Source: Rugalucina vietnamica (Eukaryota > Mollusca > Bivalvia > Lucinida > Lucinidae). From it: a stretch of DNA of 64,000 nt. Location: the NCBI GenBank assembly GCA_964017185.1, contig OZ024877.1, positions 61,034,711 to 61,098,710 on the forward strand. The letters are read 5' to 3'. The notes beneath the pieces were generated by a model. The model was not told the origin of the DNA. It saw only the letters and a list, made by a program, of their open reading frames with translations, and searched no databases. Positions within the stretch are counted from its first letter, which is position 1. Every line of letters begins with the position of its first letter. The position numbers were made by a program, and so were the translations under genes. Shown here one piece after another: positions 1 through 64,000 of this stretch.

Positions 1-15
1 GATACGAACTCGTAC

Positions 16-757
16 AATTGAAACAAAGGTGTTTTTCAGGGGTATAGCTAAACAGCGAAAGGAAGGTTCCTTTCGCGGAAGGAAGATTTTTGTACGAAAG
101 GAATATTTTATCATTATCGCCATTGATATTTAACAGCTTTTAATTTTTTACACATGTTGTTATAAAACAATATCAAGTAAAATGTGTAAAATGTAAAAAA
201 AAGTTATTTAGTGCAAAAAGGGGAACTTATAAATAAAGAAACCTCACTTAATTTAGGCGACGAAAGGAAGTTTGCCTATGAAATGAATGCTATATACCAT
301 TATCATCATTGCTGCATATTCCCCCCACTTTTTTTTTCTTTTTATACATTCTGCAATAAAATAATAAGAAGACAAGTAAAATACAATTTTACTATTAAGA
401 AAATTTGGTCAAAATGGAGGACAGCAAATGAAATTTGACACTAGCCGCACTGGCGAAAGGAAGATTTTCCGCTACGAAAGGAAGGTTCATCGCTGCCTTA
501 CGGTTTTATAAAATCAATTTAAAGTGAAGTGAACTTCATACAAAAACTATTACTTATTTCCTTTACCCGTTTAAAACTTAAAACATGCACAATTATAGTC
601 AATGAGTTCAAAATTTTGAAATGAAATCTTCCTTTCGTGTGAAAATCTTCCTTTCGCGAAAGGAACGTTCCTTTCGTTATATAGCTATTCCGGTTTTTCA
701 GCTGAGCATTTACTGTGCAGCTGATCTGGGGCTTTGTTTTAGCATACACAAATAACA
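16..757. mobile_element. Family B MITE remnant, split by an insertion
   Basis: The sequence before base 40 and after base 692 joins into a diverged copy of the family B palindrome core (ACAAAGG..CAGCTG..ACTG..CAGCTGATCTG..CTTTGTTTT). The two halves are separated by the 40-692 insertion. The outer inverted termini seen in other copies (TGAGCC..GGCTCA) are not clear here. Confidence 0.6.
40..692. mobile_element. Inverted-repeat element with 9-bp target duplication
   Basis: The ends are inverted repeats (GGGTATAGCT at the left, AGCTATTCCG at the right) followed by CGAAAGGAA-type palindromic repeats. The element is flanked by GTTTTTCAG at 31-39 and again at 693-701. A 9-bp duplication fits MULE-like elements; 8 bp would fit hAT. 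No transposase is visible, so it is non-autonomous. It landed in the centre of a family B MITE. Confidence 0.75.
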
Positions 758-759
758 AG

Positions 760-1104
760 TTTTCAAGTATTGTGACTCGATTTCAAGTCATGATTCACAT
801 TTTATAGCAAGTTTCTTTAGTATTGTTTGTTGTTGGGTATTATTATTGGTTAGAGAGACCCTGGTAGATTTCATAGGGGTTGCGAGGCTTGATGCACTTA
901 TATGTGCGAGCTAAAATCATGTATAGTTTTACATAAAAATACAAATAAAGTTCTGGATTTGGAAACAAGTCCAGGAATAAATATTAGCTTGCAGTTGGTT
1001 GTGTTTTACTGCCATTAAAGAATAGCCGGGAAGAATAGTAAGCATGCTAATGATATCATATGCATTAGATTCACTTTAATTTGTTCTTATAAGAACTGTT
1101 GCGT
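760..1104. other. Unannotated AT-rich spacer
   Basis: I see no gene, RNA or clear repeat boundary here. Confidence 0.4.
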
Positions 1105-1220
1105 TTTTAGCTCACCTAAGTCAAAGACTCATCAAGTGAGCTGTTAGTAGTGCCATGCTACAGTGTCCGCCTGTTGTCTGTTCACAATTCTTCATAAAGA
1201 AGAATACCATATTCATTCTA
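1105..1220 (+). repeat. Degenerate 5' end of the GCTCACCTGAGCC repeat
   Basis: It resembles the first ~110 bases of the element at 33122-35260: the TTTTTAGCTCACCT start, a hairpin, a GTCCG-rich run and then CACAATT..AAAGAAGAAT. It is a truncated, diverged copy with no internal 165-bp repeats. Confidence 0.65.
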
Positions 1221-1283
1221 ATTAGCGCACATGCTCCAATAAGCACACATTCTTGTTGTTTATGAAAAATATGCATACGAGCA

Positions 1284-2016
1284 CACCGCTTAAAGCCAGA
1301 TGTACGTTATTGACCTCACGGTAGATTTTTTTTATTTTTTGCATGTGAGTGTATTTTGATGTCCTACATACGAAAATGAAAAGAAATCGATACTGTTCCG
1401 AGCTTGTTTTCGAGATATCTGCCTTCAAAGTTGCCAAATTTGAGAGCGAAAATACATTGACGTCAACGTAAAATGCGATTTTCAGACCCCTTTTTTGTTC
1501 ATTTTCTCGATATATTTAAAAAAATCCACGGTAGGATTTTTTAAAAAAACTGATATGTTATAGAGAAATTTCTGACCGACAGGTAGATAACGCGAAAGTC
1601 CATAGTTACCGGATTCGTTTTCCTGTTATAAGCGTGAGAAGGTAGGTAGTCGTTGCTAAATTCAGTATGTTTTACGTGGACGTCGGTTTTGCGCCAAAAT
1701 CCCCGATGCTATATAGCATTAAATATTGCTAACGGTCGCGCAAATGATGTTTTCCTGAGGAAAACATGTCCATGATCTATATTTTGAGCAGAAATAAAAT
1801 ATAATATCATTTTGTTTACATTAGTTTACATTTCTGAAGTCCTCTGCATAATTGTATGAACATAGTTTCGTATTCTGAACGTTAACTGACGTTAGAAATG
1901 ACGTTTCGAGCGAAAACTGACGTTATGAATGCGGAGTAAAAATGACGTTTCGACCCTTAGATACGCACGTTCCTTTGAGCGCCTTCAATTACGTACATCT
2001 GGCTTTAACTGGCGTG
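1284..2016. mobile_element. TGACG-rich element with inverted ends
   Basis: TTAAAGCCAGATGTACGT near 1290 is matched by its inverted copy near 1986-2008. The interior contains a full TGACGTCA (about 1457) and repeated TGACGTT half-sites (about 1888-1955), as in cAMP-response-element-like promoters. No coding capacity is evident. The outer limits are approximate and no target duplication was found. Confidence 0.5.
1748..1800 (+). repeat. Family A MITE fragment
   Basis: TTTTCCTGAGGAAAACATGTCCATG followed by a TTTTGAGCA..ATAAAATA remnant matches the left end and inner arm of family A copies such as 25894-26171. It is heavily deleted. Confidence 0.4.
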
Positions 2017-2894
2017 TTAGTATTTACAACAATTTTACATATAAATACCATATTAAAACTTAAGCATAAATGATCAAACACTGTTTTGTTTCGAAAGGAA
2101 CATCATCATTGAAATTTTGACATGATTATTTCAGCAGTTTATGTGTTGTATTGCACACCCGGTTAACTCGGTATATATTGCAGGCGTTAATTTACGACCT
2201 ACGGTCAATTGCCTTTACGACTAAGTATGAGAGGCATTACTACTAAGTATGTGTTCCTTTACGGTGTGTATTGCTGAAGGTTGGGCGAGAATGAACTCAG
2301 TGCCTTTTTCGCAGATTTAACAGACAATGGACGCGAATATGGTATGATCCGAGTTATTATTTATTAGTTTATTGTTTCATGAATACTTCCTGAACATTTT
2401 AGGAGGGGGGATCCAAAAAAACATGGAAAACCATCTACATTTCTACATTCTTTGGGTTTAAACATGAAAGCTGCATTTCTCTTAAATTTTTGAAAAAAAA
2501 AAGAATAATCGATTATTGGACTTTGTGGCCTTTATTTTTTTCATGTGTAAATCAAAATAGCCTAAAACAGTCGCTTATCGTTTAAAACTTATTAAATTCT
2601 TACAACCATCCATACTTGGCAAGTATATGTTACATGTGTACCAAGTGTTGGTGCCTTTACTACCACATAACTGAGCGCGATTGATAATTTACGACTTTTG
2701 TATAGGTGGCCTTACGGTTAAAAGTGTAGTCAGAGACACATCATAGTCTTTGCAATGGGCTTAACTTTGAATACTTACAGGTAATAAACTGATTCTACGT
2801 CTCTAAACTGTAAAACAGCAATGGAACATATTTTGTGGGGGTATTAAAAGAAGTATTACATTAAGAATTTGAATTTTCCTTACAATATTTATCC

Positions 2895-3021
2895 ATAATG
2901 TCCGTAAGTAACACCTATCTGTCCTCATTCACATCTAACTGCATCTATATGTAATTGTATGCAGTTACCTATAGATGTAAATAGTTGAGGATAAATATGT
3001 GTAACTTACTGACATTACGGA
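2895..3021. repeat. Imperfect fold-back MITE
   Basis: TAATGTCCGTAAGTAACAC at the left pairs with GTGTAACTTACTGACATTA at the right. Inner arms around CACATCTAACTGCAT and ATGCAGTT..AGATGT also pair. It lies inside the 2154-4826 element. Confidence 0.6.
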
Positions 3022-3057
3022 CTACACCTAAGGAAACGAGGCGAGGCGCTTCTAATG

Positions 3058-3160
3058 TTTACCCACAATCTTTGCTTTAAAATAAGAAAACTATCAAAAT
3101 TCAACTGAAAAATATTCATATTTTACAGCTAAAAAATCGCTGTATATTGTCTGTGGCGTG
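3058..3160 (+). repeat. Family A MITE, right-half fragment
   Basis: ACCCACAATCT..AAAATAAGAAAA..TATCAAAATT..ACAGCT..AAAATC..CTGTATATTG follows the right arm of family A, missing both the central palindrome and the terminus. Confidence 0.6.
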
Positions 3161-3179
3161 TTGTAACTTGGTTTCCAGT

Positions 3180-3310
3180 TATTTCGTACCCAGGTCATTT
3201 CGTACCCAGGTCATTTCGTGACCACTTTGGTCATTTTGTAACCACTTTTTGGTCATTTCCTACCTAGTAGCTACCATTTCGTACTCAGGTCATTTCGTAA
3301 CCACTTTCGT
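3180..3310 (+). repeat. Short tandem repeats, GGTCATTTCGTA type
   Basis: Five or more degenerate copies of a 17-25 base unit (GGTCATTTCGTAACCACTTT and variants). No coding potential is inferred; a 115-residue reading frame starting here is an artefact of the repeats. Confidence 0.6.
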
Positions 3311-3550
3311 AAACCAAAGAAAATTTGCATTGTCGCAAGATCTTGACGATTTCTCTGCTGTATCTCTCACATATGACCCTTTACAATATGGGATATCTAT
3401 GATTTTGCCTAAACAATGGGAGAGCAAGAGCAACCCACGTGAATTTCCCAGATACGCGACATACAAGTGCGTGATAGATCTTCCTGCCGATTTTGGGAGT
3501 ATTAATATCTTTGCACATATATTTTTGGGTCACTTATTTTTTTGTTGTTT

Positions 3551-4003
3551 ATGCACCAGTCATTTGTATCCCCGGCTCCCTCGGGACCGGGCATAGCGGG
3601 GACATGCGGGGCTTAAGTGCCAGGCTTTGACCTCTGATGCATCCCGGCAGAGCCGGGGATTTGCCGGGGTTTTGATTTCCCGCCAATACACGGTCACATT
3701 AATTCAAATTAGATATTAATGGTATTTTAACATTTAATTACTTTTATGGTATTCATTTAATTTGAAAATACACCTTAACATTCCTATGCACAAATTGAAA
3801 CCCTTCTCTCATGTTTCATATTCATCAGAACAACTCCAAGCTGTAGTTCCACGTTATTGTCAGCCTCCGGGGAGCCGGGGCTTTTAGCAGGGATTTTCTT
3901 GTCCGGCAGTGCCGGGCTTTTAGCCGGGCTTTAAAAATGAAGAGTTAAAAGCCCCGCTATTCCCCGGTCCCGGGGGAGCCGGGGATACAAATGACTGGTG
4001 CAT
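3551..4003. mobile_element. GC-rich inverted-repeat MITE, 453 bp
   Basis: The first ~55 bases (ATGCACCAGTCATTTGTATC then CCCCGGCTCCC) recur inverted at the right end. The GGGGCTT/CCGGGG-rich ends contrast with the AT-rich surroundings. There is no ORF. It is nested in the 2154-4826 element. Confidence 0.75.
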
Positions 4004-5232
4004 TATTTTTAAGTTTTACATAATTTATTAGTGCGAAAAATTTTGGATCTCTCGCCAGGCGGCTTCCTGGGAATTGTGTTGATCCCTAGGCTTTCTGTTC
4101 TTACTTTACAGTTCAAATCCAGGGACAGAGCGCTAAATGTATTAAAATACTAATTACCGTCCACAAATGAATCTGTGGCAGGGGGACTGGCAGCTGCCCC
4201 TCCTCAAAACTCTCCTCTATTGCTGAAATTTCTTGCACGAACCAGTCTGTTTCACTAAAAAGTACAAAAGAAACATGTACATATGGTCGAAATGTAACAT
4301 ATACATGGTATGCAAGACTCCAATACACCGGTCATACAGGTCGTAAAGGAACCAACACACAACAAGTAAACTGGGTCACTATTAATAACGTATAACCTGT
4401 CACTTTCTCACTAACTTTATGACTCCATTTAAAGCCAAAATATAAGCAAAAGAACCATAGAAAGTGACAAATACCAAAAGATGTTGTAAATTTAGCATTT
4501 AGTGTGGTCAGCTGGAGATTTAATGCGGTTTAGTGTCAAAAGTCCCTTTTATTCAGTTATAATTCTTGTTTCCTTCAGATTATGAGCAAATTACATAATG
4601 CATAAAACACTACAAACAAATTACCTCATTTTCCCTGTTATCTCTCAACAAGTCAATAATCTATCACTACGCACTGTGTTAGGAAATGTGTAAACACGCT
4701 CGAGTTGTATGTTAGTCCGATGACCTCATATACTTAGTAGTAAGGCCTCTCACACTTAGTCGTAAAGGCAATTAACCGCAGGTCGTAAATTAACGCCTGC
4801 AATATATACCGAGTTAACCGGGTGTGTATTGGATCATAGTGTGTGCTAATTAGAACAGTATTTAGTTACCTTAATAAAAAGTTATTTTGAAAAGGTAAGC
4901 ACATTGTGCGCTAATTAGAATGAATAAGGTATTTATGCAAACCATCATTGTTGTGGGACTGATTGACTGTACTGTGGTTTCCCTGGCAACATATAGCTTC
5001 CATAGACATACACATTTTGTATGTGATTCCCTTTATTACTGCTGCCAAATAATAGCCCTGGTGACCATGGTCAACAGTTAAGGTCATATCAGGATGGTCA
5101 GTTATCCTAGCCACACTGCTCCTAGGCTAGCCTCCCAGGTGCAGGTAACCAGTACTTAGTGCACATTTCTTTTTCCACTAATGGACAAATGCTCTTCTTG
5201 AATCATTGGAAGATGAATGGAGATATTTTCAT

Positions 5233-5518
5233 GACTAAAACATTACAAAAACAGACCCATGTAATGTACAGGTATTTCTTAAGTTGTAAAAATTGAATAT
5301 TTTCAGGACAAATATTTTTATATTTTCTTATTTTTGCTCAAAAAATAGACAGTGTGTGCACGTTAGAACCACTTTGCCCAGGCGGTTCTAACAAATATCC
5401 ACAATCAATGTTTTGGAGCAAAGATAAGAAAAATAGGTATACCCCTGCATACCCCAGTTTTGCTATATATGGGGTTTAAGGGGGTACACATTTCAAGGAC
5501 ATAATTTCCTGATGGAAA
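5233..5518. mobile_element. Family A MITE (diverged)
   Basis: It follows the family A plan: AAAATTGAA..TTTTCAG arm, TTATTTTTGCTC, GTTAGAACC..GGCGGTTCTAAC centre, GGAGCAAAGATAAG, GGTATACCCCTGCATACCCC and TTTCCTGATGG end. A flanking GGAGATATTTTCATGAC occurs at about 5219 and again at about 5540, so host sequence is duplicated around it. Confidence 0.7.
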
Positions 5519-5596
5519 TGAATCAGTGGAAGAGGACTGGAGATATTTTCATGACCAAATCTTTATGAAAGATATGTGCAGGATGTTACTTTAATT

Positions 5597-5832
5597 TGAG
5601 CCTGTGCATGAGAAAACCAACACTTTGGGTTTCCGACCAAGTCTGACATAAACCGGACTGTGCAGTCTCAGAAGAATACTTGAAAGTTTTGATATAAGTA
5701 TATCCGTGTAGCGAAAACAAAAACAAAGGCGCTGATCAGCTGTGCAGTAATCAGCTGTGCAGCTACTGCACAGCTGATCTGCGCCTTTGTTTTCGCATAT
5801 GCAAATTGTTGGTTTTCTGATGCAGTGGCTCA
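5597..5832. mobile_element. Family B MITE
   Basis: The ends are TGAGCCTGTGCATGAGAAAA and the imperfect inverse GGTTTTCTGATGCAGTGGCTCA. The core is a long palindrome of AACAAAGGCGCTGATCAGC and its inverse, here with an extra internal ATCAGCTGTGCAG duplication. Confidence 0.8.
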
Positions 5833-5887
5833 TTTATTTATTGCCAACAACAAGAGTCAGCATCTGAAAATTGTCACAACTATAATT

Positions 5888-6114
5888 TGAGCCTGGATGC
5901 GAGAAAACCCAATCTTTGTGATTTACTTACAGGTCCAACAGAAACAGAAACGGGCTAGAAACTTGCGATTTCGGATTTAAGAAGAAGAGAGACTCTACTA
6001 GATCTATCTGTATAGCGAAAACAAAGGAGATGATCAGCTGTGCAGTTACTGCACAGCTGATCTGCTTCTTTCTTTTAGCATAGGCAAAAAGGTGGTTTTT
6101 TTCTCATGATGCAT
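5888..6114. mobile_element. Family B MITE (diverged)
   Basis: It starts TGAGCCTGGATGCGAGAAAA and ends TTTTTTCTCATGATGC, with the core GATGATCAGCTGTGCAGT and its inverse. It sits 55 bases from the previous copy in the same orientation. Confidence 0.75.
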
Positions 6115-6670
6115 AGGAAACCACAGGACATGCATATAGGCATGTTTACATGCGAAAAATATGGTCTCTGACATAAGTATGAACATAACAAGATAAGATT
6201 TATGTATGTATTCAAACATATTTAACAATGTTAACAGTGACAAAAGAAGGAAATAAACAAAATTCATTGCAGCATAACTTTGCAAATGACGTGTATTACT
6301 GTTGGCATGTATGAGAAATGTTTTCATGGTTATGAGAAATGTTTTCATGGTATCTTACCAGCCTAAAAGACTTGAATAATCCCAGGGCTGGATGACTACT
6401 TAAGGCATTTGAAATGGGCTACATGAAAATGATGAAGCATTGTTCAAACTAACTAACCTTTTAATTTTTATAAGAGTAACGCCAGTAATTAGAATACTTT
6501 CCACCAATATAGTGTACATCATATATTCTGAATAAGTGATCATGCTCAAAAGGGTATGAAATTAACACCAAATTGCACATATTATTACTAATGCATGAAC
6601 CATTAGACTGCTACAAGCATGCACTGTTCGGGCCTAACCATGAAAACTGACTTTGCTCCTGTCTTAGTAT
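6115..6670. other. Unannotated spacer
   Basis: Apart from a short tandem TTATGAGAAATGTTTTCATGG duplication just upstream (6306-6350), nothing is recognised. Confidence 0.4.
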
Positions 6671-6671
6671 T

Positions 6672-6735
6672 TGTTTGTATTTAGGTTTAACGTCCCAGTC
6701 AACAATTTTTCAGTCATGTCAGGATGGATGGAACC
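6672..6735 (-). repeat. SINE tail fragment
   Basis: On the minus strand it reads TGACTGAAAAATTGTTGACTGGGACG then TTAAACCTAAATACAAAC. This matches the 3' core (GTTGACTGGGACG) and A-rich tail of the element at 6845-7105. Confidence 0.5.
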
Positions 6736-6844
6736 ACTATTTCCTGGGTATTAACCAGAACTCTGAGGAGTAAATGTGTCTTGCTTAAGGAGTCATCACA
6801 CCTAAGCGAAAATCGCTTGTCACAGACTTGTGTTTAATTGCGAA

Positions 6845-7105
6845 AAATAGTTTTTGTTTGATTCTTTTATTGTTTTTCGTCCCAGTCAACAGCTATGGTC
6901 ATATAGCAACATTAGATGTTGAAAAGGACGTAAAGCAATACATCAGACAAACAAGAATCCCTTTGGCGAAATAAAACCAAGTCTATGCAAGTCTACGTCG
7001 AGGGATTTTCGCTTATAAATGTGTGACGAGGCTATTAAGCACACCAGTCAGCGCCGCCAACTGGATACTCTTGATTTGAAATCAGACGCTCTACCACTAC
7101 TCCAC
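6845..7105 (-). repeat. tRNA-derived SINE-like element
   Basis: The minus strand begins with a tRNA-like head: GGTGCGGTGG, then an A-box-like TAGTGGTAGAGCG (7087-7099), then an anticodon-arm-like TCTGATTTCAAATCAAGA. There is no TTCGAATCC B box, so it is not a working tRNA gene. The body ends in a GTTGACTGGGACG core and an A-rich tail near 6845. It lies about 35 bases beyond the FAM167-like stop codon, so it may be inside that gene's 3' UTR. Confidence 0.5.
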
Positions 7106-7139
7106 CGCACCCCACTCCCCATCACTCCCCTCCCCACCA

Positions 7140-8451
7140 CTAACAAGTAGAGAACCTCCTAGCACTTAAATGCATTCTCGTAACCCCTAAATGCTTCAAT
7201 GGCGTATCATTCATTGAGTCTGTAAGAGGAATATCAGAGATCTCTTGTAACTGGTGGATTTCTTCAATGTCCATTGTCACATCTTCTAGCATTTCTCGGT
7301 GTTCCGCACAACTCCGCTGAAGTTTCAGTTTATGGATTTCATGCCTTAGTGACAATAATTGACGAGCTAGCACTTGGTCTTGGAGCCGCATTTCTAACTG
7401 AAATATACATGAATGTATGAAACTGTGTTTACATGCTGCTGTCATGATGTAAAAATGGCATGTCAGACATTCCATGTAACATATGGAAATATGTGACAAA
7501 AACATTTTTAAGGCTGGTGTATATGTGTCTGCAACCAATCTGGTCTTCCACAATGACTTGAGGACTTATTCTGGGCAAACAATATGATACGGTGGTACCA
7601 GTTGATTTTTCCACAGGGCTTTAGTAGCCGAAATTGTGGTTTGGCTCATCCCCGTCTTATTATTTTTTTTCAGTCATGCTATAGTAGGCCTATATCTCTA
7701 TACCGCGTTCTAACTGAACCGCGTTATAGCCTGAATGCTAAAACCGCGTAGTAATGCGTGTGAAAAATAAAGAGTTTCTTTTAACCCTTTCTCTGCTAAT
7801 GGTAAAGGGCTGAAAAAGAGGCTTCTTTTTTTTCTAGAATGCAGATGTATTTTTAACACTTACCAGCTCATTTCGTAACCATTCCAGAGATTCGTTTATT
7901 TTGTTCTTTCTATCCTCCGTGAACCCGTCATCACTGACGTCACTTTTACCGTCAGGCAACGTTCTATTCACATTATTATTATCCTCGATTGTAGGCATAA
8001 CTGAATTCTTCGTGTCTACATACTGGTCTTTCCAAGTTACATAACTCTGTCTTCTGGTGCTTAATTTTAATCTCGCAGTCGTTGCTTTTAATTCACTGAG
8101 ATCGCTATCCTCACATGACGTCACATTTGGCGTCACATTTGCGTTGTGGTCCTTCAAGGAAAATTTGGTACATGAATTATTAAGAGACCCATTTTCTACA
8201 CTATTTATATGATCTATGATTGTTGTATTTGAATTTACCGGTTGTAAATAATTTTGCACTATAGAAAGCATGTCGGCAGTGTCGGGACTCGTCGGCTCTG
8301 ACAAATTAATTCGTCGGATTCCGTCATCGTAATCGTCAATTTCTGGTTCCGTAACTTCCAGACCATTTTCGTCAATGACACACAATGTTGGACGTCGTAA
8401 TTCCTTCATCTTCTGATTGTCGTCTGCTTCGTTCATCGCAGTGACGGTCAT
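7140..8451 (-). CDS. FAM167A: FAM167A (DIORA-type) homologue, two coding exons
   Basis: Two exons encode a predicted 281-residue protein of the FAM167 family. Exon 1 is 8451-7864 (196 codons), exon 2 is 7397-7140 (85 codons plus TAG). The intron is phase 0 with a CTG|GTAAGT donor and a TATATTTCAG acceptor. Family signatures are LKATTARLKLSTRRQSYVTW (residues 121-140), ESLEWLRNEL at the exon 1 end, then EMRLQDQVLARQLLSLR (about 198-214) and a C-terminus with TPLKHLGVTRM and SARRF. The junction falls where human FAM167A reads KEL then TEMRLQDQ. Residues 1-115 are acidic, apparently disordered and not recognisably conserved. The biochemical role of the family is poorly known: small proteins with a coiled-coil-like segment, and human FAM167A sits at an autoimmunity locus. 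The ATG at 8451 is the first in frame; M6 is an alternative. Further 5' non-coding exons cannot be excluded. Confidence 0.92.
7398..7863 (-). other. Intron of the FAM167-like gene
   Basis: GTAAGT at 7863-7858 and TTTCAG ending at 7398 mark the boundaries. Short reading frames inside (for example 7429-7614) are intronic noise. Confidence 0.88.
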
Positions 8452-8600
8452 CTCTTCTTATATAGAGTTTGAAAATTTCTCATTCTGAAACATATAACAC
8501 GTGAAATTTGAGAAAAAAATACTCGGCTAGGTGACGTTGACGTTACGTCATGGCGCGTCACAAACGCGTAACGTTACGTACTTTTTCAAGGATATAACGA
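8452..8600 (-). promoter_or_regulatory. Putative promoter / 5' region of the FAM167-like gene
   Basis: About 80-125 bases upstream of the ATG lies a cluster of CRE-like motifs: TGACGTTGACGTTACGTCA (8532-8550), then GCGTCAC and a GTAACGTTAC palindrome. A TATATAAG lies only about 10 bases before the ATG; if it were a true TATA box, transcription would begin beyond the first ATG and favour M6. The start site is inferred, not seen. Confidence 0.45.
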
Positions 8601-8673
8601 GTCGCTATAAAACGAATATAGTCAAACCAAGTCATTAAATGTTTGTTCTGAAATGTCATAGGAGAATTTTGAG

Positions 8674-8785
8674 ATGAACAAAATAATAAAAGAAAAACAA
8701 AAAAAGAAAAAAAGGAAGAAAGAAAAAGAAAAGAAAGAAAAAGGAAAAAAAAAAGAAGAAGAAACGAAGGAAGAAAATAAATCTG
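8674..8785 (+). repeat. Purine-only low-complexity tract
   Basis: An almost pure A/G run (AAAGAAAAAGAAAAG type) of about 100 bases. The Lys/Glu-rich reading frame through it is not a gene. Confidence 0.8.
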
Positions 8786-9128
8786 GCACCCTCTACATGC
8801 AATTTCGAAGCGAAGAATTCTCTCTGAATTTCGCCCAGATTCTTATCCCCTCAATCATTTGCTTTCTAGAAACTGAAAACTTTTTTTACGGTTAAGTAAA
8901 TTCCTGCGTATTTGCTTAGAAACAAACGAATCGTTACTTTTTCGGCTTTAATTAGTGTTGTTGTTTGTATTTCAGAAAGTTTTCTCCAGTGTAGGAGGAA
9001 AACTAGTAGCAAAGTCCTCCGACTACCTTTTATGTACACTCCTGACGCCCTCGGATTCATGTCTGTATCTTAACGATTTCCGTAGACGTCTCCACAAGTT
9101 GCAACATCAGATATAGCCAATTGCTATT
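8786..9128. other. Unannotated spacer
   Basis: No supported feature is seen in this stretch. Confidence 0.4.
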
Positions 9129-9330
9129 TGAGCCTTTGTATAAGAAAACCCACAATTTTGGTTTCCGACCACTGAGGTCCGACACATACCAGCCTGTACA
9201 GTCACAGTATGGTTAGAGACGGGAAATTTTGGATTTAGAAAGCATCCGTGTAGCGAAAACAAAGGCGCTGATCAGCTTCGCAGTTACTGCGAAGCTATGC
9301 AGATTGTTGGTTTTCCCATGCGGCGGCTCA
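9129..9330. mobile_element. Family B MITE, right arm of core shortened
   Basis: It starts TGAGCCTTTGTATAAGAAAA and ends TTTTCCCATGCGGCGGCTCA. The core GGCGCTGATCAGCTTCGCAG is present, but its inverse partner is cut to CTGCGAAGCTATGC, so about 30 bases of the palindrome are deleted. Confidence 0.75.
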
Positions 9331-10024
9331 ATCTCTATTTCTGGAAAACCTCAAAGCAAAAAGTAAACAGACACGCAAAGACGCAAGAAACCTTGCAGAA
9401 ACATTACATAAATTGCATTATCTGTTGCCATGACAACGATTGATTATGGCTTGTGGTTAATAGAAAGTTTGACAGGTTTCAGGTGACGAAAGAAAGTGGA
9501 CACATTAAATTATTCATGAAATGCGTAAAAGTTGTTTATGAAAAATTAAGCAAATTAGGTATCCTGAACAGAAGTAAAAGCGCTACCTAATATGACCCTA
9601 TGCTTCTGCAACAAGACAGCCAATGTGAATTGACCTTTCAAGTAAACCACTTGTTAGGTTGTGAAACATTAAAATCATTCATTATGCGTACTAGAACACA
9701 CACCAAAAGGCACCAGTCGCCGCGGCACAGCGCGTTTGCAAAATCTAGTCTGCATTATGATATGCCTAAAACACCTTTCCACGTGACGAGCCTCGTTCTG
9801 AAGTAAACATAGACGCCTCGAGCTCTCAAGACGCCCACAGACTGTCTGGCAATGGCGTAATTATAACAAGTCTGTGATGACCAGGACAATAATTGAATAC
9901 CAAAAATCATCAGAAGCCAAAATTTTCTCGTCCATTTCACATTTTGTCCAGAGCAGCAAATAGCTGTCGAAATGAAGATTCAAAAGGTTTGCAATTTCAG
10001 GTTTAAGATCACCAAAATCTTGTA
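9331..10024. other. Unannotated spacer
   Basis: No gene recognised. Reading frames at 9600-10070 have no family resemblance, and their lengths are those expected by chance. Confidence 0.4.
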
Positions 10025-10096
10025 CTTTATCCTGCTCATAAATGTTAAAATGCCAACGATTTGTTGGCATTTTAACATTAATGAGCAGGATAAATT
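10025..10096. repeat. Near-perfect 31-bp-arm hairpin
   Basis: Arms TTTATCCTGCTCAT and AATGTTAAAATGCCAA are followed, after about 4 bases, by their inverse copies; the only mismatch is one A opposite A. As a compact fold-back it could be a tiny MITE or a template-switch product. Confidence 0.75.
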
Positions 10097-10264
10097 TTAG
10101 TCTCAGGTGAGCTGAGCATAAATTTTTTTTATAACATCAGGACCAGGTAACTTTATGTAAGCAATGGCTAGGATCTTGACGCTAGCAGAACTAAATCTCC
10201 ACCCCAAACACCAAGATTAGGAACAACCAAAATTAACAAATGGGCCAGGTCATGATAAAATCAA

Positions 10265-10473
10265 TGTTGTTTTCGAACAGGACCGACACAAACCGAGCTG
10301 TACAAGAACGGAAGATGGCTAGAATCTGGAAATTTTAGATTTAGAAAGAAGGTGAATTATACGATGCGTGTAGCGAAAACAAAGGCGCTGATCAGCTGTG
10401 CAGTTACTGCAAAGCTGATCTGCGTCTTTATTTTCGCATATGCAGATTGTTGGTTTTCTGGTGCGGCGGCTCA
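10265..10473. mobile_element. Family B MITE, left end truncated
   Basis: It enters the family consensus at CGAACAGGACCGACACAAACC and continues through AAGGCGCTGATCAGCTGTGC and its inverse to GGTGCGGCGGCTCA. The left terminal repeat is missing. Confidence 0.75.
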
Positions 10474-10882
10474 AATAAATACCGAAAGAAAGGAAGAATA
10501 TGGCTTCTGAGTGAACGACTCTTTCCCAAAACATTGTTATTCTATTACCTTGATAACTTGGCGTTGTAACATAAACGAACTACATATGAAGTCCTTTCTC
10601 CAGCTCATTTATAAGTGCAAGCTACCCGAAATAACAGCTTCTTGGCCCTACTCTTTCTTTTGAATGTTTTCAAAACTCGATGGAGCCACAAAAGGACGAC
10701 CATTGTATGATTTGCAAAAGAGGGGTTTTTCTACGTACATTAAATTCAAATAGTTGACCCTATCTTGGTCATCAATGTAACCATTAAGCATTTTATCACT
10801 TCAATTAGCATTTTAACACCATAGATACCAGTCAATTTCTTAAGTTACAAATAAGATAGCATTTTAGGAAATCATCTCTACT

Positions 10883-11113
10883 TCATGAAAACATGTCCGT
10901 GAAATTTATACCCCCTTGAACCCCACTTTTATATAGCAAAACTGGGGTATGCAGGGGTATACCTATTTTTCTTATTTTTGCTCCGAAACAGAACCCACAA
11001 TCTATGTTTTGAGCAAAAATAAGAAAAATATCAAAATTTTTCAGCTGAAAATTTTCAATTTTTAAAGCTCAAAAAATCTCTGTTTATTGCATGGGCAAGT
11101 TTTCGTAATGATT
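10883..11113. mobile_element. Family A MITE lacking the central palindrome
   Basis: It has intact outer arms (CATGAAAACATGTCCGTG..GGCAAGTTTTCGTAATG) and the CCCCACTTTTATATAGCAAAACTGGGG half. It jumps from GCTCCGAAACAG directly to ACCCACAATCTATG, so the GAACCGCC..GGCGGTTC core is deleted. Confidence 0.8.
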
Positions 11114-11540
11114 CTGTCATGTAAATGTTGTATCGTGAAGAGGTCAAAGTACGGACAAATGTTAACTAGATGGAAGTTGATAGCGTTTTCATGTTAATCA
11201 TGTAACCCATCATTGGATAAAGGTCGGTGATAAACTCCCCTCTTTCTTTAATGGTCTTCTACTTTTTATAATAATTTATTCAACATTACTTAACAATATT
11301 TTACATTTTATGTTTTAATAATTCAAAGAAAAGTGTTAAATTTTTTACTAATAGTTAAGTTTAAATCAAATTTCATGCCGGTATTTAATGTAAAGATTTG
11401 GGAGGGACAGCACCGCCCATATTGATCGACTTATTATCTACTATAAAATAAAAATATTTGAATGTTCGAAGTGAGTAATTACAAAATCTTTCAATGGAAG
11501 CGTGTGAGAGTCAAAATCAAAATGTTTTCAATAGTCTCTA
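11114..11540. other. Unannotated AT-rich spacer before the tandem array
   Basis: No supported gene or repeat is seen. Confidence 0.35.
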
Positions 11541-12569
11541 AAGTTTTAGTGCAAAACAATGTATTGTTCCCTCGATCTGAATAAGACTTTTGCTTGAATC
11601 AAACACCCGTTCCCAACATAAATCGGCAGTGTTGATGACTGCTTTGGCCCTTCTATCAAGAAGCCGTCTTCAGAGAGAGGCGACCTGAAATAATGATTCT
11701 TTCCTAGGTAGCGTATCAATTTTGTATTTGTATCATTATTCTTATAGCCAGTTTGCAAAATACCCACAAGGGCTTCGTATGTATATTGGTTTTTGCTTTT
11801 ATGCCAATTGCTTTTACTAAATTCTTTCGTTTAACCAAAAAGAAGAAATCGATTGAAAATAACAGAACTGCAAAACACTCACTTTGAATTCACCGTAGAA
11901 GCAAAGAAGAGATCAAAGGCAAGAAAAACAAATCCCACAAACACTATTATTAATTTTAAATATTCCTTATCATTTTACTGACATTATCATTTGATTTTGG
12001 TATGATACAACAAAATTTGGTGTCAATTCATTGGTTTTGGACAATAAAGTTGGTACAAAACCACATACTTCCAAAACCTCGATCAAATGATTACATATTT
12101 AAATCAAGTCATTTGCTCTTCTGCCAAAAGGTTAAAATATGCATACGATTGCTTTGTTTTATTAGGTAGTCATATACATAATATCTTAAAGAAATATTAA
12201 ACGCATAACATTTTTGGCTTGATCACAAACAAGCAAACACCGATAACAATCAATGTCAGAGTAATCTTGTCCAACCGTCAACCTAATTAATACGATAAAG
12301 TAAGGACGGTCATGTTTTCAAGATTAAAATCGCTGCCATCAACCATCAAAAAGGGAAAATTTGAAGAAAGTCACTATCCAGAAGCTGGTACAGACACCGA
12401 TGCCGACTTTGATAGCATCAGACTGAAAGTCTGGAAAATGACAACGGATGTCGCATCAGTATCACCTAAGCAGGTTTCAACGCTTATATAGTATGCTTAT
12501 GACGGATGAAGATTGATGCCCCAAAACACACTTCCATGTTATTGCTATCAAAATAATGAAAACGTTTGG

Positions 12570-12695
12570 ACATTCGGGTTTTTAAACTCCCCAGCTAGAT
12601 TTCAAAGGTTTATGACGGAATGCATGAGTGAACTTACGAGCCATAATTGTCATCTCTTCCAAGGCGAACTGAAGATACTGTGACCTCAGTATATC
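12570..12695 (+). pseudogene. Ty3/gypsy reverse-transcriptase relic, array unit 0
   Basis: The + strand reads FGFLNSPARFQRFMTECMS then a degraded LFQGEL. This corresponds to the gypsy RT stretch ending in the catalytic YLDD region (family pattern FGL.NAPATFQR..). Surrounding frames are broken and no full domain remains. Confidence 0.65.
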
Positions 12696-13129
12696 AAAAT
12701 AAGGAATGGAAGTTTCACATATTCGAATAGACATACTGTTTCTGAATCTTGCAGTCCGGCGGCTCCAGAAAATTTAGAAGCTTTTCTTGCGATAAGGCAC
12801 AAGCCTCCTGCTCTCCATTATTACCATAGCTTGTCGGTAAATAAGATTGTTACAATAATTAATGTATCCGTTCTAGTCTATATGCCCCCATACGACTAGT
12901 CGCAAAACGTTTGAGTGTTTACTTGAGCGCTATCATAACATTAAAATTCTATCTATCATCCGCACAAAAGGAACACAGACAAAATGTGCCCGATACATGA
13001 AAGGACATAAAACATATGGTGCCAAACGTATGAAGATATAAATTTCAAATGAAAATAATTTCAAGAAGGCAAAGCGTATACACTTCTGACTGACCATCTG
13101 AATACTGGTTAACCGCTCAGGTCTGAGCC

Positions 13130-13295
13130 TGCCCAGGATCAAGTGGATCAATCCAAACCCACTTAGTTTGGTGGTTATATTTAAACCACGTTTTGGATGT
13201 CATGGCATCCTAGAGTCCCATAAAATGTAGGCAACGTCCCGACACGACCATTGCTGTTGACTGGGACGCTAAGCATCAATTCAAACAAACAGACA
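13130..13295 (+). repeat. SINE-like tail
   Basis: It contains CCATTGCTGTTGACTGGGACG followed by an A-rich tail (ATTCAAACAAACAGAC), the same 3' core as the minus-strand element at 6845-7105. The tRNA-like head is not evident. Confidence 0.45.
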
Positions 13296-13911
13296 AAAAT
13301 TTCAATAAAAATAGTAATTTAGATTTACTATTTTTATTGAACTGTGGATTTTTAAAAATAAAATATCTGAGTGACTTGAGAGAGTTTGAGGTAAATTTAC
13401 CATAAACAAAAGAGTGTATGATGAAAAGCATAATCATGATTATGTGGGAATATGCATCAGAAAAACATATGATGAACATTTCGACCAGTATTACTATTTC
13501 GCCTATAACTACGCCAGATATGCTGAATTGCTACTTAGTTAGATTAAGACATACCCAAAAAATCTCATCATCAAATATTGGCCTTATCGAACTAGGGGAT
13601 TAGTGACAGTCCCATCTAGACAGGTAAAGTTATCTTCGTAAATTTCCGTGATTTTCCGATAGTGTACCTGGCGGTCAGACTACCTGTGGTCGATAAAGGG
13701 CCCGAGGCTAATCATTATTAGCAAGGAGATTAAAATTTTACCTGTAGATTTTTTTTGATAGTTCAGACTACAACTAGCAAATGAAGACAATAACGTGTAT
13801 TTGTTAAGTTCAACTGAGCCGCGACACGAAAGACGTGTTTGTAACTGTGACAACTGTACATTTGAGCATTGAATTTTATAAAACATTTGCATGTAAAATA
13901 TACCCCCTTAA

Positions 13912-14630
13912 GGATTTATCAATATTGACATGAGTGGGTGGGGTATGTAAAACAGAAATCTACTGTTTTCTTGAATCTGTTAATCAAATGATGATGTGTA
14001 TTTATTGCTAATAGACGTCACTGATACTAGGAATGAGTCAATATAGTTATTATTTTAAAATTTTAAATAGCTTGGTGTAAAATTTGAAATGTAACTGGTT
14101 TTCGTGGGACCCAATTCCTGGAAAATGGAATGCATTTGAATAAAAATTACGCAAAGCCTAAATGTCTAGGATACATAATCTGACAAATTAAAAGATATTT
14201 TGGGGTCATGGAAATGTATTTCTCTGGGAAAAGTTAGTGTAAACATGTTTTTCTGGAAAATTCTGAAAGTGGGTAACTTGGGGCGGATCGTGTGCGCTTA
14301 CTGTTTGCTGAAAGATGACATGCCTTTTGTTTCAGGTTCTTATATGATTGAAGTCAATGACTACATCGAAAAATCAGTCTTATTGTATTCAAAAAGCTAA
14401 GAAAAATGGGTCCGACGATTTCAACCCGGAAGTAACTGAAAAATGACTCACTTGCTCTGAGCTGACCACTCATTCCACAATCATGTATACATAAATCCAT
14501 GTATTTGCAACATATTCAATAGTCCCATGATAAAGCATGCTAAAGAATGTAGCATTGTTGACAAAATAAACAATGCTTTTTATACAGGTAAATCTTCAAT
14601 TATGTATATACAGTGACCGGCTATAAGTCC
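13912..14630. mobile_element. 719-bp insertion with TTAA target duplication
   Basis: Copy 2 of the host segment reads CCCCCTTAAACCCC across this point. Here TTAA occurs on both sides (13908-13911 and 14631-14634). The ends are weak inverted repeats GGATTTAT and GGACTTAT (inverted). TTAA duplication is the hallmark of piggyBac-type transposition. No transposase is present. Confidence 0.75.
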
Positions 14631-14634
14631 TTAA

Positions 14635-14865
14635 ACCCCACGTTTATATAGAAATAACCGGGGTATGCATCGACACACCTATTTTCCTTATTTTTAATCT
14701 AAAACAAAACATTGTGGGTACCCGTTACAACCGCCTCGGCGAGGCGGTCCTAACGTGTACCCACAATTTATATGATGAGCGAAAATATTAAAAAAAAAAT
14801 CTAATGAAATTTTATTATTTTTTTTTTAAATCTCTACATATAGCATGGGCAAGGTTTCGCAATGA
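14635..14865. repeat. Old family A copy embedded in the 2.3-kb segment
   Basis: ACCCCACGTTTATATAG, the ACAACCGCCTCGGCGAGGCGG centre and an ATAGCATGGGCAAGGTTTCGCAATG end. The equivalent fragment occurs in copy 2 (60812-61060), so it predates dispersal of the segment. Confidence 0.7.
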
Positions 14866-15468
14866 TATATATTTTTGAATTAAAGCGCCAATAACTGCGC
14901 AAGCAAATGGACAAATACAAAATGCACAACAGCCTTTCACTCCGGAGTTGGTCTGTGTCTGGCTTGTGTGTTTTGATAAAATTTGTGATTTATTGCCACA
15001 GGACGCGTGTCACACCTGTCTTATGAAAACACTGCGATTAAAACTTGTCGGGGATTAAAGCGGTGACATATGAAACCCTGCTTATGACTATATATAATAA
15101 TGACACAGATGTTCTGCGCAACCACAGACTGATCCATTCTTTGTATTTTGCTGATATAGATAGCAGTCGAATCATGCAAGTTCGAAATTGAAGTTCTGTT
15201 TAATTTCACTCATTTAGCTTATTTCTGTTCTTATGGACCGATCAGTGTATTAAAAATGATTCAATTACTCTGTCAATGTTCACGCATTTTATTTATTTAT
15301 TTATTTTTATTTTTATTTATTCACTTATTTATTTACTTCATATGCGAAACAAATGATGAAGATGCAAAGTAACTGCGTGCCTGTGCAGCCTGGTTTGTGT
15401 TCAACTTGTCGGAAACCATATGATCGGCTTCACGTTACAAATAATTATTTATTTAAATATTTATATGC

Positions 15469-15492
15469 AGAGAGAGAGAGAGAGAGAGAGAC
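15469..15492 (+). repeat. (GA)12 microsatellite
   Basis: A pure GA run inside the 2.3-kb segment; the orthologous tract in copy 2 (61665-61721) is more than twice as long. Confidence 0.9.
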
Positions 15493-15760
15493 TACTTCCA
15501 TTGTTTCTTTTCTTGCTGTCGACGAGTCTTAAGTTCAAAGCCATGTTTCGGTAACTTTAATTGACTAGACGATTGGTCTGAAGATCTCATATGTCAATTA
15601 TGCTGTAAACATGAGTTAATATTTGAGTAATACATTGAGAATAAGTAGATCGCACCTTCTTGTTCAGCATTGAATTCTGTTCCATTTCATTTAATTTACT
15701 TTCGTTTAACAATTAATCCATATTTGGAGTTTAATTGGTAATTATTTTTTATTGTGTGGT

Positions 15761-16033
15761 CATTATGAAAACATGCCCATGCAATAAACAGAGATTTTTA
15801 AGTTGTGAAAATTGAAAATTTTCAGTAAAAATATTTTTATTATTTTGCTCAAAACATAGATTGAGGGTAGACGTTAGAACTGCCTCGCCGAGGCAGGTTC
15901 TAACGAGTACCCACAATCTATGTATTGGAGCAAAATAAGAAAAAAATTGGGTATTCCCTGCAAACCCCATTTTTCTATAAAAAAAAATGGGGTTTTAGGG
16001 GGAAGACTTTTCACGGACATGTTTTCCTGGTGA
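15761..16033. mobile_element. Family A MITE with empty site in copy 2
   Basis: A complete family A element from CATTATGAAAACATGCCCATG to ACATGTTTTCCTGGTGA. Copy 2 reads TGTGTGGTTATGTCTTG straight across (about 61980), which shows the uninterrupted site. Confidence 0.85.
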
Positions 16034-16839
16034 TATATGTCTTGAATTGAACGGTTAATGGTTTAAATTAACTGCGTAACTTCATAATTACTTTGTTTGA
16101 CTTTTTGTACCTTTAAAACAGAAATTTATATCAGTTTATTATTGCTCCGCTCTAATCTGTAACTAAGTTTCGCTGTCGTAGCTAAAAAAAAAAAAACTAG
16201 ACACTGAAACTTATCATAAACAATATCAAGTAAACTATCAAATACTTCCTAATATCGCACATCGTTGACCGCTATATCAACGGATGACAGGAGGTGTCAT
16301 AAAATCAAAATACCTATACCTTACCTGTTAAAAGATTAAGTTTTCCGCTGAACTACGTGACGGTACGGAAAAATCCGGAAACGCACGAGCGGAAACTGAA
16401 ATTATTACCTGCTAATCCAATTATTCAAACAGACTAATTTAATATTTAAATACAAAATCAAAAATTATACCAATAAAAAGAAGATGCATTGTACAAATAG
16501 AAGCTGTTCGCACACTAATTGTAGTATGATGCATCTTGATGCAAATAAGCGTGAAAGCGACAGAAATGATGTAGAAATTTCCTTATTTACTATATATTTA
16601 TTACATTTTGATAGTACCTGTTTTATTTCAACAAACAGACTATTTTTTACATAAGATAGAAAATTAATTTTAATTTCATCTTAAAAGGATATGAATGGGC
16701 TTTACAGAACCGTTCGCACAGGAATGATAGGATTAATAGCAAAAAAGATATTAAGGATTAAATAAGCATTCCCGTTAACGCTCCATATAAAATTTTACGC
16801 GCATCCGATAACTGCCGGTGATGAGAATTCTGCTACATG

Positions 16840-17180
16840 ATCACAAAAACTGACACAATGCAATAGAAGTCACTACCACGGCAGAAGGTGGGAAGAAAAA
16901 GACGGCATAACTAATCATCATTAATATAGTAGACCTTTCGCGATGTGGAAATAAACAGCGGCTAGTTTCGACGTAAGAAGTAAAGAGAGAAGCGGACAAT
17001 TAAAATATTATGCATTGTTTAGTCTCAGCCGAAATCATCGGTTCAGTGAGAAAAGAATTTATTACAATTATTCCTTAAACTATTTTAAGGAACCCCATAA
17101 ACACATATAATATGTATTATATCAAAATTGTCAGAAAAAAATATCGAAATAAAGAGTCAGAACAAGAAACGATTTGAATG
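16840..17180. other. Unannotated junction sequence
   Basis: It lies between the end of the 2.3-kb segment and recognisable array sequence. No gene is seen. Confidence 0.35.
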
Positions 17181-17261
17181 ACCACTTTTTAACAAATCCG
17201 AAGAAACAATTTTAAACAAATCTAAAAGTGATTTTGATAACAAATTTTAGACTTACTGATT

Positions 17262-17498
17262 TGAGCCTGTGCATGAGAAAAACAACAATTTGCATAGGCG
17301 AAAACAAAGCCGCAGGTCAGCTTCGCGGTAACCGCGAAGCTGATCAGCGCCTTTGTTTTCGCTTCACGGATAGTACAATCCCTCTTCTACTTAAATACAA
17401 AATTTCCAGCCTCTAAACATCTTCTGTGGTTGTACAGCCCGGTTTGTGTCAGACCTGGTCGGAACCCCAAATTTTTGGTTTTCTCATGCACAGGCTCA
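17262..17498. mobile_element. Family B MITE, perfect terminal repeats
   Basis: TGAGCCTGTGCATGAGAAAA at the left is matched exactly by its inverse at the right end. The core palindrome AGCTTCGCGG..CCGCGAAGCT lies near the left side, so this copy is inverted relative to the copy at 35457. It interrupts an array unit. Confidence 0.9.
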
Positions 17499-18101
17499 AT
17501 GACAATCCTTTCAAAAAAAGGTTAACCTTACTGAACTTCCCATACCGAATCTGGACGTGACTGTGGCGTATGTTCATTCCAAGTTTGACACTGATTAGTT
17601 AGAACATATAGCATCATAACTGAGTTAAATATATTAATCTAACCTATTTTTGTTTGGTTTAAGGTATTGCCCACGCCAGGAGCGTATAATTCTTCTCACA
17701 AGAATTATAGGCTCCTGCCCACGCACAGTATTAGTATTATAATTTTAGAGAAAAATGAATTGTATTCCTTTTTAGATTTAGAACCAGTCACATTCACAAA
17801 ACAAAAATTAAATGGAACAGTCTATTTAAAGCGTTTATCAAGATCGTTCCAAGATAAAAGAATCACTGATTTGATATCACAACACAGTCACACAGTAATG
17901 CGACATGATATAAAATGGAAATTAATACTCGGTTGCGGTAGCGCTTTATTGCCAAATAATTAAGATGACACTCTAAATTCTCAAATCACGTATTTACGAC
18001 CGCCCAACAAATTACTGTACATATGATAGGTCATGATCCTCCAATTATTATCTACAACTGCATATACATTGTTTTCGTCCAGTATAAAGTGTAAGCAATC
18101 A

Positions 18102-18590
18102 TTTAAGGAATGAAATTCAGATTTTAGCTTTCACTGGATGATGAAAAACATTAGGCTGTTTTTATGTCTGTGAAGCCCGAAGGGCTTCTCGGAGACATTA
18201 AAACAGCTAATGTTTTTCATCATCCAGTGAAAGCTAAAATCTGAATTTCAATACTTGTATTTACATTTTATATTATCAATCGAGTATCAGATTTTTAATT
18301 GCGCATATCGCCGTTCATGTTTATGTTATTTGACATTAAATCCCACTTAACGTAATTTTGGAACAGCCCAAACGTCAAATTTTCGCGCCTAACGTCATGG
18401 CGATACGTGACCAACGTCACGACAACAAGAGTAAACAAACAACGCCACTGGATGTGTTTTGACGTCGCCCCGCCCATAGGCATGGCCTCTAGATCACGTG
18501 ACTTAATGTTTTTCATTGGGAAATGAAGAACATCAAAAAAGATACTTTCATCAAGGGCGATTGCAATAAAAATGTAAATATACAATAATG
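18102..18590. mobile_element. Hairpin element H1, TGACG-rich
   Basis: It is absent from the equivalent place in other array units (21845, 29315). It consists of a 140-bp hairpin (18111-18250) followed by a segment with its own inverted ends (TTGTATTTACATTTT near 18255; inverse near 18570). In between are CGTCA/TGACG motifs, including AACGTCATGGCG and TTTTGACGTCGCC. The 156-residue minus-strand frame across it is not a recognised protein. Confidence 0.6.
18111..18250. repeat. Long hairpin with GAAGCCCGAAGGGCTTC apex
   Basis: The arms begin TGAAATTCAGATTTTAGC and end with the exact inverse; about 62 of 65 arm positions pair. The apex core AAGCCCGAAGGGCTT recurs in the hairpin at 32251-32416, whose arms are unrelated in sequence. 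Confidence 0.9.
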
Positions 18591-19924
18591 CTACCACCAC
18601 ATAGCAAATCGGACCCGGATCGTAACACTGCGAAAGACAATGGCCATTTTCGTACGTCCAAAACAGGGGCATAACAAACGCCGAACTGGCGACATCAAAG
18701 CTTTTGTACAAAAATGAAACACTGTTTTTGCGACAATATTGTTTTGATAACAATATTATGCACACTTCATTGGTGCCGTAAGGCCGCTGACCTTGAAATG
18801 CAAACTATTATTATAACATTAATAGCTTATAAAAGAATTGATCCATCAGCTTCTCTTCGATACACAATGCTTTACGATACTATTGTAAGGTTTAGGACGT
18901 TTACCATATAATGATGTTCAGATGCTAAAATAGTGACCGTATTCATGTTATATAATTTACATGGAACTGAGAACCAAGCATCTAGAGATCAATAACGTTG
19001 CTGACTTAGACAAAATACGAAAATTGTTGCACACAACGCATGTTAATATACTCGTCACACTGACAAAACGTTGAAACTTACACAAAGCGTATGAATCCGT
19101 TAACCCTTTGTTAATTATTTTTATTAACAATTATTTTTATTTCTTTACGCTAGTGAATCACTGTATAATGTATAAAAAGTCCTCTTGGGCATTACATGGC
19201 TTTTGCTTAAATCGCAATCGTTTGTTTAACCGAAAAAGGAAATGAAATTAAATTTTAACAGAAGGCACTTAAAAGAGTAATTGAAATCTACTTCGAATTG
19301 AATAAAATGCAAAGGAAGAGATCAAAAGAAGAATCCAAGCAAATGAAACAAACATAATTATTTACTTCTAACTATCCTTATCATTTACTGACATTATCGT
19401 TTGAAATCGGCATGATATAACACAATTTAGCGTCAATTTATTGTTTTGGACAATAAAGCAGATGTAAAATCACATAATTATCATAAAACCTCGATCGAAT
19501 GATTGCATGATTTAATAAAGGCTTTTGCTCTGCCAAAAGGTTAAAACATGCATACGACTGTATTGTTTTATTGGATAGTCCTAAACCAACAATTAAAAAG
19601 AAACATTATACGCATTTTTACTCGACTTGATCGCTAACAACCCCTGATAACAATCAAAGTCAGCGTAATCATGTAAAACCATCAACCTAATTAATACGAC
19701 AACGTCATTTGTTTAAGATATTAAAAATTGCTACTGCCACTCTAGGTATCAAAAGCAGAATGTAGACCCTGACACTGACACCGATATCCGCTACAGGAAA
19801 TGTGCTGAAAATACTGGAATTGATGCCAAGCTTCGCGTTATCTTGGTTACCAAATTAACGTATGCCGAATGTAACGCATGTATTAATTTTCGTGTTGTCG
19901 CTGTCAGCAACTCGAATAAAACGA

Positions 19925-20050
19925 TTTATAGTTTCGGGCTTTAAAATTCCCCATCTACATTCCAAAGGTTTATGACCAAATGCATGCGCAAAATTAAGCT
20001 TCAGGATTGTCACAGCCTCTTTCAAGACAAACCGAATGTTATAATGTAAA
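19925..20050 (+). pseudogene. Ty3/gypsy RT relic, array unit 1
   Basis: The + strand reads NSPSTFQRFMTKCMRKIKLQ then DCHSLFQ, after a stop within FGL*NSP. It aligns with the relics at 12570, 24110, 27605 and 30600. Confidence 0.7.
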
Positions 20051-21429
20051 CGTTCATAAACGCAGAAAAAAATAGAGCACGGAAGGTGACAATTAAAACT
20101 TTATCGTTAAGGGAAATAGATGTATTTTCTCATTATTTCCCAAGTTGAAAATTTTCCTTCAGTTATAAAATTAAGATTTTTTTGCGAATTCATTAATCTG
20201 TCATAGTCCTAATCCCGCTAGTCCCATCAGACGACTTGTCGCGAAATGACGTTCAGTGTTTACTTGAGCGTTATGATAACATTTATTTTCCATAAGTAGT
20301 GTCCCTAAACAAACCTAGACAGCATGTGTCCGGACATATAACAGATATGGTGCCAAGCGTATGGTACAATTTATTCACAGTGAAGTAAACCTTCGCTATT
20401 GTGCAAAATGCCGAGGTGACAAAAGTGGAAATATATGTAAGGCAAATCTAATAGAGTTTACCATTAGAATGCCAAGACTTTCAAGATGGATGCCACAAAG
20501 CACCATTTGTGAAAATGCGCCTGCATTCAGGAGCATATGAATACCAAGGTCATTTAGATAACTATAACACACATGGTAAATGACTACTTGCTATGAATAG
20601 AAAACAAGAAACTTTAAAATCCTTACCCAGACACCCAATGTGAAGATCAAAAAGACAACACAATTCATTATGGTCAATAAAACAATACGTTGGAAGAGGG
20701 GCATAACAAAGTCTGTTGTCTTGTCACTGCAACAGAACTCGAATTGTTTAATCTTAGCAGAAGGCATTGGTGACGTTTGTTAGACTTGATGAAGGACTTA
20801 TTCGATTGTACTGGCCCACTTAAACACAAAGAAGAATATCAAAATTGTGAAAAAATTATGAACTACTTTTGAAAAGAAATACCACTGAGAAACAATAATA
20901 AGAAGGATTATTGTCACTTATCCAAAGAAACACTTTTAAACAAATCTGTGGATGATTTGTATAACAAAGTTCGGACTTACTCTTTGAATAAAACATTAAA
21001 TTCAAAACGTAAATACTAAAATAACTGGTAATCCTTTCAGAAAATACGAGAAGTATTGTATAAAATACTTAATTGTTTGAAACAGAATTTGATTTATCCA
21101 AATTTCCTTACCAGGCTTCCAATACAAAATCCTATTTTTTCTGTAGTTTATTCTAAGTTTCACACACATCTAATGGAATATTCCCCCAGAATTATATTTA
21201 ATTTAGAAAACCAATGTCTTCCATGAAATTCATTTTGTTATCTTTCTTATGTTGGTGCCCAAAGCATAAACGACCCAATTCTAATGCCAAAATAAGTATT
21301 AGCTAAGAACCGGCCACATATTGTTATGGACAAATTTCAGTCTCTTAAAAGCCTTTATCAAAAGATTATTTCAAGATAAAATAATCACTGATTTGATGTC
21401 ACAACACAGTAATGCGACATGATGTTAAA

Positions 21430-21666
21430 TGAGCCGCCGGATGGGAAAACCACCGATCTGCATAGGCAAAAACAAAGGCGCAGATCAGCTTCAAAGTAAT
21501 TGCGAAGCTGATCAGCGCCTTTATTTTCGCTACACGGATAGGACAATTTCTCTTCTTCTTAAATTCAAAATTTCCAGCCTCTGGCCATCTTCTGTGCGTG
21601 TACAGCTCGACTTGTGTCGGACTTGATCGGATACCCAAATTGTTGGGTTTCTCATGCGAAGGCTTA
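21430..21666. mobile_element. Family B MITE in an array unit
   Basis: It runs from TGAGCCGCCGGATGGGAAAAC to CTCATGCGAAGGCTTA, same orientation as 17262. The uninterrupted unit reads CATGATATAAAATGGAAATTAATAC at 17905. Confidence 0.85.
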
Positions 21667-22174
21667 AAAAGAAATTAATACGCAGTTGCGGTAGCTCTTT
21701 ACTGCCAAATAATTAAGATGTCACTCTAAATTCTCAAATCACGTATTGTACGACCGCACAACAAATTGTTGTACATATGATAGGTTATGATCCTACAGTT
21801 ACACCATATGAACAATTTACAATTGCAAATACATTGTTTTCGTCCAGCATAAACTATAGCAGTCATACAAAATGCCACCACAAAGCAAACAGAATCTGGA
21901 TCGTTACACTGCGATAGAAAACAGAGACATAACAAACAAACGCCAAACTGGCGACATCAAAGCTTTTGTAAAAAAATATTAATACTGTTGTGGCGACGAA
22001 ACCGTTTTTATAACAATAATGTGCACAATTCATTAAACATGAAAATTGTCTTCGAGGGTCACTGACCTTAGATGCACAAACTATCATAACATTAATATAA
22101 AAGAAATAACTCATCGGCTCCTACTGGAACACGTTGGTGACCATTTAGTAGTTTGTTAGATAAATAATGGTTTA

Positions 22175-22735
22175 AGCCTAGGTTGCATTTGGCCTACGAT
22201 TAGCTTGCGATGATCGTACGATGACATTTTTTGCATTTTCGCGCGATCTCCGCAGGGTGACCCTTCGATGTCCCTACGATTCTGCGGCTTCCTACGGCTT
22301 CCTACGATCTCCGTAGCCTCTACAATTTTGTAGTAGTCTGCACTTTAACAAATTTTTAAAAATCGTAAGACCGCAGCCCGTAGACATATCGTAGGTAGCA
22401 TCGTGCGGGCGCCGTACGGAACCCCTGCGCTGACCGTGCGGTCACCGCACGGTTTTTATGATAATTTTGGGACTAAAATAGTAAGGTAATCGTAGACCTT
22501 AAGGGTGCTCGTACGGCATCCGTACGGCTATATCGCAAGTTTATTAAAATCGTACGGATATGGCGTGGTCATTATACGGACATACCAGGGCGTCAGCACG
22601 TTTATCGTGCGGCCGCCTTGTGATTGCTGTGCATTTTTGATGGGTTATGGTTGCATTTCACCATTTGGTTTTAATAGGACCGCTTGCCTTTTCTCTTTTG
22701 AGGAGCCATGGTGCACTGTGAGCCTGGTGTAAGTT
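22175..22735. repeat. CGTACG-rich insertion
   Basis: This ~560-bp GC-richer segment is absent from the neighbouring units. It is dominated by CGTACGG, CCTACGAT and CGTAGG motifs and includes the perfect hairpin CCGTGCGGTCACCGCACGG (about 22434). It has no ORF of note. Boundaries are approximate and the element class is unknown. Confidence 0.55.
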
Positions 22736-23070
22736 TTTCCCTGTTTATCATGTAAATGATGTTCAAATGTTAAAAAGGTAGGCACATATGGAATATGATG
22801 ACGAACATTATTATATTGTACATGACAGTGAACCAATTAACCAATCATGTTGCTTACATAGACAAAGATACGAAACTTGTTGCACACAACGCATGTTATT
22901 ACACGTGTCACACTCACTGACAAAACGTTGAAACTTACACAAAGCGCATGAATCCTTCCTTTACACCAGTGAACCATTGTATTATATATTAAGTGAATTA
23001 CCAAAGAGGTCCTCTTGAGCATTACATGGCTTTTGCTTGAATCGTTTGTTTAACCGAAAAAGTACAAATG

Positions 23071-23443
23071 AAAAGGTACAAGTAGGCAAAGATCAGGAAA
23101 AGGCGCAATCAGAAAGAGATTCCCACTCAAAAAACTGAGGTGGGAAAAAAAAACAACTAACAATCAGGTACTTATACCATAAAACATATCGTAAGCCGAA
23201 TGAGCAGCTATTTTCCCAATAGGTGGCCACTCAGTTATCTTAATTAAAAATATGAAAACATACATAAGGCGCCAACAGCACATAAAAAATTAAAACACCA
23301 AGACATAAAACAAAAAGAACCACCACAGAAGTATCGCCTTGGAACGATCAGTAACACAAAGTTACTGGCGGGCTTAAACCGGTTTTACAGGATCCTAACC
23401 TCACCCTCAGGTTCTGCGGTGGTTCATAACATTTAGTTAGTTA
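23071..23443 (-). mobile_element. Penelope-like 3' end, 5'-truncated copy
   Basis: On the minus strand it is nearly identical to 40877-41255: TAACTAACTAAATGTTATGAACC, GTAACTTTGTGTTACTGATCG, ACTGAGTGGCCACCTATTGGG and the end GCCTACTTGTACCTTTT. It contains only 3' untranslated sequence. It interrupts an array unit between AACCGAAAAAG and TTAACAGAAGG. Confidence 0.85.
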
Positions 23444-24109
23444 AATTTAACAGAAGGCACTAAAAAGAGTAATTGAAACCTACTTCGAATTGAATAAAAT
23501 GCAAAGGAAGAGATCAAAGGAAGATTCCAAGCAAATGAAACGAACCCAATTCTTTACTTACAAAAAATCTTTATCTTTTGAAATCGGCATGATATAACAC
23601 ATTTTAGCGTCAATTTATTGTTTTTGGACAATAAAGCAGATGTAAAATCACATATACGATTACATGTTTAAATCAATGCTTTGCTCTTCTACCAAAAGGT
23701 TAAAACATGCATACGACTGTATTATTTTATTGGGTAGTCCTAATCCAACAATTATAAAGAAATGTTATACGCGTTTTTACTCCACTTGGTCGCTAACAAC
23801 CCCTGATAACAATTAAAGTCAGCGTAATCATGTAAAACCATCAACCTAATTGATAAGACAATATTAAAGAAGGTCATTTGTTAAAGATAACAAAACTTGC
23901 TACTGCCACTCTAGATGTCAAAAGCAGAATATAGAATTTAAAGGCAACACCTATCGTAGTAGAAGCTGACATTGACATCGATATCGGCAAAGGGAGATGT
24001 GCTGAAAATACCGGAATTTATGCCAAACTTCGCGTCACTTTGGTTACCAAATTGACGTATGCCGAATGTTACGCATGTATTTATTTTCGTGTTGTCGCTG
24101 TTAGCAACT

Positions 24110-24240
24110 CGAATAAAATGATTCGTAATTTCGGGCTTTGAAACTCTCCAGTTACATTCCAAAGGTTTATGACCAAATGCCTGAGCGAAATTAGGCTTCA
24201 GGATTGCCACACCCTCTTTCAAGACGAATCGAATGTTATA
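24110..24240 (+). pseudogene. Ty3/gypsy RT relic, array unit 2
   Basis: The + strand contains TFQRFMTKCLSEIRLQDC, matching the other relics. A 94-residue minus-strand frame across the same DNA is a shadow. Confidence 0.7.
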
Positions 24241-25893
24241 ATTGAAAAGTTAATTGCAGCATAAAATAAGGCACGGACGGAGAAATTATAAAACAGAAAC
24301 GGTCGAAACCTTATCGTTGGATAGAAAATATATGTATTTTTGAATTATTTTCCAAGGTGACAATTTTCTATCAGATATACAATTAAGATGTTTTGCGAAT
24401 TCATTAATCTGCCCTAGTCCTAATCCTGCTAGTCCCATCAGACGACTTGTCGCGAAACGTCGTTCAGTGTTTACTTGAGCGTTATCATATCATTTATTGT
24501 CCATTAATAGTGTCCCAAAACCAACATAGACGGAATATGTCCGGTACATGTAAATACAAGTACATAACAGATATGGTGCCAAGCGTATGGTACAATTTAT
24601 TCACAGTGAAGTAAACCTTCGATATTGTACAAAATGTCGAGATGACGTGAGAGAATTGAAAAGTGGAATAGTATGTAAGCAAGTGGCATATACGCGCTTA
24701 TATCCACTTGTATGTAAGACAATTCTACTAGAGTTTACCATAAGATAACCAAGACTTTCAAGATGGATTCCGCAAAACATCATATGTGAAAATGCGCCTG
24801 AATTGTCAATCTTTAGGAGTCTATAAATACTATGGTAATTTTTGATATATAACTATAACACACACGGTGGATGACTACTTGTTAGTTTTTAACGTCAGAA
24901 CAGAAACCAAGAAACTGACACATTTGTCATTAAAAACCCTTACCCATCAACCAGTGTGAAGGAATTTCATCGTGGTAAATAAAGCATTACGTTAGAAGAT
25001 GAGCATAACAGGTTTTTTAGAAGTCAGCGCTTAATGAGCTTATTTCATTGAAAGCTTGTCGCTTCAACAGAGAACGAATTGTTTAATCTTAGCAGAAAGC
25101 ATTGGTGCCGTTTGTTATATACAATGAAGTACTGGCCTACTTAAACACACAGAAGAATATCAAAATTGTGAAAAAATGAAGACGGACTATCGTCACTAAT
25201 CCGAAGAAACAATTTTAAACAAATCTGCGGATGATTTTAATAACAAATTCCGGACTTACTTTTTTGAATAAAACATTAAATTCAAAATGCAAACACGAGA
25301 ATAACTGAAAATCCTTTCAGAAAATACGAGAAGTCTTTGATAAAAGACTTTCAATGTTTGAAGAAAAAAAGAAAAAAAGAGAAGACAAGAATATCCAAAT
25401 TACCTTACCAAGCTCCCAATATCCTTTTTTCTGGAGTGTTTCTTCCTCATTTAATGGAATATTTTCCCCAGTATTATATATGATTTAGATAAAAAAAAAT
25501 GAAATTTTAAGTTGGTGCCTAAAGCAGTAACAATTCAATTCTAAGGTCAAAATCAGATATTAGTTTTAGCACCAGCTACGTTACAACACACACCTTTATT
25601 GTAATGAAACAATTCAAAATCTCTTAAAAGCCTTTTATCAAAGATCATTTCAAAATAAAATAATCACTGCTTCGATGTCACAACACAATAGTGCGACATG
25701 ATATAAAAGAGAAATTTATACGCAGTTGCGGTAGCTCTTTATTGCCAGATTATAATAATTAAGATGCCACTCTAAATTCTCAAATCACGTATTTTACGAC
25801 CGCCCAACAAATCGTTGTACATATGATAGGTCGTGATCCTCCAATTACCTATTAACAATATACAGTTGCAAATTATATTGTTTTTGTCCAGGA

Positions 25894-26171
25894 CATCAGG
25901 AAAACATGTCCATGTAAAGTATACCCCCTCAAACCCCACTTTTATATAGTAAAACTGGGGTATGCAGGGGTATACCTATTTTTCCTATTTTTGCTCCAAA
26001 ATATAGATTGTGGTTTCTCGTTAGAACAGCCTCGGCGAGGCGGTTCTAACGTGTACCCACAATCTATGTTTTGAGCAAAAATAAGAAAAATATCAAAACT
26101 TTTCTTCTGAAAATTTTCTATTTTTACAGCTGAAAAAACTCTGTATATTGCATGGGCAAGTTTTCGTAATG
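25894..26171. mobile_element. Family A MITE in an array unit
   Basis: Complete: CATCAGGAAAACATGTCCATG..GGCAAGTTTTCGTAATG with the GCCTCGGCGAGGC centre. Neighbouring units read GTCCAGCATAAACTATAGCAG (21850) without the insertion. Confidence 0.88.
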
Positions 26172-26637
26172 AAACTGTAGCAGTCATACAATAATGCCAC
26201 CACATAGCGAACCGGTAGAAAACAGGGACATAACAAACAAACGCCAAACTGGCGACATCAAAACTTTTGTACAAAATGACAATACAATAACTGTTGTGGC
26301 GACGTTATCGTTTTTATAACAATAATGTGCACACTTGTCTTGCTATGGTCACTGACTTTTCAGATGCACAAACTATTATAACATTAATATACAAGGCATA
26401 CTTCATCGGCTCCCAAAACATGTTGGTGGCCATTTAACACTTAGTAAGACAGACAAGGTTTTACGACATAGTTGTCATGGTTGTAAGGATTACCATGTAA
26501 ATGGCGTTCAAATTATACAAATGTGATCGAATATGAAAATGATGGCGCTTACATGCTAATCATGTTATATATTATACATGAAAGTGAAAAGATTATCAAT
26601 AATCATGTTGCTGACTTAGACAAACATGCATACGAAA

Positions 26638-26658
26638 AAAGGTACAAGTAGGCAACAA
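26638..26658 (-). repeat. Minimal Penelope-like 3' terminus
   Basis: AAGGTACAAGTAGGCAA only: the last ~16 bases of the element end seen at 41240-41255. Confidence 0.4.
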
Positions 26659-26918
26659 TCATTGTATATTGAGTTGGTCATTATGTATAGCTGAGTAACT
26701 TGTTGCACACAATACATGTGGTGTAATACCCATAACGTACTTCCAATCATATCCACCCGAGCATCAAATGGCTTTTGCTTGATTCGTTTGTTTAACTGAG
26801 AGAGGAAATGTTATTTAAAGAACAGATACTAAAAGGAAAAGGAAATGAAAACTGAGTTAGAAGTCATTTAAAATGAAATGGAAGAGACCAAAGCAAGAAT
26901 CCAAACAAATGAAACAAA

Positions 26919-26966
26919 CAGGTACAAGTAGGCAAAGATCAGGAAAAGGCGCAATCAGAAAAAGAC
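26919..26966 (-). mobile_element. Short Penelope-like 3' fragment
   Basis: About 48 bases identical to the 3' end (GGTACAAGTAGGCAAAGATC then AGGAAAAGGCGCAATCAGAAA). It is followed by a TTTATTTAC triplication. Confidence 0.65.
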
Positions 26967-27604
26967 TTTATTTACTTTATTTACTTTATTTACAAACGCA
27001 TTTATTTACTTCCAAAAATCCTTATCATTTTACTGACATTACCGTTTGAAATCGGCATGATATAACACACTTTAGTGTCAAGTTATTGGTTTTGGACTAT
27101 AAAGCAGATGTAAAACCACATATTTAACATAAACCGGATGTAATGATTGCATATTTAATTCATGGTTTTTGCTCTTCTGCCAAAAGGTTAAAATATGCGT
27201 TTGAATGTATTGTTTTATTGGGAAGTCCTAAACCAACAATTATAAAGAAATATTATCCGAATTTCATTTTCGGCTTGATCGCTTACAACCATTGATAACA
27301 ATCAAGGTTAGCGTAATCAACCATCAACCTAATAAATACGACAATATTGATGAAGTCCATGGTCATTAAGATAAACTTACTGCTACTGCCAATCTAGGTA
27401 TCAAAAGCAGAATGGAAAATTTAACAGGAAACCTCCAGCGTAGCGGAACCTGACAGAGACACCGATATCGGCTTCGGGAAATGTGCTCAAAATACTGGAA
27501 TCGATGCCAAGCTGGTTCCTTAATTGACGTATGCTGAATAGCAGATGAAGAATGTTACGCATATATTTATTTCCGTGTTGTCGCTGTCAGCAATTCGAAT
27601 AAAA

Positions 27605-27735
27605 TCATTTGTAGTTTTGGGCTTTGAAACTCCCCAGCTACATTCCAAAGGTTTATGTCCAAATTCATCAGCGAAATTAGGCTTCAGGATTGTCACATCC
27701 TCAATCAAGGCAAGCCGAATGTTTTATTTGAAATG
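27605..27735 (+). pseudogene. Ty3/gypsy RT relic, array unit 3
   Basis: The + strand reads NSPATFQRFMSKFISEIRL then QDCHILNQG, preceded by FGL and a stop. It keeps the ordered RT residues but no intact domain. Confidence 0.7.
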
Positions 27736-30599
27736 TTCATAATCGCAGCAAAAATAAGGCACGGAAGGTGACAATCGTCAAACAGAAAACGTTCGAAACC
27801 TTATCGTTGGATCAGGAACTATGTTTTCATTTTTTCCAAAGTTGAACATATTCAATCAGATATAAAATTAAGATGTTTTACGAATTAATTAATCTGCCCT
27901 AGTCCTAATGCCGCTAGTCCCATCAGACAACCTGTCGCGAAACGTCGTTCAGTGTTTACTTGCGCGATATCATAACATTTATTTTCCATAAATAGTGCCC
28001 CAAAACCAACATAGACAACATATGTCCGGTACATAAAAGGACATAACAGATTTGGTGCCAAGCGTATGGTACAATTTATTCTCAATGAAAATACCCCAAA
28101 TGAAAATAGAAAGGCTAACAGTGAACTTTTAATACTGTGCAAAACGTCGAGGTGACGTGACTGAGAGAATTGAAGTGGAACTATATGTTAGACCAGCCTA
28201 CTAGAGTTTTTCAAAATAAATCAAGACTTTCAAGTTGGATGCCGCAAAACATCATATGTGAAAATTTGTCTGAATTGTCAATCTTCAGGAGTATGTAAAT
28301 ACTATGGCCAATTTTCGCATACAAGTATGACAGATCATGGTAAATAAAGCAATACGTTGGAAAAGGAGCATAAGTTCTTTAGAACTCAGTGCTTAATGAG
28401 CTAATTTTATTGAAAGCTTGTTACTTGAACAGAAAACGATTGTTTAATCTTAGCAGAATGTATTGGCGCTGTTTGTTAGCTAATCGATTGTACTGGCCAA
28501 CTTAAACACACATAAGAATATCAAAATTGTGAAAACATGTGAACTACTTTTGAAAAGAAATACCATCGAGAAACAATAATAATAAGGACTTTTGTCACTA
28601 ATCCGAAGAAACAATTTTAAACAAATCTGCGGGTGATTTAAATAACAAATTCCGACTTTCTTTTTTGAATAAAACATTAAATTCAAAATGCAAACACGAG
28701 AATACCTAACAATCCTTTCAGTAAATACGAGAAGTCTTTGATAAAAGGCTTTCATTGTTTAAAAACTATTTGATTTATCCAAATTACCTTACCAAGCTTT
28801 CAATACAAATTTCTGTTGTTTTTTCTAGAGTATGGTCATTCTAAAAAGTTTCACACTAACTTGATGGAATATTCCGCCAGAATTAGATCTATAAATTTAA
28901 TAGACAAACAATCTCTTCCATGTAATAAGTTCTGTATCTTTTTAATTTAGCACACAAAACGATTCAATTCTAAGGAAACAAGTGATGTTCTCAAATATTA
29001 AGTTAGAACGAGCCACATTCACAACACATACATAAAATGTAATGGAGCAATTTTGAGCCTCTTAAAAGCGTTTATCAATAGACCATTCCAAGATAAAATA
29101 ACCACTGATATGATGTCACAACACACTAATGCGACATGATATAAAATAGAAATGAATACTCAGTTGCGGTAGCTTTTATTGCCAAATAATTAAGTTCTCA
29201 AATCACGCACTTTACGACTGCCCAACAAATTGTTGTGCATACGGTAGGTCATGATCCTAAAATTACCTATGAACAATATACAATTGCAAATATATGTTTT
29301 CGTCGTCCAGCATGTACTGTAAGCAGTCATACAGAAATGCCACCACATAGCGAACCGGTTCTGGATCGTTACAATGCGATGCATAGTGGCCAAAATCGAA
29401 TGTCCACAACAAACAAATGCAATAATATAGTTTTATAACAATATTGTGCACAATTTATTTAACATGAAAACTTGGTCTCGTAAGGCCGCTGACCTTGAGA
29501 TGCACAAACTATTATAAGATTAATATAAAAGAAATGATCCATCCATCATTTTACTTTTCGATAAATAATGCTTTATGACAATATTGTAAGGTTTATGGCG
29601 TTTACCATACAATAGATGCTCAAATGCTAAAAAGGTGACCGTATTCATGTTATTATTTTTACATGAAAAGAGAAGCGAGCAGATCAATTGACAAAGATAC
29701 AAAACTTGTTACGAAACACAGCGCATGCTTATACACGCGTCACATTGACACAACGTTGAAACTTACACAAAGTGTATGAATCCTTCATTTACGCCAGTAA
29801 ATCACTGTATCATGTATAAACTGAACTTCCAAAAAGGTCCTCTTGGGCATTACATGGCTTTTGCTTCAATCGTTTGTTTAACCGAAAAAGGAAATGCAAT
29901 TTAACAGAAGGACACTGAAAAGAGGAATTGAAACCTACTTCAAATTAAATAAAAATGCAAAGAAAGAGATCAAAGGAAGAATCCAAGCAAATGAAACGAG
30001 TCCAATTATTTACTTCCAAATATCCTTATCATTTTACTGACACTATCGTTTGAAATCGGCATGATATAACACAATTTAGCGTCAACTTATTGTTCTTGGA
30101 CAATAAAGCAGATGTAAATCAAGTATTTATCATAAAACCTCGATTGAACGATTACATACTGAAATCAAGGCTTTTGCTCTTCTGCCAAAAGGTTAAAATA
30201 TGCATACGATTGTATTGTTTTATTAGGTACTAAACCAACAATTATAAAGAAATATTATACGCACTTTATTTTCGACTCGATCGCGAACAACGCCTGATAG
30301 CAATCAAAGTCAGCGTAATCACGTAAAGCCACCAACCTAATTAATACGACAATATTAATGTAGGTCATGTGTTTAAGATAAACGAATTGCTACTGCCAAT
30401 CTAGGTATCAAAAGCAGAATGGAGAATTTAAATGCAACCCCTATCGTTGCAGAAGCTGGCAGAGACACCAATATCGGTTACAGGAAATGTGCTGACAATA
30501 CTGGAATCGATGCCAAGCTGGTTCCTTAATTGACGTATGCTGAATAGCAGATGAAGAATGTTACGCATATATATTTATTTCCGTGTTGTCAACGCGAAT

Positions 30600-30710
30600 A
30601 AAATCTTTTGTAGTTTCTGGCTTTCAAACTCCCCAGCAACATTCCGAAGGTTCATGACCAAATGCATGAGCGAAATGCCACACCCTCTTTCGAGACAAAC
30701 CGAATGTTAT
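30600..30710 (+). pseudogene. Ty3/gypsy RT relic, array unit 4
   Basis: The + strand reads WLSNSPATFRRFMTKCMSE, then a small deletion removes the RLQDCH part seen in other units. Confidence 0.65.
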
Positions 30711-31860
30711 AATTGAAAGGGTAAACACAATATAAAATAAGGCACGGAAGGTGACAAATGTCAAAGAGAAGCGTTCGAAACTTTATCGAAAGATAGGGTA
30801 AAAGATGTATTTTTTCATTATTTCCAAAGTTGAACATATTTTTTTTCAGATTTAAAATTAAGAAGTTTTGCGAATTCATTAATATTTAATGTGTCCTAGT
30901 CCTATTCCCCCTAGTCCCATCAGACGACTTGTCGCCAAACGTCGTTCAGTGTTTACTTGAGCGTTATCATATCATTTATTTTCCATAAATAGTGTCCCAA
31001 AACCAACATAGACATTATATGTCCGGTACATACAAGGACATAACAGATATGATGCCAAGCGTATGGTACAATGTATTCACAGTGAAGTAAACCTTCGATA
31101 TTGTACAAAATGTCGAGGTGACGTGCGAGAATGGAAAAGTGGAATAGTATGTAAGACAATTCTACTAGAGTTTACCTTAAGAATACCAAGACTTTCATGG
31201 TGGGTGTCACAAAACATCATATGTGAAAATGCGTCTGAATTGCCTATCTTGAGGAGTATATAAATACTATGCCCAATATACGCATACAAGTATGACAAAT
31301 ATGGTAATGACTACCTAGCATATTTCCAAATATAAGAATAGAAACAAAGAAACTGACACATTTTCATTAAAATCATTACCCAGACAGCCAATGTGAAGGT
31401 AAAAAAGACAGAGCAATTCATCATGGTAAATAAAGCAATAGTTAGCAGAGGATCATTACAAGTTGCTTAATGAGCTAATTTCATTGAAATAAACAAAGTT
31501 GTCACTTTAAAAGAAAATGTATTGTCTCAGTTTTATTTGTATTTACTATTAACAGAAAGTATCGGGACCGTCTGTTTGATATACTAGAAGCCATAATCTA
31601 TTTACTGGCTCACTGAACCACACAGAAGAATATCAAAATTGTGAAAAAATATTAACTCTTTTGAAAAAAGAAAAGAAATACGACCAAGAAACAAAAATAA
31701 TAAGGATTTTTGTCACTTATCCAAAGAAACAATTTCAAACAAACCTGTGGGCGATTTTAATAATAAATTCCGGGCTTACTGTTTTGAATAAAACATTAAA
31801 TCCAAAATGCAAACACTAGAATAAATGAAAATCCTTTCAGAAAATACGAGAAGTCTTTGA

Positions 31861-32139
31861 CATTATGAAAACTTGCCCATGCAATAAACAGAGATTTTTT
31901 TCACCTGTAAAAATTGAAAATTTCATTGGGTTTTTAAAAATATTTTTCTTATTTTTGCTCAAAACATCGATTGTGGGTACACGTTAGAACCGCCTCGCCG
32001 AGGCGGTTCTAACGAGTACCCACAATCTATGTTTTGGATCAAAAATAAGAAAAATAGGTATACCCCTGCATACCCCAGTTTTGCTATATAAAAGTAGGGT
32101 TCAAGGGGGTATACATTGCACGGATATGTTTTCCTGATG
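31861..32139. mobile_element. Family A MITE in an array unit
   Basis: Complete copy from CATTATGAAAACTTGCCCATG to GTTTTCCTGATGG. Unit 3 reads GTCTTTGATAAAAGGCTTTC (28735) with no insertion. Confidence 0.9.
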
Positions 32140-32247
32140 GATAAAAGGCTTTCAGTGTTTGAAAAAAGAATTTGATTTATCCAAATTATCTTACCAAGCT
32201 TCCAATATTAAATCCTTGGAATTTCTGGAGTATGTTCATTCTAAGTT

Positions 32248-33046
32248 TCATTATAGGAATGAATTTTATTTTTGTTGATTTTATCGATGTGTAAACTCAG
32301 GCGAATCACTCACAAACTATATAAAGCCCGAAGGGCTTTATGAAAAAGTTTGTGAGTGATTCGCCTGAGTTTACACATCGATAAAATCAACAAAAATAAT
32401 AATTCATTCCTTATAATTCCAACTTTGTCTCAATACACTGCATTTGTCTACATTGATTTAAATTTGTATGGCCGGCGGAAGGAAAATAGAGCAAAACGGA
32501 CTCTTCATGCGGCAGCCATTTTGAAAATTTCCAAAGCATGTAACTCACTTTTCAAAATAAATAGAAGCTATAACTGGCTTGTTATTGGCAGGCTGTCAAA
32601 GCGGGAGCTTTAAAATATCCCCCCTTCATTCAAAATTGTGCTTTTGGGAGAAAATATCGCCGTCTGGACCGATAGAAAGACATGTTGATTTTGAACTGGG
32701 GCTCGGAAGATTAGACATTCAAACGTCAAATTTCAACACACAACGAGAAGATTAAAACACTTACCGTACGATGTTCTGTTTGTTTCTGTTAAGAGAAAAG
32801 GCGTCCATGTTAATAAAAAATCCAAATATTCATTTTGACGCCTTCAAAACGCGTTCATCCATTGTTTTATGACGTTTAGATTTGATGACGTCAACGTTTC
32901 TTTGAAGAAACGTCACGTTATCACGTAACGTCGCGCCGTTTTTAAAGTGGAAATTGAGTATTCTTACGCATTGCTTTTATCGAAGTATAAAGTCTTCCAA
33001 ACAACCAATCAGACTGTAGGAAATTAGTAAAGTTGGAATTATTCTC
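32248..33046. mobile_element. Hairpin element H2, TGACG-rich
   Basis: It interrupts an array unit between AAGTTTCA and ATTTAATG (compare 21165, 28845). A ~166-bp hairpin (32251-32416) is followed by a 630-bp segment with inverted ends (TTCCAACTTT near 32417, AAAGTTGGAA near 33028). Inside are AAACGTCAAATTTC, GATGACGTCAACG and AACGTCACGTTATCACG. Same plan as H1 but with different arm sequences. Confidence 0.6.
32251..32416. repeat. Long hairpin with AAAGCCCGAAGGGCTTT apex
   Basis: The arms (GTTGATTTTATCGATGTG..CTCACAAACT and inverse) pair almost perfectly over more than 60 bases. The apex core equals that of 18111-18250 although the arms share no sequence. Confidence 0.9.
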
Positions 33047-33121
33047 ATTTAATGACATATTCTTCCAGAATTATATATTATTAGATAAACAATGTCTTCC
33101 ATAAAATATATTTTGTTTCCT

Positions 33122-35260
33122 GTTTTTAGCTCACCTGAGCCGAAGGCTCACAGGTGAGCTTATAGGATAGGCAGGCATCCGGCGTCCGTCGTCCGTCGGC
33201 GTCCGTCGTCGTCCGTCCACAATTTCAAAGAAGAATATTTCTGAAGCTAGTAGGCCGATCTTGATCAAATTTAATGTGAACCATAATTGGGTTGGGGGAT
33301 TGATGGTATTAGGTTTTGGAGCAGATTGTATCAAAATTGTGGTTTCCATGGCAACAGATAGGTCCCATAGACTTACAATGGGAAAAACTAAAAAAATCTT
33401 CTTCTCTGAAACCACTAGGCCCACAGCTTTGATATTTGGTATGTAGCAATGGCTAATGGTCCTCTACATAAATTGTGCCATTCATGCTCCTGGGGTCAAA
33501 TTTGGCCACGCCCCGGGGGGGGGGGGGTCGATAGTCTCCATAGACTTACTATGGGAAAAAAATTAAAAAATCTTCTTCTCTGAAACCACAGGGCCCACAG
33601 CTTTGATAATTGATATGTGGCAATGGCTAATGGTCCTCTACATAAATTGTGCCAGCCATGCCCCTGGGGTCAAATTTGGCCACGCCCCGGGGGGCGATAG
33701 TCTCCATAGACTTACAACTAGAAAAACTAAAAAAAACTTCTTCTCTGAAACCACTAGGCCCATAGCTTTGATATTTGGTATGTAGCAATGGCTAATGGTC
33801 CTCTACATAAATTGTGCCATTCATGCCCCTGGGGTCAAATTTGGCCACGCCCCGGGGGGTCGATAGTCTCCATAGACTTACTATGGGAAAAAAAATCTTC
33901 TTCTCTGAAACCACAGGGCCCACAGCTTTGATATTTTGTAGGTGGCAATGGCTAATGGTCCTCTACATAAATTGTGCCAATCATGCCCCTGGGGTCAAAT
34001 TTGGCCACCCCCCGGGGGTCAATAGTCTCCATAGACCTACAATAGGAAAAAAACTAAAAAAATCTTCTTCTCTGAAACCACTAGGCCAACAGCTTTGATA
34101 TTTGGTATGTAGCAATGGCTAATGGTCCTCTACATAAATTGTGCCATTCATGCCCCTGGGGTCAAATTTGGCCACGCCCCGGGGGTTGATAGTCTCCATA
34201 GACTTACTATGGGAAAACAATTAAAAAATCTTCTTCTCTGAAACCACAGGGCCCACAGCTTTGATATTTTGTATGTGGCAATGGCTAATGGTCCTCTACA
34301 TAAATTATGCCAATCATGTCCCCGGGGTCAAATTTGGCCACGCCCCGGGGGTCGATAGTCTCCATAGACCTACAATAGAAAAAACTAAAAAAATCTTCTT
34401 CTCTGAAACCACTAGGCCCACAGCTTTGATATTTGGTATGTAGCAATGGCTAATGGTCCTCTACATAAATTGTGCCATTCATGCCCCTGGGGTCAAATTT
34501 GGCCACGCCCCGGGGGTTGATAGTCTCCATAGACTTACTATGGGAAAAAAATTAAAAAATCTTCTACTCTGAAACCACTAGGCCCACAGCTTTGACATTT
34601 GGTATGTAGCAATGGCTAATGGTCCTCTACATAAATTGTGTCATTCATGCCCCTGGGTTCAAATTTGGCCACGCCCCGGGGGTTGATAGTCTCCATAGAC
34701 TTACTATGGGAAAAAAATTAAAAAATCTTCTTCTCTGAAACCACTAGGCCCACAGCTTTGATATTTGGTATGTGGCAATGGCTAATGGTCCTCTACATAA
34801 ATTGTGCCATTCATGCCCCTGGGGTCAAATTTGGCCAGGCCCCGGAGGTTGATAGTCTCAATAGACTTGCTATGGGAAAAAAATTCAAAAATCTTCTTCT
34901 CTGAAACCACAGGGCACACAGCTTTGATATTTTGTATGTGGCAATGGCTAATGGTCCTCTACATAAATTACACGCCCCGGGGGTAGATAGTCTCCATAGA
35001 CTTACAATGGGAAAAACTAACAAAAATCTTCTTCTCTGAAACCAAAAGGCCCAGAGCTTCTATATTTTGTATGTAGCAATGTTTGGTAGTCCCCATTATA
35101 AATTGTGCCAGTCATGCCCCTGGGTCAAATTTGGCCATGCCCCGGGGGTCAGTAGTGTCCATGCATAGACTTTCATTGGTAGATTCTCAATTAATTTAAA
35201 TCTCATGAGCTTACAATGTGATAATCTCTCAGGTGAGCTACAGGACCAATGGTCCTCTAG
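33122..35260 (+). mobile_element. Helitron-like non-autonomous element with internal satellite
   Basis: It starts TTTTTAGCTCACCTGAGCC in a hairpin (GCTCACCTGAGCCGAAGGCT then CACAGGTGAGC), followed by a CGTCCGTC-rich run and the 165-bp array. It ends CTCAGGTGAGCTACAGGACC then AATGGTCCTCTAG. The terminal AGGACCAATGGTCCT hairpin followed by CTAG resembles a Helitron 3' end. The same head occurs in degenerate form at 1105. No Rep/helicase is present. It lies inside an array unit. Confidence 0.65.
33385..35160 (+). repeat. ~165-bp tandem repeat, 11 copies, alternating types
   Basis: The unit runs TTCTCTGAAACCAC..GCCCACAGCTTTGATATTTGG..CAATGGCTAATGGTCCTCTAC..CCATTCATGCCCCTGGGG..GGCCACGCCCCGGGGG..TCTCCATAGACTTAC. 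TCTGAAACCA recurs near 33402, 33577, 33742, 33904, 34071, 34232, 34400, 34566, 34734, 34900 and 35036. The first seven units alternate type a (CACTAGG, TATGTAGC) and type b (CACAGGG, GTGGC). The apparent 60-94 residue frames here are repeat artefacts. Confidence 0.88.
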
Positions 35261-35456
35261 TTTAGTTTAGAACCTGCCACATTACAGCTAACACATTTAT
35301 TGTTATGGAAGAATTTTAAGTCTCTTAAAAGCATTATCAAAAGATCATTTCAAAATAAAATAATCACTGCTTCGATGTCACAACACAATAATGCGACATG
35401 ATATAAAATAGAAATTAATACTCAGTTGCGGTAGCTCTTTATTGCCAGATAATTAA

Positions 35457-35690
35457 GCCGCGACGCGAGAAAACCGGTCTTCGGGGTTTCCGAACAGGTC
35501 CGACACAAACCGGCCTGTACAAGCTCAGAAAAGAGCTAGAAGCTTGAAATTTCGGATTTAAGTAGAAGAGGAATTGTACTATCCGAGTAGCGAAAACAAA
35601 GGCGCTGATCAGCTTCGCGGTTACCGCGAAGCTGATCTGCGCCTTTGTTTTCGCCTAGGCAAAAATCCGGTTTTCTCACGATGCGGCTCA
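35457..35690. mobile_element. Family B MITE in the last array unit
   Basis: GCCGCGACGCGAGAAAACCGG to CGGTTTTCTCACGATGCGGCTCA, with an AGCTTCGCGGTTACCGCGAAGCT centre. It is nearly identical to 43024-43260. The flanking TAATTAA occurs on both sides. Confidence 0.9.
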
Positions 35691-35992
35691 TATAATAATT
35701 AAGATGCCACTCTAAATTCTCAAATCAAGTATTTTACTACCGCCCAACAAATTGCTGTACATACAATAGGTCGTGATCCTCACAGTATTACCTATAAGCA
35801 ATTTACAACTGCATTATTTTCGATCTGAAATACTGTAATAAACTAAAATCTGCCATACAGTAAAATTACCACAAAACAGGCAGTGCATTTTTGTCAATAA
35901 AATTTGCAACTGCATAGTTGAATGAAGCGTCATTTTTTGTGTTCTGTCAGCTATAGCTAATATATCTTGTTGAATATTAACCTTAATATTAA

Positions 35993-36761
35993 CACTAAAG
36001 TCCAATTCGCATGCGCAAAAAATACACGCGTGTAAATATACTCCGGTGTGTATTTATACTCCGGTGTGCAAATCAACCTGACAGTAAATTTAAATTGCGT
36101 TCGCATGAGTTTTATCGCCAGGAGTATTTTTGTAGGTAAATTTATCATTTCTGGATTAAAACCTGTTCATTTAAGTTTTCTGTATTTGCAAAACAAGAAG
36201 AGGCTGCTTCAAAGTGTTCCTGTAGACTTTGGCAGCAGAGGGGAATCATGTAATGATCAGGCATAACCTTAGCAGTTATACAGTTCCCTTTTTTCATCCC
36301 TTCACAAGGAATTACTGTTAAAATGTCCCAAGAATCCTAACCAAGAATTATGGAGAAATCGTGTGGCTGTTTGCACTCCATATGATCTAAAATGTTATGA
36401 ATGGCTATAAACTCTTATTTAGCAACAATGTCCACAGTTTCAGCAACTGTCATATAATCAGTTATGAACAAAAAATGTGAAAATTTGTTATCTAAAAGCA
36501 GAATATTGACTTGAAATAAAAATACTCATGGGTAAATTTTACTTTGCGTTCGCATGGGACATAATAGTAAATTTACACGTGTGTATTTGTAAAAATAAAA
36601 TTTGCATCTGGTCAGACCCAGGAGTAAATTTACCCATATGTAAATATACTCCGGTGTGTATTTGCGTTCGCATGCGCCATTTACTTACCCTGAGTAAAAT
36701 TTGCACACCGGAGTATATTTACACGTGTGTATTTTTGGCGCATGCGAATTGGACTTTAATG
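35993..36761. mobile_element. Inverted-repeat element with CACACCGGAGTA motifs
   Basis: The left end CACTAAAGTCCAATTCGC and right end GCGAATTGGACTTTAATG form >30-bp inverted repeats extending through ATACACGCGTGTAAATATAC. The motif TACTCCGGTGTG repeats several times in the arms. No transposase; the short frames at 36048 and 36528 come from the repeats. Confidence 0.75.
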
Positions 36762-37627
36762 TTATGTTATTAATAAGAAGTATAATCTAGTAAACTTCAG
36801 CATGATTTTCTATTTCCTTTTTGGACCTTGAAGGTTTGATGTTCATACCCTATGGGCAATTCATACTCGGCATGTTTGCGTATGATTAGTTCTATTCTGT
36901 TACCTTTTCACGTTCCTTACAGCACATTTTCATTCAATGAATTACTGCACTTACTTAATTGGTATATCTTTTGACATGTGCCGGTATGTGCAGCTATTAT
37001 ATTATAATATCACTTTTAGTCTCGGATATTGAATTTCAGAGTTATTTATGATATAATCAGCGCATAAACTGACAACAAAAACGCAATATTTTCTTGAAAT
37101 TCTAATAAACCAAATCCCTACAATCGTTCTTCAATGGCATTATCTTTTCAATCGAAAAAAAAAAAAAAAATGCGAGTACATAATGTCGCACTTAAACCTA
37201 TACATTTAATATATCAACCATTTACGCCGATAGATGATAAAGAAGTTTTTCTTCGCCAATACTTAATTGTGCAAATGCATGGTTATTCTCAATAAATCTT
37301 AAACACTGATTGTAATCAATATCAATTAAATAATTGCTAACCTTCACCCAAATTAATAAGATATAACATAAAAATCATAAAGATACAAAAGATATAATCA
37401 ATTAAGAGCTGATTCGTAGAATAAGAGCGTGACGCTGAACTCCTGAATAAATGTTATGAACTACATGCTATGCTTAATAATAAACCACCCGCGTCAAACT
37501 TTAAATCTCGAGATGTATTTGCTAAAATATCCCAGTTCGTTTGTTTCAATGAAGTGCGCATCTACGAAAGATGGTGAATTTCAATATTAAATGTTTTATG
37601 CACATTATTGCTCTACTCTGTTATTAG
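36762..37627. other. Unannotated spacer
   Basis: AT-rich with a short poly-A run near 37156. No supported feature. Confidence 0.35.
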
Positions 37628-37906
37628 CATTACGAAAACATGCCCATGTAATATACAGAGATTTTTAAGTGGTAAAAATTCAAAATTTTTAGTAGAAAAT
37701 ATTCGTTATTTTTCTTATTTTTGCTCAAAACATAGATTGTGGGTACACGTTAGAACCGCCTCGTCGAGGCGGTTCTAACGAGTACCCACAATCTATGTTT
37801 TGGAGCAAAAATAAGAAAAATAAGTATACCCCCGCATACCCCAGTTTTACTATATGAACGTGGGGTATAAGGGGGTATCCATTACACGGACATGTTTTTC
37901 TGATGG
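37628..37906. mobile_element. Family A MITE, complete
   Basis: CATTACGAAAACATGCCCATG to ACATGTTTTTCTGATGG with a GAACCGCCTCGTCGAGGCGG centre and CCCGCATACCCCAG arm. Confidence 0.88.
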
Positions 37907-38018
37907 TATGATATTGAAAATGCTGCCTTTAAATATTTATCTCCCCTTCAGATAGGGATAATAAATAGATGAAATATATAAATCATGAAACCAAAATGAA
38001 GTAATCTGACGCAGAATC

Positions 38019-38021
<3 letters not shown>

Positions 38022-38062
<41 letters not shown>
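38022..38062 (+). repeat. (GA)20 microsatellite
   Basis: Pure GA run of about 41 bases. Confidence 0.9.
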
Positions 38063-38068
<6 letters not shown>

Positions 38069-38077
38069 CTATTTTGA

Positions 38078-39227
38078 TATATACTACAGGACTTAAGTTT
38101 AGCAATTTTTATTTGATTTCAAAATTGCAAGTTGATATAATGATGAAATGAACTAAACTCTTTAACCCATTAACATTTAATCCTTAATAAACCACAATTT
38201 CTACTTTTCGCCGGAAAGCCATCTTGTCCTGGCGCAATTACGCTACGTCAAAGTTTACAGGGTGTCACCTCAAAATTCACACATTGTTTCACGGTATATG
38301 AAAAGTTAAACTTTTATTCCCAAAACAGTTATCTAACATCTTCTTGTGCTCAAAAAGAGTACAGTACCGTGATCGTAGAGATTTGGTTCCATTATGGTAC
38401 CTGGTAACGCCCCCTGGTGTATGACGTAAATGACGTCATTTTGTTCCCTGGCCTTTCGCCCGAGGTGAACCCATACGTGTTTAATTGCTGAAATGATGTG
38501 CGATTTCGCTTTCACGAGAACACTTTCGCTTTGTAGGCCTAAAAGGTTTGATGTGATGCCAAGTCTAGTCTTGCACGTTTACGTTTAACGTTTACAGGAC
38601 CAATAACGTAACGGCAATATTCACGGTGTTCGCACCACGCAGGTTGTTTCCTGTCAGCTGTTCCGATACAAATCCATCTTTCCATGCCGTTTAAAATCGA
38701 TTACGTCACTATGACGTCAAATTAGCATTGCCCTACATCATGATAGCCTTTCGTTGACTGGCGTCATGGTGCCGGTTTTTGATGCTATCAGCTGATGGGA
38801 TATGGCTCTAAGAGACTGTATCGTACTCTAGCAAGCTTAGAAATTTTAATTTACTTGCTTTTTCTTCATGTCTGCACTGAGCATATTGATCTTCGTGTTA
38901 CGCTGGTTTAACGTCAGGCCATGACGGCGTCCCCTCACGGAATGTTACAAATGTCATTCCGGTTTATTCGTTTTGACACTTTTACCAATCAAACAAAGCA
39001 AAAGTTGATAACATGAGGTGCACGTGGAATGCTGGGCACGTGCTTTGCATGATTTTTTAAACGTGACGTAGCAACTCGTTGACGTAAGAAAAGCAAACAA
39101 ACTCGTCTCGAAACATGAATTTGTGCATCACTTGACATATTAAAAGCGTATGTAAAGTTTTTAAACATTTGATTTTGAAAATAGTGGTGGATGAAAAAAT
39201 TGCTAAACTTAAGTCTTATAGTATATA
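38078..39227. mobile_element. TGACG-rich inverted-repeat element, 1.15 kb
   Basis: TATATACTACAGGACTTAAG at the left pairs with CTTAAGTCTTATAGTATATA at the right; similarity extends through TTTAGCAATTTTT. The interior is dense in CRE-like motifs: GTATGACGTAAATGACGTCA (38419-38438), TTACGTCACTATGACGTCAA (38702-38721) and GTGACGTAGC (about 39064). No protein is recognised. It resembles promoter DNA captured between inverted repeats, as at 1284, 18102 and 32248. Confidence 0.55.
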
Positions 39228-39277
39228 ATGTACATGCATGAAAAACTCATCTCTGATTCATCCAAAATGATATGTAC

Positions 39278-39424
39278 AGTGAAGCCTGAACTAAAGTATA
39301 CATATTTGTGCACTTGTTGAGCACATGAGGTGCACACTACAGGTAAAGATATATAGGAAATTGAGCACCTGTGTTGCACATTGAGTGCACCAAGAGCGTA
39401 TACTTTAGTTCAGACCTCACAATA
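39278..39424. mobile_element. 147-bp MITE
   Basis: AGTGAAGCCTGAACTAAAGTAT and the inverse ATACTTTAGTTCAGACCTCAC form about 22-bp terminal repeats around a GAGCACATGAGGTGCACAC-type inner palindrome. The CAGTG start recalls pogo/Tigger-like ends. Confidence 0.7.
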
Positions 39425-39515
39425 TATACCTTTATTTCCATCCAATACAAATAAACAATGTATTAATCCTTATACTGCACCAAAGCATTTACTATTATCA
39501 TTAGGATTATGAAAT

Positions 39516-40634
39516 AGTGCGACAAGCTTGTCCACATATGATTTTTCTACTCTGTATACAACATTACCACATAATCTAATAAAAGAAAAACTTCTGGATT
39601 TGATAGAGTGGACCTTCAAAAGGGCATTAAAAAACTATGGTTCACTTTATTTGGCATGTAATGACAGAAAGGCTTTTTTCACTTCCTCTGACCAAAGTCG
39701 GTATACACTTTGGTCATGTCAGAATGTATGCGATGCCTTATCCTATCTCCTTGATAATATTTATATTAGATTTGGGACCAAGTTATACAGACAAATTGTT
39801 GGAATTCCGATGGGTACAAATTGCGCACCTCTCGTGGCTGATTTATTTTTATACTACTACGAAAGAGATTTCATGGATTCTCTTAACCATGATAATCAAG
39901 CTGATGTTATCGAGGCTTTTAATTCCACATCTAGGTACCTCGATGACCTTTTGAACATTGACAACCCTTATTTTGAAGGTATGGTCAATCAAATTTACCC
40001 ACCTGAACTTCAGTTGAACAAAGCCAATATCACAGATACTGAAGCCCCCTTTTTAGATCTACATCTTTCTGTTGCAAATGGATTTGTTTCTTCTAAAATT
40101 TATGATAAGCGCGATGACTTTGATTTTGATATAGTAAATTTTCCTTTTTTGGATGGTGACGTTCCTCGTCGTGCTTCTTATGGTGTATACATTTCGCAAC
40201 TTATTAGGTTTGCTAGAGTCTGCAATCATGTTGCAGACTTCAACGCTCGAAATAAATGTTTAACGGCAAAACTTCTCCAACAGGGCTATCGGTATCATAA
40301 ACTTCGAAAAACATTTTCTAAATTTTATCGTAGACACTATGAATTGATTTCCAAATATAATGTTGGGTTAAAGACGCTTTTAAGTGAGGGCCTTTCGGAA
40401 CCTGAATTTTATGGTGACTTGGTTTACAAATTTAAGAAACTTAAAGGAATTAATGATTTTTCTTTTCAGTTCAGAAAAATCATAACACGTTACAGACGTA
40501 TAGGTTATAACTTAAATGTTATGCGACAGTCTGCATGCTTAGTTTTTAACCCAATCATGGTTGATAACTATGCTGCCTTCTTTAATTGCACGCCGGTGGG
40601 TCGGGCGTCAGACTCTATGATGGCCCCGACATAA
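39516..40634 (+). pseudogene. Penelope-like reverse transcriptase, 5'-truncated ORF
   Basis: An open frame of about 370 codons covers most of a reverse transcriptase. Counting from the TTG at 39528, motif A lies at residues 3-10 (TYDFSTLYT, Asp5), motif B at 92-102 (GIPMGTNCAPL) and the catalytic YLDD at 137-140. A thumb-like region with DKRDDFDFDIVNFPFLDG follows. The GIPMGTNCAPL/ADLFLYYYE signature is shared with many multicopy invertebrate RT proteins that I assign to Penelope-like elements by recall. There is no in-frame ATG and a stop lies just upstream, so the copy is 5'-truncated, as is usual after target-primed insertion. No GIY-YIG endonuclease is found. Assignment to Penelope rather than another non-LTR lineage is moderately sure. 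Confidence 0.75.
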
Positions 40635-41255
40635 AGCTATTCATTTCAGTTGGTTGGGGCCGGAGCTTCTTGTCTGTTGCTTGGCCCACCGGGGTCCAAC
40701 TGGTGTTTTTCTTTTGCTCCGGAGTTAGTAGGTTATTCGGCGCCCAGGGATCTCCATCGTCGGGTAGCTTACTCAGTCTGTGAGTCCTGGTTTTTGATTC
40801 ATCAGGATGTTTATCATGATTTATTTGTTTGTTCTTGATGATTCATTGACTAGTTAGAGATTCACCACGAGGACCAAATAACTAACTAAATGTTATGAAC
40901 CACTGCAGAAGCTGAGGGTGAGGTTATGGCCATGTAAAACCGGTTTAAGCCCGCCAGTAACTTTGTGTTACTGATCGTTCCAAGTCGATACTTCTGTGGT
41001 GGTTCTTTTTGTTTTATGTCTTGGTGTATAAAAGTTTTTGTGCTGTTGGCGCCTTATGTATGTTTTCATATTTTTAGTTAAGTTAAGGTAACTGAGTGGC
41101 CACCTATTGGGAAAATAGCTGCTCATTCGGCTAACGATATGTTTCATGGTATAAGTACCTGATTGTTAGTTTGGTTTTTTCCCACCTCGGTTTTTGGAGT
41201 GGGAATCTTTTTCTGATTGCGCCTTTTCCTGATCTTTGCCTACTTGTACCTTTTC
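40635..41255 (+). mobile_element. 3' tail of the Penelope-like element
   Basis: Sequence after the RT stop. From 40877 onward it recurs inverted at 23071-23443, and its last ~48 bases at 26919-26966. The shared terminus GCCTACTTGTACCTTTT defines the element 3' end. Confidence 0.8.
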
Positions 41256-43023
41256 ACATTACTATTTACTACTATAAAATAGCACCAAGTTTACCGATTA
41301 TGATAAATTACGCTCGTATGTACAAATGAACATAAAACTGTTATTGTAGTAGTATTTAATTACGAACAATATAACTTAGGATGACAATATGAAAATCACA
41401 TTAAACGACTGGTCGGACAATTCATGAACCAACATAAAAGCTATTAAGGTCGTGACCAATTATATATTAAATACAGATTAAAATATGCCAAAGTTCGATA
41501 CATAATTAATTATTATAAACACAACGTCAAAGAAGTCAGCATAGCAGATAACTGATACATTATTTAAACAATATCAGAAGGACAAAAGTGTAGTCATTAT
41601 TTTATTTTTAAAAGAAATCGAAAAGTAACAGTTCTTCTTCTGATGTTCACATTCGTCTTAAACAATTTATAACGTGCGACTGATATCATTTCATTTTCCC
41701 TACTTTTTTTTTACGAGAAATCGTATTAATTTTTGACGGTGAGCTGTTCAAGGTCTTTTCTTTCTTAAGAAACATAAATAAAATATCAAATTCAAACTTA
41801 CAATTTCCAATACAAAGCCGGAATAACATTTGGACATCAGACTTCACAATATCCAAATTCAACTGTCTATATCCAGTTCCAAATCTGAAAGCCAAATCAA
41901 ACCATGTGTAAGCAGACTAATGTCCTATACGCTTCGCTTGAAGTTGTTTTGTGATTGTATTATCCTACAATCTGGCTTCGTTTTCGTTTATGAAATATTT
42001 TCTATTGTCGACTACAAATAAATTATGATTTGTGCCACGCCATGATTTAACTTGCTATGAAAACTCAACCAATTTCATTTATTTTTATATGCGATATTTC
42101 AAGCTTCTCCCCATCTTCCGCGAAGATGAACAGTATATAGTTTGATTCCCGGACGATTCCGAAAAATCAGCTTGTAATACACAAAAATGCTATTTTATAC
42201 CGTTTCTAAAACCCAATAAAACGTTGACACCATTGTAGTAGTTATATTTATGGAATAGTTTCAAAACCTTTATTTTAAAGATCACCTGAGATCAAAAAGA
42301 CACACAAATGATTTGATATTACATCAAAGTTATGCTACTTTATCCTTTGAATCTGTAGTATATATGTTAGAGGTTACAAAAAATCCTCAAAATACAAACA
42401 AAAATACATGCAAGGTTTGTGAACCTGCATCCTTACCAAAACATGATCCACTGAACTGAATATATAATCCAACTAAACTGACATTGTCTCAATCGCCATG
42501 CATTGTACCCCGACTATTGCAACTTTTCTTGCCCTCTGTTGTGTATGACGCAGATGACGCGTAGCAATTTCGACAATTTATTCTAAGATTCTTTGGACTA
42601 TAAAATAGTAAAAATGACCAAATGTGTGAGATCAGCTTGCTAGTAAGTGTGCATTGTATTACACCTTGACATTCCTCATTCCATTTGATGTTGAAAGACC
42701 AACCTCATGTACCATGTAAAGCCTATTTCCACCATGGGTTGTGTCTATATTAACCAAGTTTTTATGTGATTGTGAAAGCACTCGCTCATTTAATGATGCT
42801 TAATGTCTTCAATTTATTGTTTCATCCTATATGACTGACGCAATTATGACACTTTTCTGACAGGTGATTATTTCAAATTACTATTTTTATAAGTAAACTG
42901 TCATTTACTTTTGTCTATCATCATCACCTAGAGTAGGTAATGTCATAAAATAATGGTTAATTAAATCACACGAAGTGATAATAAAATGATTTTACATGAA
43001 GAAGTCGTACAGGGTATTATTAA
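41256..43023. other. Unannotated AT-rich spacer with one long repeat
   Basis: Apart from the direct repeat at 41820-42015 no gene or element is seen. Confidence 0.35.
41820..42015 (+). repeat. Dispersed direct repeat, copy 1
   Basis: About 190 bases similar to 44893-45075: ACTGTCTATATCCAGTTCC, AAACCATGTGTAAG, CTTGAAGTTGTTTT and GTTTTCGTTTAT occur in order in both. The unit could be a dispersed repeat or duplicated host sequence. No protein is recognised on either strand. Confidence 0.6.
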
Positions 43024-43260
43024 TGAGCCGCGACGCGAGAAAACCGGTCTTCGGGAGTTTCGACCAGGTCTGACACAAACCGAGCTGTACAGTCACAGAA
43101 GCAGGCTAGAAGCTTGAAATTTCGGATTTAAGAAGAAGAGAAATTGTACTATCCGTGTAGCGAAAACAAAGGCGCTGATCAGCTTCGCGGTTACCGCGAA
43201 GCTGATCTGCGCCTTTGTTTTCGCCTTGGCAAAAATCCGGTTTTCTCACGATGCGGCTCA
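43024..43260. mobile_element. Family B MITE, complete and young-looking
   Basis: TGAGCCGCGACGCGAGAAAA to TTTTCTCACGATGCGGCTCA. The core AGGCGCTGATCAGCTTCGCG is perfectly palindromic. It is very close to the 35457 copy, which suggests recent activity of this subfamily. Confidence 0.92.
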
Positions 43261-43805
43261 TTTTCTATAATACAGTTCTGCGCCTGAAACATGCACATGT
43301 CCTGAAGCACGTAGAAGAGACACAGAGAGGATGGTGCCTTCTCTTTATTTCACTTGTTTTAGGGTTTAATATTCCTAAGCAATTCGGCAACAGAGTGTAT
43401 TCAGGCAAGTGCACACTTTAACAACTTATTAACACTTTCTATTTCAGACGGAAATACAAAGGATGAAAAACTTGACAGACAAGAGAACAGAACAGACTGA
43501 GAAATCAAAATAAAAAAATTAAAAATGTCGGAGAAAATTCTCAAAAGTTACAAGATACATTTAAAGAGATATAAAAAGAAGAATAAATAAATAAAGAAAA
43601 GATATACGAAAAGTACAAATGAATAGAAAATAATATAGAGAATAGAACATGAGAGAATGAGGACAAAGATTTGCATCTAAAAAGCTAAACAGAAACTGAA
43701 AAAATACTATGGTAATTACTACAGATGAGACAGAAAGAGAAAGCATATGAAGCTTTCAGATTCTATGATCGTGTTGATGTTATTCATGTCTGCAACTCAT
43801 GCGGG

Positions 43806-43810
<5 letters not shown>

Positions 43811-43861
<51 letters not shown>
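43811..43861 (+). repeat. (GA)25 microsatellite
   Basis: Pure GA run of about 51 bases. Confidence 0.92.
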
Positions 43862-43862
<1 letters not shown>

Positions 43863-44892
43863 AGAATGATGGTGATCAGTCTCCAGCAGTCCCAGTGCAA
43901 CTAATGCAACCATTCTTGACATTTGATATGGGTACCATATGTGCATCAACTGCTGTATTAAACAGTTTAAATTTATTTTTGGAACTAGTTCTACAAGTTT
44001 GAGCCTTTTGAAACCACATAATCACATATCCCGTTATATGCTGGATTAAGCACACATAAACATACACTGAAGTTGCATTTAATTGAATTCTAAGAAGCTT
44101 GAAAACAACAACAGCAACAACAATATAATGATCTGTCCGACCGAATCAAGCATAGATACTCAAAAGGATCTGAGTTTTATTTTATTTACGCTATTCAGTA
44201 GTGACCTTTTCCACTTATGAATTGTGCAACAGTCCGATGAATATAATATTGTTCTCTGATCTGCATGATGCAACCGATCACTGTAGTTCAAGTTCAAGTA
44301 GACAATACTAAACTTGACAGCATAATTGACAAAGTACTGGAGTTTGAAGCAGTGCTATCTATCGGGGATAAAACAAAATACCATAAGGATTAAATAGTGC
44401 AACAAAGAGTAGAAACCACAGGTTAAACAAATGTTTTGGATTAAGATGCTCTTCAAGAAGTTATGAAAAGTATAAAAGAAGTGCTAAAATCAAGGCAAAA
44501 GTGCAGCCCACCCAAGACAAAAAAAGGGAAATATAGTTCATTTAATTAACAAGCTTTAGACTTGTGGCAAATGTTTTGCGTGCAGAATATAAATTGTTTT
44601 AGAATTGTCAGCTAAGCTCTTCCAGTTATCATTGAATTTTATTTTTTCGTCTATGTGCACACAAATGTAGTAATTATACTGTGATTTGAAATTAAACGTA
44701 TTTTTTTCTATTTTTTTTTTTAAATAACACTAGTAGTTTATGATAATTTGCAACGTCATCTGTCACAATCTATTATCACCTTATTTTCATCATCGGAAAA
44801 CTAGCCAGTAGTAGAAAACAAATGCGTTTCTTTTCATTTTTGTTTTCAATTTAAGATAAATACATGTACCTTTTCAAAGTATGTACTGTATA

Positions 44893-45075
44893 AAACCGGA
44901 ACAAAATTCAAATATCCGACCAAATTAAACTGTCTATATCCAATTCCAAATCTGACAGTTAACCCAAACCATGTGTAAGAAGACAAAGTCTCATACGTTT
45001 CACTTGAAGTTGTTTTTTAATTGTCTTATCATACAATCTCTCCGTTTTCGTTTATAATATTTTCTAAAATCGAGT
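44893..45075 (+). repeat. Dispersed direct repeat, copy 2
   Basis: Partner of 41820-42015, with several small indels; no intact shared reading frame. Confidence 0.6.
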
Positions 45076-46584
45076 ATAACTTAGGGCACTGTTAGCGAAT
45101 ACATAATTTTGGAATCTGCAATACCTCTCATCATTAATAACTGTTCAAGCAATCCTGAATGCCTTCCATAGAAGTTTGAAAAAGCCACGAAAGGAAAATT
45201 TTGATATGATAACAAATGTATATCAATTTCGTCAGAATATGATAATTGGGAGTGAAGGTCTAGCACAAAAAACATAAACAATCGGGAAGTATTTGTCGAA
45301 GGCCGAATTTGATTGGGCAAAAAAGAAATCACAATAACTCGTTTTTATATTCAGAGATTTGATGGAATTCTTATGCCTATCATTGATAGCTTACAAATGC
45401 AATATTTTACGATAAAATTGATAATTTATTACCTAAATTGATTTTATGCACGTTAAATAAGCCCCACGCGTTTACACTCGCCACGTAGAAAAGAAACAAA
45501 TAGTAACGAACCCGTAGCCGTAGCGAAAGATCTAATGAGCATTCATCCAGTCATATTAGTGTCTTCGAAAAAGTGGGTGAGCATCATTCTAGTACCCTGT
45601 TAAGACAAATAAAGCCAACCAGCCTTTGTGTGTATCAAAGATCGTCTGAGACGTTCAATAAGCACTTTAGTTATTTTGTCATAACAAGTCTCAGTTTAAG
45701 GAGACACTCTTTTAGTATCACCATCTTGATCTTTGTGATTGACGCTTACAGATGAGTTTCACCATTAAATATAGTAAAGTCATCAATTAAATTGACAAGT
45801 TTATTAAAGCTTGAAGTTGAAATCATTTCCATTTGATGCGAATCTTCATTATTGCGTATTCGAATCTTTTGATTAGATGCTTAATTTGAGATAGAAGTTG
45901 TTTTTTTTCTATAATGAGCCTTGTCTCTTCTTGTCCTTAGATCTTTTGCAAAATCTTTTTTTCTAACCTCTTTCTATTTGACTAATTTCATTACCAATTT
46001 AGATGTCTAAAGTGCTTTGGTAAGCTTGTTACGAGTAAGTAAGCCATGTAATGCACAACGCTTGTGGATCTTATACTTGCACAATTTACTTTATTCGCAT
46101 AAGATTCCATCTCCACCGACTCGAATTCAGACAGTGTAATTTTAAAATAAGTATTTATTCCTGCTTTTAAATAGGAATTTTCGAATATAAACATATCTAC
46201 TAGGAATGGATGGGATTTTTTTCGTTGCCATAACATATAAAGGGGTACTCGACCGTAGAGATGAATAGATCTGTAACACTACCCATTATTGAATAAAGGT
46301 AAAAAGTAATTTTAAGGGGGTATTTAATATTACCATTATATCATCTTAAATTCTTATAATAAGTGTCACCTTATGACACACATAACTGATGTAATTAGAT
46401 GGTGTAATATGAGTGGAGAAGTCATAAGTTCGAAAGAAAGAAAAAAGGTATATTATTGTTACGCTCCCCGGTTACAGATTCCTGCACTCCGTCGCACCAA
46501 ATTCCGGTTCATCGTTCCACCTCTATCGACCTTAACCTACGACCTCTGAACTCCCGTGAAGCACGGACGATATTCCCGCCACGA

Positions 46585-46594
46585 GTGACGTCAC
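46585..46594 (+). promoter_or_regulatory. CRE-like palindrome in the LTR
   Basis: GTGACGTCAC, a perfect CREB/ATF-type site, is duplicated in the 3' LTR at 57463-57472. It suggests cAMP/ATF-responsive transcription; this is inferred from the motif only. Confidence 0.5.
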
Positions 46595-46680
46595 CAAAGC
46601 CACTGAGCCGTTTTTCCACTTTAGTTTGCCTTCCACCTTCAGCCGAAGCAGTTGAGTTTATCTCCTGATCAAAGCTGGAC

Positions 46681-46690
46681 TACAGGTAAG
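46681..46690 (+). promoter_or_regulatory. Candidate splice donor in the LTR
   Basis: TACAG|GTAAG matches the 5' splice consensus. Further candidates lie at 46846-46853 (ACA|GTAAGT) and 47047-47056 (ACAG|GTAATT), upstream of gag. Any could join to the acceptor at 54631 to make the TatD mRNA. Confidence 0.5.
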
Positions 46691-46708
46691 CTCACGTCTC
46701 CGCAATAA

Positions 46709-46721
46709 TGGCGCTGACGAG
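46709..46721 (+). other. Primer binding site
   Basis: TGGCGCTGACGAG lies 4 bases after the LTR and starts with the expected TGG (complement of tRNA CCA). The tRNA used is not identified. Confidence 0.75.
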
Positions 46722-47191
46722 AATATAATCGGATTCGCGGGTATTGTTATTTATTTTCGCGGAGTCGATTTCTCTGCGGCTAAAGCGGTAATCCGCCATT
46801 AGCCGCATATTCGTATAGCTGTGTTTTGGCGTCTTCGTCGGACCTACAGTAAGTTTTCTTGCAAATTATTTGCCAGAATTTAATTCTAAAATCATTTTCT
46901 AGTTATTTATTACAATTTTCGGATTATTTATTTTGTTTTGTCATTTTTCTCGAAATTTTATATCACCGGCTAGCTCTAGTGGCGGAGTGATCAGGGTGAT
47001 TAGGTCAAAATTTTCTAAATTTGTCCAAGTCCGAAAAGTGAATACAACAGGTAATTTTCTTTTCATTTTGTCATTTTTTGAGGTAAATTTAGCGTTATTG
47101 TGGGTAGAATACCAATTTCTTATTAGCTCCAGAAATTTTTCTGGAGGTATTCAGCTGAATTTTTCAATTTCTACCACAATTAGAGTCGAGC
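46722..47191 (+). other. 5' untranslated leader
   Basis: About 470 bases between PBS and the gag ATG. It presumably carries packaging signals and splice donors. Reading frames here look incidental. Confidence 0.6.
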
Positions 47192-48274
47192 ATGGCCATG
47201 AATTTTTACACGTGCTCGAAGGAGCAACTAGCCGAACTGGAAAAGGTCGGTGCGGCTACGGCAGAAAAATTAGTAGAATTAAGGGATGAGGCCATAGCGG
47301 GTCTGCGTGAGCCGCTCACAGTACAAGACCTGTCCAATGTCCGACTGAAAGTCGAATATTGGCAGGGATTGATTGACAAAAACATTCTGGAGTTAACACC
47401 CCCTCCAAACTTGCTTCAGCCTTATGTAAAAGGGGCTGCAGAACAAAAAGAACAACCTAGACTTTCTGAAGCTGAGAGGTTGGAAAAAATAATGGAAAAA
47501 TCTCTCAAAATATATTTTAACAGATTTGACAAAAAGTTGACCGATAGTTCAGAAATGCTTCAGTCCCAGATCAACAATTTAGAATTGGGAATTAATAAGA
47601 CACTCAACCCAATTAGAACCCAAATAGAAGATTTAGCTGAAGCTCAGTTACATGAAAAAACCCGGAGGTTAACTTTTGAAAGCGAAATTGACAAAAAATT
47701 ACAGGACATCAGCATCCGGGAAGAGCAAAAAAGTAACCAAAAAATAAATACACTAGCTCAGCAGTTATCAACAGCTTTAGATAAAATTAATTGGGCACAG
47801 GACCGTATCCTCGCAATTGAAAATATTCACAATGTTGAAAGCTTTCAAGAAGAAATGCCCCATTCGGCCGACTCTCATTTTCTATCAGGTCCCGACACTC
47901 AAACCACTGACCAAAAACCAAAGGGTTTTCAAAAACCAGATGATGAGTCAATGGACAGCATTATGGCGCGGATAAAGAAAGTTTGGCCGAAAGACAACAT
48001 TTACTCAAAGGGTTCGGCTGGTACGCCCCACACAGAAACACAGTCGGGTGAATCTACTCATGAAGTTTCACCGGGCGGTGCCTCTGGAACTGAACCGTGC
48101 CCTGAATATGAGCAACCCAAATCCAGGGGGCGGTCCAGAAATAGGAAACCTAAATCCGGTAGGAATGCCTCCAAATCGCCCTCTACCGACAGGTCATTGT
48201 CCCCTCTCCCACCGAAATTACAGACATTCACAGGAGACCCGAGTCGGGTTTCATACTTAAATTTGAAAGGATAG
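47192..48274 (+). CDS. gag: Gag, N-terminal part (frameshifted)
   Basis: A 360-residue frame from the first good ATG (CATGGCCATGAAT). Residues 1-90 are helical and acidic, and about 95-225 form long heptad-like runs (for example LEKIMEKSLKIYFNRF), probably a coiled coil. 230-335 is disordered, Pro/Ser-rich, with an Arg/Lys patch at 311-330. The last residues PKLQTFTGDPSR match the usual entry to the gypsy capsid domain. The conserved continuation (FILKFERIAERHRW) is in the next frame from 48250, so a 1-base deletion near 48240-48250 is the simplest reading. A heptamer A AAT TTG (48259-48265) happens to lie in the right phase for -1 slippage, but after the conserved block. Gag forms the particle. 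Confidence 0.8.
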   Translation: MAMNFYTCSKEQLAELEKVGAATAEKLVELRDEAIAGLREPLTVQDLSNVRLKVEYWQGLIDKNILELTPPPNLLQPYVKGAAEQKEQPRLSEAERLEKIMEKSLKIYFNRFDKKLTDSSEMLQSQINNLELGINKTLNPIRTQIEDLAEAQLHEKTRRLTFESEIDKKLQDISIREEQKSNQKINTLAQQLSTALDKINWAQDRILAIENIHNVESFQEEMPHSADSHFLSGPDTQTTDQKPKGFQKPDDESMDSIMARIKKVWPKDNIYSKGSAGTPHTETQSGESTHEVSPGGASGTEPCPEYEQPKSRGRSRNRKPKSGRNASKSPSTDRSLSPLPPKLQTFTGDPSRVSYLNLKG

Positions 48275-49365
48275 CAGAGCGACATAGGTGGAGTAAAGAC
48301 AAAATGCTTGACAGACTTTTTAGTTCCTTGACTGAAAAAGCATTAGAATATGCAATAAAATGCAAAAACAACAAAACATACGATGGACTAAGACAGGAAC
48401 TGAAATTACGGTTCGACATGACGGACGAACCTATGATAGCAAGACAGAAATTGGTTACAGCTAAGCAAACAGATGACGAAACAATAGAAGCTTACATGCA
48501 GAGGGTTCTCAATATAGCTTCTGATGGGTATGGGGAGTATGGCTTCAAGGTCATGCAGCAAATGGCAATCGAGGCATTCCTGCGGGGTTGTCACCACAAA
48601 GAGGCAGCATCATTTGTCATGGTTGCAAACCCATCAACCATACAGGAGGCCTGCCAGAAAATTAAACTCGTTATGGCAAGTAGAAAGGCCATAGCGGGAA
48701 ACAAAGTCTCTTTCCAGAAATTGTTCACCGCTCAAGAGGAAAAAAGGGTTTCTGACCTGGAAAGAGATGTGAGGGAAATGAGACAATTTTATCAATCTCA
48801 TTCCCCTAAAGATAACAGGTATGACAGAAACAGACCATATCAGTACAATGATCGCGATCGATCATTCCGATATGATGATCGCGATCGAAGCCATCCACGC
48901 GGCAGATCACGCGACCGTACTGAGTCACGCCGTAATTTTAGCCCGTCACCCCAAAGGTCGCCATCTGATCGTTATCCGGGGAAACAGTTTTACAACCGCG
49001 CTGATCAGTATAGGAGATATCCATCCAGGTCTCCGCCTGATAACAGTAGGGGAGGCTCTCCGGGGGAGCGTTACTACCCACAAAGGGAGAATTCTCCTGG
49101 TGGGTATCGTTCACCTAGAGGCGGCTCTCCATACCCAGGCGGGTACCGAGATGGATACCGTTCCCCAAGTAGATACCCCCAATATCCCGACAGGTATCGT
49201 GATGGCCAGCGACCTCCCTCTTACGACAGGTATAGGGAAGACCGTCGTTCTGATAGTGATAAAAATCGCTATGAATCGCGTGCGAGCAAGACTAGGGGAA
49301 GGTCCCCGGAGCACCCGCCGGATTTAAACTCCGATGGACTAGGCGCTCCGGCGACCAGCTCCTAG
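48250..49365 (+). CDS. gag: Gag, capsid and Arg-rich nucleic-acid-binding part
   Basis: The frame covers FILKFERIAERHRW, the capsid helices (ATG at 48304; YMQRVLNIASDGYGEYG, AIEAFLRGCHHKEAASFVM) and a tail from about 48800 to 49320 packed with RSR, DRDRS, RGGSP, YPQR and RYRD repeats. No CCHC zinc knuckle exists; the Arg/Tyr/Ser/Gly tail presumably binds RNA instead, as the GR boxes of spumaviruses do. The frame ends at TAG 49363-49365. A -1 frameshift site at 49323 lets part of the ribosomes continue into pol. The upstream boundary is set by homology, not by an ATG. Confidence 0.8.
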   Translation, partial: FILKFERIAERHRWSKDKMLDRLFSSLTEKALEYAIKCKNNKTYDGLRQELKLRFDMTDEPMIARQKLVTAKQTDDETIEAYMQRVLNIASDGYGEYGFKVMQQMAIEAFLRGCHHKEAASFVMVANPSTIQEACQKIKLVMASRKAIAGNKVSFQKLFTAQEEKRVSDLERDVREMRQFYQSHSPKDNRYDRNRPYQYNDRDRSFRYDDRDRSHPRGRSRDRTESRRNFSPSPQRSPSDRYPGKQFYNRADQYRRYPSRSPPDNSRGGSPGERYYPQRENSPGGYRSPRGGSPYPGGYRDGYRSPSRYPQYPDRYRDGQRPPSYDRYREDRRSDSDKNRYESRASKTRGRSPEHPPDLNSDGLGAPATSS

Positions 49366-49391
49366 TCCCATCACCGTCTGAACTAGGTCGC
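49323..49391 (+). promoter_or_regulatory. -1 programmed frameshift signal (slippery site + pseudoknot)
   Basis: T TTA AAC at 49323-49329 is in phase with the gag codons GAT TTA AAC. A 6-base spacer follows, then stem 1 GGACTAGG (49336-49343) pairing with CCTAGTCC (49361-49368). Six loop bases GCGACC (49351-49356) pair with GGTCGC (49386-49391), giving an H-type pseudoknot. Slippage leads into the pol frame, which has no stop from 49329 to the protease. Confidence 0.85.
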
Positions 49392-49403
49392 TCCTGCGAT
49401 GTA

Positions 49404-50918
49404 ATGGAGGTAAGATTACCAAGCCAAAGGGATCTGACTGTCTCTGTAGAAGTATTGCTTAATGGCTATCCTATGGAGTCGGTTGTTGACAGTGCCGCTA
49501 TGGTAACCCTTATAAAGGAAGATTTTTTGAAATCGGTTTTTCATCCTACCGATTTAGGACCTGTTTGTATACTTTCAGGAATAGGTGCTGACCCTGTGCA
49601 TGGAAGATTAGTGCACAATGTGCCTATTACTGTTGGTACACAAACATTTCTGCACACAGTTTGTGCAGCTCCTATTAAGGACACATGTTTACTGGGTCTC
49701 GATTTCATGATAGCAACTGGTACCATCCTTAATCTCAGTCAACATACCATGACTGTAGATGACGAGACCATTCCCATCAAAGTCAATAAACACCCCGGTC
49801 TGCAAGTCTCAAATGTGAGCATTGTGAGACGCACTGTCATCCAGCCACATTCTGTAGGATTCATTGAAGCAAAACTGGATAACCCGATCGAAGGTGATTT
49901 CATGGTTACTGGCCTTTCGAATAAAAAGGCATTGGTTGCAAATGTCTATGGCACAGGCACGTCAGTAACTATGAAAGTCATCAACGACTCGGACACTTTT
50001 GTCACCTTCAAAAAAGGAAAATCAATTGGACATGCGGAGCCCGCCGAACGTGTTGTAGTCCAACCTGAGTACAACACAATCAATCAAGCAAAACACACTG
50101 GGACAAATCAAACAGAGACTGCAACCCAAGACTTACCTGCCCATCTAAAACAAATGTTTGATGATAATATTTCGAACCTTTCGGAATCTGAGAAATTGCA
50201 ATTCAAAAAGTTACTTATAGAATACCAGGATACTTTTTCTAAAGACGATTTTGATTTAGGTTGCCTCAATTCCGGAGTGGAGCATAAAATCAATACTCAT
50301 GATGAAATTCCAATTGCAGAAAAATTTAGAAGGACTCCACTCCATTTTCAAAAGCAAGAACAAGAATATATTGAAAAACTTTTGAAGCAGGGAGTCATTG
50401 AACCGTCAGTCTCAGAATGGTCTGCCCCACCAGTGCTTGTCAGGAAAAAGACCGGTGAGCTCCGATATTGTATAGATTATAGGTCCCTCAATGCAAAAAC
50501 ATACAAAGATAATTATAATCTACCCCTTATTGAGGACTGTCTGGATTCTCTACATGGGAAACGACTGTTTTGTATTCTGGATCTTTGCTCTGGATACTAT
50601 CAAATAAATCTTGAGGCTGGTTCTAGGAAGAAGACGTCGTTTAACACCCGTTTTGGTAGTTTCCAGTGGACCCGCCTACCCATGGGGTTGTGCACAGCGG
50701 GGGCCACATTCCAACGGGCTATGAGCTTGGTTTTAAGAGGATTACAATGGGAAGAAGTAATCGTCTATCTGGACGACGTCATTGTCCTAGGTACCAATTT
50801 CAGTGATACTCTATCAGCACTTCATAAGACCCTAGAACGGTTCAGACAATACAATCTTAAGCTTAAGCCCAGGAAATGCTCTTTCTTTAGAGAGAGTGTG
50901 GAGTTCTTGGGTAAATAA
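49404..50918 (+). CDS. pol: Pol, protease and reverse transcriptase (stop-interrupted)
   Basis: The frame is really entered by frameshift at 49329; the first ATG is at 49404. The aspartic protease has active-site VVDSAAM (Asp29; DSA in place of the commoner DTG/DSG) and a later LLGLDFM. The RT domain spans about residues 290-504: RYCIDYRSLN, LPLIEDCLDSL, FCILDLCSGYYQI (motif A), LPMGLCTAGATFQRAM (motif B) and YLDD at 455-458 (motif C). It ends at VEFLG followed by TAA (50916-50918). The same frame continues open afterwards with the normal RT-to-RNase H linker, so a single nonsense change is the likely cause; readthrough cannot be excluded. It copies element RNA to DNA in cytoplasmic particles. 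Confidence 0.9.
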   Translation: MEVRLPSQRDLTVSVEVLLNGYPMESVVDSAAMVTLIKEDFLKSVFHPTDLGPVCILSGIGADPVHGRLVHNVPITVGTQTFLHTVCAAPIKDTCLLGLDFMIATGTILNLSQHTMTVDDETIPIKVNKHPGLQVSNVSIVRRTVIQPHSVGFIEAKLDNPIEGDFMVTGLSNKKALVANVYGTGTSVTMKVINDSDTFVTFKKGKSIGHAEPAERVVVQPEYNTINQAKHTGTNQTETATQDLPAHLKQMFDDNISNLSESEKLQFKKLLIEYQDTFSKDDFDLGCLNSGVEHKINTHDEIPIAEKFRRTPLHFQKQEQEYIEKLLKQGVIEPSVSEWSAPPVLVRKKTGELRYCIDYRSLNAKTYKDNYNLPLIEDCLDSLHGKRLFCILDLCSGYYQINLEAGSRKKTSFNTRFGSFQWTRLPMGLCTAGATFQRAMSLVLRGLQWEEVIVYLDDVIVLGTNFSDTLSALHKTLERFRQYNLKLKPRKCSFFRESVEFLGK

Positions 50919-53483
50919 GTAAGTGGCGATGGTATCAAGATCTCGCCTGATAAGTTAGAGGCCGTCGAAAAATGGCCTGTTCCCCGGAATGCCAAAGAAC
51001 TCATGTCCTTTCTTGGCTTCATGAACTACCACCGTAATCACATGCCTGGCTTTGCTAAGGTCTCCACTGACCTATATAACCTAGCACATGCCAAAGAGTT
51101 TAAGTGGAACAGGCACCATCAAGCCTGTTTTGAGAAATTGAAGAAAATGGCCACAACAGCTCCAATGCTCTCCCATCCATCCCCAGATGGCCTATTCATA
51201 TTAGATTGTGATGCATCAGGTTTACAAATCGGAGCGGAGCTGTCCCAAGTTCAAAATGGTATAATTAAGCCCATCTGCTATGCCAGCCATGTACTTAAGC
51301 AACACCGAAACTATTGCACCACACGAAAGGAATTATTAGCAGTAGTTAAGTTCTGTCGCCAGTTCCGGCATTATCTGCTTGGAAAACACTTCCTGATCAG
51401 AACTGATCACAATTCCCTTGTTTGGCTGACCCGATTCCGTCACCTTGAAGGACAATTAGCTCGCTGGCTCGAGGAATTGTCCCAGTACGATTTCAAGATC
51501 CTGCACAGGAAGGGCGCAGAGCACGAAAATGCAGACTGCCTAAGTCGCATTAGGGACCCACTAAAAGAGTGTGACTGTTATATGGCAGGCAGTAAGGTAG
51601 AAGAACTACCGTGTGGTGGCTGCAGATATTGTAGGCGGGCACATCAGCAGTGGGCTAGGTTCAATGATGACGTCGATGACGTCATTCCCCTTGCCGTCCG
51701 GAGTGTAGATTTGGATTCATCCCATCAGTCAATACCAGATTCAGAATCTCGTCCGTCCTCAAATTGGGTAGAGAGTTTGTCGTCTTTCCAACTAAGGCAA
51801 GCCCAGCTGGATGATATTAACATAGGAACAATAATCCACTGGCTAGAGCACTGCTATGATCCATCAACTAGGGAACTCCAGCTATGTAGTCCTGAAACCA
51901 GAGCTCTGTGGTTAACTCGGGATCAGCTGGTCCTGAAAGATGGAATTTTGTACTATGTCTGGACAGACCGTGACGATCGCTCACAGTGTTTAGTAGTTCC
52001 GACAGAACTTCGACTAAAAGTTCTGTACCATTGCCATGATTCCAGAGATTCAGGTCATCTTGGCGGAACTAAAACGCTTGACAAGTTGAAACAGCGATTT
52101 TATTGGTATGGGATGTCCAGAGATAGCAACATATATGTTAAACAGTGCCCTAGCTGTAATAAGAATAAAAAAGGGAATCGAACCCCCAGGAGCGCTCTAG
52201 GATCATACCACGCTGGGTACCCTATGGAGCGGGTTCATCTAGATATACTAGGGCCCATCAATCCCCGCAGTAAGTCTGGTTGTAGCTATGTGTTGGTTAT
52301 GGTCGACCAGTTCACCAAGTGGACTGAATTGGCCGCCCTACCTTCACAAAATGCCGAATTGACCGCCAAAGCGTTCCTCAAACATTTTATAGTTACGTTT
52401 GGGTGCCCTTTGGAGGTCCATACGGATCAAGGTCGAAATTTCCAGTCTGACCTATTTACAGCTTTTTGCAGGCTACTGGAGATTTCGAAGACAAGGACTA
52501 CACCATATCACCCGTCTAGTAACGGTCAGTGCGAGGTTTTCAATCGCACTATTTTGCAAATGATCAGGGCTTACGTTTCTCGAGGTTTTAGAGATTGGGA
52601 CGAGCATCTTCCCTTGATTTCCATGGCTTTGCACTCCATGAAAAACAAATCTACAGGTTTTTCAGCCAACCAACTCATGCTGGGGAGAGAAGTAATTCAG
52701 CCCATAGATCTCATACTTGGCATTTCTAAGCCTTCTCCCCGGGACCCGTCAAACTGGGTCGAGAATCTGGCAAATAATCTCTCAGAGATCCACAAACTGG
52801 CCAGAGAAAAGATTGGAGAAAGCCAGCTGCGCCAGAAGAGAGATTATGACCTTAGGGTATTTGAAAGGTCCTATAAGGTTGGAGATGTAGTCTTTTTGAG
52901 AGACTCATCAACAGAAATAGGCATCAGTTCAAAGTTGCGACCCCCCTGGAGTGGCCCATTTTTGGTCATTGGTGCTCGCCCCCCAATCTATAGGCTTCGA
53001 GGCCGTAAAAAGTCTATGGTTGTGCATCATGACCGATTGAAACTATGCACTGACTCAACATGTCCTCTGTGGCTGCAGAGACAAAGACACAAACTTTTAG
53101 AAACTGCACCCCCAGAGGAAATGAGGGATTCAAACATAGATCCTGATCTAGATGGTCCCGAACCACCTCTGGATGATCCCCCAGATGTAAGTGTGCTATT
53201 TGATCCTGATGAAACATTACCTTACATGTTGGGGGATGACCCAGAATTGTTGGAAGATGACAATCAATTTGACAATCAATTTGATATTCAATTTGACGAT
53301 CAGTTTGACAGTCAATTTGACCACACTCAGCAAGAGAGTCAGATACCTTGTGACATTACATCTCAGGCTCCCAGCGACCTAGATCTCCTATTAGACCCAG
53401 GGGGCCAGTCCGAACCCTCATCTCTACCCCGTACATCCCGGAGGGGCCGTAGAATAAACCTTCCGGCTCGTTTTAAGGATTAA
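50919..53483 (+). CDS. pol: Pol, RNase H and integrase
   Basis: Same frame as the preceding segment; the first ATG in it is at 51003 (numbering from there). RNase H: DCDASG (Asp70), RKELLAVV (Glu110), TDHNSLV (Asp135). Next is a Cys-rich linker with CGGCRYCRRAH (C204, C207, C210, H214). Integrase: zinc-binding H345..H352..C382..C385, then the DDE core Asp414 (HLDILG), Asp475 (HTDQGRNF) and Glu511 (GQCEVFNR), with exactly 35 residues between the last two. A GPY/F-type module WSGPFLV follows (649-655), then HHDRLKLC. The C-terminus is acidic with five QFD repeats from about 53264. No chromodomain is seen. It removes template RNA and inserts the cDNA. Confidence 0.92.
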   Translation, partial: VSGDGIKISPDKLEAVEKWPVPRNAKELMSFLGFMNYHRNHMPGFAKVSTDLYNLAHAKEFKWNRHHQACFEKLKKMATTAPMLSHPSPDGLFILDCDASGLQIGAELSQVQNGIIKPICYASHVLKQHRNYCTTRKELLAVVKFCRQFRHYLLGKHFLIRTDHNSLVWLTRFRHLEGQLARWLEELSQYDFKILHRKGAEHENADCLSRIRDPLKECDCYMAGSKVEELPCGGCRYCRRAHQQWARFNDDVDDVIPLAVRSVDLDSSHQSIPDSESRPSSNWVESLSSFQLRQAQLDDINIGTIIHWLEHCYDPSTRELQLCSPETRALWLTRDQLVLKDGILYYVWTDRDDRSQCLVVPTELRLKVLYHCHDSRDSGHLGGTKTLDKLKQRFYWYGMSRDSNIYVKQCPSCNKNKKGNRTPRSALGSYHAGYPMERVHLDILGPINPRSKSGCSYVLVMVDQFTKWTELAALPSQNAELTAKAFLKHFIVTFGCPLEVHTDQGRNFQSDLFTAFCRLLEISKTRTTPYHPSSNGQCEVFNRTILQMIRAYVSRGFRDWDEHLPLISMALHSMKNKSTGFSANQLMLGREVIQPIDLILGISKPSPRDPSNWVENLANNLSEIHKLAREKIGESQLRQKRDYDLRVFERSYKVGDVVFLRDSSTEIGISSKLRPPWSGPFLVIGARPPIYRLRGRKKSMVVHHDRLKLCTDSTCPLWLQRQRHKLLETAPPEEMRDSNIDPDLDGPEPPLDDPPDVSVLFDPDETLPYMLGDDPELLEDDNQFDNQFDIQFDDQFDSQFDHTQQESQIPCDITSQAPSDLDLLLDPGGQSEPSSLPRTSRRGRRINLPARFKD

Positions 53484-53711
53484 AAACATTTTTTATCTTT
53501 CGCATCTGCATGGGCAACTGTAGCTGGTATGCTTGTTGTCTGTGTAGGTGTGAAAACATTTTTTTATCTCGCATCTGCATGGGCAGCTGTAGCTGGTATG
53601 CTTGTTGCCTGTGTGGGTGTGATCTGCACACTGGCAGGGACACGTAGAGCTGGTATGCTTGTTGTCTTTGCGGGTGTGTACAGATTGTTTTTAATACAAC
53701 GCCCGGGGTGA
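53484..53711 (+). repeat. In-frame hydrophobic ~60-80-bp repeats after the pol stop
   Basis: Beyond the pol TAA the same frame stays open for about 75 codons. It encodes repeated membrane-like segments (ASAWATVAGMLVVCVGV, ASAWAAVAGMLVACVGV, then RAGMLVVFAGV). The DNA repeats share AGCTGGTATGCTTGTTG. It could be a small separate ORF (ATG at 53529), a readthrough tail, or merely a tandem repeat. Confidence 0.45.
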
Positions 53712-54630
53712 GCAGTCGTGGTCTGCCAGGCGAGCTAGTATGCTAAATGGTCGATCCGGCTGTTCGCGCTGGGTAAGTTGGCATGAATGAGTCTGGTTCA
53801 ACTATGAGCCCGGGTTATGTGTGACAAATGCTGCATGTGCCGACGTATGCCGTCATGGGGGTTGCCTAGAGCAGGTTTGCTGTGCGATCCCTGGGGCGGA
53901 TGCGTCGAGCTGTTTTTAAACTCCTGTCGTTCTGTTGAATGGAGTAGTAGAACTTACTGCTGCTCTAGTCAATGGAACCATTTGTATATATATATATAGA
54001 TCTGTACACAGCTGTAGGGAATGTCATGCTGTCAGAGCCCATTTTCATCTGGTCACTGCCAGCATGGTCATTTTTCGGTCATGTGAGTGTCCGGGGGCCC
54101 TCGGGGCACTACATGGCTTTGTCCGTTTAATGTTTTAGATGGACAGTCATGTCCATGTAGGACATTTCCACCTACCATCAGATGATTTCCGTCACAATGG
54201 TAGGGAAACCAGCACCCCCACAGGAAATTAGAGCATGCCTGCCATAGCAAATTGTAAAAACATATTTTTTTTTTCATTTATTTTTACTAAGATTGTGCTT
54301 TTGATTTTAAGTTTTAGAAATTATTCATCACTCTGTAAATATCCAAATGTCAATTTATTTTACTCGTAAGTGTTAATATTTAACACTTATTCATTCCATA
54401 TACTCACAGTAGAAAAATATATAAAAAAAAAATATATAATAAATTCAAAACTAGTCCAAAGGACATATTATAAAACAGAGAGAAAACAACATTTTATAAC
54501 TCATTGTATTATAACCATTAAAAATACAAAATTCATTGAAACACATAAAAATAGATAAAAATCCATTTAGTTAGCATCTTTCATCCTTTTATAAAATAGT
54601 AAAAAGATTTTATGTATTTTTTTAATTGCA
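53712..54630 (+). other. Spacer between pol and the TatD ORF
   Basis: About 0.9 kb without a convincing ORF. It becomes AT- and pyrimidine-rich toward the TatD start, as expected for an intron end. Confidence 0.55.
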
Positions 54631-54632
54631 GA
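54611..54632 (+). promoter_or_regulatory. Candidate splice acceptor before the TatD ATG
   Basis: TATGTATTTTTTTAATTGCAG ends at 54631 and is followed by A and then the ATG (54633). A T-rich tract plus CAG is a strong 3' splice site. Its placement implies that TatD is translated from a spliced subgenomic RNA. Confidence 0.65.
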
Positions 54633-56033
54633 ATGTCTCAACTGAACAGCAATAATCGTTGCAATGCCTGTGGCAATAAAACCTCCCGATTAAGGCGGCA
54701 TGCTCTGCGGGTCCATATGCCCTGGTATATGGATCCGTCCACTGCTTGTGTGGACTGTCAGCGGAACGAGGGAACTGGGTTGGACCTCAACAGGTTTCAT
54801 CCGGGGCACCAGCGGGTTGTTGGGGAGACCCTCCTGCAGGCCTGGGTTCTTCTCATGAATGGAATTTTTCTGTTCATGACGAGGAACTTGGGATTGGGGT
54901 CCCCTAATGATCTTCTGGGGTTCGTGGTGGCCAATGAGCTCCACCCCAGGTCTTTTCGTTTCTCTGAGGAGGAAATTTTCTTCTTCAGAGAGTTCGATCG
55001 GAGATCAGGTTTGGAACCGTTAACGGCCGATGAATATAAATCAATTCCTCCCACCAGGCTTATTGTGCTATCAAACTATTCAGTCGTACTGAAGATGTGG
55101 ACCCATCTGAGTCCTATAGCTCAGTCCAAGTTCCTAGCTGAGTGTCGGTATGTTCGATTGGATGGTTCCTTTCCTCCCAACGGTTATCCTAAACTGAAAG
55201 TGGGAATAATCGATTCACACTTTCATTTAGATGGTTTCTTCGATCGATATCCCACTACATTGTCCGCCCTGGAGCGCTCGGCTAAGTCAGAAATTGATGT
55301 TCATCTTTGCTATGCAATTCAAAATTTTGTGTTTCCAGCAAGGTGGCCAAACATTGACAGGCACATGGCGGGGGACCCAAGACTAAGATTTACTCTTGGA
55401 ATTCACCCTCATGTGCTTGCCAAGGGGAGGCCACTGGATGAATTTAAAAGATTACAAGATATGTTGGAAAATTATCCCGAGGCAGTAGGGATAGGCGAAA
55501 TTGGGATCGATCACACCACTCGATGCAAATGCGCTACGTTCCATAACACAACCCGTTGCCGAGAGGAAAAACTCGAAACCCAGCGTCAATTTCTGCGTCT
55601 CGTGCTACCGCTAGCAAAAGAACTAGGCAAAGTGATTGTACTCCACGTCCGCAGCAAAGATAAAGATGAGCAGGCCACAGCTGCTCAGAAGACTCTTAAA
55701 GAGCTCCTAGACGCCGGATTAAGCAATGCGCCGATTCACCGCCATTGTTTTATAGGGGGGATAGAGGAATATAATGACTGGAGCTCTAAACTCCCGAATT
55801 GCTATTTTAGCCTTTCCAGTAAGTCAGTTAAGGATAGTAAAACGGTAGCTTGTTTGAAATCCGTGGGAAGGCCTGACCGTCTTATTCTAGAGACGGACTC
55901 CCCATACTTGGTTAACACTGAAAGACCATGGATGGCCTATAAAAATGGGGAGAAAGCAGCTCAAATAATGGGAATTCCAACCATTGAGCTTATAAGAGTG
56001 TGCAATAGAAATGCTGCTAGGCTATATAACTAA
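54633..56033 (+). CDS. TatD-type metal-dependent nuclease with N-terminal zinc fingers
   Basis: 466 residues from the ATG just after the splice acceptor (an ATG 21 bases upstream adds 7 residues that would be intronic). The N-terminus has two zinc-finger-like sets: C10, C13, H23, H28 and C39, C42, H56, H59, with RVHMPWYMDP between. Residues 60-185 are a helical region I do not recognise. The TatD/amidohydrolase barrel spans about 188-466: IIDSHFHLD (His196, His198), LGIHPH, VGIGEIGID (Glu289), VLHVRSKD (His338), HRHCFIGG (His371), LETDSPYL (Asp422). All expected metal ligands are present. TatD enzymes are Mg-dependent 3'-5' DNA exonucleases or repair nucleases. A Cys/His-rich insert (CKCATFHNTTRC, 298-309) interrupts the loop after Glu289. 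The ORF is intact while gag and pol are damaged. A role in cDNA processing, competitor DNA removal or integration is inference. Confidence 0.9.
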   Translation: MSQLNSNNRCNACGNKTSRLRRHALRVHMPWYMDPSTACVDCQRNEGTGLDLNRFHPGHQRVVGETLLQAWVLLMNGIFLFMTRNLGLGSPNDLLGFVVANELHPRSFRFSEEEIFFFREFDRRSGLEPLTADEYKSIPPTRLIVLSNYSVVLKMWTHLSPIAQSKFLAECRYVRLDGSFPPNGYPKLKVGIIDSHFHLDGFFDRYPTTLSALERSAKSEIDVHLCYAIQNFVFPARWPNIDRHMAGDPRLRFTLGIHPHVLAKGRPLDEFKRLQDMLENYPEAVGIGEIGIDHTTRCKCATFHNTTRCREEKLETQRQFLRLVLPLAKELGKVIVLHVRSKDKDEQATAAQKTLKELLDAGLSNAPIHRHCFIGGIEEYNDWSSKLPNCYFSLSSKSVKDSKTVACLKSVGRPDRLILETDSPYLVNTERPWMAYKNGEKAAQIMGIPTIELIRVCNRNAARLYN

Positions 56034-57318
56034 CCCTGGTAAGCCACTCTTATTGGGTTGGAGTGCGTCACGTTGAATAGTTCTCGATTTATATTAAGAA
56101 AGCTCTTTTTAGTTAACATTGCTTCAGTGGTGAAGAGCTGGTATGTTGTCACCACTGGAGAGAGTGTTCTTCGCGATATTTTCAGAGCTCGCGTTCAGAT
56201 TACTTGATTTCACTAAATTTATTCTTGCGGTAGTGAAGAGCTGGTATGTTGTCACTGCTGCAAGGATTCTTCCACTTTTTACTATTTTGCTAGTGTGGGA
56301 TTTCCAACAGTTTAATTCATGTTTATCATATATATATTTATTCTTTTTTCAGGCCAGAAAAATCTATCAGTTCTAAAAAGTAAGTTAGATACAATTGCAT
56401 GCAAAATGAGCATGGTTTAGTTTCAATATAGCTGAGTAGCTATTTTTGATTTCTTTATTATGTTTAGTTGCAATTCTTCCAGAGATTACCAATGTGAACA
56501 CGGTTCACAGAGTTAACCCTACCTTTAGAATAGTTTTCTCTGTTGTAACGGAAAAAAAATAGGATAGGTTTAGACGAGATTTTGATATTTTTCACAATAT
56601 TTAAATATAACCAAATTGTACTATTATACAATACAAGGGGAACAACTCTGGGAACTCTCATTATATTCATCTTCCATAGTTGTCATTCATACTTCCATAA
56701 AAAAATATAAAGAAAAAAAAATCATTCTATTCATGCTACATTTTGTAAAATTCATGCCACCTGACACGGCAGTAATCTCTGGAATTATTTTAGTTTATAT
56801 TTAGTTTCTTTTGAGTTTATTAGTCGAGCCTTCAGGACGTACTATGATCAAGTGAATGTCCTGCTACTGTGATATTAGAAACCCCTAGTGGCTGACTATA
56901 CACACAGGTAGTGTGATATATTGTATGTAGTATTTCATATTGTACACTTTATATATAGCACCATCCAGTCTCATCCAGGTGGCAAGAATTCCGTCCAAGT
57001 ATGTATATATCTTTTAAAGTTCAGATTTCAATTCAACACATATCTGTAAATTCATTGTCATTAACTGTGTATAGTATAAATAATTTGTATAGTATAAATA
57101 ATTTTATATCTTATTGATGTTAAAGAAAAAGAAATTAAGTCATCTTCATCACCTCATTGCTGCATTCTTCATACACTTTAAATCTAAAAATTAGTAACTA
57201 ATAAGATCAAATTTCAATTAATCACGAATTTATAAAGTTAGGATTAAGTCAAAATTCTAGAAAAGCTTTAAGGACAGAGCATGCATTGTGTTTTTGTAAA
57301 ACTGTGCCCAGGACTTTT
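56034..57318 (+). other. 3' spacer of the retrotransposon
   Basis: It has two direct repeats of GAAGAGCTGGTATGTTGTCAC (56134 and 56234), the first inside a hairpin (CAGTGGTGA..TCACCACTG). A 77-codon hydrophobic frame starts at 56143 but has no family resemblance. The remainder is AT-rich. Confidence 0.6.
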
Positions 57319-57333
57319 TAAGGAAGGGGGAGA
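57319..57333 (+). other. Polypurine tract
   Basis: AAGGAAGGGGGAGAG lies immediately before the 3' LTR (one T lies between) and primes plus-strand synthesis. Confidence 0.88.
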
Positions 57334-57334
57334 G

Positions 57335-57582
57335 TGTTACGCTCCCCGGTTACAGATTCCTGCACTCCGTCGCACCAAATTCCGGTTCATCGTTCCACCT
57401 CTATCGACCTTAACCTACGACCTCTGAACTCCCGTGAAGCACGGACGATATTCCCGCCACGAGTGACGTCACCAAAGCCACTGAGCCGTTTTTCCACTTT
57501 AGTTTGCCTTCCACCTTCAGCCGAAGCAGTTGAGTTTATCTCCTGATCAAAGCTGGACTACAGGTAAGCTCACGTCTCCGCA
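57335..57582 (+). repeat. 3' LTR (248 bp)
   Basis: Same sequence as 46457-46704 by eye. It is followed by ATATTAT, matching the seven bases before the 5' LTR. Confidence 0.95.
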
Positions 57583-59520
57583 ATATTATTTAATTATAAA
57601 GTTAGACTAAATACAGGGACTGAAACAATACAAAATCTTAAACTTTTAAAGGTTTAATTCAAAATCTTAAATCTTTGTATTGCTCCACACTGTGTGTCGT
57701 AGACTTTACCGTTGCATATTAAATATAATTAGTAGAACGCAGAGGGCCGAGTCTGGGTCATTTTACTGACTTAAGGATTTCCGATTTACTTCATTTGTCA
57801 CCAAATCATGCGCTTTGATTGACTAATCGAAAGAAAAAAAAGAGATATAAAATTTGCAGCGGCTTTTATTAAGAAATCCGCTGTATGAATCTAAAACGTG
57901 TTGTCATTCGCTCGTCCATGCTTCGTCACAATAATCCTACAGAATAATACTGCAGAACGTTCGTGCAGAGCATCTGCGTTTGCATAGACTGTATTGGCTT
58001 CGGAAAGTGATTTTATTATATTCATAACGCGCTGCAAACTTCGAGCTATATTTATTTCAGACACTTAAGATTTAACGTCTTAATTTGGGCTTAATCTTTT
58101 AAAGATTTTCAGCTTTACGTATATTGTTACACAACATGAAGTCAGGTTAAATGGGTATTTGTGTGTCTAATAAATTAATCCAGTTTCCTAAGCATGGGGT
58201 ACTTTACTCGTACTAGCAGTTCTACAGGTATTGGCCAATAAATTGTATAAAACATATAGGGAAAAAATATTTAACACTTGGTAACTTTCTTACTTCTTAT
58301 GATATTTTTATATCACGAACGGCGTTAGAAAGTATAATCCTTTGTCTTTACCACAGTTTTTAAATTTTTGACGTAGCGCTATTATAAAATGGTCTGTTTG
58401 GGGACGGCCGTCTTGTTGTACGCAATTTAATTAAATATATAGCAAAATTTCCGTAAAACGCGGTTAAATACGCCTAGGTACATGACTTCAGCAACAATTT
58501 TAAGCTATAATTTTACATAAATGTTAGGCGTCACAAACGGTCCAATGTAGTAGAAATATTATACTTTAATCTGGTGTATTTTTTATTTTTGGAGCTCAAC
58601 GATAATTTGGTCTGTTTGAGCATTGACCAAAAAAATAATAAATATTATTTTCTGTCTGGAATTTCCGTGAGTATCCGTAAAATGCACCGATAAGACCCGA
58701 CTAAATTTCCAGGTATTAATGCCGTGGGCGAAGATTATTGCTCTAATATGAAAATGAAATGTATTTGATGACTGATAGTGTAATAAAGAATTTCATATGG
58801 ATAATTAATAGGCTTAAGTTAGAGAGTGATATTTTGCGGAAATAAAACATTAAACTTTACCATATTTTTTCTCCTTTTTCGGCAGTAGATGCCGAATTGA
58901 AAACACAGATGTCAACTCGCTCATGATTGCATAATGTCAATTAGTAATGACACTGTGTTAAATTCGCAATCACGTTCTACTCATTTAATTTATCATTTTA
59001 TTTTTATGAGAATCTTTTTTATAATTATTTCATGAGTTATTTGTATTTTTTTTTTTTTGATGCTGTAATCCGCAACAGGACGAGTGCTCGATATCTGTCA
59101 TTCAAAGTCAATCCAAACAAAATAGCATCTTTTATAACCTTTAATTAAAGAACAAAAACATCAAACATAAACGTTTAAAGCGATCATCGCATGAACAGTT
59201 GAATTCCGACAACAATTAAAGAAATCAAATTACATGTAATCCATTTAAGTTACGTATTTCGCACATACTCGAGATATAATTGAGCAAACCGAACGAGTAT
59301 AATTACTCATTTACCGAAAGCGGTGCATGGTGATGACACTGTGCCATAACACATTATGCATGCTTTATTTAACCAAGGTGAAGAATTCAAAGATATTTAA
59401 AATCTATTTTTTAATATTTTGACACGAAACAAAAACATTTAATCATTATACATGTATCGTAGTAGAGAAGACTCCTACATTTATCAACCTAAATATGTGT
59501 TATTACGGATTCGTGAAATG
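57583..59520. other. Unannotated AT-rich flank
   Basis: About 1.9 kb in which I see no gene, tRNA or recognisable repeat. Confidence 0.35.
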
Positions 59521-59523
59521 CGC

Positions 59524-59567
59524 ATTCATTCATTCATTCATTTCTTTCTTTCTTTCTTTCTTTCTTT
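59524..59567 (+). repeat. (ATTC)n-(TTTC)n microsatellite
   Basis: Four ATTC units followed by about six TTTC units. Confidence 0.9.
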
Positions 59568-59641
59568 GTTATATGCGATATATGAAATCCTTGACGACAA
59601 AGAAATAATTTGAGATAATTCTCAATGAAAATGGCAAGTTT

Positions 59642-59765
59642 CCGCGTCTTTGTTTTCGCTTAAATACGAAATTTTAAACTTCTAGCCTGCTTCTGTGACT
59701 GTACAGGCCGGTTTGTGCCTGACCTGGTCGGAAACCAAACTTGTTTTCTCATGCGAAGGCCCATT
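59642..59765. mobile_element. Family B MITE, right-half fragment
   Basis: CGTCTTTGTTTTCGCTTAAATAC through GACCTGGTCGGAAACCAAAC to TTTTCTCATGCGAAGGCCCA. The left half and palindrome are missing. Confidence 0.75.
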
Positions 59766-60443
59766 TGGTATTTTATTCTTGTACATGCGATTGTTTCTTG
59801 ACCTGCCATAGAAAATAAACCGTTTGTATTTATTGAGGCATGTCAGGTTTACACCGCATGGTGCTTTTAAATTAACAAAACAAAAATGTAGTTTAATTAA
59901 ACATGAAATTTCGTTTTAAGAATCTAGATCTCTATATGCAGACTTGGCTAAGAGTAGCCTCCTGATAGCAGAATCAGTTTTGTCTGTCAAAACAGCTTTC
60001 CTATGACGCTGCCAAATTATCATGTGAGAATGTTTTTATAAGAAGCGTGCCTTTAATACCTTGCGGCGACAGCCTAAATACGCTGGATGTCAGGTGTTAA
60101 CCCCTGATCTAGTCATCCATGATGATCGTTTTAACTACCTTATAATCAGCAAAGCGTGAAAACCTACTTTTGGTCGGCATTTCTGACCATGTCAGACAAA
60201 GACCAGATTGTTTATCATTAAAACTGTATCAAGGTTGAACTGCATACTTGGATAAGAAGAATAACCGGTGGAAAATGGTGTTCCAGCGCTGTGCAGGTCA
60301 TCACCGCCCGGTTATATCTTTCATGATATATAAACTGTGAATATCAAAGTTTTTGTTTTTTTACCCAGCGAAAATGTATAAATATTCTTAATTCATTTAT
60401 TTGGCGCGAATTACATTTAATTTCTATATAAAGAAAAACGTAT
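59766..60443. other. Unannotated spacer
   Basis: No supported feature is seen. Confidence 0.35.
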
Positions 60444-60811
60444 CATCAGGAAAACACGTCCGTGTAATATTTACCCCCTTATACCCCACTTTTATATACA
60501 TACCCAAAAAATCTCATCATCCAATATTGGCCTTAACAAACTAAGGGATTAGTGACAGTCGCATCTAGACAGGTAAAGTTATCTTCGTAAATTTCCGTGA
60601 TTTTCCGATAGTGTACCTGGCAGGTCGATCAAGGGCCCGAGGCTAGGAGATTAAAATTTTACCTGTAGATTTTTGATAGTTCAAACTACAACAAGCAAAT
60701 GAAGAAAAGAACGTGTATTTGTAGAGTTCAACTTAGCCGCGACACGAGAGACGTGTTTTGTAACTGTGACAACTGTACATTTGAGCATTGAATATTATAA
60801 AACATTTCCAT

Positions 60812-60982
60812 GTAAAATATACCCCCTTAAACCCCACGTTTATATGTGGGGTATGCAAGGGTACACATATTTTTCTCATTTTTCATCGTAAACATAGATT
60901 ATGGCGAGGCGGTCCTAACGTGTACCCGCTATTTATGTGATGAGCGAAAATACTAAGAAACAAACAAACTTTTTTTCCAATG

Positions 60983-61020
<38 letters not shown>

Positions 61021-61060
61021 TCATAAAAATCTCTACATTTATAGCATGGGCAAGTTTTCG
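60812..61060. repeat. Old family A fragment inside the 2.3-kb segment
   Basis: CCATGTAAAATATACCCCC, GGCGAGGCGGTCCTAACGTG and ATAGCATGGGCAAGTTTTCGCAA. It corresponds to 14635-14865 and contains a ~35-base poly-T run. Confidence 0.7.
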
Positions 61061-61492
61061 CAATTCTTTATATTTTTGAATTAAACGCCAAAACCTGCGC
61101 TAGAAAGTTGACAAACCAATTCTTCTTATTACAAAATGCAATTTCGCGTTGGTCTGTGTCTAGCTTGTGTGTTTTGATAAAAGTTGTGATATATTGCCAC
61201 AGGACGCGTGTCACACCTGTCTTATGAAAACACTGCGATTAAAACTTGTCGGGGATTAAAGCGGTGATATATGAAACCCTGCTATACTAAAATGACACAG
61301 AAGTTCTGCGCTACCGCAGACTGATCCATTCTATGTATTTCGCTGATATAGATATCAGTCGAATCATGCTTCGAAATTTAAGTTCTGTTTAATTTCACTC
61401 ATTTAGCTTATTTCTGTTCTTATGGACCGATTCTTGCCTGCTCAAAATGAAAATGATTAAATTACTCTGTCAATGTTATCGCATTTTATATA

Positions 61493-61499
61493 AATATTT

Positions 61500-61532
<33 letters not shown>

Positions 61533-61540
61533 TTTCATAT
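61493..61540 (+). repeat. (ATTT)n microsatellite
   Basis: About ten TATT/ATTT units; the same run is present in copy 1 near 15286-15335. Confidence 0.85.
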
Positions 61541-61661
61541 GCGAAACAAATGATGAACGATGCAAAGTAACTGCGTACCTGTACAGCCTGGTTTGTGTTC
61601 AACTTGTTGATCACGATAGCTTTCACGTTGCAAATAATTAAATTTATTAAAATGTTTATAT

Positions 61662-61664
<3 letters not shown>

Positions 61665-61721
<57 letters not shown>
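61665..61721 (+). repeat. (GA)28 microsatellite
   Basis: About 57 bases of GA, the counterpart of the 24-base tract at 15469. Confidence 0.92.
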
Positions 61722-61722
<1 letters not shown>

Positions 61723-62946
61723 ATTTCCCTTGTTTCTTTTCTTGCTGTCGACGAGTCTCAAGTTCGAGGCCATGTTTTGGTAACTTTAATTGACTAGACG
61801 ATTGGTCTGGAGATATCATGTCAGTTATGCTTTAAAAATGAGTTAATATTTGAGTAATACATTGAGAATAAGTAGATCGCACCTTCATGTTCCGCATTGA
61901 ATTCTGTTCCGTTTCATTTAATTTACTTTCATATAACAATTAATCCATATTTGGATTTTAATTGGTAATTATTTTTTATTGTGTGGTTATGTCTTGAATT
62001 GAACGGTGTTAATGGTTTAAATTAACTGCGTAACTTCATAATTTCTTTGTTTGACTTTTTGTACCTTTAAAACAGAAATTTATCAGTGAACGAAGCAAAC
62101 TTTATAATCGCTCCACTCGATTAATCTTGTTTCCGCGATTTATTCTGTAACTATATAAATAGCGCTGTCGTAGCTAAAACAAACTGGCTTTGAAATTTAT
62201 CATAAACAATATCAAGTAAACTATCAAATACTTCCTAATATCGCATAAATTGTTGACCGCTATAGCAACGGATGACAGGGGGTGTCATAAAATCAAAATA
62301 CCTAATACCTTACCTGTTAAGAGATTAAGATTTCCGCTGAACTACGTGACGGTACGGAAAAATCCGAAAACGCACGAGCGGAAACTGAAATTATTACCTG
62401 CTAATGGAATTATCCAAACAGACTAATTTAATATTAAAATACAAAATTAAAATTTGCACCAATAAAAAGAAGATGCATTGTACAAATAGAAGCTGTTCGC
62501 ACACTAATTGTAGTATGATGCATTTTGATGCAAATAAGCGTGAAAGCGACAGAAATGATGTAGAAATTTCCTTATTTACTATATATTTATTACATTTTGA
62601 TAGTACCTGTAGTATTTCAACAAACAGACTATTTTTTACATAAGATAGAAAATTTATTTTAACTTCATCTTAAAGGGGTATAAATGGGCTTTACATAACC
62701 GTTCGCACAGGTATGATAGGATTAATAGCAAAAAAGATATTAAGGATTAAGTAAGCATTCCCGTTAACGCTCCATATAAAATTTTGCGCGCATCCGATAA
62801 CTGCCGGTGATGAGAATTCTGCTACATGGCAAAACTGGGGTTTGCAGGGGTATACCTATTTTTCTTATTTTTGCTCCAAAACATAGATTGTGGGTACTCG
62901 TTAGAACCGCCTCGCCGAGGCGGTTCTAACGTGTACCCACAATCTA

Positions 62947-63961
62947 CGAGGTCTGTCCCGGGAAATCATAAAGATGCCTGATATTTCGTGAACGGTTCGT
63001 TGAAAATTAAAGATATGTTCATGCTTTTAAACTACATTTGTAATGAGCAATCTGTGAAAATATTAGTTCAATCGCTTACAAATTGCAAAAGTTATGGAGA
63101 TTTATATGATGGTGTATCGGCGTTTACGGAGCACGTTGAAAATCATTTTGCTACGTTTTTGTGGAGGGGTGGTTAAATGTTTTGTGTGCAGTCTCTTTAT
63201 TAGAGCCGTAATGGTGATGAATATTGTCATCTAAGCATTGATTAAGTCTTCTTAGTTAAAATTATAGTCAATAATTTGAGTTATAAATGATAAGTTGAAA
63301 AACAACATGATCAGTTTAATTTTATATGAGGGAACACTAATTTTATTTTAGACTGAAATAAAACAAAAAGATGTCGCTTGTTTAAAATGACAACAAGAAA
63401 CATGCAATTAGAATATTTAAAGAAAATATGTATACAGAATCATCACAGTATTATTAATAACACAATAGAAGGTTAATTTTATAAATTAATTTTGTTAAAT
63501 ATACTTAACTGGAAAGAAAAGCTTGGGGAAGGTCTAATTTTGCGCCGCCAAATTTACATTACGTCACTATTTTCCAATAAAATAATTGCAGTAGGTTTAA
63601 GAAAATTTCTATAAAATCAACACTGATGGTGGAAATTATTTCAAACTTTCAAAAACTTATCTTACATAATTATTCGTGCAACTGATAGCTAGAATTGCGT
63701 AATATCACCTTAACTCGCAATTACAGGAACTGTTGAATTTGATCTTGATGAATTTCAAAACAGTGTTGTTGACGTGCGCCGTATACACCTACCCCTCTTG
63801 GAATAAATGCATATAAATCTGTTGTGTAAGGGGTGAATTCATCCATATTTGTACGAAATGTTTGTTAGATGTATGCAAACAGATCATATAAATTTCATGA
63901 AATTCTGCAGACACATTACTGTTTAATCACAAATGTCTACGTATTTCTGGGACAGACCCCG
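62947..63961. mobile_element. 1,015-bp mariner/Tc1-type non-autonomous element
   Basis: The ends CGAGGTCTGTCCCGGGAAAT and CGGGGTCTGTCCCAGAAAT (inverted) are flanked by TA on both sides (62945-62946, 63962-63963). TA duplication and the CGAGGTCTGTCC start fit mariner-type elements. The only frame of note (62988-63176, from GTG) does not resemble a mariner transposase. It interrupts the right arm of a family A MITE. Confidence 0.85.
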
Positions 63962-64000
63962 TATGTTTTAAGCAAAATAAGAAAAATATTGAGATTTTTC

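Follow-up and report, generated by a model that had tools for sequence, protein, structure and literature searches.

A TatD-type third open reading frame in Ty3/gypsy retrotransposons of Rugalucina vietnamica

The window analysed here, a stretch of 64,000 nucleotides from the bivalve Rugalucina vietnamica (contig OZ024877.1), contains a Ty3/gypsy-type element at positions 46457-57585, in which a third open reading frame (ORF3) with a TatD domain lies between pol and the 3' LTR. The Ty3/gypsy family with TatD consists of young elements, its TatD ORF is under purifying selection, and it is practically certain that ORF3 belongs to the retroelements. In the reading that we favour, and regard as fairly probable, ORF3 is a genuine Ty3/gypsy gene for an accessory nuclease, which would be spliced and would process the element's own intermediates.

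Architecture and state of the window insertion

The two LTRs (46457-46707 and 57335-57585) are identical at 251 of 251 nt, and the Pfam domains of pol follow in the order Asp_protease_2 (just under the cut-off), RVT_1, RT_RNaseH, Integrase_H2C2 and rve. These features bear out the initial annotation, which had recognized a Ty3/gypsy element with TatD as a third ORF between pol and the 3' LTR. Of the span proposed at that time, 46457 to 57582, the start was correct, while the end was placed 3 nt short. The features of the element are as follows.

46453-46456, unstranded: target-site duplication TTAT, left copy, directly outside the 5' LTR
46457-46707, + strand: 5' LTR, 251 nt, identified by its identity to 57335-57585, with its end set where the homology shared among 8 copies stops
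46683-46691, + strand: splice-donor-like site CAG/GTAAGC, GT at 46686-46687, 22 nt from the LTR end
46709-46721, + strand: putative primer-binding site TGGCGCTGACGAG, starting with TGG, just inside the 5' LTR
47192-48274, + strand: gag-like ORF, piece 1, weak HHH_3 match (E 0.006)
48304-49365, + strand: gag-like ORF, piece 2, in another frame, PNMA match at E 0.17 only
49404-50918, + strand: pol, protease and reverse transcriptase, terminating at an in-frame stop
51003-53483, + strand: pol, RNase H and integrase, in the same frame as the protease-reverse transcriptase ORF
54618-54631, + strand: splice-acceptor-like tract ending in GCAG, one nt ahead of ATG 54633
54633-56033, + strand: ORF3 (TatD), 466 aa, with zinc-finger-like sets, a helical N-terminal domain and the TatD domain; the ORF opens at 54612
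57320-57334, + strand: polypurine tract AAGGAAGGGGGAGAG, abutting the 3' LTR
57335-57585, + strand: 3' LTR, 251 nt, identified by its identity to the 5' LTR
57586-57589, unstranded: target-site duplication TTAT, right copy, directly outside the 3' LTR

Target-site duplications were also found elsewhere in the family, as a TCGT pair, a CTAT pair and, at locus L009, an imperfect ATAG/ATAT pair.

The window insertion is broken in pol by the in-frame stop ending at 50918 and in gag by a loss of frame between 48274 and 48304, and its TatD ORF stops 3 codons ahead of the family's usual ...NLPW end. Open pol frames in related copies measure about 1385-1395 aa. The word intact, as first applied to this element, thus suits the TatD catalytic domain and not the insertion. 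Neither the breakage of gag and pol nor the splice-site arrangement had been mentioned in the initial annotation, and the second TatD-bearing Gypsy lineage described below was beyond its reach.

The ORF3 protein and its splice-like signals

The TatD ORF spans 54612-56033 (473 codons), and its likely start, ATG 54633, gives the 466 codons originally counted. The match to PF01026 covers residues 200-473 with E=4.6e-34 and a score of 118.4 bits against a Pfam cut-off of 27; since the ORF has 473 codons and a Pfam match at 5e-34, it is not a chance reading frame. The only other Pfam match of ORF3 is a sub-threshold amidohydrolase, and no envelope or fusion glycoprotein domain is among its matches. 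The six TatD metal ligands and the two zinc-finger-like sets noticed in the first reading are all present, the former as H203, H205, E296, H345, H378 and D429 (ORF numbering, +7) and the latter as C17/C20/H30/H35 and C46/C49/H63/H66. In addition, the six ligands (HxH, E, H, H, D) are kept at 30/30 TatD loci of the genome; in P0041, a lineage-A relative, three of the six are gone. The TatD domain has the TatD fold, and the structural rows (VIA) cover residues 195-473 only, so that the N-terminal domain (residues 14-196) received no structural identification from them. Judged from its sequence, ORF3 very probably encodes an active nuclease, of a kind that cuts DNA or RNA.

PMC10085689 lists YcfH, YjjV, TATDN3 and TATDN2 as cellular group-II TatD nucleases and defines TATDN2 by the group-II HxH motif together with an extended N-terminal region. 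Both TATDN2-type features are found in ORF3. The TatD fold, the HxH motif and the six ligands are common to ORF3 and the cellular group-II enzymes; ORF3 differs from them in being borne by a mobile element and in having an N-terminal region, about 196 residues long, with helices and zinc-finger-like sets. This region is missing from all seven bacterial TatDs that were aligned.

The position of ORF3 recalls that of another gene. In retroviruses and errantiviruses, env follows pol as a third ORF ahead of the 3' LTR and is reached by splicing from the leader. Similarly, ORF3 lies between pol and the 3' LTR and is apparently spliced from the leader; it differs from env in matching a nuclease domain and not a fusion glycoprotein. 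One donor-like site was found 14-22 nt from the LTR end in 4/4 families examined, and an acceptor-like site lies 1-11 nt upstream of the TatD ATG in all seven lineage-A families (7/7), although on score alone L022 and L033 have unremarkable acceptors. Because the donor-like and acceptor-like sites are placed as expected, an env-style spliced RNA for TatD is probable, and expression of ORF3 through splicing is predicted with good confidence from these sites.

Copies, lineages and selection in the genome

When the genome was searched for TatD, as the initial annotation had proposed, 8/8 of the copies at 98-100% identity were found between two LTRs of the same family. TatD is also present downstream and on the same strand, in constant order and spacing, at 34/35 related pol loci, whose integrases are 64-100% identical and whose TatD-bearing members fall into at least seven sequence families. 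ORF3 is thus neither a one-off capture nor missing from the other copies, either of which would have told against the original proposal. Beyond lineage A, a second Gypsy lineage (B, integrase 41% identical, with a PHD finger) carries TatD at 6/7 loci among those listed. Across the sequences compared, the integrases of A and B are 39-43% identical, those of A and of the TatD-less lineage 38-39%, and those of B and of the TatD-less lineage 37-40%. In a TatD tree that took in no identified animal TATDN1-3, lineages A, B and C each occupied one branch.

It might be supposed that these are multicopy host TatD genes that merely adjoin LTR elements. Of the 75 merged TatD loci, 35 have no pol listed upstream, among them a group at 35% identity, one of whose loci (L068) showed no pol within about 9 kb upstream. 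However, many of these 35 loci are fragmentary, and only 55 of 3901 candidates were scored when pol was searched for. The constant arrangement at the related pol loci and the enclosure of same-family copies between two LTRs already contradict this supposition for lineages A and B; the group at 35% identity may consist of such host genes, but as a whole the supposition is scarcely tenable.

The dN/dS comparison suggested in the initial annotation was carried out, and constraint was seen: for the whole ORF, dN/dS between families F4 and F6 is 0.17. Some very recent copy pairs gave dN/dS above 1, with too few changes to reveal constraint, and the test for the L018-L031 pair gave p 0.33. These values bear on the idea that the elements picked up a host TatD exon by chance and carry ORF3 as a functionless passenger. 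LTR elements are known to capture host sequence, and the window copy has an early stop; but the between-family dN/dS already contradicts a passenger, the ligands are retained at all 30 loci, and TatD is present in at least seven families and in a second Gypsy lineage. A passenger is therefore very improbable.

Two TatD-less sister loci were read (of 11). In both, TatD is absent and its slot is filled by a zinc-finger-like ORF; since these two loci have none, Gypsy elements can persist without TatD. Gag-type proteins found in relatives of lineage B retain the ORF3 N-terminal half and lack the catalytic domain; as this half is all that they keep, the nuclease may not be the sole useful part of ORF3. 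Together with the first finger set, which is common to lineages A, B and C, these observations would suit a binding factor, a protein that is of use through its N-terminal half with the zinc fingers and helices (in RNA binding, packaging or nuclear transport), TatD being secondary. This is improbable, as the six ligands are intact at 30/30 loci and the F4-F6 ratio is that of the whole ORF.

Possible role and relation to known systems

In the favoured reading, that of an accessory nuclease gene, transcription would start in the 5' LTR, as LTR biology suggests, and the donor near the LTR end would be joined to the acceptor just ahead of the ORF3 start codon, so that ORF3 would have a short mRNA of its own, as env has in retroviruses. 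The N-terminal region may tether the protein to nucleic acid or particle components, and the TatD site would clean up the intermediates that the element itself forms during reverse transcription or integration, removing leftover RNA or single-stranded ends and leaving more integrable cDNA. Processing of these intermediates is put forward tentatively as the task of the nuclease. The initial annotation had named the trimming of cDNA ends, an attack on rival or defective cDNA and the processing of integration intermediates as possible tasks.

Alternatively, the nuclease may serve counter-defence or competition by attacking host or rival nucleic acids, such as R-loops or RNAs that trigger silencing, or the cDNA of competing elements. 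If ORF3 does have a spliced mRNA of its own, its product would be a free protein not fused to Pol, and the top-matching defence profile is QatD, of the Qat anti-phage system (PADLOC, E 1.7e-13). But no target is known, elements in one genome would also hit each other's relatives, and the QatD score of 54.6 bits is far under the curated equivalog cut-off of 230, so that ORF3 was rejected as a QatD; its neighbours, moreover, are gag, pol and LTR. According to PMC12709183, R-loops in germ cells are a substrate of Tatdn2, which would also fit. On the whole, counter-defence appears rather unlikely.

The resemblance to QatD extends to plasmids, where 60 records were matched, none of them a family member: identity was below 60% throughout, and no match reached 80% coverage of the query. 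Of the best 20 of these 60, 19 carry the annotation QatD and the remaining one that of a TatD family hydrolase. IMG/VR held no family member and four distant TatDs (25-30% identity), and 0/55 candidate stretches from GTDB contigs were confirmed as family members. Absence from these collections says little, because they are not animal genomes. Named protein matches include Crassostrea, Mytilus, Pinctada and Lytechinus.

Ty3/gypsy elements of orchids reportedly carry an m6A demethylase domain (PMC9289625); they are similar in having acquired a host-type enzymatic domain and differ in enzyme and host. As described in PMC5408684, the LTR retrotransposons Juno and Vesta of bdelloid rotifers have an ORF3 for a DEDDy-exonuclease or a GDSL-esterase, which according to the authors shows no significant departure from neutrality. 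They share with the present elements an enzymatic, non-envelope ORF3 after pol, whereas their nuclease has the DEDDy fold and that of ORF3 the TatD fold, with zinc-finger-like sets and clear constraint. Literature searches, with preprints and most subscription papers outside their scope, found no LTR element with TatD, in line with the earlier remark that no such element was known; the main texts of PMC6238403, on LTR elements of molluscs, and of PMC8556966, on elements of annelids, contain no mention of TatD (0 occurrences).

Enzymatic accessory genes of LTR retrotransposons have been reported few times, and their benefit to the element is mostly obscure. In the present genome, selection maintains a nuclease in several element families, together with matching splice-like signals, and because natural TatD-less sisters exist as well, the purpose of a retroelement-borne TatD is directly testable. 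On balance, we lean towards the zinc-finger TatD being a retroelement-specific accessory nuclease, with env-like splicing, in at least two Gypsy lineages; the TatD domain was perhaps added to an earlier spliced ORF3 with zinc fingers, which the TatD-less sisters have kept. If this is true, many of the multicopy genes annotated as TatD or TATDN2-like in the genomes of molluscs and other marine invertebrates would be unrecognised element genes. Multicopy TatD in invertebrate annotations should accordingly be viewed with caution, as it may represent genes of mobile elements and not expansions of host genes.

The window element and its close copies

The features of the Ty3/gypsy-type element that carries the TatD ORF (ORF3) between pol and the 3' LTR are as follows:

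46457-57585, +: LTR element with two 251-nt LTRs, between which there is no difference
Outside both LTRs: TTAT, a short flanking duplication
Directly ahead of the 3' LTR: polypurine tract
5' of the TatD ORF, +: gag-like ORFs, a PR-RT ORF and an RNaseH-integrase ORF

The initial annotation had called the TatD intact. This holds for the catalytic domain, which has no interruption, but not for the C-terminus, which stops three codons short of the usual NLPW end, nor for the rest of the insertion, whose gag is broken across two frames and whose pol is interrupted by an in-frame stop that ends at 50918. Elsewhere in the window, a 368-codon ORF at 39528-40634 (+) weakly matches reverse transcriptase (Pfam E 0.075) and may be Penelope-like.

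Going by the names of homologues alone (Mytilus, Crassostrea, Pinctada), the host is probably a bivalve. In its 1.09-Gb genome, in which the window lies on contig C9, TatD at 98-100% identity to the window's was found at eight loci, all with an LTR on each side, both on one strand. The window LTR gave 23 matches: 17 are the LTRs of these eight loci (the 5' LTR of one is split by 13.9 kb), two are full or almost full and stand alone, with no second match close by, and the other four are weak (69-75%). In the eight copies, homology runs to the final LTR base, and the DNA beyond differs in each; one copy has LTRs just 5.4 kb apart and retains the integrase end and TatD. The LTR pairs show 0 mismatches in all four copies compared, and the flanking duplications agree in three of these (TTAT, TCGT and CTAT); the flanks of L009 are imperfect (ATAG vs ATAT). 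The same-family copies are recent insertions. Beyond this family, LTRs align over 245 nt at 99.6% in L018 (family F3; duplication ATAC, provided the LTR ends in CA), 232 nt at 100% in L023 (F4; duplication TTAT) and at least 307 nt at 99.7% in L070, a copy of the second TatD-bearing Gypsy lineage (lineage B).

Linkage of pol and TatD and constraint on ORF3

The locus counts are lower bounds, and absences are tentative, since scoring covered 90 of the 152 TatD candidates and 55 of the 3901 for pol. Seven families, F1-F7, account for the 30 best TatD loci. At 28 of the 30, pol is upstream in the same orientation; it was not found for L017, which is degenerate, or for L034 (F4), which is truncated N-terminally. 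At 23 of these 28 loci no more than 1.5 kb separates the integrase C-terminus from TatD; seven of the 23 are weak matches (E 6e-4 to 4e-3), all of which gave a full integrase match in a separate integrase search. At four further TatD loci the integrase is farther upstream, and at one more, L014, it is 10.7 kb away.

The integrase search, once hits were merged, gave 53 pol loci. TatD lies downstream at 34 of the 35 with 64-100% integrase identity (spacing 0.8-3.7 kb at 33 and 10.7 kb at one), C11:55.30 Mb being the sole locus where none was found, and at 6 of the 7 with 50-53% best-segment identity (lineage B); it was detected at none of the 11 with 40-48%. Conversely, a pol is listed upstream of 40 of the 75 merged TatD loci. 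The remaining 35 include short fragments, a 35%-identity group, and loci whose pol fell outside the scored set, among them L071, which does carry pol, and the internally deleted copy at C1:43.02 Mb.

Between F1 subgroups, dN/dS is 0.20-0.43, and in the L005-L009 pair synonymous changes outnumber non-synonymous ones 12 to 9 (Fisher p 6e-4). The ratio is 0.17 for F4 vs F6, at dS 0.75 (p 1e-40); in most comparisons of families farther apart, synonymous sites are saturated. Each copy is an insertion of its own, from which we infer that the between-family constraint must act on the element gene. The following weigh against constraint: recent copy pairs show few changes, some with dN/dS >1; L018-L031 gives p 0.33 and L013-L016 p 0.026; and the damaged L017 gives 0.8-1.0.

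Lineage B, TatD-less sisters and other relatives

The integrases of the lineage-B loci L070 and L071 are about 41% identical to the window's. Features of L070 and of two TatD-less sister pol loci are as follows:

L070:3-2663: lineage-B integrase, with a PHD finger at its end (Pfam E 8.8e-8)
L070:2723 (likely ATG) to 4834: lineage-B TatD ORF, about 700 aa, starting about 60 nt past the pol stop
L080 286-819: zinc-finger-like ORF3 following pol, 177 aa, two zinc-finger-like sets at its start
L081 124-903: zinc-finger-like ORF3 following pol, 259 aa, two zinc-finger-like sets at its start

The extra PHD finger could be of use in choosing target chromatin. For L080 and L081, 2 of the 11 TatD-less pol loci, a tblastn search of the downstream DNA with 59 TatD domains as queries found no TatD; a profile built from the 59 proteins matched weakly in L080 (E 0.005, over 24 translated frames). 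Pfam zinc-finger matches for both ORFs are under the cut-off. In L081 an acceptor-like AG directly adjoins an ATG; in L080 the AG stands 8 nt ahead of the ATG. Together with the zinc-finger-like ORFs, this suggests that a spliced zinc-finger ORF3 may be the ancestral state, with TatD either gained in lineages A (the window's) and B or lost in the L080/L081 lineage.

Lineage-B ORF3 relatives in other genomes include the TatD-bearing proteins P0095-P0105 (precomputed Pfam) and P0108-P0137, for 21/30 of which Gag-type Pfam domains are listed. In the two aligned, P0111 and P0116 (the latter representing 44 member sequences), a Gag-type protein is joined to ORF3's N-terminal half and breaks off where the first TatD motif is reached. 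We infer that this type comprises derivatives that have lost pol, and that the N-terminal half of ORF3 is still useful in them without the nuclease. A third TatD group (L068 at C4:66.90 Mb, L069 at C2:17.61 Mb, C11:14.78 Mb and C3:7.50 Mb; frames 538 aa) has 34-35% identity to the window's TatD. L068 and L069, which have tandem repeats, are 99% alike across most of 9.7 kb, and the roughly 9 kb checked upstream of the L068 TatD ORF showed no pol; the group is perhaps a long or non-autonomous element.

P0034, P0037, P0044, P0053 and P0062 are named for Thiodiazotropha or Sedimenticola metagenome bins, yet fall in animal element groups A and C; they are probably host DNA inside symbiont bins. In the giant squid, a Hox cluster figure shows a TATDN2-like ORF close to the gene of a pogo-type element (PMC6962438), and this ORF is possibly an element copy.

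Predicted expression and role of ORF3

Across the 27 loci scored, which come from seven families and do not include L017 or L034, a T-rich YAG ends 1-11 nt ahead of the TatD ATG; visual inspection gives the same arrangement at L031. At 16 of these loci, no more than one further AG within the 1.4 kb upstream reaches an equal score; the score is unremarkable at L022 (10 of 52) and L033 (13 of 65). The distance from acceptor-like site to ATG is 16 nt in lineage B and 30 nt in the C group. Four LTR families each have one donor-like GTRAG per LTR, 14-22 nt from the LTR end, one F3 LTR reading GTTAGT there. Taken together, the donor-like and acceptor-like sites predict a spliced leader-to-ORF3 mRNA.

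The closest published case found is that of bdelloid rotifer LTR elements, whose ORF3 encodes a DEDDy exonuclease; that report describes expression from spliced messages and no significant departure from neutrality (PMC5408684). LTR elements with an enzymatic ORF3 are known; the literature searched gave no report of the TatD fold in one. Known TatDs are 3'-5' exonucleases, mostly single-strand, that also cut abasic sites in double strands (PMC10085689), and TATDN2 cleaves RNA, resolves R-loops and has a germ-cell role (PMC12709183). The main alternative is that the ORF3 nuclease targets host or rival nucleic acids. The simplest benefit to the element would come from a nuclease acting on the RNA remnants, single-stranded ends or hybrids that arise in reverse transcription and integration.
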